Assembly (NCBI GenBank): GCA_949297765.1 | Contig: CASFTV010000026.1 | Span: forward strand, 1-64,000 | Direction: 5' to 3' | Length of the DNA stretch: 64,000 nucleotides | Source: an uncultured bacterium | Lineage (GTDB): Bacteria; Verrucomicrobiota; Lentisphaeria; Victivallales; UBA1829 | In this document: positions 1 to 64,000 of the stretch, in pieces | How positions within the stretch are numbered: the first letter of the stretch is position 1 | How the letters are laid out: every line of letters begins with the position of its first letter | Notes under the pieces: generated by a model | Database searches by the model: none | What the model was told of the DNA's origin: nothing | The model's input: only the letters and a program-made list of their open reading frames with translations | Position numbers and translations under genes: made by a program

Positions 1-97
1 TCGGGGCTTGGACATTTGGAAAACTGGCAGTCAATCCTAAAATCGGCATTGGTATCTGGCAGAATTTATTATTCAATTATTTATGACGTTACACTTA

Positions 98-130
98 CTG
101 GATGCAAGTTCTCCTGACAACCGCATCCAG
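98..130. terminator. Stem-loop downstream of the first operon
   Basis: An 8-bp perfect inverted repeat (CTGGATGC at 98-105 and GCATCCAG at 123-130) with a 17-nt loop lies just past the stop of the leftmost minus-strand gene. There is no T-run on the minus strand, so it is not a textbook intrinsic terminator. An in-frame plus-strand stretch from position 3 to a TGA at 84-86 could be the tail of a convergent gene, in which case this hairpin would sit between two converging genes. Both readings are inference. Confidence 0.3.
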
Positions 131-153
131 AAGATCGGGAAATTGTCCGCGGG

Positions 154-1068
154 TTACAGAATCCGGAATTCGATATTGTCAAAATAGACTTCGGCTGTTT
201 CCGGAGAACGAAGCAGGGCAAACCGAAGTTTGCAAAGATGATCTTGAAGCGCGGTATAGGTATTTGAATCCTCGGGAATGCGATACTGAAAACAAATCTG
301 CGTCCAGTCCGGTTCCGCTTTGAATTTATAAAGTTTGTACAAATGCCGGTTCTGACCGGGACGGCCGCAGTCAAGCATCAGCTGAACGGAGACGGTATTC
401 CGCGCGGAACGCACCCAGAAACGGATGTCGGCTGTCCGGCCCGGAATCAGAGGAAGATCGCCGGAAACAATTTTTGTTTCTTCATGACTCTTTTTCCGCA
501 GGCGCAGGCTTCGTTCGCCACACAGGAAGGTCGGAGAATCCGTCACAGAAAACTCCTCGGGAGAAGAGACCACATGAGGCAGAAAATCATTACCGCTTTC
601 AAAATCTCCGTGGACAAGAAGGTTGCGGCTGAGGGAGGAGATCTCCCTCAAGGAAAAATTCCGGACCGCCACCTGCGCGGAAACGCCGGGATTGATATAC
701 AGAGTAAAACGCCCATTTCCCGCATCAAAGGTCCGGAAATAGAGAGCAATTCTGGAATACTTCTCTCCGCCGCGCCATCGGACATATGAAACACAGGGTT
801 TTCCATGTCTGGTATCACGGAAGGCCACCTGGGTATGCACGGAGCTGTTCGAACTGCGTCCGTCAAACTCAAGGAGGTAAAAGGCATTGGGTTTCAGTAC
901 GGGACTTTTCAGTTCCAATGCCGGCCAGGTCCGGCTTCCGTCGAAGTTGATCGCATACTCGTTTTCCGCGATCTTTTTCCACTCCCGGTTGTGGCGGAGA
1001 ACGGAAAGATCCATTGCCGAAACGCCGGCGGAGACGATCAGACAGGCAAGAAATAACATGCGTTTCAT
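154..1068 (-). CDS. Exported carbohydrate-binding-like protein (CBM4/9-type fold)
   Basis: The 304-residue product begins with a Sec signal peptide (basic M-K-R, hydrophobic core, A-x-A-like site near residue 18). The C-terminal half has the look of a CBM4/9-type beta-sandwich: a G-D-F-E-S-G start near residue 150, a W-x-Q-I-C-F strand and the ending V-Y-F-D-N-I-E-F. The N-terminal half resembles a second, weaker copy of the same fold. No catalytic domain is visible. It probably binds glycan outside the cytoplasm on behalf of the enzyme encoded immediately upstream, whose stop lies 10 bp away, so the two are almost certainly co-transcribed. An AGGA sequence precedes the chosen ATG. The binding specificity is unknown. 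Confidence 0.75.
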   Translation of the reverse strand: MKRMLFLACLIVSAGVSAMDLSVLRHNREWKKIAENEYAINFDGSRTWPALELKSPVLKPNAFYLLEFDGRSSNSSVHTQVAFRDTRHGKPCVSYVRWRGGEKYSRIALYFRTFDAGNGRFTLYINPGVSAQVAVRNFSLREISSLSRNLLVHGDFESGNDFLPHVVSSPEEFSVTDSPTFLCGERSLRLRKKSHEETKIVSGDLPLIPGRTADIRFWVRSARNTVSVQLMLDCGRPGQNRHLYKLYKFKAEPDWTQICFQYRIPEDSNTYTALQDHLCKLRFALLRSPETAEVYFDNIEFRIL

Positions 1069-1078
1069 AAGAAGATTC

Positions 1079-4012
1079 CTATTTTACAAGACTGAAGGAA
1101 CAGCGGTTGCGGAACAGCCGGAGACCGTTGCCAAGCTGTGTTTCTGTTTTTTTTGTTCCATCCCGGTCATTGATTTTCACATCAAAACCGAGCAGGGGAC
1201 CGGTCCGGACCGGGATCGTCAAAGTGAATGAATAGCCGTCCGGAAGCTGTTTCAAGTCAAGCTGACACTCCTCCGCTTTAACGGAAGAACCATCCGCATG
1301 AAGTTTTTCCGTATCCCGCGGCAGGACAAACAGACGGAAGGTCTGCGGAGTATAAACCTGAGCATGACGGGGTGGAAGATACAGCGGGTCTGTGTCAAAA
1401 AACAGCTCCACACAGTCGTTTTCCCAGAACGGACGCGATCCGGAAGGCCCGGAATTCGAGGAATCGCGGACAATCATGGAAAGGTGGATCTGATCTTTCG
1501 TGAACGAGATCGTCCCTTTCGCGTTTTTCATCCGGAACTCTTTGTTGATGAGCTTGTTCTCCACGATCTCCAGCGGGAAATGAAGCATGGAGCTCTTGTT
1601 CCAGATCAGGAGTTCCGGCGTTTTTCCATTATCCGGAATGCGTTTTACCGGGATCGCAAGCGGCAAGTGTCCGCCGATGGGAAGGGTAAACGGGACCGGT
1701 TCCCGTGCGGCAAATCCGCCGTTGGCGACACCGGCAACGCCCGTCTGTTCTTTTCCGGAATCATTGTGCAGCATGACGTAAAGGGTATTTCCGGCAAGCC
1801 GGGCGAGCTGGCCTGTGCTGATCGGCTGCTCAAGACGAAGCGGGAGCTGTTCCAGTTTCTGGAGAAATTCCTCTTCGGAGCAGGAATCCGCAGTCAGGTA
1901 GAACGGAGCGATTCCAATCGTTTTCACTCCGGACGGCTCCGGATTGCCGAAAAGATCCATCACATGAAAACCGGAAAGATCCCCGGAAACGCCCGGTTTC
2001 TTCAGATAATTCCAGATGGCGGCGATCATTTTTCCGTTTTTGCGGTACGCATAGCAGATGATCCCGTGCGGATAGCGGATTTTTTTGACGGTTTTGGCTC
2101 CTTCAAAGAGTCGCGCCAGAGCGTTGTAGGCGACAAAATTTTCCGAGGGAATCAGTTCATGAAAATTGGAATTGGCTTTCATGTTCGGCGTCAGCATTTT
2201 CTTCCAGAGATAATTTCCCGGAATTGCGATGGACTGCACACTTCCTTCTCCGAGATCCACCAGAAAACGCCAGACAACATGGTGAGGCTGACAAAGGGTT
2301 TCCTCATAGGCGTTATGCTTGACATCCTGATCAATCAGAAAATAGAGTTCCGTATTCCAAAGCGGCATCTCCGGCACTCCGTATGACTTCATTTCCGAAC
2401 GCAGGTCGGCGATGTACGCATCCGCAGGGCGTGCGGCCCCCAGTTCGCGACCTCGATAGGGATGAAAACTGACGGCATCCACATACTTCAGTCCGCCGCC
2501 TTTGACACAGGCCTTCATCCACGGGGTTGCGGAAGCTCCGTAGTCGGAGGTCAGACAGAATCCGGAGATTTTTGCCGCGGGATCCGCTTTCCGGATCGCG
2601 TCATGCGCCGCCTTCAGATAGCGCAGATAGACGTCCGGACCGAGAAACAGATTCGGCTCGTTGACAATTTCATACACAGGAACCCGCCCCTTGAGATGTT
2701 CGACGGTCCGGTAAATATATTTATGATAAAGCTCCACAGGAGGAAGAAGAATATGTCCCTGAAGTTTCGGCATCACGTTCGGCGGATTTTTCTTCAAACG
2801 TGTGCAGAGTCCTTCCGCCCACAGCGGTTTCTGCTGGGGCCGGTGCTTTTCAAACTGATCGCTGAATCCGTTGCCGATCACCGGGAACAAGGTGATGCCA
2901 TATTTCTCGTAAAGGTTGATCTGCCGGTCCAGATGGGTGAAATCAAACTTGTCCCGCACCCATTCGACGGATGGCCAGTCAACACCGCGCACGCCTCCGT
3001 CATGGTCGCGCAGAATCCGGCATCCGGCCTTTGCCAGCAGTTCAAAGCGTTTTTCAAACGGCGCATTGTATACGAGATACGCCGGATGCTCCGTCTGCGG
3101 CAGAATCTGGTATGCCAGTCCGCCGTTGAACGCAACGACAAAGTCGCGGTGAATATCGAACGGTTTCGCTTCATACTTCCCGATCACGGAAAAAAAGGTG
3201 TCATGCGTTTTCAGGCCCGGTGCGGAAAGGGTGATCCGGATTCCGCCGTAGCGCTCCAGTTTCCGGCCCGTCAGAGGAATCCGTTTGACTTCGCCGGGAT
3301 TCAGCGAGAGGGAACGGCGTTCCGAAAAAAGCACCTTTCCCGTGTACTCGTCGCGTCCCGTCACCACGACCTGCCCGGTATACGTTTCCCCGCTCGGATT
3401 GAATGCCTTCAGAGTCATCTCCGCGGATTCCCCGCGCAAATACAGCGACTGGCCGATCTCGACAACCGCTTCCGGAACATCGGATTCGGGCGCATCCGCC
3501 CGGTCGATCCGCAGACCGTCGATGAAAATATCCGAAGCGATTTCCTTGTCGCGCCGGGAGGGACGGATTGAAAGATGATGGAATCCTCCTCGTGCATCCG
3601 TCGTGAAAATACACTCATATGAGCTCCATTCCTTTGTCAGACGGATGGTTTTCCCGAGAAAAGTCCACTTCGGATCGACCTTTCCAATGGCGAAACGCAG
3701 AGATTCCCCTCCTGTGCTGCTCTTCATCTTCGCAGACAGCCGGTAGCGCGTGGACGGTTTCAGACGAAACTCTTTGGAATAGAGATAGAAATGTTCCGCA
3801 AACGGGTTTTCAATCTGAAGAGACTGCCTTCCTTCTCCGGGTGCGCCCGCAGCGGTTTTCAGAGGAAGGAATTTCAACTCCGGATTGGTGTCCGTACGCA
3901 GATATTTTTCAAGGGCGAATCCATCCGTTCCCAGTTCAAAAGATCCGTTGAAAATGGTATTTGCCCCAAGCGCAGCGGGGAAAAAAAGACAGAGAAGGAA
4001 ACTTCGAATCAT
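1079..4012 (-). CDS. Exported multidomain glycoside hydrolase, clan GH-A (GH39-like)
   Basis: The 977-residue product has a signal peptide (cleavage near residue 17), a CBM4/9-like domain (about 17-165), an Ig-like linker domain (about 180-275), a TIM-barrel catalytic domain (about 280-600) and a C-terminal CBM9-like domain (about 815-975, with W-E-N-D-C-V-E-L-F-F-D). In the barrel, Glu452 in I-V-N-E-P-N fits the acid/base and Glu555 in W-N-T-E-L-Y fits the nucleophile of clan GH-A. The overall pattern is closest to GH39 or neighbouring families, and the substrate cannot be read from sequence. The start at 4012 is preferred over an ATG 18 bp upstream because AAGGAGAG stands just before it. 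It lies between a pseudopilin gene and a CBM-like gene in one operon. Confidence 0.8.
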   Translation of the reverse strand: MIRSFLLCLFFPAALGANTIFNGSFELGTDGFALEKYLRTDTNPELKFLPLKTAAGAPGEGRQSLQIENPFAEHFYLYSKEFRLKPSTRYRLSAKMKSSTGGESLRFAIGKVDPKWTFLGKTIRLTKEWSSYECIFTTDARGGFHHLSIRPSRRDKEIASDIFIDGLRIDRADAPESDVPEAVVEIGQSLYLRGESAEMTLKAFNPSGETYTGQVVVTGRDEYTGKVLFSERRSLSLNPGEVKRIPLTGRKLERYGGIRITLSAPGLKTHDTFFSVIGKYEAKPFDIHRDFVVAFNGGLAYQILPQTEHPAYLVYNAPFEKRFELLAKAGCRILRDHDGGVRGVDWPSVEWVRDKFDFTHLDRQINLYEKYGITLFPVIGNGFSDQFEKHRPQQKPLWAEGLCTRLKKNPPNVMPKLQGHILLPPVELYHKYIYRTVEHLKGRVPVYEIVNEPNLFLGPDVYLRYLKAAHDAIRKADPAAKISGFCLTSDYGASATPWMKACVKGGGLKYVDAVSFHPYRGRELGAARPADAYIADLRSEMKSYGVPEMPLWNTELYFLIDQDVKHNAYEETLCQPHHVVWRFLVDLGEGSVQSIAIPGNYLWKKMLTPNMKANSNFHELIPSENFVAYNALARLFEGAKTVKKIRYPHGIICYAYRKNGKMIAAIWNYLKKPGVSGDLSGFHVMDLFGNPEPSGVKTIGIAPFYLTADSCSEEEFLQKLEQLPLRLEQPISTGQLARLAGNTLYVMLHNDSGKEQTGVAGVANGGFAAREPVPFTLPIGGHLPLAIPVKRIPDNGKTPELLIWNKSSMLHFPLEIVENKLINKEFRMKNAKGTISFTKDQIHLSMIVRDSSNSGPSGSRPFWENDCVELFFDTDPLYLPPRHAQVYTPQTFRLFVLPRDTEKLHADGSSVKAEECQLDLKQLPDGYSFTLTIPVRTGPLLGFDVKINDRDGTKKTETQLGNGLRLFRNRCSFSLVK

Positions 4013-4036
4013 GAAAAACTCTCCTTGCATTGAAAT

Positions 4037-4813
4037 TTATTTCGGCCAATAGGGATATGCGCGTTCCGTTTCGCCAAGATTCTGGACGCCGAAACGCCAG
4101 CGGCGGTTGTAGGTGATGTCAGACACATTCCCGGCTGTTTCCTGAAAAACATGGCCGTCGACCGCCAGAAGGTTATCTTTTCTCTGATGGCGGTGACCGG
4201 GATAGGCGTTCAATTTTGTCGCATTGGAAATCTTCATGGAGGCATATACATCATCCTGACTTATATAGTCTGAATTCAGCTCGTTCAAGGAGAAATTGAA
4301 ATCTCTCATAATTGCAATTTCCGACGGCTGTTTGCATTTTGTGAGCAGCCGCTGCGCATACAATTCATTGGTTCCAAATCCGGCAAATGCATTCCAGGCA
4401 TAAGAGGTCAGCGGGACGGTTCCCAAGCCGCGTCCGGCTGCGCTGGACCCCCACCAGCAGCTCTGGTCATCCGCGGTCGGACAGAAGAACACCTTGTTCA
4501 GCCGTTCATCAACGGGGATCTCCCCCTTGACCAGATACGGATGAAGTTTGGATACAAACTGCGGACGCATTTTGATCTTCGTGATCACTCCCTCGTCAAA
4601 TCCGGGTTGATAATCCAGATTGTCTCCGGCATACTGAACCATCGCCAGACCGAACTGCTTGGCGTTGGCTGCACAGGAAATCTGCCGCGCCCGGTCCCGC
4701 GCTGAATTCAATGCGGGAAGCAGGAGCGAAACAAGAATGGAAATCACCGCAACCACAATCAGAAGTTCAATCAAAGAAAAATAAAAAAGAGATTTGCCAA
4801 CCATTCGATGCAT
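4037..4813 (-). CDS. Pseudopilin-like protein (prepilin-type N-terminus, D-G-H C-terminal motif)
   Basis: The 258-residue protein opens with a short basic segment, then [11 protein letters not shown] and a hydrophobic helix ending [10 protein letters not shown], the signature of type IV pilin and type II secretion pseudopilin N-termini. Glu at +5 of the mature helix is present, but the residue before the Phe is Tyr, not Gly. The C-terminal globular part carries H-R-H followed by L-L-A-V-D-G-H, the motif of the processing-associated prepilin families common in Planctomycetes and Lentisphaerota. GGAGG lies about 6 nt before the ATG at 4813, which decides the start against a TTG upstream. It is the first gene of the operon, ahead of the GH39-like enzyme 24 bp downstream. 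Confidence 0.85.
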
Positions 4814-4848
4814 CTTCAGTCCTCCCAATAGATTTGTTCTTTTGCATC

Positions 4849-4877
4849 ATTATACAACATGAATTGCAATTCAGCAA
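4849..4877 (-). promoter_or_regulatory. Sigma70-type promoter of the pseudopilin-GH39-like-CBM operon
   Basis: On the minus strand TATAAT (4849-4854) is separated by 17 bp from TTGCTG (4872-4877). A perfect 12-bp palindrome, GAATTGCAATTC (4861-4872), fills the spacer up to the -35 box and is a possible operator. The expected start of transcription is about 30 nt upstream of the pseudopilin ATG. Confidence 0.55.
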
Positions 4878-4885
4878 GACAGAGA

Positions 4886-4919
4886 TGTGCATAAAAACAA
4901 ACCGATTGTGCAAAAAAAA
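4886..4919 (-). promoter_or_regulatory. Direct-repeat candidate activator site upstream of the pseudopilin operon
   Basis: Two like-oriented copies of TGTGCA followed by an A-rich run lie at 4886-4897 and 4907-4919, 21 bp (two helical turns) apart, just upstream of the -35 box. AraC-family activators typically bind such direct repeats. The same motif occurs in tandem upstream of the GH3 gene (50987-51009). The AraC gene at 5024-5854 is the nearest candidate regulator. This assignment is inference. Confidence 0.4.
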
Positions 4920-5023
4920 TGAAAGAGTGCCTGGAATCTCCGGATTTTATGCAAAACCTCCTTCCGGGAAATAGAAGTGCAGCTCCATGACTCCTTCAAA
5001 AGGAGAAACGCCGGCGTTTTCTG

Positions 5024-5854
5024 TCAGAGCATCTCATCCGAAGCCTTCCGGTATCGGAACGGAGTATACCCCGTGACCTTCCGGAATGCTCGGATAAAAT
5101 AGATTCCGGAAAACGAAAGTTTTTCCGCAATCACGGAAACCGGATCATCCGTGGTTCTCAGAAGATGTTTCGCATACAGGATCTTCTGATTCAGAATGAA
5201 TTGCGAAGGTGAAAGCGAATAGAATCTCCCCCAGTGCAGATAAAATGAGCGGCGCGACATTCCGCAGGAAGCGATCAACTGTGGGAGGTCGATTTTTTCC
5301 AGACAGTGCGAACAGAGATAAGAGGCTGCCATCCGGATTTTCTTTTCGTTGAAGTCCGGCGCATGAGCCATGGAATCCCGACAAAGATAGAGTTCCAGCA
5401 GGATTCTCCAGAATACGGCATCAATCTGTTCCGGTGTTCCTGGGGAATGGAGCTGCTCTGCATGGCGGTCGCTCTCTTCAAAGAGCATGTCCAGATTTCG
5501 GGTGCGGACGATCGGCCAGATCAGAGAGGAAAAATCCATTCCGTACCGTTCCATGACCGGAATGGATTCTGGGGGATAGTAGAAATAACGGACGATCCGC
5601 TGCCCCGAAGATCTGTACCAGTATCGGGATCCCGGTCTTTTCAGAATCACATGGGGAAAAGGTGTTCGATATTCCCGTCCGTTGATGATGTCGACAGCGT
5701 ATTCCTCTGTGTCGGAAAGACGGATGCAGATCTCCAGCTGCGAATATTTCAGATTCCCGCTGACCACCGGTCCTTCGCAGCGTCCGTAGCGGAGAACCGG
5801 GAAATCCGTATGAATCCGCCGGAGGTTCTCCGGAACCACATAAGTCGACAACAT
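5024..5854 (-). CDS. AraC-family transcriptional regulator
   Basis: The 276-residue protein has a C-terminal double helix-turn-helix of the AraC/XylS type (about residues 175-272). The first HTH is around I-A-S-C-G-M-S-R-R-S-F and the second around S-V-I-A-E-K-L-S-F-S-G, ending G-Y-T-P-F-R-Y-R-K. The N-terminal sensor contains V-I-L-K-R-P-G and a Y-Y-P-P-E-S segment shared with the two AraC proteins next to the GH36 genes (31616-32458 and 42654-43493), so the three form one paralogous group. GAGG lies 9 nt before the ATG. It is upstream of, and in the same direction as, the pseudopilin operon, and probably controls it. The effector is unknown. Confidence 0.85.
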   Translation of the reverse strand: MLSTYVVPENLRRIHTDFPVLRYGRCEGPVVSGNLKYSQLEICIRLSDTEEYAVDIINGREYRTPFPHVILKRPGSRYWYRSSGQRIVRYFYYPPESIPVMERYGMDFSSLIWPIVRTRNLDMLFEESDRHAEQLHSPGTPEQIDAVFWRILLELYLCRDSMAHAPDFNEKKIRMAASYLCSHCLEKIDLPQLIASCGMSRRSFYLHWGRFYSLSPSQFILNQKILYAKHLLRTTDDPVSVIAEKLSFSGIYFIRAFRKVTGYTPFRYRKASDEML

Positions 5855-6521
5855 CTGTTCTAACCTCTTTTTTTATCCACTCCTGCAGGGATAATTTTTC
5901 TCTGCGGTACGGCTTCCGATCAGGCATATCTACTATACTGCTGCATTTCTCTTTTACAAGAGCTGAGAATCCGGAAAGATTCTTCAGGCGCAGGAGTTCT
6001 TCTGTTCACCGGAAACGCCTGCCGGTTGCGGGATGCCGTAGAGCAGGGGTGGGATGCGGTCAGAGTATTTTGGACTCTTTTTTTGGAAATCCCAAAATTC
6101 TCTTGTATTTTTTCTCTGTGAAATCCCGTTCAGCTTCACTTGGCGTTGGAATTCCTGTCCTTCAACGCCGGATGGGAAAACAACGGAGTCCTTATTAAAC
6201 GATCCTTTTGTGAGAATTCAGTTTCGATATCATGCGGTTTCTCTGGCATAAGAGCAATATGTCATGGGAGAAAATATCGTCAAATCCAATGCGTGAAAGA
6301 GCGTGCAGAATATGAATCCCCCGTTCAGAAAGGCGGTGCAGAAGAGTCGCCGCAATCACAGCCGGGTGTCACAAGAAGAGTATGGCGCCGGTGTCGCGGC
6401 GGCCGGTTCGCGAGCGCAGCGGATGACGGTTCCTTCTCCTGCCGCGGTTGTAGATCAAGAGCGGAAATCCTCTTTTCCGGCGGAAGAGACCGCTCTACCA
6501 TATTCCATTGAGGGATTCTTC
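5855..6521. other. Gene-free interval between two AraC genes
   Basis: These 667 bp hold the upstream region of the AraC gene at 5024-5854 and the 3' flank of the AraC gene at 6522-7433. I see no recognisable protein in any frame. Open frames of up to about 160 codons on the plus strand partly overlap the neighbouring AraC gene and have no family features. Confidence 0.5.
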
Positions 6522-7433
6522 TTATGTGAAGTCCGTTTTCCGAAAAACGCTCGGAGAAAATCCGGTCATGCGGCGGAATTCCGAAGAGAAATAATACGGA
6601 TTGCAGTACCCCAGCTGATAGGCGATTTCCTTCAAGGAATTTTCCGTATGTTTGAGAAGATATTTCGCCTGTTCAATCCGGCAGGAAAGACGGTATTCGA
6701 CCGGCGTCATCCGATATTTTTTCTTAAAGAGTTTTTCGAGCCAGGAAACGCTCATGTGCAGTTCGTCAGCCAGATTTTGGATTGAAAGTTCCTCATCCAG
6801 ATTCTGCTCCAGGCGTTCCACAAGAATGTTCAGAAGATTCCGGGACGTCCGCGCCGGGCGGGTATGGAGAGAAAGAAAGGTCAGCAGTTCATGGCATTTT
6901 CCCATAAGAAGCGGAATGTCTGAGGGAGTGTTGCTCTGAATCAGCTCGCCGATTCTGTGAAAGAGAGAGAGCAATCCTTCCGGAGATTCCAGGGGAAAAC
7001 AGGAGACCTTGTTCAAGCCCAGCGTTTCACTGATGGAAACCAGATTCACCCCTTTGAATTCAATCACTTTTTTATGATAAAAGTGCGGATAGACTGTTTC
7101 GAAACGGTAACTGCAGCCGGAAGGAATCACGATGACATCTCCGGAAGAAAGATGGTATTCTCTGTCCTCGCAGAAATAATTCAAACGTCCTTTTTCGATC
7201 AGAACGACGATCAGGTAACGGCAGAACTCCTCCCGGAAAATAACGGGGATTCTCCGTCGCGTTTCTTCATAGGCAAACGGACGAATCGGCCACGAGTTCT
7301 GCCCCGGGAAATCCCACAGGTGCAGAATTCCAATCTCCTTCTTCTTGAAATCGCCGGAAAAAATCCGGATGTTCTGATTCTTTTTTCGTGCCATTTTATC
7401 TGAAAATCCATATGAATTAGTCTTATAATCCAT
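6522..7433 (-). CDS. AraC-family regulator with cupin-like sensor domain
   Basis: The 303-residue product has an N-terminal cupin-like effector domain (L-S-S-G-D-V-I-V-I-P-S-G around residue 95) and a C-terminal AraC DNA-binding domain (about 200-300; first HTH near L-A-D-E-L-H-M-S, second near I-A-Y-Q-L-G-Y-C-N-P-Y-Y-F). The R-F-E-T, K-G-V-N-L and E-T-L-G-L-N segments match the AraC protein at 55745-56641, showing common descent. It is divergent from the glycosidase operon at 7558. The start is uncertain: neither ATG has a good ribosome binding site. The downstream ATG at 7394 is attractive because direct repeats at 7408-7443 overlap the longer reading. Confidence 0.82.
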   Translation of the reverse strand: MDYKTNSYGFSDKMARKKNQNIRIFSGDFKKKEIGILHLWDFPGQNSWPIRPFAYEETRRRIPVIFREEFCRYLIVVLIEKGRLNYFCEDREYHLSSGDVIVIPSGCSYRFETVYPHFYHKKVIEFKGVNLVSISETLGLNKVSCFPLESPEGLLSLFHRIGELIQSNTPSDIPLLMGKCHELLTFLSLHTRPARTSRNLLNILVERLEQNLDEELSIQNLADELHMSVSWLEKLFKKKYRMTPVEYRLSCRIEQAKYLLKHTENSLKEIAYQLGYCNPYYFSSEFRRMTGFSPSVFRKTDFT

Positions 7434-7443
7434 ATTAATTTAG
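7408..7443. promoter_or_regulatory. Direct-repeat candidate operator in the divergent AraC/glycosidase region
   Basis: CCATATGAATTAG (7408-7420) and CCATATTAATTTAG (7430-7443) are near-identical direct repeats spaced 22 bp apart, about two helical turns. Their placement between divergent genes, just upstream of the plus-strand promoter, suits an AraC-type dimer site. If they are operators, the AraC gene more likely starts at 7394. Confidence 0.4.
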
Positions 7444-7455
7444 CATATTGCCATC

Positions 7456-7484
7456 TTGTTTTCAAACGGAAAATGTCGTATAAT
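7456..7484 (+). promoter_or_regulatory. Promoter of the (alpha/alpha)6 glycosidase operon
   Basis: TTGTTT (7456-7461) and TATAAT (7479-7484) are separated by 17 bp. The predicted leader to the ATG at 7558 is about 65 nt. The same TTGTTT-17-TATAAT arrangement appears ahead of the pseudopilin operon at 29716. Confidence 0.55.
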
Positions 7485-7557
7485 GAAAAAACAGAACAGC
7501 GGATGTATCTCTGCCGGGTCCGACAGGAATCCGCTTGAAAGAACGAAAGAGGCGGGA

Positions 7558-9477
7558 ATGAAGGAAATTTGCATCACACAGGAAACCATTCGGAATCATC
7601 GTTATACTCCGGCAGCCATCGGCAACGGGGACCTCTCCCTGCTGATCGACTGCGAGGGAATGCAGAGACAGACGGAGAGCGGATGGGGAAAACTCGTTCC
7701 CGGCATCTGGCGGGCAGGGCATCGGTACAACACCATGCGCGGCGAGCTGATCCCTTTCGGATATTTCCTGACCGATGTGCAGTCTGGAGATGGCGTACAG
7801 GAGTTCCGCCAGTCGCTGGATCCGCGCTGCGGACTGGTCAAATCCGACTGCGTGTACGGCGACGGAAGCCGGGTCGTTTCAGAAACATTCTGCTGTCTGC
7901 ACCGCAATGTCGTTGTTCTGAAGCGCCGCTGGGAGGCCCCGCCGGATCGTGAATTCCGCCTCCGCTACTGTTTCAACCCGAAGTATGCGGAACTGAACTG
8001 GAACGAGAACGGGACAATCGAATACTCCATTGACGGGATCCGGTTGTTCCATGGAGAAATCCGCTTCGAATCCGATGCGCCGTTCTCCTTCCGACGGGAA
8101 AATGATGCATTTGTCTGGTCCACGAAAGCCCGGGAATTCACGCTGTTTCTCCGGTTCGACGATTCCGGCCCGATCCGTTCTGCGGAAGAGCTTCTGGAAC
8201 AATCCCGCCGCAAATGGGACCCGTACTGGGAGGAGGGATATGTGAAAGTGCCTTCGGAAAAACTCCAGAGGGCATACGATCTTGCCCAGTACCATCTCCG
8301 GATCTCTTCAACGGCCTGGGGGATGCCGACCGGAATTTATGCCTCGCACTGGAACAGCCTGTTCTTTGCGTTCGACGAATATTTCATGTTCATGGGACTG
8401 GCGACCAGCGGACATCTGGAAACGGCCGCCCGGATTCCGGCGTTCCGTCATTCGATCCGTGCTTCCGCGAACCGGAGGATGGAGTCCGGAAAGGTGGCGC
8501 GCGAGCCGGGCGTTCTCTGCTATCCATGGGAGACCAATGAAATCGGAGAGGAAAATGCGTCGCGCGGGTTCTGGAACGATCATATTTTTCATGCGTCCCA
8601 CATTGCGCTGGCGGCGTATGAGGCGTTCCGGTTTTCCGGGGACCGCGTGCGGCTGGCGGAGCAGTGGTATCCGCTGATCTGGGGATCGGTGGAGTATCTC
8701 CGCATTGTCCATATTGTCCGGGGAAAAGACGGTACGGCGGAGATCGGATGCTGTACGGATCTGGAACGGCTCGGCGCCATGCGGACCAATCCGTTCATGA
8801 CCGCCTGCTCGGTGATCGCAACTCTGAGAGCCGCCGCGGAGACGGCGGAACTGCTCGGGAAGGATGCGGACCTTGTTCCGCTCTGGCGGCGTCTTGCGGA
8901 GGAGCTTCGGAAGAATCTGCCCCATGACGGAATCCGCTATCTTCCATATGAGGGATGCCCGCCGGACGTTCACAGCATCGGCCAGTTTGCGGGAATTTAT
9001 CCGTATGGGGTGCTGGACCCGGAAGATCCGCTTCAGAAAGGCGCGTGTGCTGATTATATTCAGGCGCGGGAGTCGTGCGGAAACATGTATGCCAGTGCCG
9101 GACGCGGAATCTGTTCCTGGTATCTGTGCTGGGAGTCGCTGATGGAGAGTTCGCGGGGAAACGGGGAGCGCGCCTGCGAGGTTCTGGAGACTCTGGCGGA
9201 TTCCTGCGGCTGTTTCGGAGAGCTTTTCGAGATCTATTCCTGCGGGTACCGTCCCTGGTTTACGACGGCGGAAGGGGAGATGGTCCATGCGTTGAACAAC
9301 ATGCTTCTCCAGTTTCATTCGGACGGGACTCCGAGAGTTGCTCCCGCGGTACCGTCCTCCTGGCGGGAGTTTGAATTCCGTCTTCAGGGTCGCGGAGGGA
9401 CTCGGATCGAAGCGGTGGTCCGGAACGGGACTCTGAAAACATGCAATCTCCTTCCTCCGAAAAGCAGAGAGGAATGA
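7558..9477 (+). CDS. Cytoplasmic (alpha/alpha)6-barrel glycosidase, family uncertain (GH65/GH95-like)
   Basis: The 639-residue product has no signal peptide. The N-terminal third is beta-rich (about 1-235, a super-sandwich-like domain). The rest is a helical (alpha/alpha)6 toroid with aromatic repeats such as A-S-H-W-N-S-L-F-F-A-F-D-E-Y and a Y-P-W-E-T-N-E-I-G-E-E segment that could carry the catalytic acid. The architecture is that of clan GH-L/GH-M type enzymes (GH65, GH95 and relatives), but I cannot place it in one family. The start at 7558 is preferred over upstream ATGs because of the purine-rich AAGAGGCGGG in front and because the protein core begins there. It heads an operon with a pseudopilin and a large exported GH-A protein. 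Confidence 0.7.
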   Translation: MKEICITQETIRNHRYTPAAIGNGDLSLLIDCEGMQRQTESGWGKLVPGIWRAGHRYNTMRGELIPFGYFLTDVQSGDGVQEFRQSLDPRCGLVKSDCVYGDGSRVVSETFCCLHRNVVVLKRRWEAPPDREFRLRYCFNPKYAELNWNENGTIEYSIDGIRLFHGEIRFESDAPFSFRRENDAFVWSTKAREFTLFLRFDDSGPIRSAEELLEQSRRKWDPYWEEGYVKVPSEKLQRAYDLAQYHLRISSTAWGMPTGIYASHWNSLFFAFDEYFMFMGLATSGHLETAARIPAFRHSIRASANRRMESGKVAREPGVLCYPWETNEIGEENASRGFWNDHIFHASHIALAAYEAFRFSGDRVRLAEQWYPLIWGSVEYLRIVHIVRGKDGTAEIGCCTDLERLGAMRTNPFMTACSVIATLRAAAETAELLGKDADLVPLWRRLAEELRKNLPHDGIRYLPYEGCPPDVHSIGQFAGIYPYGVLDPEDPLQKGACADYIQARESCGNMYASAGRGICSWYLCWESLMESSRGNGERACEVLETLADSCGCFGELFEIYSCGYRPWFTTAEGEMVHALNNMLLQFHSDGTPRVAPAVPSSWREFEFRLQGRGGTRIEAVVRNGTLKTCNLLPPKSREE

Positions 9478-9552
9478 CGGGAACTCCGGATGATGGTCCG
9501 CAATGAGCTTTAGGATAAATCGGCAAGAGCGAATAAACAGGAGGAAAAGACT

Positions 9553-10332
9553 ATGGTGAAACAAAAAAAATCCGACAGAAAACGGCTCTCCGCACAGTCT
9601 CCCGGCGGGGGAAAACAGTTTTTTACTTTGACAGAACTTCTGATCGTGATTGCGATCATCGCCATCCTTGCGTCGCTTCTGCTTCCTGCCTTGAATTCTG
9701 CACGGGAAAAAGCCCGATCAGTATCCTGTATCAACAATCAGAAACAGCTGGGAATGCAGTTTATTTCCTACGGGAATGCCTGCAACGATCTTTTCCCGAT
9801 CAGCGGAGTGGATTACAGCTGGCTGCCCTGGCTGTTCCTGACTGCGGAAAGTCCCATGGCGGAACGGGAGGAAGTTGCGAAAAAAATGAAATACCGGCGC
9901 TGCCCCTCCATTTTAACATATACGGACAACGGGAGCCGGTTCGACTGCTACGGAATCAAGCCCGGTGTGTTCGGCGGCCCCACCGTCTGGAATAAATGGG
10001 AGATCGAATACGGCAACCGTGCCAACGTATATACAGGAGACCGGGGAACCGCCGCCGGACGATTCCTGATCGCCCGGATTGTGAAGCAGCCGAGCCGCTA
10101 CTTTTTCCTCGGTGACAGTGCGGATTCCACAACCCGGCAGGCCGCCTATCTTTTGCCGGACTGGGGGTCCGGATCCAAGAAAATCTATCTGGTTCATATC
10201 CGCCGGGCCAATCTGCTCTATGTGGATGGACACGTCGGCTCGTCCGGAGTTGATTTGGCTCCTCTGCTCCGGAGCATGGTTTCCTCCAGTTTCGGTCAGG
10301 CGATTATGGATTCTTCCGGAACTCTCTATTGA
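9553..10332 (+). CDS. Pseudopilin-like protein
   Basis: The 259-residue protein has an unusually long, basic leader of about 24 residues. It is followed by [12 protein letters not shown], a single hydrophobic helix and [14 protein letters not shown], the usual pseudopilin N-terminus with Glu at +5. The residue at -1 is Phe, not Gly. The C-terminal part ends in the [12 protein letters not shown] motif. AGGAGG stands 8 nt before the ATG. It follows the glycosidase gene by 75 bp and precedes the 1130-residue exported enzyme by 27 bp, the same order as at 55597-51513. Confidence 0.85.
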
Positions 10333-10359
10333 TTCCAGACAATTCTGAAAGGTGGCTGT

Positions 10360-13300
10360 ATGAACCGATTTCTTTTCCTTCTCTTTCTCTGCTGCACGTT
10401 TTTCACTTTCTCCGGGAACGGGGAAAGCAGGAGTTTTCAAATAAAATCCGATGGTTCCTTTCAGGCGGAGGATCTTCTGTTTGCGCTTGTTGTGCGGAAT
10501 CCGAAATGGGCCTCTTCGATTCAGAGCGGCAAGACCATTCGCGCTTCTGCGGATATCCCGCAGACCGACCGGAATCTCTTCCGTCTTCAGGGGGAATTCC
10601 GGGTTCGCAACGGAACATTTCAACTGGATGAGACATTTGTTTTCCTCCCTTCAAACCGGGCCCGTTACGAAGTGGATCTGCGTTCTGCCGAACCTGTCCC
10701 TTGCGCGGAGCTCTGTCTGGAAGCCCGTCTTCCGGTTTCCCGTTTTCTCACACGGGAGATCCGCTTTGACGGGAAAACCGTCAATTTCGGAAAAGATTAT
10801 CAGCTGAAACGCTGGGTTCTGGATCTGCCCGTGAAGCGGATCGAAATTCCTCTTCAAACGGGAACGCTGTATATGGAAGGCAATCTGCGTGTTCGCCTTC
10901 AGGATAATCGCCGCTATCAGAAAAACGGCGACTGGAGTTTGCGGATTCTCCTGAATCCCCGTTCCGGAACGATCCGGGAGGCCGGACTGAAACTGGATCT
11001 CCGCGCTGTTCAGCCGTTTTCCTGTCCGCTGGATCTTTCCGCGAGTGCGAATATGGGATTTGCGGATCCGGTGGCGGAGGACCATGCCGGCGGCTGGACC
11101 GATCAGGGACCCGACAACGATCTGCGAATGTTCCCTGCGGGGAAACAGTTCTTTGCGGGGATCCCATTCCGGATTCCCCGTCCGGAGGAGAATGGAGGGA
11201 AGGCGGTTATTGCACTTCGTGGAGAGCAGCGGCCGTATTTCCCGTCGTCTGCGGAAGTGGCTGTTCCGGAGGGGACTCGGGCAAGGTATCTCTGGATTCT
11301 GCATGCTCTCGGGTGGGAGCCGAAAAGCCGGAAGGAGGTCGGGAGGATCACTGTCGAGTATGAGAACGATGGGTTTACGGAACGGGACGAGGAGACGTTC
11401 CCGGTCCGGAGCGGAGTGGAGGTTGGCAACTTCTGGGGACCGCGCACTTTATCCCAGGCATCTGTCGCATGGAAAGGAAGAAATTCCAGTGCGGAGATCG
11501 GAATTTATGCAACACGGTTCAAATTGTCGGGCAGGAAGATCCGCAGGATTCGTTTCTCCAGCGAGGGCAATGCCGCATGGCTGATCGCGGGGGCCACACT
11601 TTCCGATTCCGCCGGGAATACCGGCGCGGGCGGAAGCGGAACACCGGTCATCATCGGAGCAGGACCGGAATGGATTCCGGTCGAACGGCGGACCACCGTG
11701 ATCCCGGGGAGCATTCTGGATTTTTCCGGGCTGCTGCATCGTCCGGCCGGGAAATACGGCTATCTCCGGAATGTCCGCGGCCGGTTTGAATTCGAGAAGC
11801 GTCCCGGTGTTCATGCACGTTTCTACGGAGTCAATATTGCGTTCATGGTGAATTTCATGGATAGAGAACGGACAGACCGGCTTGTGGAACGTCTTTCCCG
11901 CTCCGGCTACAATCTTCTGCGTCTTCACCATTTTGACGATCTGCTGACGGAGGCGCCGCATCGGGGCGATTCCCCGTTTGTCGGAGAGCGTCTGGACCGC
12001 CTGCATTATCTGATCGCCCGCTGCCGGGAGGCGGGAATCTATCTCACTCTGGATCTTTATACCTGCCGGAAACCGGATGCGTCGATCGCCCGTCTGGTGA
12101 AGGGGGGAACCGTGTATGGAGCCGAATACAAGGCGCTCTTCTTCCTGGATGAGGGAGTCCGGAACGACTTTTTTGCATTTTCCAGACGCCTTCTGAGTAC
12201 CGTCAATCCCTACACCGGTCTGGCTCTGAAGGATGATCCCGCCGTGTGCATGCTCAGTTTCCTGAATGAGGATACGATCTTTGCCACCGCAAAACGTACG
12301 CCTCGGATTGCTGCATTGTTCGAGGAGAAATATCAGCAATATTTGAAGAGGAATCGTCTTGTTCTCACACAGAAAAACCGGAATGCGCTCTGGCGCGCTT
12401 TCCTGTCGGATGTCTATCGGAACGGTTTTTCCTCCCTGCGGAAATTTGCGAAGGAAACGGACTTGAAAATGCCGTTGACCGATCAGAACTACTGGACCGA
12501 TATCGGTACGTCGCTCCTTCGGAGTGAGTATGACTACATCGACAATCACTTCTACTGGGCGCATCCCTCCTTCCTCGGCAAAAACTGGCAGCTTCCTGCC
12601 CGGTTTGAAACCAGAAGCGCGATTCAGGAGTTCGCGGGTGGTGTTTCCGGACAATTTCCCTGCCGGGAATTCGGGAAACCGTATTCCGTCAGCGAATGGA
12701 ACTACTGCCATCCAAACCGCTTCAATCTGGAAGGCGCGTTCCTGATGGGGGCGTATTCCGCTCTGCAGAACTGGGATTCCCTCTGCCGGTTCGCTTTTTC
12801 CCACACGATCCGCTCTCTGGATGACAGAAAAATCGTGACAACGTTTGATCTGGCGGAAGATCCGGTCCGAACACTTTCTGAAATCGCGGGCCAGCTTTTC
12901 TTCCTGCGTGGAGACGTGGCGCCTTCCGGACGCAAATTTGTGATTCTGCTTGATCCGGATCACTGGAAAAATCCTTCAAATCCTTCCGGATTCCCTCTGA
13001 CCCTGCGGCGTCTCGGCCTGATCGGACAAACCGGATTCCTGATTGCGGGGCCCGGTAAAGACATTGTTCTTCCGGCACAGAGTTCTCTGGTCTCCGGATC
13101 GGAAAGCCTTCGGGAACATTTTGCTGGAGTTCTTCCGTTTCTCTCATGGAAACTCGGAATTGCGGAAGGAATGCGGGAAATCGTCAAAGCCGGACTCCTT
13201 TCCGCGGAAGAGGCAGAAAACAATCGTTTCCGCAGCGATACAGGAGAAATTCTTCTCGACAGTAAAAATACGACCTTCCTGGTATCCACCCCCCGCAGTG

Positions 13301-13752
13301 AAGGAATGGTCCTGGAAAAGAATCGGACTCTGGAAGGAGATTTCGCTGAAGTACATAATCCGGATACCTTCGCAGGCGTTTTGATCGCGTCGAAAGACGG
13401 AAAATCCCTGAAGGAAAGCCGCCGGCTTCTGATCCTTCATCTGACCCGGATCGCCAATACCGGAGAGACCTATCGTGATACAGACTGCAACATTCTGGAG
13501 TCGCAGGGAAAAAGTCCTTTGCTCTTGCGCAGGGGAAAAACGCAAATGACTCTGAGGAGAAATTTTCAGGGATTTCGTCTTTATGCGGTGGATCCGAATG
13601 GAAGACGCCTTTTCGAATGTCCGTTCCGCACGGAAAACGGAAAAACAATTCTTGAACTGGACAACAATCGCGGCGGTCGGGGTGTCCTGGCATATGAATT
13701 AATCGAAGCAGCATTCGACTCTCAAACGTCATTGCGGCAAGCAATGCAATGA
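10360..13752 (+). CDS. Large exported clan GH-A glycosidase with N-terminal GGWTDQG module
   Basis: The 1130-residue product has a signal peptide (about 1-20), a beta-rich N-terminal region (about 20-220), the GGWTDQG module (about 224-417, nucleotides 11029-11610) and a TIM-barrel domain (about 455-900). In the barrel, Glu637 in L-N-E-D fits the acid/base and Glu779 in V-S-E-W-N-Y the nucleophile of clan GH-A. A beta-rich C-terminal tail (about 980-1130) closes the protein. It resembles unclassified GH5-like enzymes, and the substrate is unknown. A full-length paralogue with the same domain order is encoded at 51513-54824. Both are immediately downstream of a pseudopilin gene. Confidence 0.78.
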   Translation: MNRFLFLLFLCCTFFTFSGNGESRSFQIKSDGSFQAEDLLFALVVRNPKWASSIQSGKTIRASADIPQTDRNLFRLQGEFRVRNGTFQLDETFVFLPSNRARYEVDLRSAEPVPCAELCLEARLPVSRFLTREIRFDGKTVNFGKDYQLKRWVLDLPVKRIEIPLQTGTLYMEGNLRVRLQDNRRYQKNGDWSLRILLNPRSGTIREAGLKLDLRAVQPFSCPLDLSASANMGFADPVAEDHAGGWTDQGPDNDLRMFPAGKQFFAGIPFRIPRPEENGGKAVIALRGEQRPYFPSSAEVAVPEGTRARYLWILHALGWEPKSRKEVGRITVEYENDGFTERDEETFPVRSGVEVGNFWGPRTLSQASVAWKGRNSSAEIGIYATRFKLSGRKIRRIRFSSEGNAAWLIAGATLSDSAGNTGAGGSGTPVIIGAGPEWIPVERRTTVIPGSILDFSGLLHRPAGKYGYLRNVRGRFEFEKRPGVHARFYGVNIAFMVNFMDRERTDRLVERLSRSGYNLLRLHHFDDLLTEAPHRGDSPFVGERLDRLHYLIARCREAGIYLTLDLYTCRKPDASIARLVKGGTVYGAEYKALFFLDEGVRNDFFAFSRRLLSTVNPYTGLALKDDPAVCMLSFLNEDTIFATAKRTPRIAALFEEKYQQYLKRNRLVLTQKNRNALWRAFLSDVYRNGFSSLRKFAKETDLKMPLTDQNYWTDIGTSLLRSEYDYIDNHFYWAHPSFLGKNWQLPARFETRSAIQEFAGGVSGQFPCREFGKPYSVSEWNYCHPNRFNLEGAFLMGAYSALQNWDSLCRFAFSHTIRSLDDRKIVTTFDLAEDPVRTLSEIAGQLFFLRGDVAPSGRKFVILLDPDHWKNPSNPSGFPLTLRRLGLIGQTGFLIAGPGKDIVLPAQSSLVSGSESLREHFAGVLPFLSWKLGIAEGMREIVKAGLLSAEEAENNRFRSDTGEILLDSKNTTFLVSTPRSEGMVLEKNRTLEGDFAEVHNPDTFAGVLIASKDGKSLKESRRLLILHLTRIANTGETYRDTDCNILESQGKSPLLLRRGKTQMTLRRNFQGFRLYAVDPNGRRLFECPFRTENGKTILELDNNRGGRGVLAYELIEAAFDSQTSLRQAMQ

Positions 13753-14069
13753 CGCTGAGAAATGTGACCTGCGGCTCTGTCTCAAAAAAGGAATTTCATT
13801 CACATCGGACGCAAGGTCTGCAATTTCCGCCTGCACTGCGGATGCAGGAAGCAGAAAGCGTTATGGCCTGCCGGGCCGCAACTTCCGATTCCCCGGTAAA
13901 TCAAAGTCCGCACGAAGTTCTCCATTTCCCAAACCGTGCGTGGCGGTTTATTCAAACTGTTGGGAATCCGGGAGTCCTTTCCCCGTCCCTCGCGGAGAAG
14001 AACCGCAAAGTTTTTCCAGAACTGCTGGAACAGCGCCTGCGGCAAAGAGCCTTCCTGCGGGAACATTTT
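13753..14069. other. Gene-free interval between convergent units
   Basis: This stretch lies between the end of the 1130-residue enzyme and the AraC remnant. It contains a small 6-bp stem (CCTGCA 13830-13835 / TGCAGG 13843-13848) without a T-run. An 88-codon open frame on the minus strand (13800-14066) has no recognisable motif and no clear ribosome binding site, so I do not call it a gene. Confidence 0.4.
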
Positions 14070-14402
14070 TTATTTCCACCTTCGTTTCTGCCGATATAAA
14101 AGACGTTCCTGCCGGTATTGACCGGGCGGAATCCCCATTCTGCGCCTGAAGGCCGGCGAGAGCGCCATTTTGGAACCGTATCCGGTTCGTCCAGCGATTT
14201 CGTCCAGAGACAGCTGTGCGGCATCCAGAAGATCGCGGATCCGGTTGACCCGGAATTCCAGAAGAATCTGGTAAAGGTTTTTTCCAAGACAGCGCCGGGC
14301 TTTCCGGATTTCTGTTTTTCCGTCCGGTCTCCGCTCAATGAAGCTGTATGCTGCCGGGCAGGTCCTGCATCTGAGTATGTGAACCTGCCCGGGAAAAAGT
14401 TC
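14070..14402 (-). pseudogene. Remnant of an AraC-family regulator (second half of the DNA-binding domain)
   Basis: Directly after the TAA of the gene at 14403-15158, and in the same frame, about 110 codons read to a TAA at 14070-14072. The last 70 residues form the C-terminal part of an AraC domain: L-L-E-F-R-V-N-R-I-R-D-L-L, then L-S-L-D-E-I-A-G-R-T-G-Y-G-S, then A-F-R-R-R-M-G-I-P-P-G-Q-Y-R. The sensor domain and the first helix-turn-helix are missing, and there is no ATG in the open stretch before the conserved part. I infer a decayed regulator gene. Read-through of the preceding stop would be needed to translate it. Confidence 0.65.
14354..14392. terminator. Strong stem-loop just downstream of the GH2 operon
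   Basis: A perfect 10-bp inverted repeat (CCGGGCAGGT 14354-14363 and ACCTGCCCGG 14383-14392) with a 19-nt loop begins 11 nt after the stop of the last gene of the minus-strand operon. The T-run on the minus strand precedes the hairpin and does not follow it, so it may stabilise or process the 3' end more than act as a classic intrinsic terminator. Confidence 0.45.
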
Positions 14403-15158
14403 TTATGCTTCCGGTTCAAAAGAAAGCGTGAATTCCCACTGGCATGTGCTGCCGGCCGGATATTCCACATCGTTCTCGGTCCATTTCGCCGGAGGTGTGA
14501 TATAGAAGGAAAAATCCTTGCCGCCCCACATGCGGGAATCCATGAAATCAATGCTTTCCTCCTTCGCTGCGGCAAGAGTGAATGTTCCTTTTTCCGTCGA
14601 AATGGCAATCGATTTCCCCACCAGCTGGAAGGCCTTGTTGTAGGACTCGGGAAGGACTTCGAAACGTTCCTGCCCCGTCTTTGTCACGCACTTCACTCCG
14701 CGGCCGAACAACGCCGGCGGCATGGAGATAATCGTTTGAAAAAGTGTGTAATTCGTCAGAAGGGGAACATTCTGCTTTGTGGAGGTTTTGATCGTGATCT
14801 TCTTCGGCGTCAGCGTCATTTCCACCTTGTAGTCGACCGCATCCTTCAGAACGGTATTCCCGAGTTTTGACTCGGTGGTCACTGTCATCGTGGTTCCTTC
14901 GCGTTTGCAGACGGCCCGGCCGGTGTAATCCCAGCCCTGGAAGAAACGTGCGTCGTATTTCTTTGCATCTTTCGGCAGATGGTAGGCTCCGTTGACCTGG
15001 ATCTGGGCACAGAGAAGCTGTCCTTTGTACTGAAGATTCTGGAGCATTCCATTCTGGGAAATCTGTGCACTGAAGCCGTCACTTGTGTAGTTTTCCGCAA
15101 AGAGACTGGTTCCGGCGATCAGAGCCGCCGTGCAAAAAATTTGTTTCCATTGCTTCAT
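14403..15158 (-). CDS. Exported beta-rich protein of unknown function
   Basis: The 251-residue product carries a signal peptide (M-K-Q-W-K-Q then a hydrophobic stretch, S-L-F-A site near residue 21). The remainder is predicted to be mostly beta strands, with no catalytic motif I recognise. Its start overlaps the stop of the GH2 gene by four bases (ATGA, 15155-15158), so translation is probably coupled. This suggests an accessory role for the GH2 enzyme, for example binding or modifying the same substrate. It is the last gene of the GntR-headed operon. Confidence 0.65.
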   Translation of the reverse strand: MKQWKQIFCTAALIAGTSLFAENYTSDGFSAQISQNGMLQNLQYKGQLLCAQIQVNGAYHLPKDAKKYDARFFQGWDYTGRAVCKREGTTMTVTTESKLGNTVLKDAVDYKVEMTLTPKKITIKTSTKQNVPLLTNYTLFQTIISMPPALFGRGVKCVTKTGQERFEVLPESYNKAFQLVGKSIAISTEKGTFTLAAAKEESIDFMDSRMWGGKDFSFYITPPAKWTENDVEYPAGSTCQWEFTLSFEPEA

Positions 15159-18100
15159 CTGTTCACCTCCATTTTTTCCGCCGTCAGGCCGATCAGACCC
15201 ACAACGGCATCTCCTTTTGTTTTTAATACGATCGTTTTCACGGGATCACCGGGATGGGGGTTGTTCCAGGAGCAGAGGAAGGCTCCTATCACTCCGCTCT
15301 TATTCGTACCGGTCCATCCGCAGACGGCATGATTCAATTTCTTCGAAGGACCCCACCAGTCGGTGATGTTGTCTCCTTCAACGATTGGAATCATGACTTT
15401 TTTCCCTGAGGCATACTGTACTTCATACTCTCCGACTTTTCCAGCGCCGGAATCCATCCAGGCGCCGGAATGCAGAAATAAAAGCCGTTTTACCGGCATG
15501 CCGACTCGGATTCTCCTGCTTTGCGGCCGGAAGGGAAGCGTTTTATTTCCGGATACAACAACGCAGGAACGTCCGCCGTTTTCTTTCGGGTCAATGATCC
15601 GGAACGGCACTCCGCCGAAGTTCTGCCGGCCGACCGGCAGGGGGGATAGGTCGTTGAGCGGTCCCTGATCGGTCCATCCGCCCTTTCCATCTTTGGCAAC
15701 GTCATCGGCAAACGCCATATTGGCTGCGTCTTTCAAGGAAATAAAGGCGGCGGAGTCTTTCAAGCCTTTTACTTTGATTTCGTATCCCCGGAACGGCGAA
15801 GCGTTTTTCCGGGTGGCATCATCCACGATGGAAGCCAGCAGACGGCGGGTCAGAAGTGCGGCCGCGGAATCCTTCCGGAAGGTGGAGGTGACTTCCGACT
15901 GCGTCAGGAACACATCGCCTTTCCCGAGTTTCAGATGGGCATTGACCATGCCGAAATTATCCGCGCCCCATTGGGTCGTATCGCCGCCGACCGTCAGGGC
16001 CGCCTCCGAAACGGGGCGGATATAGGTCCGGTAGATGGACCAGTCCTTCTGGTTCCAGCAGAAAAACTCCTTCTGCGTCATGCCCTTCAAAACCGGATGA
16101 TCGAACTGGAGAATCTCGGAAAACTGGCCGGGACCCGCCAGAGAATATTCGAGTTCCGGCAGGAAGGGGATCCGTCCGGAAACCGTCTGGTCAAAGACGA
16201 GCAGGCGTCCTCCGTTCTCGACAAACTTCCGGATCTCGTCTGCCGCATTGTTCACTTTGCCGTCCATTGATCCGTTGCCGATGATCAGAACATCATACTT
16301 TTCCAGGTTCGCAAACGTTTTCACCGGTGTAAACGGCACGCCGAATGCTTTCAGAACCTTGGTCGAGTTGTAGGGCTTGAGCCCGCCGAAAATGGCGGAA
16401 GCATCGTAAAGGGCGATTTTCTTGTCCGTTTTCAGCGGAGTGAATATTTCCGCGCGGTTTCGGAGATTCAGTCCGCTGTCACGGCGGTTGAGTTCCTTTC
16501 CATCCGCAAGGAAGCGATAAACCAGACGGTACTCTCCGCTTTGCTGCGGAAGAGTGAGGCTGACCGGAACGATCTGTTTTTCATTGCTTTTGAGTGTTCC
16601 GAGGCTTTTTGTCAGGACTTTCCCAACGGAGGCGCCGTTCTTTTCGAATCCGATTTCGAGCATGACATTTTTCACGTCGCGTTCCGAATTATTGATGAGA
16701 TACGCATTGGTCGAGACCGTTTCTCCGGTGAAGCGGTTCGGTGCGACATAATCCAGAATCACGATCTGCGGCGCGCAGACTCTCTTCAAATAGGGATACG
16801 CCTCGTTTGGTTCAAATTTCAAACGGTCGAACGGATATGCCGACTTCGGCATCTGGAAGAACGGTTCGGAAAGCGCTTCATAGCCATCCATTTCCGGCCA
16901 GAGTTTCCGCTGAATTTCCAGAATCCGGTCCGTATAGATTCCCCGGCCGAGATTGCGATGGTATTTGTAGTTTTTCATTCCCCAGTTGCGAACCCAGTAA
17001 AGAGCAAGGAATGCGGTTCCGGGATCTTTCGTATGCCAGTCATTCAGAGTTCCGGGATCTTTCGTATGCCAGTCATTCAGAACGTAAAGAGCCTTCTTCC
17101 AATCTGGAGAAGATGCATTTTCCTGCGGCCAGATGCCGTCCGTGATCCAGGCATAATAATGCTGGGCAAAATAGACGGTCTCCCCGTTGACGATGGGGGC
17201 TGCTTTCCCCGGGAAGTGTTTTCGGATCAGCGCGATGAAATCCTCTGCGACCGGCTGGCAGTAGGCCAGCGGCATGTTATTGATGCTGCCCGTGTAGTCA
17301 TGGGTATCGACATAATCCATTTTTTCCGTCCGGCAGAGGGTTTCCGCATTGCTGCCGTCCTTCCAGAATCGTCCGGAAGAGGACGTGATGGGGCGTTTCT
17401 GCCGATCAATCCGGCGGTATAGATCGTACAGATTGTTCAGCATGGCTGTCGCACGCGGAGTATAATCCCGCAGTTCATTGCCGAAGCTGAAGGTGCAGAC
17501 GGAGGGATGGGAATATTTCCGCTGGATTCTTCTGGTGATCTTTTCGACAAACTGCGGCAGAAGTCTGCCCTCTTTATCGGAGGCTCCGTCGAAGCCTTTC
17601 ACATCAATTTCATCGGCACGCACGGCGTTTTTCAGCCGGACCGTCGGATAATTGAGTTCATCCGTCAGGATGAATCCAAGCTCATCCATGATGTCGTATC
17701 CGGTCGATGAATATTGACTGCTGTGGATGCGTACATGATTGATGTTCATATCCTTGTATGTCTGCCAATAGGTGCGCAGAGCGTTGCCTTCGTTGGTCGT
17801 CATGGCGAACGAGTATCCGTGATTGTTCCGGGGATACTCATTTCCCTGGCAGATTCCGCGAAGCATGATCGGTTTCCCGTTCAGGACAAAGTTTCCGTCC
17901 TTTACGCCGAAGGTGCGCATCCCGAACCGCTGAATGCCGGCAAGCTCTCCCTTCCGGTTCCGGATTTTGACTCCGTAAAGGAACGGGGATTCCGGCGACC
18001 ACAGTTTCGCATTGTTGACAGAACCTTTTCCCGCAACATACCGTTTCCCGTCTTTCCGGTATGCTTTGCCCAGCGTGAAGGAGGCGGCGCGCCGGCCGCT

Positions 18101-18877
18101 TTTCCATTCAAAAATTTCCGCATTCCAGGAATCGGTATCTTCCGGTTTTTCCGAACCGGAAAGAAGACATTCCACCGAGACATCGCGGAGATTGTTTTCC
18201 GGGGTAACGAGGATCCGGTCGCTCCACGCGGCGGGTTTCACATCCAGATAGACTGTCCCGAGGATTCCGCAATACGGCGCCCAGACCTTCCACATCACAG
18301 GCTCTCCGGTATGAAACAGGCGGACTGCAATGATATTTTTCCGGCCGGGACGGAGATACTTCGTTACATCATACGAATACGGCTCGTCGGGTCCTTTGTA
18401 GTCCCCGTAGTCCGTCGGCATGATAAAGTCGTGCTCTCCGATCAGATGTCCGTTGATCCAGACCTTGAAAACTCCGAGCACTTCATTGAAATAAAGAATC
18501 GCCCGTTCATCCTTTTTCAATACCGGCGCCTGAAATTCTTTGCGGAACCATACGACTCCTCCCCATGTTTTTTCTTCTGTGGAGGGGTTCGGGTTCAGGA
18601 AGGGCGCATGCAGATTATTCGGGACCAGATCCTTGCCCCAATCGGAATCCTTGAATTCCGGAAGATGGTATTTTTGTTTTGTCCCTTCATCGTTCGGATT
18701 GTTTTTGCGGTCGGAAGAAACCTTTTTCAGTTTCCACCAGCCGGAAAGCTGCATCCGTTTCAGATAGGGCTGATAGATATCCCAGGTCTTGAAATCCGGC
18801 TGGAACTGTTCCAGTTTTTCTGCTGCGGACAGACTCAAAGCTGCGGCAAGAAGGGAGAAAATCCATATTGTCTTCAT
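15155..18877 (-). CDS. Exported GH2 family glycosidase with amidotransferase-like domain and GGWTDQG module
   Basis: The 1240-residue product has a signal peptide (about 1-18) and the GH2 sugar-binding, Ig-like and TIM-barrel domains (about 60-640). Glu468 in F-G-N-E-L is the expected acid/base and Glu566 in N-G-E-T-V-Y the likely nucleophile. Next comes a Rossmann-like region resembling the glutamine-amidotransferase/beta-galactosidase trimerisation fold (about 830-1010, with V-L-I-I-G-N-G and F-V-E-N-G-G-R-L-L-V-F). The GGWTDQG module is C-terminal (about 1047-1235). GH2 members are beta-galactosidases, glucuronidases or mannosidases, and the specificity is not decidable here. An exact 33-bp tandem duplication lies in the barrel region (17016-17081). 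Confidence 0.85.
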   Translation of the reverse strand: MKTIWIFSLLAAALSLSAAEKLEQFQPDFKTWDIYQPYLKRMQLSGWWKLKKVSSDRKNNPNDEGTKQKYHLPEFKDSDWGKDLVPNNLHAPFLNPNPSTEEKTWGGVVWFRKEFQAPVLKKDERAILYFNEVLGVFKVWINGHLIGEHDFIMPTDYGDYKGPDEPYSYDVTKYLRPGRKNIIAVRLFHTGEPVMWKVWAPYCGILGTVYLDVKPAAWSDRILVTPENNLRDVSVECLLSGSEKPEDTDSWNAEIFEWKSGRRAASFTLGKAYRKDGKRYVAGKGSVNNAKLWSPESPFLYGVKIRNRKGELAGIQRFGMRTFGVKDGNFVLNGKPIMLRGICQGNEYPRNNHGYSFAMTTNEGNALRTYWQTYKDMNINHVRIHSSQYSSTGYDIMDELGFILTDELNYPTVRLKNAVRADEIDVKGFDGASDKEGRLLPQFVEKITRRIQRKYSHPSVCTFSFGNELRDYTPRATAMLNNLYDLYRRIDRQKRPITSSSGRFWKDGSNAETLCRTEKMDYVDTHDYTGSINNMPLAYCQPVAEDFIALIRKHFPGKAAPIVNGETVYFAQHYYAWITDGIWPQENASSPDWKKALYVLNDWHTKDPGTLNDWHTKDPGTAFLALYWVRNWGMKNYKYHRNLGRGIYTDRILEIQRKLWPEMDGYEALSEPFFQMPKSAYPFDRLKFEPNEAYPYLKRVCAPQIVILDYVAPNRFTGETVSTNAYLINNSERDVKNVMLEIGFEKNGASVGKVLTKSLGTLKSNEKQIVPVSLTLPQQSGEYRLVYRFLADGKELNRRDSGLNLRNRAEIFTPLKTDKKIALYDASAIFGGLKPYNSTKVLKAFGVPFTPVKTFANLEKYDVLIIGNGSMDGKVNNAADEIRKFVENGGRLLVFDQTVSGRIPFLPELEYSLAGPGQFSEILQFDHPVLKGMTQKEFFCWNQKDWSIYRTYIRPVSEAALTVGGDTTQWGADNFGMVNAHLKLGKGDVFLTQSEVTSTFRKDSAAALLTRRLLASIVDDATRKNASPFRGYEIKVKGLKDSAAFISLKDAANMAFADDVAKDGKGGWTDQGPLNDLSPLPVGRQNFGGVPFRIIDPKENGGRSCVVVSGNKTLPFRPQSRRIRVGMPVKRLLFLHSGAWMDSGAGKVGEYEVQYASGKKVMIPIVEGDNITDWWGPSKKLNHAVCGWTGTNKSGVIGAFLCSWNNPHPGDPVKTIVLKTKGDAVVGLIGLTAEKMEVNR
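17016..17081. repeat. Exact 33-bp tandem duplication inside the GH2 gene
   Basis: Positions 17016-17048 and 17049-17081 are identical. The repeat keeps the reading frame and doubles an 11-residue peptide (L-N-D-W-H-T-K-D-P-G-T) next to the catalytic barrel. Perfect identity indicates a recent event, or an assembly artefact. Confidence 0.95.
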
Positions 18878-18889
18878 TTGCTGATCCTC

Positions 18890-19627
18890 TTATTTATACA
18901 TGTAATAAAGTCTTTTATTCCGATGGGATGCGTTGTCCAGCATAAGCGAATAGCTGTTGCATTCCACATGCCCGTCAAAGTAGGCGTTGTTTGACGCGGA
19001 ACGTCCGTTATGACGATAGGTGATCCAGTTTTTCCATTGAGTCGGTCCGGAGTCCTGATTCAAGTTTTCTCCGTAGGTCAGAGTCCAGGAGGGTTCTGTT
19101 CCGTTTCCGACGACAGGCCATCCGCCCAGAGTGGATTCCTGAAAGAATATTTTTGACGACGGCGCAAAAACCTGGTTCAGTACGACCCCCTTTTCCTTGC
19201 TTTCCTCCATTGTCACAGGATCCTTTATATCCTGCATTCCGAAAATATTGGTCGCCATGCCGATATCCGCCCGGTTCCATCCTTTTTGTGTCAGATCCAC
19301 CACCGGACACAGGAAGGGTTTGTACCAATACATGGGATAGTCTTTGCTGTGTTTGATTCCAGCCAGACGCAGAAAATGTTCATTTCGAGTCCAGGAGGAG
19401 GCCATGAAATCGTCGGTAGGCTGTCTTGGGAGCATTTTCCCGTCATTATCGTCGGCATACTGCAAAGCGGCGAGAATCATGCTTTTCATAGTTCCCATGC
19501 AGGTGGTCTGGAATGCTTTTTCCCGTGCCGTGTTCAATGCCGGGAGAAGAAACCCTGCCAGAATCGCTATGATGGCAACGACGATCAGGAGTTCTAGCAA
19601 TGTAAAAATCTTCAGATGATTTCTCAT
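18890..19627 (-). CDS. Pseudopilin-like protein
   Basis: The 245-residue product begins M-R-N-H-L-K-I, followed by [17 protein letters not shown] and L-L-P-A-L-N-T-A-R-E-K-A. Glu is at +5 and Ile at the -1 position. The C-terminal motif is Y-R-H-N-G-R through A-Y-F-D-G-H. AGGAAG is 6 nt before the ATG. It is the second of two tandem pseudopilin genes, 54 bp after the first and 12 bp before the GH2 gene. Two pilins in one operon suggest that they form a hetero-oligomer or serve the two downstream secreted proteins. Confidence 0.85.
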   Translation of the reverse strand: MRNHLKIFTLLELLIVVAIIAILAGFLLPALNTAREKAFQTTCMGTMKSMILAALQYADDNDGKMLPRQPTDDFMASSWTRNEHFLRLAGIKHSKDYPMYWYKPFLCPVVDLTQKGWNRADIGMATNIFGMQDIKDPVTMEESKEKGVVLNQVFAPSSKIFFQESTLGGWPVVGNGTEPSWTLTYGENLNQDSGPTQWKNWITYRHNGRSASNNAYFDGHVECNSYSLMLDNASHRNKRLYYMYK

Positions 19628-19681
19628 AAAGATCTTCCTGCTCTCTTCGGAACTGGTCCGATAGATATATCGGCATCCCTC

Positions 19682-20455
19682 TTATTGTGCATACCAGTAC
19701 ATTCTCGGATTATACTGGGTCCCGTTTATGATTCGTGCGGCCCCTGCCTTCAAGTTGGCCGCATGTCCATCGTAGAAAGAGAAATTAACCGTCCGCAACC
19801 CGCCGTGCCGGTATGCAAGGTAGCTTTCATAATCTCCATCAATTACGCAGCCGTCTGTATTGATTGTGCTGGCATATTGCAGCCATATTTCCAGAAAGGT
19901 TGATTCCGGGATGTAGACCCCGCATCCATCCGGAGCCTGCATGGTCTCCAGAATAAAGGCTTTGGCCGACGGCGATTTTACTTCTCTGGAGGGTTTTATG
20001 TAGTTCTGCTTGCTCCAGAAATCACCTTTCTGAGTTACCTCGCCGGGAAAATTCTGCAGTCCATAATAAAACGGACCGACAATTCTCTCCCCTGGCTGAA
20101 CAATTTTCTCTGCGTTGGGACAAAGGTATTTTACATGCCAGAGATGGGAATACGTCGGTTCATCAACGGAATAATTGATGTGTGCGATATCCAGAAATGA
20201 CCGGTTGGCGCTCCACATGGCATCCACCCGGCTGTTCAGAGCCCCCTCTTTGATCGGCATGAGCCATCCGTCGTAATTATCACAGTAAATGAGTGCGGCG
20301 GTTGTCATTGTTTTCATCTGTCCCAGGCATTGTGTCTGCCGGGCCATTTCCCTGGCATTGTTCAATGCCGGAAGAAGCATCCCCGCTAGAATTGCTATGA
20401 TCGCAATTACGACCAGGAGTTCTATCAGAGTGAAATTTTTTCTCATTGCCTTCAT
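19682..20455 (-). CDS. Pseudopilin-like protein
   Basis: The 257-residue protein has the most canonical N-terminus of the group: M-R-K-N then [19 protein letters not shown] and L-L-P-A-L-N-N-A-R. Glu is at +5 and Asn replaces Gly at -1. Near the C-terminus Y-R-H-G-G-L-R precedes F-S-F-Y-D-G-H-A. AGGAGGG lies 7 nt before the chosen ATG, which is three codons upstream of a second possible Met. It sits between the GntR-type regulator (12 bp upstream) and a second pseudopilin. Confidence 0.87.
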   Translation of the reverse strand: MKAMRKNFTLIELLVVIAIIAILAGMLLPALNNAREMARQTQCLGQMKTMTTAALIYCDNYDGWLMPIKEGALNSRVDAMWSANRSFLDIAHINYSVDEPTYSHLWHVKYLCPNAEKIVQPGERIVGPFYYGLQNFPGEVTQKGDFWSKQNYIKPSREVKSPSAKAFILETMQAPDGCGVYIPESTFLEIWLQYASTINTDGCVIDGDYESYLAYRHGGLRTVNFSFYDGHAANLKAGAARIINGTQYNPRMYWYAQ

Positions 20456-20467
20456 AAAAACACCCTC

Positions 20468-21499
20468 CTATTTTATGATCATGGTTAGTCTGATTTTTCT
20501 GCACTCTGCCGGAGAAGAATTCTTTTCCAGAGCTGTTTTCATCAAGCGGACCCCTTCCTCAACCAGAGTTTCAAAAGGCAGGTGGTAAATGATCTGATGA
20601 AATCCCGGATGCGGCGGCAAAGCAATTGCGTTCTGGACAAGACAGCATTTCTCCAGAAGAGAAGGATCTGCTTCAAGCAAGATATCATTCACCTCGTTCT
20701 CTGCGAACAGGTTGTTGCAGACCGCATCAACGGGAACCCCATACGCAATGACCTTTCTCAACTCGTCCAGGCAGGTGAAGTAGTCTTTCAGACACAGATT
20801 TTCATTCAGCGGAATGCCGGCTTCCCGGTAGATTTTGCGGATTCCTTTGAAATAACAGTCCCAGGGCGGGGTATCCGGCAGCAGGACAAGGTGTTTCCGT
20901 CCCTCTTTCAGCAGCTGCTTTCCGCATTCCTCCCCCCAGCTTTCAAAATCGAACATGGCGGATGGAATTCCTTCGATGTGCCGTTCCAGAGTGACAATCG
21001 CTATTCCATCTTTCTGCAGTTTCCGGATGACTTCAACTCCTTTGTCCGTCGGAGATTCCCAGAGCAGTCCGTCCAGCTGTTCGTTGATGATTTCCCGGTA
21101 GACGACGTCCGGATCCAGACTTCCAAGCGTCAGAAGATGCACAGTGGCGGGCAGGTAGACCATCTGCTGAAGGATCTGTGCGAGGAGCGGTGCCAGATAC
21201 TTGTCAAAATGAACCCGCATGCCGTCCCCCATCAGGATTCCGATCACGGGAAGTTCCCGGCCTCCGCGGGGGATGCTCAAGCGTGGATTGGTGAACGATC
21301 CGATGCCGCGTTTGCCGACGATGAACCCTTCGTTTGTCAGCTCCTTCATTGCCCTGCTGACGGTTGCATGGCTGACTCCGAACTGCCTGGCCAGTTCCAG
21401 AACCGTCGGAATCTGAACCGATTTCCCGTGCGCCTTGTAAATCAGATTGACTACATAGCGCCGGATTTTCATATATTCTGTTACCGATGCGTCCGTCAT
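20468..21499 (-). CDS. GntR-type regulator with LacI-like ligand-binding domain
   Basis: The 343-residue product combines an N-terminal winged helix-turn-helix of the GntR type (about 10-75; L-A-R-Q-F-G-V-S-H-A-T-V-S-R-A-M-K-E-L, then the wing G-I-G-S-F) with a periplasmic-binding-protein-like sensor (about 85-335). That combination is known for sugar-responsive regulators such as AraR. The start at 21499 is chosen because the winged-helix domain begins there and a near-perfect promoter lies about 50 bp upstream, which excludes the longer open frame. It is the first gene of the operon it presumably represses, ahead of two pseudopilins and a GH2 enzyme. Confidence 0.85.
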   Translation of the reverse strand: MTDASVTEYMKIRRYVVNLIYKAHGKSVQIPTVLELARQFGVSHATVSRAMKELTNEGFIVGKRGIGSFTNPRLSIPRGGRELPVIGILMGDGMRVHFDKYLAPLLAQILQQMVYLPATVHLLTLGSLDPDVVYREIINEQLDGLLWESPTDKGVEVIRKLQKDGIAIVTLERHIEGIPSAMFDFESWGEECGKQLLKEGRKHLVLLPDTPPWDCYFKGIRKIYREAGIPLNENLCLKDYFTCLDELRKVIAYGVPVDAVCNNLFAENEVNDILLEADPSLLEKCCLVQNAIALPPHPGFHQIIYHLPFETLVEEGVRLMKTALEKNSSPAECRKIRLTMIIK

Positions 21500-21517
21500 T
21501 TTTTTGCCAGAAGTAGA

Positions 21518-21549
21518 TATTTGTAGAATTATTGTTTGCTCTATTTGTA
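21518..21549. promoter_or_regulatory. Direct repeats in the leader of the GntR-type regulator
   Basis: TATTTGTA occurs at 21518-21525 and 21542-21549, a 24-bp spacing, one copy touching the -10 box and one in the untranslated leader. Placement over the start of transcription suits an autorepressor site. This is inference. Confidence 0.35.
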
Positions 21550-21577
21550 TTATACGATATTTTATAGAATTTGTCAA
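21549..21577 (-). promoter_or_regulatory. Consensus sigma70 promoter of the GntR-headed operon
   Basis: On the minus strand TTGACA (21572-21577) and TATAAT (21549-21554) are both perfect consensus hexamers with a 17-bp spacer. The predicted leader is about 43 nt. Such a strong promoter is usually kept in check by a repressor. Confidence 0.85.
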
Positions 21578-22014
21578 TAGGGAAAGAGAAAAAAAATGAA
21601 AAATAATTTTCCGGAGGTTGTTTTTATGCTTCGGAAAACGTTTCTGCAAGTCCAGAGTCGTGAATAGTTTTATGTTCAAACGGCCGTTGCGGGAAGGTTC
21701 AAAAAATTTTCCGGGAAGACGAAAATTTCTCTCGGACTTGAAAAAGTTTGGACATCGCAAAAATAGATCCCAAGAGATTTCAACATCCGGATACCATTGG
21801 GGCGGATGGAAAAACGTCATTCCAATGGAAGAATTCGCCGGAAATCCTGAGACGGTGCCGGAACGTTCATAACGATTTCTTTTCCAGATGGTTACACCGC
21901 AGGCGGAACAGAAACTCCGCCGGATTTGGAAAAGATCCCTTCCCGAATTTCAGACAGAAGGCGTGTGGACTCGAGAATACAACAACCTTTGAGAGAGAAC
22001 AGACGGGATCCATC
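21578..22014. other. Intergenic region upstream of the GntR promoter
   Basis: These 437 bp separate the GntR promoter from the 3' end of the previous minus-strand operon. I see no recognisable gene, tRNA or clear terminator hairpin with T-run. Confidence 0.4.
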
Positions 22015-23262
22015 TCAAGAGCTGCTGCCGCTGCATCCGGACTTTCTGCGGAGTTCCCGGAGCAGGAGAAGTGCCGCATTCAGCATGTTGATCATGGCGC
22101 AGGTGTAAATCCCGGAATACTCCGGCAGAAGAAAGGCCTGGCGGAAACGGGTCAGCAATGAGTCATCGACCGGATAATCCGGCGCCAGAAGAAGTCCTGT
22201 CATCAGGTTGCCGGGGATTCGGACAAGATCCATCCGTTCGGCGAATCCCGGGCGCTGGCGCATGCGGAGATCCAGTCGCCCATCTGCCCCGATGACGTTT
22301 CCGTTCCCCTGTCTTGCCAGTACGATATTCTGCGAGTCCTTCCAGCAGATGGCAGGAATCGACCAGCGACCATTCCATTGTTCCAGACGGGGCAATGCGT
22401 CCTCCCGCAGATTCTGCTCCGCGATCGACGCGATCGTCCGCGCAATCCGGACAAATTCCGGCCGGGGATCCATTTCCTGACACAGGGAAAGAGTCAGAAG
22501 AAACTGCGAGAGTTCAAAATGGTTCCACCACGGTTTCGATCCCTCCGCTTCCGAGAGCGCGCGGGGCAGAAGACGGTGGTAGCATCTTTCCCAGTGCCGG
22601 TCCCCGGTGAGCGCAAACGCCACCCGGTAGAACATGGGAAGGCGCAGAATCTCATGAGGCTGAACGTGATCCATTTTATTCAGAATGTCCGGATAGCCAT
22701 CCAGAGTCAGGATACTCCAGTCATTTTCCGGGATGACTTCCTTTTCGCCTCGTTCGGCGAGCATGACAACCAGCTCCCGAATTCTTTCCCGTTCCTTTCC
22801 CGAGGAGAAGGAGGAGTGAAAATAGCGCCAGAGACCCCAGATCCAGAAGGTCATCTGATCCCGGGAGGAACAGGAATAACAGCTTTTCCCGTCGCGATGG
22901 GAGACGCTGCGGACAATATAGCCGTACCGTCCGTGCACCGTCGCGCACAGATCCATCCCCTTCAGGAGTTTTCCGGCGAATTCTGCGCATTCTCCATACG
23001 TTTCCGGGAAGAGTTCCGCCCGGAGAATGCAGATGTCGATTGCCATTCCGGCATTGAGCATGCTGTCTTCCATGCCGGTGGAGTAGCCCTTGTTGTTCGG
23101 AAAGCCGCGCTGAATTTCTTCCGGAAGAGGAAGAAAGTCAAAGCGGTGTTCATCGAAGGAACCGAGATAGTCGTAAATCAGACAGCTCCGTTCGCAGAAC
23201 AGAAGATGAGTGATCCGCTCCCATACAAGATTCAGCGTCTGATAAAAAGGGTCATTCTCCAT
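22015..23262 (-). CDS. Cytoplasmic helical-toroid-like protein of unknown function
   Basis: The 415-residue product has no signal peptide. It consists mostly of amphipathic helices with aromatic-rich loops (for example G-Y-S-T-G-M-E-D-S-M-L-N-A-G, S-S-R-D-Q-M-T-F-W-I-W-G-L-W and W-W-N-H-F-E-L-S-Q-F), the look of an (alpha/alpha) toroid as in GH88/GH105-type or lyase folds. I cannot name a family or catalytic residues with confidence. The ATG at 23262 is preferred over a TTG at 23295. It is the last gene of the operon with the esterase and the GH2 enzyme, so a role in breaking down the imported oligosaccharide is plausible. Confidence 0.6.
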   Translation of the reverse strand: MENDPFYQTLNLVWERITHLLFCERSCLIYDYLGSFDEHRFDFLPLPEEIQRGFPNNKGYSTGMEDSMLNAGMAIDICILRAELFPETYGECAEFAGKLLKGMDLCATVHGRYGYIVRSVSHRDGKSCYSCSSRDQMTFWIWGLWRYFHSSFSSGKERERIRELVVMLAERGEKEVIPENDWSILTLDGYPDILNKMDHVQPHEILRLPMFYRVAFALTGDRHWERCYHRLLPRALSEAEGSKPWWNHFELSQFLLTLSLCQEMDPRPEFVRIARTIASIAEQNLREDALPRLEQWNGRWSIPAICWKDSQNIVLARQGNGNVIGADGRLDLRMRQRPGFAERMDLVRIPGNLMTGLLLAPDYPVDDSLLTRFRQAFLLPEYSGIYTCAMINMLNAALLLLRELRRKSGCSGSSS

Positions 23263-23304
23263 GTCTTGGGTTCCATATAGGGAATGTTTCGACAAAATAC
23301 GCGG

Positions 23305-24891
23305 CTAATCCCAGTCGTCCGTCCGGAATGGTGATGCGGGAAGGCCTTCCCTGTTGTAGAGATTGGCTCCCTGCGGATTTTTGCGGAAGGCGTAGCGGAC
23401 TGCCACCGGATCGGCAACCTTCGGAGAGGAGACAAGAACTTCAGATCCCTCAATCCTTGCATCCGCCCAATACCATTTCCGGTCGGCTCCGGCGATGGCA
23501 AACTGTCCCGGTTTTCCGCCCGGGATTTCCCGCACCGGATGGAGTCCCCTTTTTTCTCCGACCATCAATCCGGACTGCGCATAATGAAAACGGATGCGGA
23601 TATATCCCTTTTCCTTCCGCATATCCCGATAGAGCGGACCGGAGGGAACCCGGTTCTTTTGTCCATATTCGTTTTTCAATGCCCAGAAGGCAAGGCGTCT
23701 GCCGACATCCAGCTTGTTTCCGGGATGAATGTTTTTGGCATCTCCAATGTCGATCGTAACCGCCATTCCGGTTTTCGGCAGCTCCAGCGCCCGGCGCTGC
23801 ATCTCCCGGACGGAACTCCAGGTGAATTCGCCTTCCGCTTTTTTCTCTGCGGACCCAAAGGATGCCAGCTGAACAAAATAGAAGGGGAACTCCTGCTTCC
23901 AGGCCGATCTCCAGCCCTGAATCAGAGCGCGCATCTTGTGAAAATATTCGATTCCTTCTCCTGCATTCGCGTTCGATTCCCCCTGATACCAGATACAGCC
24001 GCGGATCGGAAATTTTGTGATGGGGGCGATCATGGCATTGTACTGTGTGCTGATGCTGACATAGCGTTTGTCCCGCAGACGGTCCGGATCAAACACCAGC
24101 GGCGGATTCTGAAGGGGAAACCCTTTGCTCCTGCGGATTTCCGAATCCGCAACCCACTGTTTCAGGGCCTTGAAATCCTGTTCGGTATGGCGTGCGCGAA
24201 CCTGATGGACAAAGTCCGCAAACGGTTTCAGTTCCGGAATCGTTTCCAGACTCTCCAGAGAGAGATACGGCTCAATGTAGCATCCGCTCCAGCTGTTCCC
24301 CAGAAGTCCGATCGGAATTCCGGTTTCCCGGCAGATTTCCCGGGCAAAGAAATAGGCCGCCGCCGAGACATACTGCAGATTCTCTGCGTTGCAGATTTTC
24401 CAGCCGGTGTTATGGCTGTGTTCCAGTGGATAAAAAGTTTTGATCTTCAGAAATCGCATGAAACGGATCTGCGGATACTTCTCCGCTTCCCTTTTTGCCT
24501 CCTCTCCGCCGATGACGCCCCATTTGAACGGCATTTCCATATTGGACTGTCCTGAACACAGCCAGACATCGCCGACCAGAACGTTGCCGAACCGGAGGCG
24601 GTTCTTCTCTCCGGAAATGGTCAGAGTCCGTCCTGTGGCGGAGACCTTCAACGGAGCAAGACGGAGTTCCCAGCGTCCGTCCTGTCCCGTTTCCGTCGAG
24701 ACCTTCTGCCCGGCAAATTCAACACATACACGTTCCCCGGGATCTCCCCAGCCCCAGACCGGATGTTCCACATCCCGCTGAAGCACCATCTGATGCTGAA
24801 AGATCTCCGAAACGGAAATCTCCGCCGGAAGAGAGCCGCCGGCTCCCAGAAAAAGAAACAGACAGAATGTTCGAACTGAAAAACTTCTCAT
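23305..24891 (-). CDS. Exported sialate O-acetylesterase-like SGNH hydrolase
   Basis: The 528-residue protein has a signal peptide (about 1-23) and the sialate O-acetylesterase family layout. An N-terminal beta domain is followed by L-C-S-G-Q-S-N-M-E-M-P, with the nucleophile Ser116 in G-Q-S-N. Later come G-C-I-W-Y-Q-G-E-S-N-A and D-A-K-N-I-H-P-G-N-K, whose Asp and His would complete the triad. The family removes acetyl groups from sugars, and members outside sialic acid metabolism act on plant or algal glycans. It is encoded 12 bp after the GH2 gene, so it probably de-acetylates the same polysaccharide outside the cytoplasm. Confidence 0.87.
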   Translation of the reverse strand: MRSFSVRTFCLFLFLGAGGSLPAEISVSEIFQHQMVLQRDVEHPVWGWGDPGERVCVEFAGQKVSTETGQDGRWELRLAPLKVSATGRTLTISGEKNRLRFGNVLVGDVWLCSGQSNMEMPFKWGVIGGEEAKREAEKYPQIRFMRFLKIKTFYPLEHSHNTGWKICNAENLQYVSAAAYFFAREICRETGIPIGLLGNSWSGCYIEPYLSLESLETIPELKPFADFVHQVRARHTEQDFKALKQWVADSEIRRSKGFPLQNPPLVFDPDRLRDKRYVSISTQYNAMIAPITKFPIRGCIWYQGESNANAGEGIEYFHKMRALIQGWRSAWKQEFPFYFVQLASFGSAEKKAEGEFTWSSVREMQRRALELPKTGMAVTIDIGDAKNIHPGNKLDVGRRLAFWALKNEYGQKNRVPSGPLYRDMRKEKGYIRIRFHYAQSGLMVGEKRGLHPVREIPGGKPGQFAIAGADRKWYWADARIEGSEVLVSSPKVADPVAVRYAFRKNPQGANLYNREGLPASPFRTDDWD

Positions 24892-24903
24892 GTTCTTTTC
24901 TCC

Positions 24904-27900
24904 TTATTCCAGAACAAGATTGCGGATCTCAAAGGTGTGGGCCGGAACGTTCCCTTCCAATTTGAATTTCGGACGCGAAAAGAGGAAAAGTTCCGGACGG
25001 AGACATGTGAAATCAATCGGATTTTTCCCGTTCCCGCGGAAACTCTGGAAATCCCGGTCGAAAAACAGACGGTATTTATGCCATTTCCCATCGCCGGGAA
25101 CATTCAGATACGCCGTCCAGAAGTCTTTCCACTTTTCTCCGGGAAGACGAAGCTGCAGAGTGCCTCCGTCGCGGCTCCGGATCTCGCAGGTCAGCGACTC
25201 ATACGGTTCGCGCAGTCCCTCCTTCCGAAATCCGATCCATGCCCCGGGAACATTATTTCCCTCATAGGACGGAAAAAAGACTTCCAGGCAGATTCCTTTC
25301 TTCTCTTTCCGGACTTTGACACTTCCCGGGGTCCGGGAGCGGAGTTCCCCGATTCCGCGGGCCGCCTTGAACGCCGATGGCCCTGTCAGTTCAAAACGGT
25401 TCGGATTGGTTTCTTCTCCGGTGGCGGCAATCAGAACCGGAATCGCCGCGTTTTCCGGATTCCAGTCGATTTCCCCTTCGCGGGAGGCGGAGAGCGAAAG
25501 AAAGTCCATGGATGCAATTTTCAGATCCGGTTTCGGGTTCTCCCATTCCGTGACATAGCAGGTGACCGTCTGCCCTTTCGGATTCTTCCGCTGGATTCCG
25601 ATCCGGGCGGAGGGGAGGGAAAAGACGTTCCACCAGTCACCGATGTTTCTTCCCCCGATCAGAGGACAGCTTTCCACAGAGCCGTCCTCATAATGAAACC
25701 GATAGCTTCCCGCCTGATTGTTGCCGCCCCAGGTGGAGGTGTGAAGGAAAAAAATCCGTGAAAGTTTTTTGTCGATCCGGATTCCCCGGACGGCATCGGG
25801 AAGATGCGGACGGGCCGTCCCCCGGACCACCAGACACGATTTCCCGTGATTTTTTTCCGGATCCAGAATGTGGAACGGGATGCCGGCGGCCCGGAGATCG
25901 CCGAGCGGTATGGTGCGGAAGTCGTTATCCCCTTCGTCGGTCCATCCGCCTTTTCCGTCGTTGGAGACATCGTCCCGGAACGAGCGGTTCGCGGAAGCGG
26001 AAAGATCAATTTTCACCGCACGTCTTTCAGAAATGCGGTATTCCCGGTTCTTCTCCAGCTCCAGCTCCGGAGTCTCCTTCTCATATTCCTTCCCCGTCGC
26101 ATAGGCCAGAAGATTGCGCAGATACAGCGATGCGGAAGGATCAACCGGGGCGCAGCGCACCGCATTCAGCTGCGAGAAGATCATCCGTCCGCCGCCGCTG
26201 CGCAGCTCCACAAGTGAACAGCCGACGTTGCTGTGCGAAAAACGCGGGCCCTTCACCGCCAGCGCCTCTTCGGAATACGGCATGAAACTGAAATCCACCA
26301 CATAGGCGTGATCCGGATTGTTCCACGATTCCAGATTCCGATACTCCATCCCCCGGAAAATCGGATGGTCGGGAAGAACCATGTCCGTATAGGCGACGCT
26401 GTCCGCGGTCAGGCGGCGGTCTCCCGGATAGACCGAGCGCGGATTTCTCTGCTCCAGAACCAGAAGAGTCCCCTGTCTGCGCTGAATCCATTCCATGATT
26501 TCGCTTCCGTTCAGATGCAAAGTCTGCTCCTCCCGGATCTCCGGGGGAACGATCACGACGCCGCCGGCCGGCGCACGACCGAAGGAGGAGATCTTCTCAA
26601 ACGGAATCCGCAGACGCATCAGAATGTCTTCCACTTCCCGGACATTTCCCGCCGCTCCGGTATCCAGAACCCGAACCGCCCGCGCTGCGGAAAGGGGACG
26701 TTCCAGTTCCATTCGGCTCGCAAGAAACAGATCATAAAAATTCTGTCCGATCCGGCGTTCTCCCTGCTTCAGCGCGAGACGGAGCTGATAAAAGCCGGAA
26801 CCGGAGCGTTTCGGAAGAGACAGCGAAAACGGTTTCGCCCATGCTCCGTGCGCAGGAAGTTCGGGTATCGGGAGCCGGGCAAACGTGTGTTCGCGTTTGC
26901 CGTCGAACAGCGAGAGTTCCAATGTCACATCGCGGAAGGTCTCCGAACTGTCGTTGGCAATGCGCAGATCCCATTGCGTTGTTTCGCCGGAAAACAGATT
27001 GTGCGGAAACAGGTTGTTCCGGTCGCAGAGGGAGGGATAGATCGGCTGAGTCCAGAGCGTCGACGCCGGAATCGGATGGAACCAGGGCGAAAATCCCGCA
27101 TAATCCGGATTGCGACGGTAATATTCGAAAATGCGGTGTCCGAATTTGGTCTGCGCCCATTCGCCGAATCCCGGGGATAACGCCTTGAACAGCGGCGAAG
27201 AGCCGACAAAACCAACCCCGTTCGGCATTCCCCAGCTGGTCGGCTTTCTCATCTGTGCCGCATAGAGTTTCCGTTTGCCGCGGCGAAAGGCGGGATCCGG
27301 GCGTGCTCCCCACGAAAATCCGACATTTTCCCATGCCACCAGCGCTTGCGGAAAACTGGAGCCATAAATTTCTTCCAGTCCCGCTTGAATGTTCCGGAAC
27401 ACATCCGGCATTCCGGTCCACGCCCCGTACAGCGAGGTGTAGTTGTGGAAATCGAGCACATCCGTGTCCAGTTTGTTGCGTCCATAGCTTTTCCAGCCGG
27501 CCGCGCCGGAAAACGTGCTGATCGGACGCCGGGAGCGGTCCAGACGCCGGACTTCGGCCGTCTGGCGGTCAAGAAGGCGGACAACATCCGGACGGTCCCG
27601 GTGACGGATCTCATTGCCGAGCACCCACATCACCACCGAAGGATGATTGCAGCCCGTTTCCACAAACTCTCGCAGCTCCCGGAGATTGTTGGATTCAAAA
27701 TCCGGGGCAAGCTGATTGTCGAAGCACCAGGCCCACTCATAATAGACCATCAGCCCGAATTCGTCGCAGAGTTCCAGCGCCAGCGGAAGGATCGGCATGT
27801 GCGGTGTCCGGACAATGTTGTAGCCGAGACTCCGGATTTTCCGGATATCCTTTTCCAGCTGTTTCCGATCCTCTTCCACCGTCCGCTTTCCCCCGTAGTT

Positions 27901-28998
27901 GACCGAGGAGAGATTCTGGCCGAACAGGTAGACCTGTTTCCCGTTCAGATAGAATTTCCCGCCCGCCGTACGGAACTCCCGGAATCCGAATCGGCGAATC
28001 GCTCCGGAGACCGGTGCGCTGTTGACAAGAAATCGGAAATTCAGATAATAAAGCCACGGGTTTTCCGGACTCCAGAGGATCGGATCCTTCAAGGGAATCG
28101 ACATTCTCCCTGTCGATTCTCCCGGCGGCAGGATGCGTGTTTCCGTCTTTCCTCCGGTCTTCCGGAGATGAGCTTCTCGGACTGCGGGAGTAATCTGTGC
28201 GACCATTTCTGCCGAAAGCGCTTTCCCCGTGTGGTTGCAGACGGTATAGTCCACCTCAATCCGGTTCTCATGAATGAACGGCGTCACAAACAGTTTCCGG
28301 ATCCTCACTTCCGGCTCCAGCGAGAGACGGACCGACTGCCAGAGACCGCCCTTGATGGAATATCCTCCCCACTGAGCTCCATACGGATGGGAGACTTGTT
28401 TCAGGCCGAACGTCATCCCCAGATCGCTGACAATGCGGACTGCCAGAACATTTTTTCCCTCTTTTGCCGCATCGGTCGCATCCAGTTCGAAGGGGGTGAA
28501 GTCTCCTTTGTGCGAGCCCAGATATTTCCCGTTCAGAAAGACCCTGGCATCATAACCGGCCACGTCGAATTTCAGAACCACCCGTTTCCCCTCTCTTTCC
28601 CGCTCCGTCAGCGGAAACTCCGTCCGGTACCATCCGCGGACATACGGTTTTCCCTTGACCCGTTTTTCCGGAAATTTTTCATACCAGTTGAGCGGAACCT
28701 CAATGGTGTTCCAGGAGGAATCGTCAAAATCCTGTTTTGCATAGAGAAGATCCTGTTTTGACGAGTCTGAAAATGGTGTAACCGAATTCTCCAGAGGAGA
28801 AAGTTTCCATTTCCCGTTCAGAGAACGTTCAATGCTGAAGGCGCCGGGAGTCGCGGCGGGACCGTCGGGAATTGCCGAAAGAGGAACGGTCTCGATCCGT
28901 TTGATGTTCTCATTCGCGGGAGGGAGCCAGGGAGGAATTTCTCCGGCGGAAAGAAAAACGGTCAGGAGAAGTGAAAAAAGTGTCAGACTCGTTTTCAT
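24904..28998 (-). CDS. Exported GH2 family beta-galactosidase-like enzyme with GGWTDE module
   Basis: The 1364-residue product has a signal peptide (about 1-18) and complete GH2 sugar-binding, Ig-like and TIM-barrel domains (about 50-640). Glu463 in L-G-N-E-I is the acid/base and Glu557 in A-W-E-N-V-G the probable nucleophile. An Rossmann-like amidotransferase-type region (about 760-980) is followed by the module with G-G-W-T-D-E-G (about 995-1190, nucleotides 25430-26015) and a final beta-sandwich (about 1200-1364). The N-terminal features match beta-galactosidases, but GH2 specificity is hard to predict. It follows a pseudopilin gene by 19 bp and precedes the esterase. Confidence 0.87.
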   Translation of the reverse strand: MKTSLTLFSLLLTVFLSAGEIPPWLPPANENIKRIETVPLSAIPDGPAATPGAFSIERSLNGKWKLSPLENSVTPFSDSSKQDLLYAKQDFDDSSWNTIEVPLNWYEKFPEKRVKGKPYVRGWYRTEFPLTEREREGKRVVLKFDVAGYDARVFLNGKYLGSHKGDFTPFELDATDAAKEGKNVLAVRIVSDLGMTFGLKQVSHPYGAQWGGYSIKGGLWQSVRLSLEPEVRIRKLFVTPFIHENRIEVDYTVCNHTGKALSAEMVAQITPAVREAHLRKTGGKTETRILPPGESTGRMSIPLKDPILWSPENPWLYYLNFRFLVNSAPVSGAIRRFGFREFRTAGGKFYLNGKQVYLFGQNLSSVNYGGKRTVEEDRKQLEKDIRKIRSLGYNIVRTPHMPILPLALELCDEFGLMVYYEWAWCFDNQLAPDFESNNLRELREFVETGCNHPSVVMWVLGNEIRHRDRPDVVRLLDRQTAEVRRLDRSRRPISTFSGAAGWKSYGRNKLDTDVLDFHNYTSLYGAWTGMPDVFRNIQAGLEEIYGSSFPQALVAWENVGFSWGARPDPAFRRGKRKLYAAQMRKPTSWGMPNGVGFVGSSPLFKALSPGFGEWAQTKFGHRIFEYYRRNPDYAGFSPWFHPIPASTLWTQPIYPSLCDRNNLFPHNLFSGETTQWDLRIANDSSETFRDVTLELSLFDGKREHTFARLPIPELPAHGAWAKPFSLSLPKRSGSGFYQLRLALKQGERRIGQNFYDLFLASRMELERPLSAARAVRVLDTGAAGNVREVEDILMRLRIPFEKISSFGRAPAGGVVIVPPEIREEQTLHLNGSEIMEWIQRRQGTLLVLEQRNPRSVYPGDRRLTADSVAYTDMVLPDHPIFRGMEYRNLESWNNPDHAYVVDFSFMPYSEEALAVKGPRFSHSNVGCSLVELRSGGGRMIFSQLNAVRCAPVDPSASLYLRNLLAYATGKEYEKETPELELEKNREYRISERRAVKIDLSASANRSFRDDVSNDGKGGWTDEGDNDFRTIPLGDLRAAGIPFHILDPEKNHGKSCLVVRGTARPHLPDAVRGIRIDKKLSRIFFLHTSTWGGNNQAGSYRFHYEDGSVESCPLIGGRNIGDWWNVFSLPSARIGIQRKNPKGQTVTCYVTEWENPKPDLKIASMDFLSLSASREGEIDWNPENAAIPVLIAATGEETNPNRFELTGPSAFKAARGIGELRSRTPGSVKVRKEKKGICLEVFFPSYEGNNVPGAWIGFRKEGLREPYESLTCEIRSRDGGTLQLRLPGEKWKDFWTAYLNVPGDGKWHKYRLFFDRDFQSFRGNGKNPIDFTCLRPELFLFSRPKFKLEGNVPAHTFEIRNLVLE

Positions 28999-29017
28999 GG
29001 GAATGGACTCCTTTCTT

Positions 29018-29716
29018 TCACTTCCGTTCCGGAGAGTTCAGCCAGAGATCGTAGTGCGTGACATAGGATGAGGAGGCATACGAGCCTGCATGTCCGTCGT
29101 AAAAGAGCGCATTGGCCCGGTCCTGGTGCCGCGGCGCGAAAAAGCGGCTGACATTGATTTCCCCAGTCTGACGATAGGCTTGAATGGTGGAAATCAGATT
29201 GCTCTGTCCCATTCCGGAACTCTGAAGCAGCCAGTTGAGAGCGTCTGCCCAGGCAATGTAACTGGAGGGAGTGGAGATTTTGGTGAGCCGGTATCCGCTT
29301 TTCTCCGGATCCGTCAGCTGGCCGAGTCCGGCATAATTGGCTCCGTATGACCGGGCGCAGCTGCCGTTGAGCGGTTTTACACCGGTTTTTGTCGCCGTCA
29401 GAACCGCATACGACGAGGGACACAGCTTGTTCGCATTCCAGAAGAGATAGGGCAAAATCTGTGTGGAGATCACACCCATATATTTCCGGAATGAATCGTT
29501 GTCCGGCCACTGCGGATTGGTGACTGCGACCCACCACTCATCCTGATCTCCGGCATACAGATGCGCCGAAGTCCCAATCTGCTTCAGATTGTTGAGACAG
29601 GTGGCGCTCCTTGCCTTCTCTCGTCCCGCGTTCAGCGCCGGAAGAAGCAGAGAGATCAGAATCACCAGAATACTGATGACAATCAGAAGTTCCAGAAGAG
29701 TGAATCGGTGTTTCAT
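29018..29716 (-). CDS. Pseudopilin-like protein
   Basis: The 232-residue product starts M-K-H-R then [17 protein letters not shown] and [14 protein letters not shown]. Glu is at +5 and Arg at -1. The C-terminal motif is [17 protein letters not shown]. The start at 29716, not the longer in-frame extension, is supported by CAGGAGC just before the ATG and by a promoter about 50 bp upstream. It is the first gene of the operon with GH2 and esterase, divergent from an AraC gene. Confidence 0.86.
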
Positions 29717-29762
29717 ATTTTGCTCCTGTTTGATCCGTTGTTTTAACTCCTTCTTTTTTCTA

Positions 29763-29791
29763 ATTATATACGATTCATACTTGAAAAACAA
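29763..29791 (-). promoter_or_regulatory. Promoter of the pseudopilin-GH2-esterase operon
   Basis: On the minus strand TTGTTT (29786-29791) and TATAAT (29763-29768) are 17 bp apart, giving a leader of about 40 nt. The adjoining AT-rich block (29760-29830) must also hold the promoter for the divergent AraC gene. TATAAT at 29811-29816 is a candidate -10 for it, with no good -35. Confidence 0.6.
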
Positions 29792-29850
29792 CATAAAAGC
29801 ATTACTATTATATAATAAAAAAAGACAAAAATATTTGCTGAACAAACATT

Positions 29851-30765
29851 ATGAAAAAGTGGAAGGATTTTTCTGTTTTCCGTTCGGTTCCGAATACGTT
29901 CCCGGAAACGTTCGGGAGGATGATCTATTATCTGCGGCGCTCCCGGAAGGCGTATGCCACTCATTCCCTGTATTTTGAAAAAAAAGTCCGACAGCTGCTC
30001 TATACCAGTCTGACCACGGAAGTGCATCTGCTTCAGGGCGCGTGTTTCCGGCGGAAGAACGCTTCCTACCTTTCCGTGGAATATATCCGTGAAGGTGCGC
30101 TGTTTGTCCGGCAGAGAGACGAGGCTTTCCGGCTTGATCCGGGGGATCTGTTCCTGATGCAGCCGGATCTGGAGGGGGAATTCGTCGTTCCGGAACCCGG
30201 GTACTGCAAAAAAGAGTCCTTCAGCATTTTCGGAACACTCCTTCCTGCTCTCCTTGAACAGAGTGGACTGGGAAAAATCAATGTGATTTCCGGAATCAAT
30301 CCTGCGCCGATTCATCGGATTTTTCAGCACCTGGGAACCCTGGAGGGAATGCAGACTCCGGCGGCTCTGCAGGAAAATTCGCAGCTGACGTTCGAGCTGC
30401 TGTATTATCTTTCCTCTCCGGTTTATCTGACCTTCACACCGAAAAAACTTCTGGATCTGAGAGCATATATGGAAAATACGCTGGAAAAGGAACACTCCGT
30501 ACAGGATCTGGCCCGGAGGTATGGATGCACTCCCTATCATTTGACCCGCCTGTTCCGGCACTATTTCCATCAGACACCTTACCGGATGCTGATCGAATTC
30601 CGGATGAAAGCCGCTGCAGAAATCCTGCGCCGGGAGCAGGAGCTTTCCATTAAAGAGATGAGCGAAAGAGTGGGATATCGGAATGCTCTGAATTTCTCCA
30701 CAGAATTTAAAAAATATTTCGGCATGTCTCCGCGGGAATATCAGAAATATCTGGATCCCATCTGA
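29851..30765 (+). CDS. AraC-family regulator with cupin-like sensor domain
   Basis: The 304-residue product has an N-terminal cupin-like segment (L-D-P-G-D-L-F-L-M-Q-P-D near residue 100) and a C-terminal AraC domain (about 205-302). The first HTH is around L-A-R-R-Y-G-C-T-P-Y-H-L and the second around M-S-E-R-V-G-Y-R-N-A-L-N-F, ending M-S-P-R-E-Y-Q-K-Y. It belongs to the same sensor group as the AraC proteins at 6522-7433 and 55745-56641. Like them, it is divergent from a pseudopilin or glycosidase operon, which it most likely controls. Confidence 0.85.
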   Translation: MKKWKDFSVFRSVPNTFPETFGRMIYYLRRSRKAYATHSLYFEKKVRQLLYTSLTTEVHLLQGACFRRKNASYLSVEYIREGALFVRQRDEAFRLDPGDLFLMQPDLEGEFVVPEPGYCKKESFSIFGTLLPALLEQSGLGKINVISGINPAPIHRIFQHLGTLEGMQTPAALQENSQLTFELLYYLSSPVYLTFTPKKLLDLRAYMENTLEKEHSVQDLARRYGCTPYHLTRLFRHYFHQTPYRMLIEFRMKAAAEILRREQELSIKEMSERVGYRNALNFSTEFKKYFGMSPREYQKYLDPI

Positions 30766-31615
30766 AGGACAACCGTGTTCGTCGCTTCCCGAAAGTATGA
30801 ATGAGAGAAAAAAGCCTGAAACAAGAATCGCTGTCGGCAGAGGAAGAAGAGATCACTGAAAAATTACGGATTTCATAAAAATGAGAATCATGCATCAACT
30901 TGTGCCCTTTTGAAGGGCAATCATTTCTCTCTTTCTGTGCGATGCGGCCCATAACGGCAAAAACGCATGAACTCTTCTGTTTTTCCGGAAGATCCCTGAT
31001 TCGCACAAAGATTCTGTTCGGCTACAAGACTTGCAAATACTGTTCTTCAAAGCGGCTTCTCCCTGAATTCCATCAGGTTGATCGGCTCCAGCCGTTGCGA
31101 TTGACAATGGATGTCCATATTTGTCGGCACGAATGTGATGTTTTGTTCCATTTTCCCGGAACTTCCGGAAATCCTTTCGTCGGCCCTTTCTGGAACGACC
31201 GGCGCATCCAGCCGGAAGTCCGTGCTCTTGGGAGAGCGCTTTCACAGATTCGCTGATTTCTATATAAATGGGCAGGAAAGACCGGAAATCGGTTGATGGA
31301 GCTGAACGATCCGCCGAGCGGTCTCCGGCCGGAAAAGCGGGAGTATTCAGAACAGAAAGATGTTTTCCTTCTGTCTGCTTTTTCCCCGGGACGTTCGTTT
31401 TGCGTGTTTCCCTTCCGGAAAAGAAAATCCGTGAATTTTTTCTGGAGCCGGCTTGAATATTAGCGCTTTGGTGTTCATGTTAAATCGCAGGGGTGGAGCG
31501 GCCGATTTCCTGTCGGGATCCGGGCAAATTCCTTCCGGATTCCGGCCGAACCCGGAGGGAAAGTCCGTTCGCCTGGGCGGAAGAAGCGCTTGATGTTTAT
31601 GAATTCAGGAACGAA
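30766..31615. other. 850-bp gene-free interval between two AraC genes
   Basis: I see no protein family, RNA gene or mobile element in this stretch in either orientation. Several open frames of 60-118 codons exist but lack motifs and agreed ribosome binding sites. The region just before 31616 must contain the promoter of the next AraC gene, which I could not place. Confidence 0.45.
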
Positions 31616-32458
31616 ATGCAGCTCTATCATATCTATCTGAAAACCTATAAACGGCAAATGAATTTTGCTCCGCCGGTCAATTCTGTTGCCTGGGTGGAGT
31701 GCGAATCCATGCCGCTGCAGAAACCCGACTGGCTGGAATTTGCCTACCGCATGAGCATGGAGAAAGCCCGGATCAAGACAAAACTCAACGGGAAAAATCT
31801 GGAGCTTTCTTCTCCGCATCTGCTGATCAAACGTCCCGGAGATATAATAGAACATCCCGAACCGGTGGTTCTGGAATCGTTCTGGATCAGCTACCCGAAA
31901 GAGTCCGTGGGTGTTTTTCAGCGGGCGGGAGTTCCTGAAAATTTGTCAGGCTGTGAGTTGTGTATCACTCCGAATTTCTCGTCGATTCTGCGCGAGATCC
32001 ATCAGACGGCTCTGCATGCCATGGAGTCCGGAATGTGCGAACAGCTGGATATGCTGTGTTTTCATTTGATTCAGGAAACCATGATGAATCTCCGGAAGAA
32101 ACGGGATGTCCGGGAGAATTCCCCGGTGGAGAAGATCGCGGCATATTTCAGAAATAATTTTGCCGCCCGGACCGATCTGGATCAGCTGCTTGCCGCACAT
32201 GGGATTTCCCGCAGGAGCTTCTTCCGGCGGTGGAAAGAGTGCTATCCCATGACTCCGGCGCAATATGTCATTCATTTGAAACTGAACGAGGCCTGCAGGC
32301 TTCTGGCGGAAACGGAAAAAACTCTTGCGGAAATAACGTTTGTTCTGAATTTCCAGAGTACCTCCTATTTCTGTCATTTATTCCATCGGAAAATGGGAAT
32401 GACGCCGCTGGAATTCCGAAAAAAGAACCGTTTGACCTCCCTTCGGGAAATGGCATAA
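31616..32458 (+). CDS. AraC-family regulator adjacent to a GH36 gene
   Basis: The 280-residue product has a sensor domain containing L-L-I-K-R-P-G-D and W-I-S-Y-P-K-E-S, matching the AraC proteins at 42654-43493 and 5024-5854. Its C-terminal AraC domain (about 175-272) has the first HTH near L-A-A-H-G-I-S-R-R-S-F-F-R-R-W and ends in M-T-P-L-E-F-R-K-K. The start at 31616 is chosen over a longer frame because homologous sequence begins there and AGGA precedes it. It lies upstream of, and in the same direction as, the broken GH36 gene. Its closest relative here neighbours the intact GH36, so the regulator-enzyme pair has been duplicated. Confidence 0.83.
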   Translation: MQLYHIYLKTYKRQMNFAPPVNSVAWVECESMPLQKPDWLEFAYRMSMEKARIKTKLNGKNLELSSPHLLIKRPGDIIEHPEPVVLESFWISYPKESVGVFQRAGVPENLSGCELCITPNFSSILREIHQTALHAMESGMCEQLDMLCFHLIQETMMNLRKKRDVRENSPVEKIAAYFRNNFAARTDLDQLLAAHGISRRSFFRRWKECYPMTPAQYVIHLKLNEACRLLAETEKTLAEITFVLNFQSTSYFCHLFHRKMGMTPLEFRKKNRLTSLREMA

Positions 32459-32486
32459 AAACGATATCGCTTTGGCACAAAAGAGA

Positions 32487-32515
32487 TTGCTTTCAATCTT
32501 GAATCCTCCTATATT
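32487..32515 (+). promoter_or_regulatory. Promoter of the GH36-pseudopilin-GH42 operon
   Basis: TTGCTT (32487-32492) and TATATT (32510-32515) are 17 bp apart. The leader to the GH36 ATG is about 28 nt and includes GGAGGAGG, a strong ribosome binding site. Confidence 0.5.
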
Positions 32516-32549
32516 AGTCCCGGAAATACATCATGGAGGAGGTGTGCCG

Positions 32550-34695
32550 ATGGGAATCCAAAAAGAAGGGAAACGATTTTTACTCAGTTCAGAAGGAAGT
32601 TCCTATCTTCTGGAGATTTCCGGGGACGGTCTGCCGGTGAATCTCCACTGGGGAGGGAAAATCGGAGCGATTTCCGAGCTTGCGGATCCCGACAGCGTCC
32701 GCAATTTTCTCCACCGCTCCGGACAGCGGGAGCGTGTCGTGCGGCAGGAATATCCCGGATGGCACGGCGCTCTGTTCACCGAGCCGGCTCTGAAGGTCTC
32801 CACCGTGGACGGGAGCATACGGAACTGCGAGCCTCTGTTCCAGCATGCGGAAATCTCTTCGGAAAACGGAAGCGAGATTCTGGAGCTTCATCTTTCGGAT
32901 CCCCTGCAGGAGCTCGCCGTGACTCTGGTTTACCGGATCTGGCATGACAGTCCTCTGATGGAACGCTGGGCACTTGTCCGGAATCAAGGGAATCAGGTCC
33001 GCCGGCTGGAAAGTGTGATGTCGGCCTGTTTTCAGCTTCCCCAGCTGCCCCGGCCGTACCGTCTGACGCATCTTGCCGGACGATGGGGACGGGAAGGCAT
33101 GATTGACCGGATCCCTGTCTCCCAGACAAAGACGGTCCTTGAAAGCCGCAGCGGACTTTCCGGATCCGGCGCAATGCCTTTCTTCGCGCTTGACCAGGGC
33201 GATGCCTCCGAAGACGCCGGAGATGTCTGGTTCGGCACACTTCACTGGAGCGGAAACTGGAAAATCACCGTGGAGCAGGATGGATATGGCGATACCAGTG
33301 TCTGCGGAGGAATTCATGACTTTGATTTCTCATGGGATCTGCGGCCCGGCGAAGAATTCAAAACCCCGGTCTTCTCATTCGGATTTGTCCATGGCGGATT
33401 TGGGGAAATGACAAACGTCCTGCATCGGCATTACCGCAGCCATCTTGAAGTTCCCGCGTTCCGGAACCGGTGTCAGCCGCTGATCTTCAATACCTATGCG
33501 GCATTCGGTTCCGGAGAGGAAATGAGGGAAGACAATGTCCGGGAGCAGCTCGAAACCGCAGCCCGTCTCGGATGCGAACTGTTTATTCTGGACGCCGGAT
33601 GGCAGCAGGCAATCGGAGACTGGACCCCTCATCGGAAAAAATTCCCGAATGGACTGCGCCCTCTGGCGGATCGCGCACACTCTCTCGGAATGAAATTCGG
33701 AATCTGGGCCGAGCTGGAATCCGCAGACCTTGACAGCGAACTCTGCCGGAAGCATCCCGAGTGGATCATGACATTCCCCGGACAGGGATTCCGCAAAGAA
33801 CTGGCGGAAAATTCCAATCGGGCTCTGCTGAATTTTGCCATCCCGGAAGTCATGGAAACCATGTTGGAAGCCATCGACCGGCAAATCACGGAAAATGCGC
33901 TGGACTACTTCAAAATCGATATGAACCGCTGTTTTTCCATGCCGGGGTGGGAGAATCCTCCAGCATCCGGAAGCCGTTCCATCTGGGTCCGATATGTGGA
34001 AAATATCTATGAACTTTTCACAGGACTCCGGAAAAAACATCCGGAACTGATGCTGGAAAACTGCGCCTGCGGAAACGGACGGGCCGACTGGGGAATGCAG
34101 CGCTTCTTCCAGAGAAACAACCGGAGCGACAATCAGGTTTGCCGGAGGCGGCTGTCACATCAGCCGCAGTGTCGGACACATCAACCGCCGGACGATTCCC
34201 CTGCAGTTTCAGGCGTTTGCGGGAATGCTCGGATCTCTGGCGGTCGGCCGCAGACTTTCCGAATGTTCGAAAACGGAGCTGGAGAAACTCAAGGCGTATG
34301 GCGAACTGTTTAAAAAGCTGCGTCCTGTGATTCACAACGGGGATTTCTATCGGATTGCGTCTCATTTTGAACATCCGTATGCGGTCTACGAATATGTTCT
34401 CCCGGATGCGTCGGAGGCCGTGGTGTTCTTTTTCGGGCATGCGCTTCAGTTTTCCGGAAGACTTCCTCTCTTCCGTCTTCGCGGACTTGATCCGCAAGGC
34501 CGCTATGAGCTGGAATCCTACGGGAAACCGGAAGATGATGATGAAAAATACGGAAAACCTTTGTACGATGTGAAAGAAGATTTGAACGGAAACTGTTCCG
34601 GTGCCGGACTGATGTCCATCGGCATCCGGCCGTTCCTGACCGGTGATTTCGCCTCAAGAATCATTCACATAAAAAGAAAGGATCAGGCAGAATGA
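32550..34695 (+). pseudogene. GH36 alpha-galactosidase gene broken by an internal deletion
   Basis: The reading frame is intact through the nucleophile Asp457 (Y-F-K-I-D-M-N-R) to N-R-S-D-N-Q at 34122-34136, then shifts. The continuing sequence in another frame (F-A-G-G-G-C-H-I-S-R onward to a TGA at 34693-34695) restores the GH36 C-terminus. The paralogue at 43628-45742 has 20 codons between the same two points where only four nucleotides remain here, so 56 nt are missing relative to it. The first frame ends prematurely at 34313. The product would lack part of the active-site loop and the C-terminal beta domain. GGAGGAGG stands before the ATG. An assembly error cannot be excluded from sequence alone. 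Confidence 0.85.
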
Positions 34696-35324
34696 AAAAG
34701 AATTTTTCGCTGATAGAACTTCTGGTTGTAATTGCGATGATCGCCATTCTTGCAAGCCTTCTTCTTCCAGCGCTCAATCGGGCAATGAAGAGGGCACAGC
34801 TGATCGGCTGTGTCTCCAATCTGAAACAGATCGGTATTCTGTGGCAGAACTATTTTTCCGCAAATTATGATTTTCTTCCGCCGACCAACGGAAGTTCTCC
34901 CTATCTTCGCTGGCAGGATTATCTTTATGCCATGGACACTCCGGGCGCGCACTACCAGCAGAAAAGCTACTGCACCGGACGGACGGAAGACGGAAATCTG
35001 CGCCCGCGCGGAATTTTCGCGTGTCCGGCGCAGCGGGAATTCGGAGAACTGCATTATGCCGTCAACAACTATATCAACTATCTTTCGAATCGAAGCGTCA
35101 AGCAGGTGAAAATGCCCTCCCGCCGTTATTTTATTCTGGAACATAACTATTCATCGGGAGGTTCGGCAACCAACTGGTACGTCCTGTATGACAGAATTGA
35201 TTTCATCCGGCATGACGGCATGACCAATATCCTTTTCCTCGCCGGGAATGTCGGAAGTTTCCGCAAAGGCGGCATTTCCTCTGTAATGAACAATTATGAA
35301 TGGGGATATAATCATGACGACTAA
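34692..35324 (+). CDS. Short pseudopilin-like protein with degenerate D-G-H motif
   Basis: The 210-residue product starts M-K-K-N then F-S-L-I-E-L-L-V-V-I-A-M-I-A-I-L-A and L-L-L-P-A-L-N-R-A. Glu is at +5 and Asn at -1. It is the shortest of the eight pilin-like proteins. Where the others carry D-G-H or D-G-S it reads I-L-F-L-A-G-N-V-G. The ATG overlaps the TGA of the original GH36 frame (ATGA, 34692-34695), so the two were translationally coupled before the GH36 deletion. The stop overlaps the start of the GH42-like gene by 11 bp. Confidence 0.82.
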   Translation: MKKNFSLIELLVVIAMIAILASLLLPALNRAMKRAQLIGCVSNLKQIGILWQNYFSANYDFLPPTNGSSPYLRWQDYLYAMDTPGAHYQQKSYCTGRTEDGNLRPRGIFACPAQREFGELHYAVNNYINYLSNRSVKQVKMPSRRYFILEHNYSSGGSATNWYVLYDRIDFIRHDGMTNILFLAGNVGSFRKGGISSVMNNYEWGYNHDD

Positions 35325-38300
35325 GCAGTTTACGATTCCGGCTCTGGCTCTCTTCTCCTGCGCGGTGACTGCAGCGGATAAACCGCTCTTTCCGGAATAT
35401 CCGGCCATTCCGTCGGAAGAGTGTTTCCCGAAATATGGCACGCTGACGACAGACCGTTATGGAAATCTTCTGGTCAATGGAAGAAAGCGTTTTTTCATTG
35501 GAACCCAGGTGGGTCTTCAGAGAATTTCCGCCGATCTCATGCCGTCCATCGGATACCCGCCGGAATTCCGGTGGCTGTATGAAGAACCCCTGACCTATGA
35601 AAATGCTCAACGGATCGGTCTGGATGCGGTTTATATCTTCACTCCGGACTGGTGGATTCAGGAACGGATCCCTTCGTTCAAACCGGAGATGATGAACAAT
35701 CGGAACAACCGGAAGATGATTCGCCAGACTCTGGAAAGCGGTCTGCCGATCCTTGTCGACTATACCTGCTTTCCGTGGCGTCACGGAAGGCTCATTCGGC
35801 CGGAATACCGTCGGAATTTTCCTCCGGAAATCTTCAATGAATTCAATACCGGAAACGGCAATCACTGGGTTCCCTACAATATCTTCCATCGGGATGCGCG
35901 GGATCTCTACAGGCATTACTGGCAGGCGGGCGCAAAACTGATGAAGCAGTACAAGGCAAACACGTTTCTTTACGAGCTGTTCAATGAACCGGCCTACAAT
36001 GATCCGTCAGCCTACAACCGGAAGCTCTTTTCGGACTATCTGGAAAGAAAATACGGAACGCCGGAAACAATGAACCGCAGATGGCGGACGTCCTACCGTT
36101 CGTTTGAAGAGGCGTCAATGGTGCCGAACTTTTCCAGTGTTCCGCCTCTTTCCGTCGACTGGGGAAAATTCCTTGAGGAGGGCTTTACGGAACTGGCAAA
36201 ACTGGGCTGCCGTTCCATCCGGGAGATTGATCCCGGGGCAAAATTCTCATTCCAGATCCTCGGATTCAACAATTACCGGAACGTTTCCGCCACCCATGTC
36301 AATATCTGGGAGATCAGCAAGTTCATGGATGTGATCTCCACATCGACAACGGGAGGATTGTATATTGAAAGCGCACAGTCCGCGCCGCCGCCTGTTTCCC
36401 TCGAATCGCCCTCCAATCCGACTTCCATCGGAGAAGGAATTCTTGAACGGCATTTCTACCGGAATTGCGCACGGGGAAAAGCGATCGTCAATCCGGAAGC
36501 CTACAGTTCCAACAATCCGGATGTGCTGCGGGGAAAAATCTGGATCGATATGCTTCGGGGCAGTTCCATGATCAGTATTTTTAATTGGTCGAAACGGGGA
36601 TGGGAATATGAATTCGACCAGAAAAAAGCACAGGAAAACGCAGAAAAATTTACATATTCCATGCTCAATCCGTTTGCTGTACCGACACAGCTCCTTGCCG
36701 AAATCCGGAAAATCCGCCGGGAGATCGGTCAGTACGGAGAGTTTTTCATCCCACGGGAACTCCGTCCGAAAGCGGAAATTGCCCTGCTGATCTCATATCC
36801 GACGGAGCGTTATACGGCTGCTTCCGGGAAAACCTTGAAAAATGAACTCCTTCATTATGCCGCGGCACTGGAGTTTTCCCACTATTCCGTCGATGTCCTT
36901 ATGGAGGAACAGCTTGCCGACGGAGTCCCGGCTTCGTACCGCGCTGTCATTGCGGTCGGAGTGGAGAACACTCTTCCGGAAACCAATTCCGCGTTGAAGC
37001 GTTTTGCCGAGAAGGGGGGCGTCGTGATCGGAGCCAGAGGCCTTCTGGATTCTGACGAATATGGAAACCGAATCCGGAATCCTCTTTTTTCCGGTCTGAA
37101 ACTGCTCCCTCTGAAACAAGCGCAGATCGCGGAACTGAAACTGCGGATTCCTCTTCGGAAGGGCCTTGAAGGGAAGATCCATGCCCGTTCGGATTTTGAC
37201 ATCCATCCTGCCGAATCGTGGGAAGTTCTCGGGTCCATGAATTCCAAACCGCAGATTTTCCGGAAGAAGAATGTGTACTTTATCGGGCCTTTCCTTCAGG
37301 AATATGCGATCGCGGGTGTTCTCGGCAGTATTCTGGAATCCCGGCGGATTCAGCCCGAACTGAATCTTTACCGGGTCCCGGCGGGGGATATGGCTGTCAA
37401 TATCGAAGCGCATTGCGCGGAAAAGGATGGCCTGCGCATGGTGTTTCTGCAGAATTTTGATGCTTATCCCAAACGGACGGAAATGGAGCTGGCAGAGGGA
37501 GTTTCTGCTGTGACTCTGCCCGGCCGGAAACGTCTTCCGCTGAACAATGGACGGTGCCGTTTCCTTCTGGGCGCCTGCGGCGGAGAGATTCTGGCCCTCG
37601 GCAAGCTCGCCGCGATTGAACGGAAATTCGGAAAAACGACGGGAGAGACACTGGAATCGCTCGACAGGCAGTTCCATGATCTTGAAAGGAGTCACAAAAA
37701 GGCGCGGGATGCCGCCCGGTCCTCGGAAACCTTTTCTCCGGATCCTGCGGCGACGTATCCTCTTGATTTGCGCAAGTTCTGCAATTCCTCCTTTTCCGAT
37801 GACCGGCCCGGAGACGGAGAGGGCGGATGGACCGACCAGGGACGGGAAAATTCTCTCGACGGCGTTCCATGGGGGATCCAGATGCTGAAGGGGGTCCCCT
37901 GCGAAATCATCCGTCCGGACAGCAATGATGATAAAAGCTGCATCATCCTGAGTTCCACTTCGTCCAGACGGGTGTTGCCGAAAGAGGTGAAAGGGATTCC
38001 GGTCAATGAAAAAGTTCTCAATCTCTATTTCTTCCATACGGGAGCGTTCGGGAAGAGCGAACAGAAAATCATGACCTACCGGATCCATTATGCGGACGGT
38101 TCCACTCTGGACATCCCGGTCCGGAACGGGAGCGAAATCGAGGACTGGTGGACCATGCTGACCCGGGCCCGCAAAATGAGCCGCTTCATCGCCTGGAAGA
38201 ATATTCAGGGACGCGGTTTTTATGTCTGGCAATGGACGAATCCCCATCCGGAACGTTTGATCGCCTCTCTGGATATCCGATCGGAAAATTCCGCCCCGAT

Positions 38301-38775
38301 TCCGATTGTCATCGGCATCACATGTGAAAAATATGTCGGGAAAAAGACCATTCCCCTGACAGAAATTCAATGCCGCGCTTTCGGAAAATGCCGGGTGGAG
38401 AAAGACAAGGGAATCTTCCGGATTCGTGTTTCCGCTGAAACTGGCGGATGGGCGGGAATCTTGCTGGATGCTCCCGGAATCGACTGGAGAAATCTTCCTC
38501 CGGATACGCAAATCCGATTCAAGGTCAACGGCGCGTTCGACTCATTCGGAAACCGTCGGGGAGGGCAGAATATCCAGCTGAAACTCGACCGCCGTTTCAA
38601 ACTGCCGCCGCTGGATTCGGATCCGGAAACATTTGAACCCGTATCGGTTCCTCTTCGCGAATTGCTCTCTCCTGAAAAAAAAGGAGAACACCTCCTGCTG
38701 CAGTTCGTTGGATCCGGAAAGGATGCCGGGGTGGAAGTCCGGGATTTCGAGCTTGAATATCCGTCGGAGCCGTAA
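35314..38775 (+). CDS. Exported GH42-like beta-galactosidase with GGWTDQG module
   Basis: The 1153-residue product has a short signal peptide (cleavage near residue 20, V-T-A-A) and a GH42-type TIM barrel (about 40-460). Glu225 in F-N-E-P-A fits the acid/base and Glu395 in V-N-P-E-A-Y the likely nucleophile. The family's Y-L-E-R-K-Y-G-T-P-E-T-M-N-R-R-W segment is present. A beta-galactosidase-trimerisation-like Rossmann domain follows (about 480-680). The GGWTDQG module (about 818-1005) and a C-terminal beta-sandwich (about 1020-1150) end the protein. The ATG at 35314 is preferred over one six codons upstream because the signal peptide begins there. It is the last gene of the GH36-pseudopilin operon. 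Confidence 0.82.
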   Translation: MTTKQFTIPALALFSCAVTAADKPLFPEYPAIPSEECFPKYGTLTTDRYGNLLVNGRKRFFIGTQVGLQRISADLMPSIGYPPEFRWLYEEPLTYENAQRIGLDAVYIFTPDWWIQERIPSFKPEMMNNRNNRKMIRQTLESGLPILVDYTCFPWRHGRLIRPEYRRNFPPEIFNEFNTGNGNHWVPYNIFHRDARDLYRHYWQAGAKLMKQYKANTFLYELFNEPAYNDPSAYNRKLFSDYLERKYGTPETMNRRWRTSYRSFEEASMVPNFSSVPPLSVDWGKFLEEGFTELAKLGCRSIREIDPGAKFSFQILGFNNYRNVSATHVNIWEISKFMDVISTSTTGGLYIESAQSAPPPVSLESPSNPTSIGEGILERHFYRNCARGKAIVNPEAYSSNNPDVLRGKIWIDMLRGSSMISIFNWSKRGWEYEFDQKKAQENAEKFTYSMLNPFAVPTQLLAEIRKIRREIGQYGEFFIPRELRPKAEIALLISYPTERYTAASGKTLKNELLHYAAALEFSHYSVDVLMEEQLADGVPASYRAVIAVGVENTLPETNSALKRFAEKGGVVIGARGLLDSDEYGNRIRNPLFSGLKLLPLKQAQIAELKLRIPLRKGLEGKIHARSDFDIHPAESWEVLGSMNSKPQIFRKKNVYFIGPFLQEYAIAGVLGSILESRRIQPELNLYRVPAGDMAVNIEAHCAEKDGLRMVFLQNFDAYPKRTEMELAEGVSAVTLPGRKRLPLNNGRCRFLLGACGGEILALGKLAAIERKFGKTTGETLESLDRQFHDLERSHKKARDAARSSETFSPDPAATYPLDLRKFCNSSFSDDRPGDGEGGWTDQGRENSLDGVPWGIQMLKGVPCEIIRPDSNDDKSCIILSSTSSRRVLPKEVKGIPVNEKVLNLYFFHTGAFGKSEQKIMTYRIHYADGSTLDIPVRNGSEIEDWWTMLTRARKMSRFIAWKNIQGRGFYVWQWTNPHPERLIASLDIRSENSAPIPIVIGITCEKYVGKKTIPLTEIQCRAFGKCRVEKDKGIFRIRVSAETGGWAGILLDAPGIDWRNLPPDTQIRFKVNGAFDSFGNRRGGQNIQLKLDRRFKLPPLDSDPETFEPVSVPLRELLSPEKKGEHLLLQFVGSGKDAGVEVRDFELEYPSEP

Positions 38776-39044
38776 AAAAGGGAACATCACTCCTCTGGTA
38801 TCGGGAGCCTCTTCTCCTATCGGAAAAGCATTCCGGCGGCTTGCGATGTCCGGCCGGATCCGCATCGGATTTCCCGGAGAAAATTCTCCGTCCGACCGGA
38901 CTGCCCGCATGATGTCGGAAGATCATCGGAGCCGGGATTGAGAAGATGCTCAATTTCCATGCGTTTCCCGCTTGAGGGATCGTCGATGGCTTACGGGGGA
39001 CTGCCGGATGGGCAATGGGCGGATTTCCGGGTGTTTTCGCTGTG

Positions 39045-39905
39045 TTATGAACCGGAGAAAGGGGAGGACCGGTCCGTTCGTTGTTTCCGGAACTCTCCGG
39101 GTGTCATCCGGTAATAGCGTTTGAAAAGGGCGGAGAAACGGCTCTGGTCACGGAATCCGCATTCCGCGGCGACTGCACTGAGAGGAAGATCGGTCAGTTC
39201 GATCCATTGGATCGCCTCTGAAAGACGCAGCCTTTGCAGGTATTCGCAGAAGCCGATGCCGAAGGTTTTGGCAAAACAGTGAAGAAAACGCGAGCGGCTC
39301 AGTCCGATCTCCCGGCAGATGGCTCCGGCTCGAAGCGGTTTGCGAAACTCCCGGTGAAGGATTTGCATTGTCTTCTGCATCCGTTCGTCGATTCGTCCGT
39401 AGTCTGCCGGCGGCAGAAGCTCCCGGGGGGAGTTCTGCCATCCTTCCGGTTCCGCAATGTTCAGAAGCGATGAGAAAAATTCCGTCAGTGCCGCTGTCTG
39501 CACACGCGAAACTTTCGGCATGGACAAATAGAGCTTCCGCAGATCTTCCGGCAGCTTCGATCCTTCGCCGGACGAGAGCAGAGGTCCGACAAAAAATGCT
39601 CCTCTGCAACGGGTTGTGACAATCGGAATCACCAGTTCCGTAACGCCCGCATGACAGGTCGTCTCAAACGGCACTCTCCTCCGGACGGCTTCTCCGAGCG
39701 CGGTTTCCGCATGGTGGCGGCTGCACAGCAGATTCATCCGTTCGCTGTGCTGTTTGACGGCGCGGCAGAATGCGCAGCAATGGTACCGCAGTTCTTCCGG
39801 AAGCGGAGCCAGCCATGCACGTTCCGCTGTTTTCAGAACCACATGAAGTCCGCTGAAGCGGGAAAACGCCTGCAGTGTCTGAATCACCTTCGGATATCGG
39901 TTCAT
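39045..39905 (-). CDS. PocR-type sensor AraC-family regulator
   Basis: The 286-residue product has an N-terminal PocR-like domain (about 10-165) with spaced Cys and His residues: C-C-A-F-C-R, L-L-C-S-R-H-H, then T-T-C-H-A-G-V and G-A-F-F-V-G. Its C-terminal AraC DNA-binding domain spans about 175-272 (I-C-R-E-I-G-L-S-R-S-R-F, V-A-A-E-C-G-F-R-D-Q-S-R-F, M-T-P-G-E-F-R-K). PocR-like domains bind small hydrocarbon-type ligands such as diols or sugar derivatives. GGAGG precedes the ATG. It is divergent from the KDPGal aldolase-dehydratase-dehydrogenase operon, which it probably activates. A 5-bp inverted repeat (TCCCG 39963-39967 / CGGGA 39973-39977) lies between them. Confidence 0.83.
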   Translation of the reverse strand: MNRYPKVIQTLQAFSRFSGLHVVLKTAERAWLAPLPEELRYHCCAFCRAVKQHSERMNLLCSRHHAETALGEAVRRRVPFETTCHAGVTELVIPIVTTRCRGAFFVGPLLSSGEGSKLPEDLRKLYLSMPKVSRVQTAALTEFFSSLLNIAEPEGWQNSPRELLPPADYGRIDERMQKTMQILHREFRKPLRAGAICREIGLSRSRFLHCFAKTFGIGFCEYLQRLRLSEAIQWIELTDLPLSAVAAECGFRDQSRFSALFKRYYRMTPGEFRKQRTDRSSPFSGS

Positions 39906-40054
39906 CTTTCATTCCTCCAAGATCTGTTTTCCCATATACGGCTGCAGAAAAGGCATTCAGGATCCCGTAGAACGGGAATCTCTCCGATTTTATATTTTTG
40001 GCATCGGAATAATTCAATTCAGCCTGTTTTCTATAAAATACAGCCATTTTTACA

Positions 40055-40083
40055 TAGTTTCAAGCGTTTTCCTGTTCTATAAT
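40055..40083 (+). promoter_or_regulatory. Promoter of the galactonate-pathway operon
   Basis: TATAAT at 40078-40083 is preceded, 17 bp upstream, by TAGTTT (40055-40060), a poor -35. A weak -35 with a good -10 suits an activator-dependent promoter, in line with the divergent PocR-AraC gene. Confidence 0.45.
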
Positions 40084-40136
40084 TATAAGAACAAACGAAG
40101 GAAAATACCGCAGGAACGGAAAACGAGAGGAGTGAT

Positions 40137-40742
40137 ATGGGAATGCATCCGCTGTATGAGAAATTTCTTCTGGAAAAAGTTGTCGTGATCCTGCGCGGAC
40201 TCGCACCGGAAAACGCCGTCGCGTGCGGAGATGCGCTTTCGCAGGCGGGGATAACTCTGATGGAAGTTCCGCTGAACCGGCCGGGCGCGCTGGAGAGCAT
40301 TCGTCTTCTTGCGGAACATTTCCGGGGAAGCGGAATCCACATCGGAGCGGGAACCGTTCTTGCTCCGGAGGAGGTGGAAAAGGTCCGGGAGGCCGGAGGG
40401 GAATTCATTATTTCGCCGAATGCGAGGAGTTCCGTAATCCGCAGGACAAAGGAGCTGGGACTTCTCTCCATGCCCGGCTTTGCCACACCGGGAGAGGCCT
40501 TCGATGCGATGGACGCAGGAGCCGATCTCCTGAAGGTGTTTCCCTGCGGGAGTCCCGAAAATGTCTCGGTACTGAAATCTGTGATTCCCCTGCCGGTTTT
40601 TGCGGTCGGAGGAATCGGAAAGGAGAACAAGCGCGCATATCTGAGAACTGCGGACGGAGTTGGAGTCGGAATCGGAATTTTCCGTCCGGAACAGAGTCCG
40701 GAAGAACTGTATGAATCGGCAAAGGAGTTTCTGGAAGCATGA
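40137..40742 (+). CDS. dgoA: 2-dehydro-3-deoxy-6-phosphogalactonate (KDPGal) / KDPG aldolase
   Basis: The 201-residue protein is a complete class I KDPG-type aldolase. The Schiff-base lysine is Lys133 in L-L-K-V-F-P, and the conserved Glu lies in L-M-E-V-P-L-N near residue 43. The G-A-G-T-V-L and A-V-G-G-I-G phosphate-binding loops are present. The enzyme cleaves the 6-phospho-2-keto-3-deoxy acid to pyruvate and glyceraldehyde 3-phosphate in the cytoplasm. The galactonate form (DgoA) is preferred because the next gene, overlapping by ATGA at 40739-40742, encodes a galactonate dehydratase. The glucose-type substrate cannot be excluded. GAGGAG precedes the ATG. A second ATG two codons on is also possible. 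Confidence 0.87.
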   Translation: MGMHPLYEKFLLEKVVVILRGLAPENAVACGDALSQAGITLMEVPLNRPGALESIRLLAEHFRGSGIHIGAGTVLAPEEVEKVREAGGEFIISPNARSSVIRRTKELGLLSMPGFATPGEAFDAMDAGADLLKVFPCGSPENVSVLKSVIPLPVFAVGGIGKENKRAYLRTADGVGVGIGIFRPEQSPEELYESAKEFLEA

Positions 40743-41902
40743 AAATCACGAAGATTGAACCGATGGTGGTCGGAGCGCCGACTCCGGGGACCGGACAGCT
40801 TTCAAACAAGAACTATATTTTTATTAAGGTCTATACGGATGAAGGAGTTACAGGAATCGGCGAAGCCTCTCTCGGAGGCTATACCAATACCATTGTCGCA
40901 TTGGTCGGGGATCTGGAGGAACTGCTGATCGGCGAGGACCCGACCCGGATCGAATATCTCTGTCAGGTGATGCAGCGGCAGAAATTCTGGCGGGGCGGTG
41001 TGGTCAAGGGATCGGCGGTGGCTGGAATCGAACTGGCGCTGTGGGATATTCTCGGCAAGATCCGCGGCGTACCGGTATATCGGCTGTTCGGCGGTCCCTG
41101 CTGCACGAAAATCCGCGTCTATGCGAACGGCTGGACCGGCGGGTCAACGGATCCCGCCGTGATCCGGGATCGTCTTGCCGAAGTGAAGACGTGGGGATAC
41201 CGGGCCTTCAAATTCAGTATTTCAAAACCCTCCTGGCCGATGTATGATCCAGCTGTGACACGCACGATTGCGAAGGCGGCGGAAACAATCCGGGAGAACC
41301 TCGGGGAGGATGAGCTTCTGATGTTCGACGGTCATGGGCGTTATGATACGGAATCCGCCATCGCGATCGGACGGGCGCTGGAACCTTATCACCTGACATT
41401 CTTTGAAGAACCGGTCTCCCAGGTCGATGAGAAGGCGATGGCGCGGGTCGCTCATCACATTCGGATTCCGGTCGCGGCCGGCGAGCGTCTGGAGTCCCGC
41501 TGGGAATACCGGAAGCTGCTGGAACTGGATGCGGTCCGCGTTGTCCAGCCGGATCTTGCTCACTGCAATGGATTTCTGGAGGCGTACAAGATCGCGGTGC
41601 TGGCGGACTGCTTTTCCGCATTTGTCGCGCCGCATTGTCCCATGAGTCCGGTTCTGACGGTGATTTCGGCGCATCTGGACGCCGTCGCTCCGAACTTCCT
41701 CATTCAGGAGCGCCTGCATCTGAACGACTGGCGCAATGAAGTGATCACGGAACCTCTTCAAGTGCGGGACGGGTTTCTGGACCTGCCCGATAAACCCGGC
41801 TGGGGCATTGAACTGAACGAGGAACTCTGCCGCAGACATCCGAAAATCAGCGTCCGCATTCCGCGCCTGTTCCGCGAGGACGGCGCCGTCAGCGACTGGT
41901 GA
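40739..41902 (+). CDS. dgoD: D-galactonate dehydratase (enolase superfamily)
   Basis: The 387-residue protein is a mandelate-racemase-type member of the enolase superfamily. The metal ligands Asp197 (D-G-H-G-R), Glu223 (F-F-E-E-P) and Glu249 (A-G-E-R-L), and the catalytic His199 and His299 (A-P-H-C-P), are present. Their spacings of 26, 26 and 50 residues equal those reported for Escherichia coli DgoD. This supports removal of water from galactonate to give 2-keto-3-deoxygalactonate. A kinase is still needed before the aldolase and is not in the window. Its start overlaps the aldolase stop by four bases. Related acid-sugar dehydratases are the main alternative. Confidence 0.85.
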   Translation: MKITKIEPMVVGAPTPGTGQLSNKNYIFIKVYTDEGVTGIGEASLGGYTNTIVALVGDLEELLIGEDPTRIEYLCQVMQRQKFWRGGVVKGSAVAGIELALWDILGKIRGVPVYRLFGGPCCTKIRVYANGWTGGSTDPAVIRDRLAEVKTWGYRAFKFSISKPSWPMYDPAVTRTIAKAAETIRENLGEDELLMFDGHGRYDTESAIAIGRALEPYHLTFFEEPVSQVDEKAMARVAHHIRIPVAAGERLESRWEYRKLLELDAVRVVQPDLAHCNGFLEAYKIAVLADCFSAFVAPHCPMSPVLTVISAHLDAVAPNFLIQERLHLNDWRNEVITEPLQVRDGFLDLPDKPGWGIELNEELCRRHPKISVRIPRLFREDGAVSDW

Positions 41903-41912
41903 GGACTCTGCG

Positions 41913-42626
41913 ATGGAGATCAAGGGAAAAACGGTCCTGGTCACGGGCGGTTCCCAGGGACTCGGCGAACAGCTCTGCCGGGAACTTGCCGGCGCGGGGA
42001 TGAAGGTGATTGTCAACTGCGCACACAATGCGGCCCGCGCCCGGAAGATCGCGGAAGCGATCGGCGGATGCGCAATGGTGTTCGACATCGCCGATCCCGA
42101 CGCGGTCCGGAACGCCTTTGCGGATATCCGGGAACTTCATGTCCTCATCAACAATGCCCGTCTTGATCCTTACAGGCGTCCACCCGTCATGAGCGATGCG
42201 GAATGGTTCGACCGGATGATCGGAGTCAACCTGAAAGGTCCGTATCTCTGTTCTCTTGCCGCGGCGGAAAAAATGAAACGCGGAGGAAAGATCGTGAACC
42301 TTTCATCGGTCTGGGCGTACCGTGCGGCAAATCGGAGAATGATGGAATATGCCATGAGCAAAGCGGCTCTGCACAGTCTCTCCCGGACTCTTGCCCGTCT
42401 CCTCGCCCCGGGAATTCTCGTCAACACGGTCGCTCCGGGAATGATCGAATCAAAGGAGATGGTGGAGCGTCTGACTCCGGAAGAGTTGAATTCCCTCCGG
42501 AAAACGATTCCTCTGGAACGCGGCGGAAGCGCACACGAGATCTGCATGGCGATCCGTTTCCTGCTGGAAAACGATTACATCACCGGGGAAATTCTCAATA
42601 TCAACGGCGGGACACAATTCGTCTGA
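41913..42626 (+). CDS. Short-chain dehydrogenase/reductase, candidate galactose dehydrogenase
   Basis: The 237-residue protein is a classical SDR. It has the Rossmann motif T-G-G-S-Q-G-L-G (11-18), L-I-N-N-A, the catalytic Ser131/132 (N-L-S-S) and Y-A-M-S-K (Tyr146, Lys150), and the C-terminal I-N-G-G-T. It is encoded 10 bp after the dehydratase. In the oxidative (De Ley-Doudoroff) galactose route an SDR makes galactonolactone from galactose, which would fit upstream of DgoD and DgoA. The assignment rests on context. A general 3-oxoacyl or sugar-acid reductase is equally possible from the sequence alone. Confidence 0.75.
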   Translation: MEIKGKTVLVTGGSQGLGEQLCRELAGAGMKVIVNCAHNAARARKIAEAIGGCAMVFDIADPDAVRNAFADIRELHVLINNARLDPYRRPPVMSDAEWFDRMIGVNLKGPYLCSLAAAEKMKRGGKIVNLSSVWAYRAANRRMMEYAMSKAALHSLSRTLARLLAPGILVNTVAPGMIESKEMVERLTPEELNSLRKTIPLERGGSAHEICMAIRFLLENDYITGEILNINGGTQFV

Positions 42627-42645
42627 ACGCAGGGAAACCTCCCTC

Positions 42646-42662
42646 CGGAAAACTTATTTCCG
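42646..42662. terminator. Small hairpin between convergent genes
   Basis: CGGAAA (42646-42651) and TTTCCG (42657-42662) form a 6-bp stem with a 5-nt loop between the convergent SDR and AraC genes, overlapping the AraC stop. It could act in both directions but is short. Confidence 0.3.
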
Positions 42663-43493
42663 AAAGCGTTTTCGGTAGTGCAGAGGAGTCTCTCCGGTCA
42701 AGCGCCGGAAGGCAAAGCAGAACCATGCACTTCTTTGATAATGAAGAAGTTCTGCGATTTTCCAGATCGGAGTCGATGTCTCCGCGAGAAGTCGTTTCGC
42801 CTCCTCCATCCGGAGCATGAAAAGGAAACGGGCCGGCGGCGGATAACCGGATTTCTCCCAACGGCGGGAAAAGTTCCTGCGGGAGAAGCCGAAGTGACGG
42901 GCAATCTGATCCAAGTCATTCTCTTTCAGGAAGTTCATGCGGAGAAATGACGCGATTTCCCGGATTTTCCTGTCCCCCGTTGCCAACGGTGTCCTGGAAC
43001 GTTTCCGGATCAGAAGCAGTTCCCGCATCATCTGGAAGGCAAGCAGATCAATCCGGTCTGCCATGCCGAACTCTTCCGAACAACCGGCAAACTCCTGAAA
43101 CCGCAGAAACAATCCGCTCAGTTCGCGGGAATCCGGCAATTCACAAACCGTGAAGGAATCTTCGAACCCGATGCGCCGGATCTCTTCGAGCGCTTCCGCC
43201 GGATAAGCCACATAAAATGCACTTGCCCACTTGCCGTCGATCATCCGGTGGACTTCATTCGGACGCTTGATCAGGAGATGCGGATAGCGTACCGAAAAAC
43301 GCTTTCCGTTGATCTCCATTCCGCACCGTTCGGAATCGCCGCGGAGCCGACAGCAGATCTGCACCCCCCGGACCACCTGAAGCTCCGGATACGGATGCTC
43401 TTCATGATATGCAAGCGACCGGACCGGAAGAACACCTCCGCCCTCCAGCTCCCGTCGCTGCTTTTCCAGAACAAGATAAAATGGAATTCCCAT
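42654..43493 (-). CDS. AraC-family regulator divergent from GH36
   Basis: The 279-residue product contains the L-L-I-K-R-P-N-E and Y-V-A-Y-P-A-E-A sensor segments shared with the AraC proteins at 31616-32458 and 5024-5854. Its C-terminal AraC domain spans about 180-275 (I-A-R-H-F-G-F-S-R-R-N-F-S-R-R-W, ending E-T-P-L-H-Y-R-K-R). The ATG at 43493 is chosen because similarity begins there. No ribosome binding site precedes it, and TTGATT (43523-43528) with TATTAT (43501-43506), 16 bp apart, would start transcription at or next to the A of the ATG, suggesting a leaderless message. It likely controls the divergent alpha-galactosidase gene. Confidence 0.83.
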   Translation of the reverse strand: MGIPFYLVLEKQRRELEGGGVLPVRSLAYHEEHPYPELQVVRGVQICCRLRGDSERCGMEINGKRFSVRYPHLLIKRPNEVHRMIDGKWASAFYVAYPAEALEEIRRIGFEDSFTVCELPDSRELSGLFLRFQEFAGCSEEFGMADRIDLLAFQMMRELLLIRKRSRTPLATGDRKIREIASFLRMNFLKENDLDQIARHFGFSRRNFSRRWEKSGYPPPARFLFMLRMEEAKRLLAETSTPIWKIAELLHYQRSAWFCFAFRRLTGETPLHYRKRFRK

Positions 43494-43585
43494 GCTTTGT
43501 ATAATATCATAAGAATTGAAAAAATCAAATGGCCGAAAAACGATATTTTTTTGTCCTCCCTGCCTTCCCCGGAATGGCATTTTCA

Positions 43586-43594
43586 TGCTATAAT
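43586..43594 (+). promoter_or_regulatory. Extended -10 promoter of the GH36 gene
   Basis: TGCTATAAT (43586-43594) is a consensus extended -10 element. No convincing -35 hexamer lies at the right distance, which fits dependence on an activator such as the divergent AraC protein. Confidence 0.5.
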
Positions 43595-43627
43595 GAAAAG
43601 GAAGTCCAGAAGAACAAGGAGGCAGAA

Positions 43628-45742
43628 ATGTCATTTTCAATTCATCGGAACGGCCGACTCTTTCTCGGCAATACAACGAATATGAGCTACGCTTTTGAAA
43701 TCCGGGAGGATGGACGGGCCGTGAATCTTCACTGGGGAGGGCGGATCCATCGAGCCGAAGATCTGCCCCCTGTCGATGAAATCTCATTTTTCAGCCGGGC
43801 GCATTATTCCCGTCGAGTCCGCCAGAGGCGTCTGGAATATTCCTTTTATACGCCGGGCGATCCTTCCATTCCCTGTCTGAAACTGCATTCTCCCGACCGT
43901 GCGGTGGAGCTGCTGTATGACGGTTTCCGTCTGGAAAATCCGGATCATCTGGTTGTGACGCTCCGTGACCGGAATTCCGGAATCCGGGCCGATTTGCATT
44001 ATCTCCTGTATCCGGAGTTCGATCTGATTGCCCGGCACGCGGAGATCATCAAGGAAGGGGACGGGGAAGTCTGCTTTGAATCCCTTTTTTCTGCGGTCTG
44101 GAGTCTGCCGCGCGGAAACGCTCCGCGGTTGACCACTCTTCAGGGAGAGTGGGGACAGGAATATCGGGTCCATCGAACACAACTCCTTCTGGGAGAATAT
44201 GTTCTGGAAAGCAGAAACGGGATCAGCGGTCACTCTTCCGTTCCCTTTTTCGCCTTTGATCCGGGAAATGCGGATGAGCGTTCCGGCGAGATCCATTTCG
44301 GCACTCTGCTCTGGAGCGGAGACTGGAAGTTCATCTTTGAACGCGATGCTTTTTCCGAGAATCGTGTTTCCGGCGGAATCAATTCCTTTGATTTCAAATT
44401 ACGCCTCGCCGGAGGAGAACATTTTGAAACGCCGGTCTTCCTTGCCGGCTTTACGAGAGGGGGATTTGGAGCGATGAGCCGCCAGATTCACCGATACAGT
44501 GCCGCCTGTCTCACTCCTGCGGTCATGCGGAAACGGGTCCTTCCGGTGGTATTCAACACCTATTCCTGCATTCGCGGTCCGGAGGTAACAGAAAAAAATG
44601 TTCTGGAGCTGATCCCCCGGGCGGCGGAGGTCGGATGCGAACTCTTTATCATCGACGCCGGATGGCAGACCTCCATGGGCGACTGGGAAATTCATCCGGA
44701 AAAATTCCCCGGAGGATTCCGGAAAATCATTCGTTCCGTACAGGATCATGGAATGGAGTTCGGAATATGGATGGAATTCGAACGCGTCGATTCCGCAAGC
44801 CGTCTTTACCGGGAACACCCGGAATGGAGGATTGATTCCTCCTCCTATTCCCTGCTGGATCTTTCACGCGGAGAGGTCCTTGAATATCTGCATGGAGTTA
44901 TATTCAAGTTGTTGAAAGAGAACGAGATCGTTTATTTCAAAATGGATTTGAACCGCTATCTGGAAATTCCGGACGTTCCCGCCCGGCGCGAGATGCGGAC
45001 ACGGTACATGCTGAATTTTTATGAACTGATGTCCCGTCTGAATGAGGAATTCCCCCATGTGTTCTTCGAAAACTGCGCCAGCGGAAGCGGACGGGGCGAT
45101 CTGGCAATGGATCGCTATTTCAGCCGGATCAACCGCAGCGACAACCAGGATACTCTGGATATTCTCGACATCCAGGAGGGATTCACCTATCTTCACCATC
45201 CGAAAAGCGCCGGCGGAGGCTGTCAGATCAGCCGGAGTTATTCCTACTTTTTCAATCACCGGGAAATTCCGCTGCGCTTTATGGCTCATGCGGCGATGAT
45301 GGGATGGCCTTCGCTCGGAATCCCTTTGAACCGGAGTTCCGAAGAGGAGCTGAAGGAGTGTCGGGCATATCTGGATTTGAATAGAAAGATTCGTCATGTG
45401 GTTGCGTTCGGCGAGTTGTATCGCCTCGCATCACACCGGGAAAATCGGTATGCCGCGTTTGAATACGTTCTTCCGGACAGGAGCGAGGCTCTTCTGTTTG
45501 TCTTTGCGCATGCGCTTCAATTTGCACAACCGCTGCCGAATCTCCATCTGGAAGGTCTTGATCCGGATGCCGTTTATACAATCGAGCGTTATGGTCAGCA
45601 CGAGACCGAACGGGATGCGTTCTGCAATGTCCCGGAGCCGGATCCTTACCCCGTTTCGGGACGGGGGCTGGCTGAAATCGGAATCCTCGTCGCTCTCAGC
45701 GGAGATCTTGACAGCAGAATCCTTCATCTCAGAAAACGGTAA
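43628..45742 (+). CDS. GH36 alpha-galactosidase, cytoplasmic
   Basis: The 704-residue product has the full GH36 layout: an N-terminal beta super-sandwich (about 1-300), a TIM barrel (about 310-620) and a C-terminal beta domain. Asp440 in Y-F-K-M-D-L-N-R is the nucleophile, and Asp505 in N-R-S-D-N-Q-D lies in the acid/base motif. The D-A-G-W-Q segment and an E-N-C-A-S-G-S-G-R loop are also typical. There is no signal peptide, so it should hydrolyse alpha-galactosides inside the cell. AAGGAGG precedes the ATG by 5 nt. It is the intact paralogue of the broken gene at 32550-34695. Released galactose could enter the pathway encoded at 40137-42626. Confidence 0.9.
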   Translation: MSFSIHRNGRLFLGNTTNMSYAFEIREDGRAVNLHWGGRIHRAEDLPPVDEISFFSRAHYSRRVRQRRLEYSFYTPGDPSIPCLKLHSPDRAVELLYDGFRLENPDHLVVTLRDRNSGIRADLHYLLYPEFDLIARHAEIIKEGDGEVCFESLFSAVWSLPRGNAPRLTTLQGEWGQEYRVHRTQLLLGEYVLESRNGISGHSSVPFFAFDPGNADERSGEIHFGTLLWSGDWKFIFERDAFSENRVSGGINSFDFKLRLAGGEHFETPVFLAGFTRGGFGAMSRQIHRYSAACLTPAVMRKRVLPVVFNTYSCIRGPEVTEKNVLELIPRAAEVGCELFIIDAGWQTSMGDWEIHPEKFPGGFRKIIRSVQDHGMEFGIWMEFERVDSASRLYREHPEWRIDSSSYSLLDLSRGEVLEYLHGVIFKLLKENEIVYFKMDLNRYLEIPDVPARREMRTRYMLNFYELMSRLNEEFPHVFFENCASGSGRGDLAMDRYFSRINRSDNQDTLDILDIQEGFTYLHHPKSAGGGCQISRSYSYFFNHREIPLRFMAHAAMMGWPSLGIPLNRSSEEELKECRAYLDLNRKIRHVVAFGELYRLASHRENRYAAFEYVLPDRSEALLFVFAHALQFAQPLPNLHLEGLDPDAVYTIERYGQHETERDAFCNVPEPDPYPVSGRGLAEIGILVALSGDLDSRILHLRKR

Positions 45743-45901
45743 CAGACACTGAAGAAAGAGGACGGCGGCTGGAGGAAGTGCCGGATCGCTTCCATTGCGT
45801 CGATATGGGGGCGTCTCTCCAGTCGGAGAACAGGGCGATTTTCCTGTTTCCCGACGGACGCGCGTTTCTCTGTCGTTCCGCGTTGGCCGCGCAGGATGCG
45901 G

Positions 45902-47155
45902 TCAGGCTTTCGCCGCAGAGGTTTCCGCTGCGGACAGGGTTTTGTCCACCATTGCACAGACACAGGAGTCGGACCAGACATTTTCCGCCGTTTCAATCAT
46001 GTCGATGATCGTGTAAATCGGCAGGATAATTCCCAGAATACCGATGGGTGCCTGGATGCCGGACATCAGGGAAAGGGTCAGAAAATAGCATCCCATTGGT
46101 ACTCCGGCATTTCCGATCGCGGAAATAATGGAAATGAAAAACCAGAGCATCAGCGTCGGCACAGTCAGCGTCCAGCCGCCATTCTGCATGACGAAAAGAG
46201 ATGTTACCAGAATAAAAGCGGCACAGCCGTTCATATTGATCGTGCAGCAGATCGGCAATACAAAACGCGCCACTTCCTTCCTGGCCTTTAAATTGTTTTC
46301 CGCGGATTCCACCGTCACCGGCAGGGTCGCGGCGGAACTCTTGGTGAAAAGAGCCATCAGCACCGCAGGCAGCATGCAGCGGAAAACCTTGAGCGGATGA
46401 ATTCCGCGAATCAGCAGAAACAGCGGAAGCACAATGAAAAACTGTATCAGATTTCCTCCCAGGACCACTGCCACATATTTCCCCAGAGATCCGAGTATGA
46501 ATCCCGCGGAAACCTGCGCGGAAAGCTGGGCGGCAAAAGCCACAATCCCGAGCGGCAAAGTCCAGACCAGTCCCCTGATCAGGGCAAACAGAACCTCCTG
46601 CATCCCGAGAATCCCTTTCAGCAGGATCTGAATGTTTTCCGACTCTTTCTTCATCGCCAGAACCAGACCGGCTGCGACAGAGACCAGAAGAATGCTTAAT
46701 ACATTCCCCGACGAAAACGGCGCAAGAATATTGTTCGGTATCACCGAAAGAATATGACTGTAATAAGAAATCCTTCCCAGATTTTCCGGAACATTGGCAC
46801 TCCCCTGCTGAATGACATCCGCCGGAAGATTTCCCGGCGCTATCATCTTGAAGAGCAGGAGTCCCACCAGTGCGGCAGCGGCAGTGGTAAGCAGGGTATA
46901 GACGATTGTATGCAGAAAGATCCGTCCTGTATTTTTCCGGGCTCCGAGCAGGGCAAGCGTTGTTGTCACCGCCAGAGCAATCGTCGGCACCGCAACAAAC
47001 TGAAACAGACGGGTGTAAACAGATGCCGTAAAATTGAAGAAATCATTCAGCCACGGAATGCCCAGTGTTCCCAAGATCCCTCCCGCCGCCAATGCGGCCA
47101 TCCAGAGCATAAATTGTCTGCCATTCAATCCGGCGTTTTTTGTATTGTCTTTCAT
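45902..47155 (-). CDS. Dicarboxylate/amino acid:cation symporter (DAACS family)
   Basis: The 417-residue membrane protein has about eight hydrophobic segments and the family's re-entrant signatures: the serine motif T-K-S-S-A-A-T-L-P (about 272-280), the N-M-N-G segment (about 303-306) and a later G-I-Q-A-P-I-G-I-L stretch. Members such as GltP and DctA take up glutamate, aspartate or C4-dicarboxylates with Na+ or H+. The substrate cannot be fixed here. It is the only evident transporter in the window and is not part of a sugar operon. Its promoter must lie in the interval shared with the divergent LacI gene. Confidence 0.85.
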   Translation of the reverse strand: MKDNTKNAGLNGRQFMLWMAALAAGGILGTLGIPWLNDFFNFTASVYTRLFQFVAVPTIALAVTTTLALLGARKNTGRIFLHTIVYTLLTTAAAALVGLLLFKMIAPGNLPADVIQQGSANVPENLGRISYYSHILSVIPNNILAPFSSGNVLSILLVSVAAGLVLAMKKESENIQILLKGILGMQEVLFALIRGLVWTLPLGIVAFAAQLSAQVSAGFILGSLGKYVAVVLGGNLIQFFIVLPLFLLIRGIHPLKVFRCMLPAVLMALFTKSSAATLPVTVESAENNLKARKEVARFVLPICCTINMNGCAAFILVTSLFVMQNGGWTLTVPTLMLWFFISIISAIGNAGVPMGCYFLTLSLMSGIQAPIGILGIILPIYTIIDMIETAENVWSDSCVCAMVDKTLSAAETSAAKA

Positions 47156-47616
47156 GATCGTCTCTTATTGACTTGGGAATGTCCCGTCTTTTCCTTTTTT
47201 AAAAATCCAGTATAATAAACTAGCATGGATTTCTTATTTTGTCAATCCGGAACCCTTCCTCCGTCCGACCCTGTCAGAAACGGATGCACGGCATTTTCCC
47301 TCTCTCATTCTCCGCGAGGATCCGTTCCTTCGGACCGAACAGGGACCGGGTCCATCCTGTGAAGAGAACTCCTGTGCGGATTTCGAGGATTCCTTTGCCG
47401 CTTGCAAAAGAAAAATCCTGTTGTATGGTATGACAACACATCCGGTCAGAGAATCTTGAAACATCCCGGAGCCGGAGAAACTGAGCGGATCATGGATCTG
47501 TTTGAAAGGCCGCGGGAAAAGCGCGTTCTCTTCAGAAAAGGTGTAAACGGATATTCTATGCCGGACGAAAGCAGAAAAGAGACTGAACTCCCCCCGATCT
47601 TTATCTCTGAGCAGAA
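47156..47616. other. Divergent regulatory interval between the symporter and LacI genes
   Basis: These 461 bp hold the upstream regions of both genes and no recognisable gene. TATAAT occurs on the plus strand at 47211-47216 without a good -35. TTGCAA (47402-47407) with TATGGT (47424-47429) at 16 bp is a weak candidate for the LacI gene. Confidence 0.4.
47420..47437. promoter_or_regulatory. Inverted-repeat candidate operator upstream of the LacI gene
   Basis: GTTGT (47420-47424) and ACAAC (47433-47437) form 5-bp arms around an 8-bp centre. The site overlaps the weak -10 element and would suit autorepression by the LacI-type protein. The central pair is not the classic CG of LacI operators, so confidence is low. 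Confidence 0.3.
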
Positions 47617-48588
47617 ATGGAGTTTAGCGCAGTGAAACAGATCGGTATAAAGGAACTGGCGCAGGCGGCAGGAGTGGCTCCGTCCACGGTATCCCGGGCG
47701 CTGGCCGGCAATCCGAGAATCTCGAAGGAGACCGCAGAGCGCATCTTGCGAACGGCGGCGGATCTCGGCTATCAGCCGTATACTTCCCGGACTCGGTTTC
47801 TGGCTCTCTTCCTGCCTGGACTCATGGAATACACCTATACAGGACTGCTTCTGAAAGCGATCCAGCGGGAGGCGTTCCGCAGGAATTATCGGCTTGAACT
47901 GCTTCTGCCGGATGGACTTCCCCGGATGAATGAACGGTATTTCTGCGGAGGCATTGCTCTGGGAAAAGTCAACCTGGAGTCCTGTCCGTTCCCTCTGGTG
48001 CAGATCAACGGGAAAGCGGAATCGCTGAACCGGAATTCCTTCTCGGTCTGTTCGGATGATTTCGGCGCGATTGCGGAATCCGTCCGCCGTTTCCGTGCCG
48101 CCGGACATGTCCGGATCGGTTTTCTGCTCGCCGGGAATCCGGATACCTGCAACAACCGGAACCGGATTGCCGCTTTCCGGCAGGTGCTGCCAGAAGATCC
48201 GGAAAAATGGATTGAGATCATCCCGAACTCGGAGTATGAAGTGGATGCGGCGGTGATCCGTCTGATGAAGCGGGGAATCACGGCATTGATCTATCTGGTC
48301 CCCAGTGCGGTCAATCCGGAAAAGGTGATGCGGCGCAACAGGATACGGATCCCGGAGGATCTGTCTCTGATCGTCTGGGAAATGCTTGGCATTTTCCAGG
48401 AATATCGGCCGAATCTTTGCGTTGCGGAGCAGAATTTTGAACGTCTTGCATTTGAATCGCTGGAACGGATTGCGTCTTCCTTTGCAGGAAAGCCGGGAAA
48501 GAAAACCGTCTTTGTTCCGTATGTTTTCCGGGAAGGTGCAAGCATCGTGTCTCCCCGATCCGGCGCCCGGAGCAAACACTGCACATGA
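47617..48588 (+). CDS. LacI-family transcriptional regulator
   Basis: The 323-residue protein has the LacI helix-turn-helix and hinge at its N-terminus (I-K-E-L-A-Q-A-A-G-V-A-P-S-T-V-S-R-A-L-A, then I-L-R-T-A-A-D-L-G-Y-Q-P, about 10-60) and a periplasmic-binding-protein-like sensor (about 65-310). Position of the start is uncertain: a GTG five codons downstream (V-K-Q-I-G-I) has GGAG at a good distance. It is convergent with a GH3 gene, so any control of it would be at a distance. The effector is probably a sugar, by family. Confidence 0.87.
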   Translation: MEFSAVKQIGIKELAQAAGVAPSTVSRALAGNPRISKETAERILRTAADLGYQPYTSRTRFLALFLPGLMEYTYTGLLLKAIQREAFRRNYRLELLLPDGLPRMNERYFCGGIALGKVNLESCPFPLVQINGKAESLNRNSFSVCSDDFGAIAESVRRFRAAGHVRIGFLLAGNPDTCNNRNRIAAFRQVLPEDPEKWIEIIPNSEYEVDAAVIRLMKRGITALIYLVPSAVNPEKVMRRNRIRIPEDLSLIVWEMLGIFQEYRPNLCVAEQNFERLAFESLERIASSFAGKPGKKTVFVPYVFREGASIVSPRSGARSKHCT

Positions 48589-48633
48589 CGTCCCATGCGG
48601 GGATCGGGAAGACTCAAATCCGCAATCCGTCTT

Positions 48634-50880
48634 TCACTTCTCCAGAATGAAGTCCGTTTCAATGAGATCGACGGAACTGCCTCCTGCGGCAATGCGGAAG
48701 CGTCCCGGTTCGACAACAAATTGAAGATCCTCGTTGTAATATCCAAGGGCCTTGTCGGAAAGCTCGAACTCCACCCTGCGCTTCTCCCCGGCGGACAGGA
48801 AAATGCGCTCAAAGGCACAGAGTTCCCGGATCGGACGTTTGATGGAGCTTGCCAGATCGGTCAGATAAAACTGCACAACTTCCTCCCCGTCGTATGCTCC
48901 GGTGTTCTCCACTACGACCGAAACGCGGCGACCGTGAACCGCAAGATCCGAATATCGGAATGTTGTATAGCTCAGGCCGTACCCGAAGGGAAATTCCGGT
49001 TCGGCGGAACAGTCCACATAGTCCCTGCGCTTCCCTGAGGGATTGTAATAAACAGGGAGTTGTCCCGAACAGCGGGGAATGGAGATGGGAAGCCGGCCGG
49101 CGGGATTGTATTTCCCGAACAGAATCTCCGCCACCGCCTGACCGCCGAAAATTCCGGGATACCAGGCCAGCAGCAGCGCGGCGGCCCCGCTGCGCAGTTC
49201 CGAAAGAGTCAAAGGGCGTCCCTGAATCATCACACAGATCACCGGTTTTCCCGTCGCCTTCAGATGACGGAAAAGTTCCATCTGAACCCCCATCAGATCC
49301 AGCGACGCCCGATCCGTTCCTTCTCCGCTCTCTTTTTCACTTTGTTCCGGCGAAAGAATCTCCGGAGATGCCGCTCCGGTTTCCGTCCGGATCATACAGG
49401 ATCCGTATTTGGTGCTGCATCCTCCGGGGACATAAATAACGGCATCCGCTTTCCCGGCCGCTTCCAGCGCTTCTGAAAATCCGCTGCGGTCCAGTGAGCG
49501 GATTCCACAGCCTCGGGATGAGAGAACCTGGATTCCCCGTTCCGCGGCTTCCTTCCGGATCCCCGCGAGAAGAGTGATGACATCGCCGCTTCTTTGAGGC
49601 GCCGTGTAATCCCCGAGCTGATTCATGTCGTGATCGGCGTTCGGCCCGATTACCGCAAGAGTTTTCAGATTGCGGAGCGGAAGAATCCCGTCATTTTTCA
49701 GGAGCGCAACCGCCTTGCGGGAGGCTTCCAGCGCCACTGCCTCATGAGACGCCGAACGGAAGATTTCCACGGGACGTCCTTCCGCATAGGGGTGTTCAAA
49801 CAGCCCCGTCTCGAACTTGACTCTGAGAATATGTCCGGCAGCGGCATTCAAATCATCTTCCGCAAGAATTCCCCGGTCAAGCGCTTTGAGCAATCCGTTT
49901 GTCACATATTCCAGGCAGCCTTCGTCCGCATCGCAGCCCGCCCGGATTGCCCGGGCGGCCGCCTCGGCGGGATCTTCCGCAAGACGGGTATGCTCAAGAA
50001 GCGGAATCGCTCCGCGGTCTGCGACCACAAAGCCCCGAAAACCGAGTTTTTCACGCAAAAGATCCGTCAGCAGACGGCGGCTCCCGGAACACGGCTGACC
50101 GTCAAGATCGTGATACGCGCTCATGATGGACTTCGCTCCCGCACGAATTGCCTCCCGGAAAGGACGGAGCTGACAGTTGTATAATTCAATCATTCCCAGA
50201 TGGGCGGATGCCTGATTGTGCCCGCCTTCGGGACTTCCGTGGGCAACGAAGTGTTTCAGCGTGGAAACAATTCCGCGCGACTGCAAGCCGCGAACCATTT
50301 CTGCGCCGAAACGGGCTGTCAGAAACGCATCTTCCGAGAAATCTTCTTCCACCCGGGACCAGCGCGGTTCCCGTGCAATATCCAGAATCGGGGAGTAGAC
50401 CGCGTGGATTCCCGCGGCACGGGCCTCCTCGCCGATGACTTCGCCGATCCGGCGAATCAGTCTGGAGTCCCAGGTTCCCCCCATCCCAAGTCCGGTTGGA
50501 AAAACCGTACTCCCGAGAGCCATAAGACCGTGCGGAGCCTCTTCCGCCAGGTAGAGAGGAATCCCCAGCCGGGAATGATTCAGAAAATGTCTCTGGACCA
50601 GATTGACCACTTCGGTCATCTGTTCCGGCGGAATTCCGTTTTCCCAGTTCCGCATTGTCCACCAGTCCGCCCGCAGCAGTCCGTACATGGAGCCGATCGG
50701 CCAGCGTTTCACTATTTCGCAATACTCCTCTGTCAGGACGCAGGTTCTGTTCTTCCATTCATACGAGCGAAAACCGTCCAGCTTGACGATCTGGCCGATT
50801 TTTTCCCGAATGGTCATCCGTCCGAGCAAGTCGCCGGTCCGTTGTTCCGCGCTTAGCGCAGGGTTTTGAAATGTCTCCAT
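48634..50880 (-). CDS. GH3 family glycosidase, cytoplasmic (beta-glucosidase/xylosidase type)
   Basis: The 748-residue protein has the GH3 (beta/alpha)8 domain (about 15-330; K-H-F-V-A-H-G, S-A-Y-H-D-L-D-G), the alpha/beta sandwich domain (about 365-600) and a C-terminal fibronectin-III-like domain (E-F-P-F-G-Y-G-L-S-Y-T near 630, onward). The nucleophile is Asp288 in F-V-V-A-D-R-G-A. Most members have S-D-W at that loop, so the A-D-R form is unusual. There is no signal peptide and no PA14 insert. The enzyme probably removes glucosyl, xylosyl or similar residues from imported oligosaccharides. Tandem TTTTTTGCACA repeats lie upstream. Confidence 0.88.
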   Translation of the reverse strand: METFQNPALSAEQRTGDLLGRMTIREKIGQIVKLDGFRSYEWKNRTCVLTEEYCEIVKRWPIGSMYGLLRADWWTMRNWENGIPPEQMTEVVNLVQRHFLNHSRLGIPLYLAEEAPHGLMALGSTVFPTGLGMGGTWDSRLIRRIGEVIGEEARAAGIHAVYSPILDIAREPRWSRVEEDFSEDAFLTARFGAEMVRGLQSRGIVSTLKHFVAHGSPEGGHNQASAHLGMIELYNCQLRPFREAIRAGAKSIMSAYHDLDGQPCSGSRRLLTDLLREKLGFRGFVVADRGAIPLLEHTRLAEDPAEAAARAIRAGCDADEGCLEYVTNGLLKALDRGILAEDDLNAAAGHILRVKFETGLFEHPYAEGRPVEIFRSASHEAVALEASRKAVALLKNDGILPLRNLKTLAVIGPNADHDMNQLGDYTAPQRSGDVITLLAGIRKEAAERGIQVLSSRGCGIRSLDRSGFSEALEAAGKADAVIYVPGGCSTKYGSCMIRTETGAASPEILSPEQSEKESGEGTDRASLDLMGVQMELFRHLKATGKPVICVMIQGRPLTLSELRSGAAALLLAWYPGIFGGQAVAEILFGKYNPAGRLPISIPRCSGQLPVYYNPSGKRRDYVDCSAEPEFPFGYGLSYTTFRYSDLAVHGRRVSVVVENTGAYDGEEVVQFYLTDLASSIKRPIRELCAFERIFLSAGEKRRVEFELSDKALGYYNEDLQFVVEPGRFRIAAGGSSVDLIETDFILEK

Positions 50881-50986
50881 TGCTGAGACTCCTTTCTGAC
50901 AGTTTCCTGGTGTTCTCCGGGGTGTTCTTCCTGCTCCGAATATATCCGGGTTCCTGAGAATCGCAAGGTGGCACAGCTTCCGTTTT

Positions 50987-51009
50987 TGTGCAAAAAATGT
51001 GCAAAAAAA
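50987..51009 (-). promoter_or_regulatory. Tandem 11-bp repeat upstream of the GH3 gene
   Basis: On the minus strand the 11-mer TTTTTTGCACA occurs twice in immediate tandem, about 110 bp before the GH3 ATG. One-turn spacing of direct repeats is typical of AraC-family sites. Related copies at 21-bp spacing precede the pseudopilin operon at 4813. Confidence 0.45.
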
Positions 51010-51512
51010 GAGTTCACCCTGTCGGAGAGATGGAGGAAGACTCCCGGATCAAGTCTCCTGAGATCGGGATCTCGCTTTTTGCCGGGATCTTCATAGAAGA
51101 ATTCGCCGAAAAACAATCCTCGCTTCCCGCGCCGGAAGAGAAACGGTACAATTTTCCCCGGGAAAAATCATTTATGTTATCGAAAAGATCTCATAATTCC
51201 GGAAAGGATTCTGCATCGCCGCGTTTGACCGGAAAAATGGAATCTCCAGGGAAAAGAAGAAACCGCGTTGAATTCTTCTGTGAAGCCGGGGATGCCGTAC
51301 TCAGAAGCCGACCGGACCCGCCGGCATCCTTCCTGATGATTCCTTCGAAAGAACATGTTCACCCGTTTATGATTTTCTCTTCGAATTCTGTCAGCCGGAA
51401 TTCATGCGGCCGACGGAGAACATCTCTTCGGGATTCTGATCTGGTCCGGGCAGGTCGGGATTCGTTCGCTGTTTGCAATCTTGTGTCCGGAAGTTTTTCC
51501 CTGCCCGGAAAT
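51010..51512. other. Gene-free interval between the GH3 gene and the large GH-A enzyme
   Basis: About 500 bp without a recognisable gene. A plus-strand open frame from 50988 runs antisense into the GH-A enzyme gene and shows no family features. The minus-strand 3' end of the enzyme unit has no clear hairpin with T-run here. Confidence 0.4.
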
Positions 51513-54500
51513 TTATTCCCGGACCAGTTCGTAGGCCATCGGACATTTCTCATGGATTGTGTTATCCGCCGTGAACGCGATCATCCCATCGGTGTCTGTG
51601 AACGGGATCTCCCGCAGGCGCTCGCCCGACAAATCCAGCGCATAGAGTCTGGGTTTTCCGCTTCCCTTGTTTTTCAGCGTGATGTGCGTTCTGTCTTTCC
51701 GGATCAGACGGAACTTTGCAAGAGACCATTTGTATTTTTTCAGTTTGGTTCCAAAACGGGAAAAATTCCCTTCTCCGGGTTTGATGTCGGTCAAATGAAG
51801 AAACAGAATTCTGCGGCTTTCCTTCAGCGGAAGAGCATCCAGCGCTGTTGCAAAAATGGTTGTATAGGTCTGATTTCCGCGAATGGATAGCAGATTTCCT
51901 TTTACGTCTCCGGCTGGAGGCGTCATGAGAGCTTCGCTGCGCGGCGTGACAATTCGCATGAATTCGCGTTTCGGAATCACGGTGAGTTCTTCCGTATCGG
52001 ATTGGAGAATGTCGCTTTGCAGGCCGAAACGATGGAGAAAATCGCGGCTTTTTCCCCGGCAGTGCGCGCGCCAGACCTCTTCCACGGAGACCTCCCCGGC
52101 GCGGGGCTTTCCAATACGGACCGCTATTTTGCGCTGGAACATCGCCAGCTGCAGAGGGCGCAGATTTTTATCAATATCTTTGTAGACCAGCATCTCGTAT
52201 TCTCTGCCTGTGACATCCGGGTCAATGCTGTAAACGAACGGTTCCGCACGGCTTTCGGAAACATCTCCTCTCAGGTAGAGAAACGCCGCCATCCGGACGG
52301 ACATCATCGTCAGGGGATCGGTAAACAGGGCGAACGGACTGGAATCCGCCGTCGGATTCCTTCCTTTCCCGATAAAAGGATTTTTCCCGCCGGAAAAACG
52401 ATAACTGAGAGCCAGCGGAGCAAAATCATAAACGGCGTCCGCCCCCTGAAACGCGGCAAGAGCTCCGAAATACGCCCCTCCAATGCCGCGGAAACTGTTC
52501 GGATAGCAGAAATGCCATTCTGTGACAGCAAACGGCTTCCCGAGAATCCGGTTCCGGAAGGTCCGTTCGAAGCCGCCTCCGCCAATGGCATTGTTGTCTT
52601 CAAAGACCATGACGCCATCCGTTTCCTGGGGATGATCCCAGTAGCCGTGGAGGTCGGTATAATCGTTGTCATTCCGCGGAATGTTCTGCACATAATGCAC
52701 GCCGCTGCTGATGTCTGCAACCGGACGGTCGCAGCCGAGTTCCGTGCGGAGGAAGTTGCGCAGATCCGCGATCAGTTCCCGGTGCACGGCAAGACGGCAT
52801 TTGATCCAGTTGAGCCGGATGTCTTTCGGATCCAGATGATGCTTCCGGCAGAAGTCGTCATAAAAATCCTGAAACGCCTTCTGCAATTTCGGAGAGGTAT
52901 TCGGAAAGGTGATCCAATGTTCAAACAGAGGGTCTTCATTGATCAGGCCGATATGGGTTAGAGCAGGATCGTCTTTCAAGGCCAGTCCGGTGTAGGGATT
53001 CCGGGTGGTCAGGAGCTGCCGGGCGAATTCCTTGATGTTGTCGCGGATGGTGCGGTCAAAAAAATTCAGAATTTTCACTTCTCCCGGTTTCCGGAGATCC
53101 TTTGATTTCGGGAACCCGCTCAGGCGTCTCGTATAAAGATCAAGCGTGATGTAGAAACCTTTCTGCTTGCAGAGCGCGATGGTGCGGAACAGGGCATCCA
53201 GTTTCCGGGGATCCAGTTCCAGAGGATCCGTGTTCCTGACAAGCAGTTCATCGAAATGATGGAACCGGACCGCGTTGTATCCGTATGCCGCCAGCAGATC
53301 CAGCATCGGTTCGCGGTCGTCATCCCGGAGGAAGCAGCCGTCGGAGGTGAGATTGGCTCCGTTCAGACGGACCGGTTCCTCCGGACGATCCCGGAAGACA
53401 AACCGGCCGTTCCGGATTACGATGGGACCGTATTTTCCCGCCGGAATATGCCGTCCGATCCCGGAGAGATCAAGGGCGGATCCGCGGACGATGGTGTTTT
53501 CATGTAAAGGAAAGCGCATCCACTCTTTTCCGGGAACCGGCCGGAAGGGGGTGTCGGTCAGTCCGGTCCGGCGAAATGGAATCCATGAATCCCGGACTCC
53601 GGTGATTCCCGCAATCAGCCAGACGCTTTTTCCCTCTCCTTTTTTCAGAAGAATCTCCTTGACCGGTTTTCCGGAAAGGGGAAAGCGGCTCAGATACAGC
53701 GCCGCCTTTCGCCCGTTGCTGCTGTAGCTCCAGACACAGGACGCATTCGCCAATTTCCCGGATTCAATCTTCACCCAGTCGGTCAGATCCTTCTGACTGA
53801 CAACGTCATATTTTGAACGGGAGCCGTCCGAATAGACCACCTCCAGTTCTCCGGTACGGCTCCCCGTTTTGCACCAGGCCCCCGCATGAAGAAAATAGAG
53901 ATGTTTCCACTCTGCCCCGTCAACAGGAAGAGAGATCTCCGGAGAAAACCCCTTCCGATCCGCCAGTGCGAGAATCTGATTGCCGTTACTCGGAAAGGTG
54001 AACGGAATATTCGCGAATCTCCGGGAACGCGGGGAAAACATGGAAAGATCCTGATCTGGTCCCTGATCGGTCCATCCGCCTTTCCCATCGCCCGGAAACG
54101 CGTCCGCGAATGTCCGGTTTGCGCTTCGCTCCAGAGGAAGCGGATCCGTTTTCCACGGACGATATCGGAGCTGGAGAGAGAGGGCCTGCGTTTTATCCGG
54201 AAATAAAATCGTCAGGTTTGCCGCTCCCGACCAGTACTTGCTGACGATGACCGATGCCTCGAAACCGGAGAGAATCAGCATTCCCTGATTCAGCGGAATT
54301 TCGATTTTGCTGCACCGTTCCCTGCGTCCATCGTAATGCCAGAACTTTGTCACGTTCTCAGGTTCATAACGAATCTCTTTGACAAACGCTTTTCCCGCGG
54401 GAGAAATTCCCGTCAGACGGACACATTCCCCCAGACTCGCTTTGGACAAGGTCAGCGTTACTCCGCTTCTCGGATATGGCTTTCCTGCTTTGACTGCGGC

Positions 54501-54824
54501 ATCCAGACGGAGTTCCCGGTCGGAAGCGGAAGTGATCTTCATCTCATAATGAAAAGATTCTCCTTCCCGGCTGACGCATTCTGTCCGGAAATGGTGGTTC
54601 CCCAGGAGGACGGAATCTCTGCTTTTCCAGTCTTTCCTGGAAGAAAAGTTGTTGATATCGAATCGGATGAGGTTGTCGAGCGCTTCGTTTCCGCGTCCGC
54701 CGGCATCCCATCGGCTGAAGATTTCCAGGGTTCCGGATTTTTCCCGGGTTCGGCTCCAGTCATTCAGGGGGGCCGCGAAAAGCGTTCCGGCTCCGCTCAG
54801 GAAAAGAAGCAGACGAAGAAACAT
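51513..54824 (-). CDS. Large exported clan GH-A glycosidase with N-terminal GGWTDQG module
   Basis: The 1103-residue protein is a full-length paralogue of the one at 10360-13752. It has a signal peptide (about 1-17), a beta-rich region (about 18-230), the GGWTDQG module (about 232-412, nucleotides 53590-54130), a TIM barrel (about 455-880) and a beta-rich tail. Glu630 in I-N-E-D-P fits the acid/base and Glu769 in V-T-E-W-H-F the nucleophile. The start at 54824 is chosen because AAAGGAG precedes it, while an ATG five codons upstream has none. It follows a pseudopilin gene by 11 bp. The substrate is unknown. Confidence 0.78.
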   Translation of the reverse strand: MFLRLLLFLSGAGTLFAAPLNDWSRTREKSGTLEIFSRWDAGGRGNEALDNLIRFDINNFSSRKDWKSRDSVLLGNHHFRTECVSREGESFHYEMKITSASDRELRLDAAVKAGKPYPRSGVTLTLSKASLGECVRLTGISPAGKAFVKEIRYEPENVTKFWHYDGRRERCSKIEIPLNQGMLILSGFEASVIVSKYWSGAANLTILFPDKTQALSLQLRYRPWKTDPLPLERSANRTFADAFPGDGKGGWTDQGPDQDLSMFSPRSRRFANIPFTFPSNGNQILALADRKGFSPEISLPVDGAEWKHLYFLHAGAWCKTGSRTGELEVVYSDGSRSKYDVVSQKDLTDWVKIESGKLANASCVWSYSSNGRKAALYLSRFPLSGKPVKEILLKKGEGKSVWLIAGITGVRDSWIPFRRTGLTDTPFRPVPGKEWMRFPLHENTIVRGSALDLSGIGRHIPAGKYGPIVIRNGRFVFRDRPEEPVRLNGANLTSDGCFLRDDDREPMLDLLAAYGYNAVRFHHFDELLVRNTDPLELDPRKLDALFRTIALCKQKGFYITLDLYTRRLSGFPKSKDLRKPGEVKILNFFDRTIRDNIKEFARQLLTTRNPYTGLALKDDPALTHIGLINEDPLFEHWITFPNTSPKLQKAFQDFYDDFCRKHHLDPKDIRLNWIKCRLAVHRELIADLRNFLRTELGCDRPVADISSGVHYVQNIPRNDNDYTDLHGYWDHPQETDGVMVFEDNNAIGGGGFERTFRNRILGKPFAVTEWHFCYPNSFRGIGGAYFGALAAFQGADAVYDFAPLALSYRFSGGKNPFIGKGRNPTADSSPFALFTDPLTMMSVRMAAFLYLRGDVSESRAEPFVYSIDPDVTGREYEMLVYKDIDKNLRPLQLAMFQRKIAVRIGKPRAGEVSVEEVWRAHCRGKSRDFLHRFGLQSDILQSDTEELTVIPKREFMRIVTPRSEALMTPPAGDVKGNLLSIRGNQTYTTIFATALDALPLKESRRILFLHLTDIKPGEGNFSRFGTKLKKYKWSLAKFRLIRKDRTHITLKNKGSGKPRLYALDLSGERLREIPFTDTDGMIAFTADNTIHEKCPMAYELVRE

Positions 54825-54835
54825 AAGATCTCCTT

Positions 54836-55597
54836 TCATTGAAATTTATCGGTCAGAGACTGGGCTCCGTCCAGGAAAATGCCGTAAGTCCAGTTGGCGC
54901 GAGTCCGCAGGGAGGCCCCCGAAAGAGAGGATGCGGACCCGTCACACATTCCCGCATTGGCTCGGCTGTTATGGCGCAGAATCGGGAACTGATTGTTGCT
55001 GTCCGAGAGGATGTGAACCTGCGCTCTCCATGTGGGTTTTTCGCTGTCGGCAAGCATTATGGTGTCGGAAAGCGAACGATTCCGCGGAATGGCTGCGGTC
55101 CTGGTGTTTTTGGAGATCTGGTCAAGACGGACCATCGTGCTGCAGCGGCCCGACCAGGTTTCCCCGCTTTGATACGGCCCGAGAAACGAATTCATTCCAA
55201 GCGTCTGATTCCTTGTCAGAACGACGGACGGATCGGCAAACTCTTTCTGTTTCGGACACCGGAATTTCAGCAGAACCTGCGCTTCTTTTGCATAAACATA
55301 TTCTCCCAGATATCCCGACCGGTACAGAAAAAATGCCCATGACCCGCTGTAGATCATCCAGTTATTGGAAGGAGCGGCCGGTATGATCCAGCCGTCCTGC
55401 TCGTTGACATACATGAACTGCCAGGTGAGCGACTGCTTGATGTTGTTCATACAGCTTGCCGTATATGCATTCTGCATCCCCTTGTTCAATGCAGGAAGCA
55501 GAACCGCTGCAAGAATGGCAATAATTGCAATTACGATAAGAAGTTCCAAAAGAGTGAAATTTTTGGAAAAGCCCGCTTTGACTGAGTTTGCCGTCAT
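54836..55597 (-). CDS. Pseudopilin-like protein
   Basis: The 253-residue product has a 13-residue basic leader. It is followed by [17 protein letters not shown] and L-L-P-A-L-N-K-G-M. Glu is at +5 and Asn at -1. The C-terminal region has [15 protein letters not shown], so the final His of D-G-H is replaced by Ser. GGAGATG precedes the ATG. It is the first gene of a two-gene operon with the 1103-residue enzyme and divergent from an AraC gene. Confidence 0.85.
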
Positions 55598-55653
55598 GCT
55601 TCATCTCCTTCCGGTTCCGTGTTTTGTTTCAGTCGTTTCCGCATCTGGAATAC

Positions 55654-55682
55654 ATTATAGCATAAACCTTGATTTGACACAA
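55654..55682 (-). promoter_or_regulatory. Promoter of the pseudopilin/GH-A enzyme operon
   Basis: On the minus strand TTGTGT (55677-55682) and TATAAT (55654-55659) are 17 bp apart, with a TGC extended -10 element. The -35 box overlaps that of the divergent AraC promoter, so the two promoters probably exclude each other or share a regulator site. Confidence 0.6.
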
Positions 55683-55702
55683 GATGATATTGATGCTAAA
55701 GT
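55674..55702 (+). promoter_or_regulatory. Promoter of the AraC gene at 55745
   Basis: TTGACA (55674-55679) and TAAAGT (55697-55702) are 17 bp apart, with a TGC extended -10 element. Expected leader is about 36 nt with GGAG before the ATG. Confidence 0.55.
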
Positions 55703-55744
55703 ATACGGGTTTCAGCCAAAAATGATATAAATCTGGAGATCGGA

Positions 55745-56641
55745 ATGGAGTTGCGGCAACAGATTCCCATTGCGCGGGCAAAAGAGGAATACAAGGCGGA
55801 CCATCTGGATACCAGTCACGGGAAATTTTCGCGAAAGTACTGTTTTCTGTCGTTCAACCTGCTCAAATATCCGGTGTATGCCAACGGAATAGAGGATTCC
55901 GTCCGCAATATTCCGACCTGGTACCATCAAATGAAGAGTCCGCATACTCTGGTCATTTTCATCTTTGAGGGAAGCATACGGTATTTGGCAAACGGAGAGG
56001 TTTTTTCGCTCCATCAGAACCAGGCCCTCGTCATACCGGGAGGAATGGAATATCGCTTTGAGACTCGGCAGATCCCTCACTATAAAAAGACGACTCTTTT
56101 TCTTCTCGGGGTCAATCTGCCGGCTATTCTGGAAACCTTCGGGCTTCACCAGCCGGGAGTTCTTGGGATCAGACATCCGGAACTGTTCCGGGAAAAACTG
56201 GACTCTCTTGCGGAACTTTTGACCCGGAAAGATCCGGCCGCCATGCCGTTGAATATTGGACTTACGATGGAACTGCTCGCCGGACTGGCGGAATATCGAT
56301 CTGTTCCGACCAAGGTCCCGCTGGCTCTTCAGATTGCAAAATCCCGGCTGTCAGGAAATTTCCAGGAACCGGTCAATATTGCGGCTTTGGCGGAGGAACT
56401 GCAAATGCCGCTCCGCAGTTTCAACCGCATGTTTCATGAGATTTTCCGGATTTCTCCGCGGAAATTCCGGAAACAGTGCCGGATTGATGTCGCGAAAGAG
56501 TATCTGGTTCGGAGCACGTTGTCCATCAAGGAAATTGCGAATGAACTCGGGTACTGCAACGCGTTTTACTTTTCCAACGAATTCCGTTCCTCTGTCGGCT
56601 GCTCCCCAAGCTGTTTCCGGGAGAAGAATGCGGCTTCCTGA
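55745..56641 (+). CDS. AraC-family regulator with cupin-like sensor domain
   Basis: The 298-residue product has a cupin-like sensor (L-H-Q-N-Q-A-L-V-I-P-G-G near residue 92, then Y-R-F-E-T and L-G-V-N-L) and a C-terminal AraC domain (about 200-293; L-A-E-E-L-Q-M-P, I-A-N-E-L-G-Y-C-N-A-F-Y-F-S-N-E-F). These segments match the AraC protein at 6522-7433 closely in order and wording. Both are divergent from an operon containing a pseudopilin and a paralogous 1.1-kilocodon enzyme. It therefore very likely controls the operon at 51513-55597. Confidence 0.86.
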   Translation: MELRQQIPIARAKEEYKADHLDTSHGKFSRKYCFLSFNLLKYPVYANGIEDSVRNIPTWYHQMKSPHTLVIFIFEGSIRYLANGEVFSLHQNQALVIPGGMEYRFETRQIPHYKKTTLFLLGVNLPAILETFGLHQPGVLGIRHPELFREKLDSLAELLTRKDPAAMPLNIGLTMELLAGLAEYRSVPTKVPLALQIAKSRLSGNFQEPVNIAALAEELQMPLRSFNRMFHEIFRISPRKFRKQCRIDVAKEYLVRSTLSIKEIANELGYCNAFYFSNEFRSSVGCSPSCFREKNAAS

Positions 56642-56912
56642 CGGAAATTCCGCCGATTTGCCCGGAGAGAGGGGAAGGGCGGTTGCCTGACGATCGGTTT
56701 GAGAACAACTTCGATGCTGTTCCCGCCATCTCAGATTTTTAAGATTTTCATGACCGCGGAAACGGATTATTCCATGCAGAGAAACGTCATATTTCCGTAA
56801 CGTGGAAAATCCGGAACAGGATACGGCAGCGGCAAATTGATTCCGCGGAGGAATGCGGCCCTGATCTGGATTTTTCCGGAGAGTGATCTTCGCCGTTTTG
56901 AACATCGCAGGT
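56642..56912. other. Gene-free interval between convergent genes
   Basis: No gene is recognisable between the end of the AraC gene and the terminator of the GH127-pseudopilin-GH2 operon. Confidence 0.4.
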
Positions 56913-56943
56913 AAAAAACGGGACAGGAAAGAACCCTGTCCCG
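56913..56943 (-). terminator. Intrinsic terminator of the GH127-pseudopilin-GH2 operon
   Basis: On the minus strand a perfect 9-bp stem (CGGGACAGG / CCTGTCCCG, 56919-56927 and 56935-56943) with a 7-nt loop is followed by six T residues. It lies 14 bp after the stop of the GH2-like gene and is the clearest intrinsic terminator in the window. Confidence 0.9.
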
Positions 56944-56957
56944 GGAATTTGCGATGT

Positions 56958-59900
56958 CTACCAGCGGCAGTAGCGATAGGGATCATCCGCCTGGATCGGT
57001 TCGTCCGTATAGAAGGAGAATGTTTCCCGGAGCTTCCGGATGGTCGGGATTCCCCAGATCCCGCCGCTCATCTGCAAATCGTTGCAGAGAATCACAAGCT
57101 GGTTTCCGGTCCTTTTCAGAATCTTTCCGGGAAATGGATGGAATCGCCGCTGCACCCAGTAGTTCTCCGGATTGCTTTTCTGAGTGACCGATCCGATGAA
57201 TTTGCCGTTGATCCAGCACCAGGATTCATCATCGACAGCCGGAATGTTCAGAACATATTCCCCGTTCAGATCCGCTTTCCGCGGCATGTCAAAGGTCCGG
57301 CGATACCAGAACCAGCCGTTATAGTTTTTCAGGTCGTCAAACTGGGCTTCGAAAACACCGTTGACTCTGGTTTTCCGCCATTTTCTGTCCGAGGGGAATG
57401 ATCCTTTGTGCCAGCCGTTTTCCCGACCGGTTTTTGCGGGATCTTCCCGTCCGAGCCATCCGTCGGCCAGTTCCACATTGCGGGCGCGGAAGTCCGGATC
57501 GAACATCAGAGGTCTGACACGGTCCGCCGCTCTGAGATTATGGAGCAGACGCGACATCAGAAATGTCGTCCGGCGGATGGTGGAGCGGTACTGTCTCTCG
57601 CCGGCGTCAAACTGCCAGGGTGCAACCAGACTGACCACCAGACGGCCTTTCCCGATCCGGAATACCCGCAGTGCGCGTCCGCCATCTCCTTCCGGATGGA
57701 ACGACAGGGGAATCGGCGATCTCCAGTGAAGATCTGCATTGGAAATCCCGCTGAACTCCGGATGATCCGCCAGGCCGTTCACAGAATCCGGAAAATGCCG
57801 GCCGGGAACCGGCAGTTCCTCCGGCTTCAGAAGCGCGGCAAGACTTTCCCGCTCCGGAGCAAGAAGCAGAAGATCCGCACCGTTCTCCAGAAGCCTCTTG
57901 AAATCCTCCGGCCTGCTTCCCGGCCCGAGTACAAGAAGAGTGTCCCCTTTGACCGCATTCCTGTCTTCCGTATAGCGGATCTGCAGCGAATCCAGAAGTT
58001 TCCTCCCTCTGGAGTCTCCCAGGTAGAGGACCGGACGGGAAGCAAATGCCTGCGCTCCGTTCAGACGGCGCAGAAGACGGCGGAATGTGTTTGCCGCTTC
58101 AGGATCCTGTTCCGATCTTCCGGAAAGATCCATTTGAGAATAAAGAATGTAACCTTTCCCGGCAAACATCTCCAGAACCGGGGCATACTGCAGGTCGAAT
58201 CCCCCCTCCATCAGAGGACGGAAGTTGCCGACCGGCGGTTTCTCAATCAGAACGCTGCTGACATTTCCTCTGTTTCCCGCACGCCAGTTGTGGTTCACAA
58301 AAAGTCCGTTGAAACTCCATACCGGATACAGCGTTTCCAGTTTCGGAAGATTCAGATACCTGCCGGTCAGCGTCGACGAACCGCGCCACCAGCGCTGAGG
58401 ACGGAAATCCGGAGCCAGAGAAAACACCTGACGGAGTCCCTGAACATTGACACGGAATCCCATTCTCTGGAGATCGTCCATTTCCTGTTCCAGAACAAGG
58501 ACTTTCAACCCCCGCTCAATTTCCTCCGTCAGAGAAAACGGAAGGTGTTTCATTCCCCGGCGTCCGATGATCAGCATCGTCACATTTTTCAGATCCTTTT
58601 TGCTCCTGATTCGGCGAAACGCTGTTGTCCCGGCCTCTTTCAGCAGAGTTTCCGCCGTGCCTTCCGGATCATAAATTCCCAGCGAGGAAAGAGATACCGG
58701 TTCTTCGGATGGAATTACATCCACCCGGAAAGAGTCTTTTGAACCTGTTCCGTCAGGGAATCGGAATTCCGCCTGAATGGTGATCGAATCACGAGGATAG
58801 TTCTCCGGAATTCTGAATTCCACCGGGACTGATCCTGTTGTTCCGGTCGCCAGTTCCAGTTTTTTTTCCAGAACGATCTCAAGTTCCGGGATCCTTGCCC
58901 GGCAGACGGCCGTTCCTGTTCTGCGGGAATCATTTGCCACGATCAGCTGCTTGGAAACAAGCTCTCCGCGGGCGAAGTTGTGTCCCTTTTCCGAGAAATC
59001 GCCTTCCTTCCCTGCGATGAATCCGAGATAATCCGCAAAACAGGCCGCGACAATCTTTCCCATATCTGTCAGCCGGAATGTCCCATGTCCATCTCTGTCC
59101 GGCCGGAATCCGTGGGTCTTGTGTCCGGAACTGGCAAAATAATCGGGTACGCATCCGCGCCGTTTCAGATTCCGGTACGCATTCAGGTTAATCTGGTAAT
59201 TCTGCAGATCATCCGTTTTTTCCCAGAACCATTGATAATCCCATGGCGCGATCCAGGAAATGCCCCGGATCCGGAATGCCCGGAAGTTCTCCCGAACAAA
59301 TTCATTCAGCAGAGGCCGTGCCGGACGGAACGGATAGCAGAATCCCCACCAGAAACTGATCGGTTTGTTCCCGAGATTTCTGGTCTGGGAGTCCAGCAGA
59401 GCCTTGTCCTCTCTGGTGAGACGATAGGCCTCCGGTCCCAGAAATTCCGCATGATATTCTTCCGGAAGGAACCACTGATTGACGTTCTTATGCCAGATCA
59501 TCGAACCGTTGCGGTAACTGGAATAACTGGCGGTATGCGGAATCCCCCATTCGCTGAGCATCAGAGGGCGCGTCCCGTGCTTTTCCCAGTGTTCGAACCA
59601 GTCGGAACGCTCCTGGATCGGCGCCCAACAGAGATAAAAGTTGGCGGCATAAACACTGTTCCCCGGAGAACCCGCGTGATGGTAAACCACTCGCTCCGGA
59701 TCAAGCGCGTTGACAAGTTTTTCGGCTTTCAGCGCCTGAAGGCGCTGTTCATTGTCGAGATCCGGATCGCCCGGCATTCCGATTTTCAAAGGGTTCTGGT
59801 CTGCGATATGTCCGACTGCATTGTGGTTCATCGTGTACAGAACCACGCCCGGAAGATTCTGGAATCTGCGGATCAGGTGTTCCGCGTGCTGACGGTAGAG

Positions 59901-61634
59901 CGCACGTTTTTTCGGATCGTCCAGATTCCAGTCATATTGCGCGGCGTGCGGAAGAGTCAGGGCGGAGAGCAGACCGAGCCGGGAAGACTCCTCATACACA
60001 TTGTCGATGTATCCGACAATGCCGGGTTTGAAGGAATAATCAAGCCCGTAAATGGCATTGAAGTTCGCTTCTTTGATTCTCCGGAGAACGTTGCGGACCC
60101 CTTCCCGGTGAGCTTCAAATGCTCCGTTCCTGGCACAGGCCACCGCCATGCTGCGCAGATGTATGATGCTTCCGTTCAAATAGAAGTTCCGTCCCTCTTT
60201 CCAGAATTCGCGGAATCCGAATTCCTCCGGGAACAGAGTATCCCGCTCGTTGTTTCCATCCCGCTCCAGTGAGATCTCCGCACGATACAGGTTTTCCGGA
60301 CGGTCGGTATCCCACAGCTTCGGATTTTCCCAGGAAAATGTGAACTGTCTGCGGAGTCGGACCGCAGCATCCGGAATCCGGAAGGAGGAGGAAAACTCCC
60401 GGACCGCCCGATCCCCGTCAAAGACGATCGCTTTCAGACGGTAGTTCCCCGGTGCCGCATCGCGGATTCCCGCATCAAACGTGATCGTTTTCTGCCGGAC
60501 CGAGGGGATGATGTGCACATCGGAAAGCGAACTCTCCTGCGGCAGCGCTTCCAGATAAAGATCTCCCGTAATCCCGCGGAACGGCAGACGTCCCGAAACT
60601 TTCACAACCACATCCGGCGCCATGAAAAGCGATCCGTTTTTCTCCGGATTGGCGGACACCAGGATCGCCACTTCCTGCCGTCTGCCCGGAATCAACTTTC
60701 CCGTGAGATCCAGTTCTCCCCCGGGGAAGTCGATCTCTCCAGCCTCCTGGCGATCAATCAGAACCTTTGCTCTGGTCTGGAGCATTGTGAAGGTCAGAAT
60801 GAGCTTTTTTCCGCTCCAGTCCGCCGGGACCGTGAAAATTCTCCGGTACCACGCTTCATTCAGCTTCAGCGGATCCGTTTTTTCCGCATAGGGCGAGGCG
60901 ATGATCTCTTGAGAATTTCCCGCAGTGTCCATTCCGTTCTCCGGCCAGGCTCCGGGAACCTTGAACCAGCACCAGCCGCTGCCGTCCCTGGGGAATTCCT
61001 TCGCCGGCGAACCCGCTTTCAGAGGGAAAAACTGCCACAGCCCGTTCAGGCAGATCCTTTCCCGCGATCCGGTTTTCCAGCGTTCCGCCCCTTCCAGATT
61101 CATTATGCTTTCGACCGTTCCTTCGGGAGGTGCCGCATCAAGATTTGTGATCCTGTTGCCGGTCACCGGGGCGACGGTCATGTCGAGAAAGTCAACTTTC
61201 CCGGAGACCCCCATGTTGGCAGGAGTGATCCGGACCGTTGTCGCGCCCGCAGGAATCCGGTAAAAAAGTTCATGCCGTTTCTGCGAGTTCCCGTATGCGG
61301 TCGCAAACGGCGGCCAGCCGCCGACCTGACGGTTGTTTCTGTCGAAAAAAAGGATTTCCAGTTTCGCGGTCTGCCAGTCGAGTTTGCCTCTGACAACCTC
61401 CTCCGTCCACAGAACGAAACGGAAGATCAGTCCCTTCCATTCCGGATTCAGGGGAAAGTAGCGAACCGCCGCACCGCTCCCGGAAATCGAAACGTTCAGT
61501 TTCCCGTTGTCTTCTTTGATCCGGACCTTGCCCGGTACGGTTTCCTTCCAGTTTTCCGGAGTCAGGAAATTGCCGGCATCTCCGAACACGCAGATACATG
61601 ATGCCAGCAGCGCGATGAGTACAAAACGATACAT
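56958..61634 (-). CDS. Very large exported GH2-like protein with an altered acid/base position
   Basis: The 1558-residue protein has a signal peptide (about 1-18), an N-terminal CBM-like domain (about 20-160), GH2 sugar-binding and Ig-like domains (about 190-490) and a TIM barrel (about 495-840). One or two amidotransferase-like Rossmann regions (about 990-1330) and a C-terminal galactose-binding-like domain (about 1420-1555) follow. Glu695 in L-S-E-W-G fits the nucleophile. At the acid/base position, where GH2 enzymes read G-N-E, it has M-N-H-N (602-605), with His604 in place of Glu. It may be a lectin-like or mechanistically altered member. It is the last gene of its operon. Confidence 0.8.
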   Translation of the reverse strand: MYRFVLIALLASCICVFGDAGNFLTPENWKETVPGKVRIKEDNGKLNVSISGSGAAVRYFPLNPEWKGLIFRFVLWTEEVVRGKLDWQTAKLEILFFDRNNRQVGGWPPFATAYGNSQKRHELFYRIPAGATTVRITPANMGVSGKVDFLDMTVAPVTGNRITNLDAAPPEGTVESIMNLEGAERWKTGSRERICLNGLWQFFPLKAGSPAKEFPRDGSGWCWFKVPGAWPENGMDTAGNSQEIIASPYAEKTDPLKLNEAWYRRIFTVPADWSGKKLILTFTMLQTRAKVLIDRQEAGEIDFPGGELDLTGKLIPGRRQEVAILVSANPEKNGSLFMAPDVVVKVSGRLPFRGITGDLYLEALPQESSLSDVHIIPSVRQKTITFDAGIRDAAPGNYRLKAIVFDGDRAVREFSSSFRIPDAAVRLRRQFTFSWENPKLWDTDRPENLYRAEISLERDGNNERDTLFPEEFGFREFWKEGRNFYLNGSIIHLRSMAVACARNGAFEAHREGVRNVLRRIKEANFNAIYGLDYSFKPGIVGYIDNVYEESSRLGLLSALTLPHAAQYDWNLDDPKKRALYRQHAEHLIRRFQNLPGVVLYTMNHNAVGHIADQNPLKIGMPGDPDLDNEQRLQALKAEKLVNALDPERVVYHHAGSPGNSVYAANFYLCWAPIQERSDWFEHWEKHGTRPLMLSEWGIPHTASYSSYRNGSMIWHKNVNQWFLPEEYHAEFLGPEAYRLTREDKALLDSQTRNLGNKPISFWWGFCYPFRPARPLLNEFVRENFRAFRIRGISWIAPWDYQWFWEKTDDLQNYQINLNAYRNLKRRGCVPDYFASSGHKTHGFRPDRDGHGTFRLTDMGKIVAACFADYLGFIAGKEGDFSEKGHNFARGELVSKQLIVANDSRRTGTAVCRARIPELEIVLEKKLELATGTTGSVPVEFRIPENYPRDSITIQAEFRFPDGTGSKDSFRVDVIPSEEPVSLSSLGIYDPEGTAETLLKEAGTTAFRRIRSKKDLKNVTMLIIGRRGMKHLPFSLTEEIERGLKVLVLEQEMDDLQRMGFRVNVQGLRQVFSLAPDFRPQRWWRGSSTLTGRYLNLPKLETLYPVWSFNGLFVNHNWRAGNRGNVSSVLIEKPPVGNFRPLMEGGFDLQYAPVLEMFAGKGYILYSQMDLSGRSEQDPEAANTFRRLLRRLNGAQAFASRPVLYLGDSRGRKLLDSLQIRYTEDRNAVKGDTLLVLGPGSRPEDFKRLLENGADLLLLAPERESLAALLKPEELPVPGRHFPDSVNGLADHPEFSGISNADLHWRSPIPLSFHPEGDGGRALRVFRIGKGRLVVSLVAPWQFDAGERQYRSTIRRTTFLMSRLLHNLRAADRVRPLMFDPDFRARNVELADGWLGREDPAKTGRENGWHKGSFPSDRKWRKTRVNGVFEAQFDDLKNYNGWFWYRRTFDMPRKADLNGEYVLNIPAVDDESWCWINGKFIGSVTQKSNPENYWVQRRFHPFPGKILKRTGNQLVILCNDLQMSGGIWGIPTIRKLRETFSFYTDEPIQADDPYRYCRW

Positions 61635-61655
61635 AAGCTCTTCTCCTCCCGTCCG

Positions 61656-62381
61656 TTATAATTCCTGAGTCCGCCAGAAGGTGGAATACTGATACCCTGT
61701 CCGCCAGTAGGCGTCGTTGGCAAAATCGCAGTGGGCTTTGCTTTTGAATTCCGCATGTCCGTCTACGAAGAGCAGGTTGGCTCCCATCCCGTTATGGCGC
61801 ATCCCGAGACGGGTCACGGGATTGTCCAGATAAACGGCCCGGTTCCCGTTGGTCGCGTCTCCCCGACAGCAGTCGGCAACCTCCATTTGCTTTGACGGCT
61901 GTTTGAACTGATCGGTCTTGTACTGGATGTAGCCTTTGGTCGAGTCGTACATGAAGATGTTCATGCCGTAATTGCTGTATTCCACATTGTTTGTTCCGAT
62001 ATTGGTGTTCTCGCCCGGACAACCGAAAACTCCTTTCGCCCTCAGATCCGTGTTGTATCCGAACCAGGCCCCTGTTTTGGAATCCGGCCGGACACAGTGG
62101 CGGTACAGAAGGTCCGGCCAGAAATCGTATGCCCGTGATCCGTTGAGAAACTCCGCCGGCGTTTCTGTCGTTTTCGTCGGGATGTATCCGTCAAAATCCA
62201 TGGAATAGATCTGCAGAAAGCTGCCGATCTGCTTCAGATTGGAGAGACACTGCATGCTCCGGGCTTTCTCCCTTGCGGAATTCAACGCCGGAAGAAGCAA
62301 CCCCGCAAGAATGGCAATGACCGCAATCACGACAAGAAATTCTACAAGTGTAAACACATTCCTTTTCTTCGATTTTTTCAT
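61656..62381 (-). CDS. Pseudopilin-like protein
   Basis: The 241-residue product begins M-K-K-S-K-K-R-N-V then [17 protein letters not shown] and [14 protein letters not shown]. Glu is at +5 and Val at -1. The C-terminus has [25 protein letters not shown] lies just before the ATG, which decides the start at 62381 over a longer in-frame extension. The ATG overlaps the TGA of the GH127 gene by four bases (62378-62381), and the GH2-like gene follows after 21 bp. The pilin is thus locked between two glycosidases. Confidence 0.87.
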
Positions 62382-64000
62382 ACGCTTCTCCTCTCTGTTG
62401 TATAATATAACGGATCGTTTCTTAACCCCCCGGTTGAGACGGTCGGGAAATAGGTCCGGGTGCGGTGTTCTCTTGAAAATCGCGTAAACAGGACGTCCAT
62501 CCGGGGATGAGTCTGATTCGGAAGCACGCACGGGACCCGGATCCCTTCCGCTTCCGCGGCAGAAGGCTGTGTGTTGTCAATGGTCAGAAGATCCATGGAG
62601 TAGTTCGAAAGTTGATTGCGGTCGGATTCCACCGCGTAAACCAGCGGCCCGCGCATCAGTGCGGCGCGGTTTGTCTGCGCTGCTGTGCCGCGGATCAGGC
62701 AGACCGGCATCGGAAGGTTGATCTCCATTTCGTGTTCGCCCGCTTCGACTGGAAGAGAAAACCAGCCGGAGGATGCATTGAATTCCCTTCTGGTATCCGA
62801 AATCCTTGCTCCGGGACACCATGTCGGAATCCGGAGCGTCAGAGTGAAGTCTGCGGACGCGGAAATTTTCAGGTGGACCTTCTCCGATTCGGGATACAAG
62901 GTTGTCTGTTCAATTCTTGTTCCCGGAAGCGTCAGGACAGAATCCGTGTAAAGATTTACCGCCACGCCGTCACCGGTTTCGAAATAGACCGCATCCGGAA
63001 GTTCGAACATCATGCGCCGCAGGTTGTTCGGACAGCAGTAGGTTTCGTGTTCGTACCATTGACCGGGTTCGTTGAACGGAATGAAATAACGCTGGCGCAT
63101 ACCGTCTTCCGACTGCGCCCCGAAGAACGCGTTATACAGAATCCGTTCATAAAGATCGCCGAATTTCGGATCGGCATCCAGCTCGAACATTTTTGCAGCG
63201 CAGCGGAGCAGATAGGCGGAAACACAGGTCTCCCCCCATCTGCCCAGTCCGGTTTGCGAATCGTCCCACACCTCGCCCCAGTTGATTCCTCCCGAGCAGG
63301 AGCCGGAGATCGAAGAAAAACGGCGGAAGACTCTGTTCCAGAGTTCCCGCACTCCCGCAAACAGGGCAGGCGACGAATCCCCGGTCAGAAGGGCATATTG
63401 AACCTGAGAAAGAACGCGGGCAATCCATGTATAAACATGTGCGATTCCGTTGATCGGAAGCATGCGGTCATAGACATCCAGCGATTCCGTCAGCCGCAAT
63501 TCTTGGCGGCAGTAATCAAGAAATTTTCTGTCTCCCGATTCCTGAAAGAGCATCAGAAACGCCGTTTCCAGTCCGATGGTCGGCAGCGTTTTCCGTCCGA
63601 CGAGAAAATTCCCGAGCCGGAGTGCGGCCTCCAGCGAATTCCCCGTCCCGAAACAGCGGTGGTCAAGCACAAACGCCTGAATCATATACGCCTGATCGTG
63701 ATTGTCCCAGAAGCCGGGTTTCCCGGAAAATGCCGTGATCGCTCCATCGTCCGACTGCGTGGCCGTCAGCTGGGCAAGACAATCGGTTTTAAACCGGATC
63801 ATTTCTTCTCCGCCGATGCCGTGGATTGCGGCTTTGACCACCGCGTCAAGAAACATGCCGTATCCGGAGAAGGCCCCTGGAAGGTCCGGCTTCTCTTTCC
63901 GCCGTTGGAAATGACGGACAAAAACTTCTTCCACATCAAGATGATGCAGAATTTTTCCCGCGGTCAGATCCATCCGCCGGCGGATCTCCCCGCCGACCGT
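62378..64000 (-). CDS. GH127-type beta-L-arabinofuranosidase (DUF1680 family), 5' end outside the window
   Basis: At least 540 codons are open to the window edge, and family-like sequence ([11 protein letters not shown]) continues upstream of the first in-window ATG, so the gene is truncated by the window. The (alpha/alpha)6 barrel shows [19 protein letters not shown] and the family's [10 protein letters not shown]. The Cys pair there holds the expected Cys nucleophile and zinc ligand of GH127 enzymes. A C-terminal beta domain follows. No signal peptide can be judged. The family releases L-arabinofuranose from plant-type glycans. It is the first visible gene of the operon with the pseudopilin and GH2-like protein. 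Confidence 0.85.

Follow-up and report, generated by a model that had tools for sequence, protein, structure and literature searches.

The window, that is, the whole stretch of 64,000 nucleotides that was analysed, carries a giant GH2-like gene, P0001, as the last gene of a tight row that runs from a GH127-like gene through a pseudopilin-like gene to P0001 (Table 1). The TGA of the GH127-like gene overlaps the ATG of the pseudopilin-like gene (ATGA), and the latter ends 21 nt upstream of P0001. The ATG of P0001 is preceded by GGGAGGAG, a good Shine-Dalgarno sequence, and a terminator-like stem directly follows its stop codon. An Rfam scan of the whole window returned no matches. The protein begins like a secreted one, and the LASC at residues 11-14 of its signal-peptide-like start could, from its sequence, be a lipobox. 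As a secreted protein, P0001 belongs to a GH2-derived superfamily that is common in Lentisphaerae and related phyla. The GH127-like neighbour weakly suggests an arabinose-bearing glycan.

The three domains that characterize GH2, an N-terminal jelly roll, an Ig-like domain and a (β/α)8 barrel, were all found in P0001 with Pfam and in the predicted structure. The barrel profile PF02836 scored 20.2 bits, just below the Pfam cut-off of 21; it exceeded the cut-off in all eight His-Asn proteins scanned from other genomes and in neither of two other paralogues that lack the acid/base. An AlphaFold2 model of residues 180-860 (mean pLDDT 89.8, pTM 0.92) has the GH2 fold, aligning with 6b6l over 460 residues (VIA Z 24.0, rmsd 3.5), and a second AlphaFold2 model of P0001 reached a mean pLDDT of 89.7. 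The middle region that follows the barrel is present in most homologues, and the C-terminal jelly roll aligned with 6d89 over 142 residues (VIA Z 20.1, rmsd 1.9).

Table 1. Features of P0001 and its surroundings. Residue numbers are those of P0001; counts out of 86 refer to rows drawn from the best 80 of 113 relatives, counts out of 32 to the wider acid/base-less set.
Feature	Position	Strand	Basis or conservation
Giant GH2-like ORF P0001, 1,558 aa	56958..61634	-	ATG start; ORF call and Pfam
Signal-peptide-like start, residues 1-18	61581..61634	-	Sequence
GH2 N-terminal jelly roll, residues 190-345 (approximate bounds)	60600..61067	-	Pfam PF22666; model
GH2 Ig-like domain, residues 370-475	60210..60527	-	Pfam PF00703, 33.1 bits
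(β/α)8 barrel, residues 490-840 (approximate bounds)	59115..60167	-	PF02836; DSSP of model
His563, end of β3	59946..59948	-	His in 71/74
Asn603-His604-Asn605 after β4 (G-N-E in ordinary GH2)	59820..59828	-	His604 85/86, Asn605 86/86
His653, end of β5	59676..59678	-	74/74
Glu675, short helix after β6, candidate acid/base	59610..59612	-	86/86 (partly pre-selected); 31 Glu and 1 Asp of 32
Glu695, nucleophile, β7, in S-E-W-G	59550..59552	-	86/86; 32/32
Strand-rich, then α/β region, residues 865-1370	57525..59042	-	Weak DUF4350 match, E 0.028
Second GH2-N-type jelly roll, residues 1385-1548	56991..57482	-	PF02837 47.4 bits, PF13364
Terminator-like stem, 10 pairs and T-run	56919..56943	-	
Pseudopilin-like gene (N_methyl, DUF1559), ATG at 62381	61656..62381	-	
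GH127 (β-L-arabinofuranosidase)-like gene	62378..64000, continues to 64168 of contig	-	
Pseudopilin/giant pair 1	4037-4828/1079-4030		
Pseudopilin/giant pair 2	9553-10332/10360-13752		
Pseudopilin/giant pair 3	18890-20455/15155-18877		
Pseudopilin/giant pair 4	29018-29845/24904-28998		
Pseudopilin/giant pair 5	34692-35324/35296-38775		
Pseudopilin/giant pair 6	54836-55597/51513-54839		
Pseudopilin/giant pair 7	61656-62381/56958-61634		
Pseudopilin/giant pair 8 (beyond window)	72242-73069/70026-72245		

The active site of the P0001 barrel

In GH2, the acid/base is the Glu of an NE motif after β4, which the P0001 clade lacks. Searches of genome contigs gave 113 related stretches, of which the best 80, together with seven loci from related genomes and P0001, made up an alignment of 89 rows. 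The site was covered in 86 of these, three being dropped as too short there, and a few rows were near-copies of one another. No Glu occurs at positions 600-609 in any of these 86 full-length rows, drawn from the best 80 of the 113 relatives, seven loci and P0001, which is more than chance would give. In the AlphaFold2 model, β4 consists of residues 597-602, and the NHN motif directly follows. The residue that replaces the Glu is 604, 605 or 606, a choice that sequence cannot settle, as three registers disagree and none gives Glu. In an ungapped count from the N-x-P-S motif, Asn605 of P0001 stands at P+10, the position of the Glu in the ordinary GH2s that its genome encodes. HMMER against 5uj6 opened a one-residue gap and placed His604 on the acid/base position, and hhalign, run against ten ordinary GH2s from that genome, paired Asn605 with the Asn of NE and Ala606 with its Glu. 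Of 88 homologue rows aligned to a canonical barrel HMM, 38 gave alignments across the site, with Ala in 18, His in seven, Asn in five, other residues in eight and Glu in none, at low to middling posteriors in the rows shown; the P0001 alignment itself does not cross the site. The absence of the acid/base Glu beside a kept nucleophile, Glu695 on β7, is thus confirmed as real in P0001. The earlier note had claimed both, and both hold in all 86 rows, while its placing of His604 at the acid/base position is only one of the three registers. A sequencing or frame error behind the missing Glu was ruled out, since the open reading frame is intact and the motif is common to homologues from other genomes.

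Asn605, Asn665, Tyr667, Glu675, Glu695 and Pro699 are each invariant in the 86 rows drawn from the best 80 of 113 relatives, although one of the two fetch patterns was QE[RK]SDW[LF]E and Glu675 was therefore partly pre-selected in this set. His604 is replaced once in the same rows, by Ala in L110. Among 681 columns ranked by information content, His653, His604 and His563 came first, second and third. Record titles in the 86-row set name Lentisphaerae, Victivallales, Kiritimatiellae, Verrucomicrobia, Planctomycetes, Phycisphaerae, Armatimonadetes, Poribacteria, Omnitrophota and Spirochaetes. The clade profile, judged by score and not by motif, matched at E <= 1e-80 in 21 of 145 genomes drawn from the phylum of the window, and the genome that carries P0001 encodes seven members of its His-Asn clade. 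Estimates of dN/dS by counting were about 0.14 for L025/L120 and L025/L121, 0.09 for L029/L102, 0.11 for L029/L103 and L102/L103, 0.18 for the window/L038 and 0.10 for L120/L121; an eighth pair, L026/L119, was nearly identical and gave little information. The values in the seven pairs, about 0.09-0.18, indicate purifying selection and therefore genes kept for a function. Family-wide conservation and purifying selection also ruled out a single decayed copy.

Further positions of the barrel have changed. The β2 Arg that assists the nucleophile, described as highly conserved in GH2 in passages of PMC12243196, is absent at position 529 from all 86 rows, which have I, Y, F, V, T or L instead in the hhalign register; ordinary GH2s of the same genome have both this Arg and the NE after β4 in ten rows out of ten. 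At the end of β3, nine of the ten ordinary rows have a Glu where the clade, in the register of the alignment, has other residues with Pro-His just after. His563 and His604 were found only in the His-Asn clade and are absent from the other clades lacking the acid/base; His653 is more widespread. The missing β2 Arg makes ordinary retaining chemistry less likely, and its loss together with the fixed His cluster speaks for an altered chemistry in the His-Asn clade.

These same observations keep two alternatives alive. A site centred on histidine would have His604 or His653 as the acid/base, or the three His as ligands of a metal, which would be a mechanism new to GH2. In its favour, these His are the three most conserved columns and lie at the ends of β3, β4 and β5, and two of them, His563 and His604, are missing from the other acid/base-less clades. 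We nevertheless find it doubtful: a strict metal site would forbid the Arg or Gln found at His563 in three of 74 rows, the Asn found there in the further relatives L203 and L204, and the Ala at His604 in L110, and the other clades have lost the Glu without gaining these His. The second alternative is a pseudoenzyme: hydrolysis would be lost, the conserved residues would be ligand contacts, and the clade would bind a glycan or present it to partner enzymes. The joint absence of the acid/base Glu and the β2 Arg in all 86 rows and the carbohydrate-binding-type domains on both sides of the barrel agree with it, and purifying selection is equally compatible with binding. However, binding alone does not demand the invariant Glu695, in the 86 rows or in the wider set, and we rate the pseudoenzyme as an unlikely, if serious, explanation.

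Comparison with known GH2 groups

The domain order, the barrel, the nucleophile, the N-x-Y after β6 and the Trp after β8 are shared with ordinary GH2s (5uj6, 6b6l and 5z1a); those of the same genome differ from the P0001 clade in keeping the β2 Arg and the NE motif. According to passages of PMC12243196, the NE acid/base motif is not universal even in accepted GH2 subfamilies. They describe GH2_21 as an active β-glucuronidase subfamily (ulvan-active, UniProt T2KN75) in which the nucleophile Glu is invariant and the acid/base is replaced by Trp, or in others by Lys, Arg or Asn, and in which a second conserved Glu (E402) is hypothesized to be the substitute acid/base. The P0001 clade follows the same principle, in that it also keeps the nucleophile and replaces the acid/base. 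Compared by description only, it differs in lacking the β2 Arg, and the His-Asn motif is not mentioned for GH2_21 in those passages. Some members of GH2_19 (structure 7XYR) have NE replaced by TV, NA or NQ according to the same source, but NE is still its commonest motif, whereas it occurs in none of the 86 rows of the P0001 clade.

Searched with phmmer against the PDB, P0001 matched 8u01 (GH2_20, 5.5e-10), 7xyr (GH2_19, 1e-5) and 9j6m (GH2_18, 1.8e-4), each a single representative here of subfamilies that are linked near E 1e-59 and joined via chains of neighbours. The best of these single-sequence matches, GH2_20 (8U01), spans only residues 259-495, before the active site. A GH2 active on λ-carrageenan (9bey) was dropped as an odd case, since an ordinary β-galactosidase pocket is described for it in passages of PMC12549532. 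Acid/base substitution in GH2 has already been described, for GH2_19 and GH2_21 in the 2025 division of GH2 (PMC12243196), where the His-Asn variant is not mentioned in the passages available. The motif was likewise not found in the GH2 literature searched, including passages of PMC12243196, PMC12549532, PMC11701701 and PMC8511951.

The wider acid/base-less set and the proposed mechanism

With P0001 as the query, 40 matches were found in its own genome, and 61 with a profile built from 17 paralogues. The top 18 of the 61 are paralogues without the acid/base, ordinary GH2s with Glu at the site scoring lower; a single genome of 4.2 Mb therefore has at least 18 acid/base-less members. From 82 sequences found by profile and not by pattern, 32 acid/base-less and 18 ordinary rows were picked by hand, leaving out near-copies and fragments. 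The β4 motif in this set varies by lineage (HN, DFN, GFN, SVN, STN, SMN, INP, DIW and GNI). Glu695 is nevertheless present in all 32 acid/base-less rows, and position 675 is acidic in all of them (31 Glu and one Asp). A tree built with the trait columns left out has all 32 rows on the same side of one branch, at a support of only 48, so that the Glu may or may not have been lost just once. L022 and L023 read GNE in the raw sequence and are thus ordinary at β4. One acid/base-less paralogue (L015:512-4613, contig C57) lies in two overlapping frames of 626 and 862 aa, through a frameshift or an assembly error. The short contigs C76 and C77 each carry a paralogue of some 1,480 aa (L020 and L021) that has Asp at 675; the two are very similar and represent either assembly doubles or a recent duplication.

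About a hundred relatives lack the same acid, which from the alignments suggests a rebuilt active site and not a broken one. With a little less than even confidence, we favour a rebuilt glycosidase that is probably still active, in which Glu695 is the nucleophile and Glu675 the leading acid/base candidate, a reading drawn from sequence, the predicted fold and the analogy with other GH2s. A relocated acid/base is the leading idea because Glu695 is kept and position 675 is acidic in all the acid/base-less lineages examined. The classical Glu after β4 would have been lost and the site remodelled with His563, His604, Asn605, His653 and Glu675; the glycoside would be cleaved via a covalent intermediate on Glu695, the proton would be handled by another residue, most likely Glu675 at the barrel rim after β6, and the His cluster may shape the sugar site or share the proton work. 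The helix with Glu675 starts six residues past β6 by DSSP of the AlphaFold2 model, which would put it at the active-site end of the barrel, a geometry taken from secondary structure only. Against this reading stand the missing β2 Arg, the branch support of only 48 and the ordinary rows, six of the 18 also having Glu in the column of 675, in a gappy stretch of the alignment. An enzyme working with the nucleophile only, whose substrates have good leaving groups or assist through a group of their own (uronate, sulfate or acetamido), would fit the kept Glu695 and the absent acid/base with no replacement residue required, but it leaves the fixed Glu675 and the His set unexplained and is improbable. 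The earlier note was judged right in allowing that another residue may be used, for which Glu675 is the leading candidate. Its expectation of a crippling change in one protein gives way to a trait fixed across a multi-phylum clade under purifying selection, GH2_21 being active without the acid/base according to passages of PMC12243196.

With low confidence, we further propose that the His-Asn clade forms a separate GH2 lineage, as yet unnamed and found across many phyla; in it, the canonical residues of the active site on β2, β3 and β4 would have given way to a His cluster on β3, β4 and β5 and a relocated Glu, with a His- or metal-assisted mechanism that would be new to GH2. Such proteins are easily annotated as β-galactosidases, while their catalytic make-up predicts a different chemistry. 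If they are active, they add a further lineage to those in which GH2 dispenses with its classical acid/base, and a large set of secreted proteins, at least 18 of them without the acid/base in a single genome, becomes open to direct test; if inactive, they form a large family of glycosidase pseudoenzymes.

Pseudopilin-like genes beside giant genes

The contig that carries P0001 contains eight pairs in which a pseudopilin-like gene lies directly upstream of a giant gene on the same strand (Table 1); the pseudopilins at 4037 and 34692 were assigned by sequence motif alone. The giant gene at 10360-13752 (+), also behind a pseudopilin-like gene, encodes a protein of 1,130 aa with no Pfam matches at E 0.01. 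No paper was found in a literature search on pseudopilins, Lentisphaerae and glycoside hydrolases together. The pairing possibly reflects a system in which an enzyme and a pseudopilin serve in export or display. Genome-wide there are at least 150 N_methyl matches and, among those listed, at least 11 of the 18 GH2 paralogues that lack the acid/base are preceded by one on their own strand within 3 kb, against about 0.05 expected per gene. In other genomes, the same neighbour cluster is represented at 24 of 80 loci.
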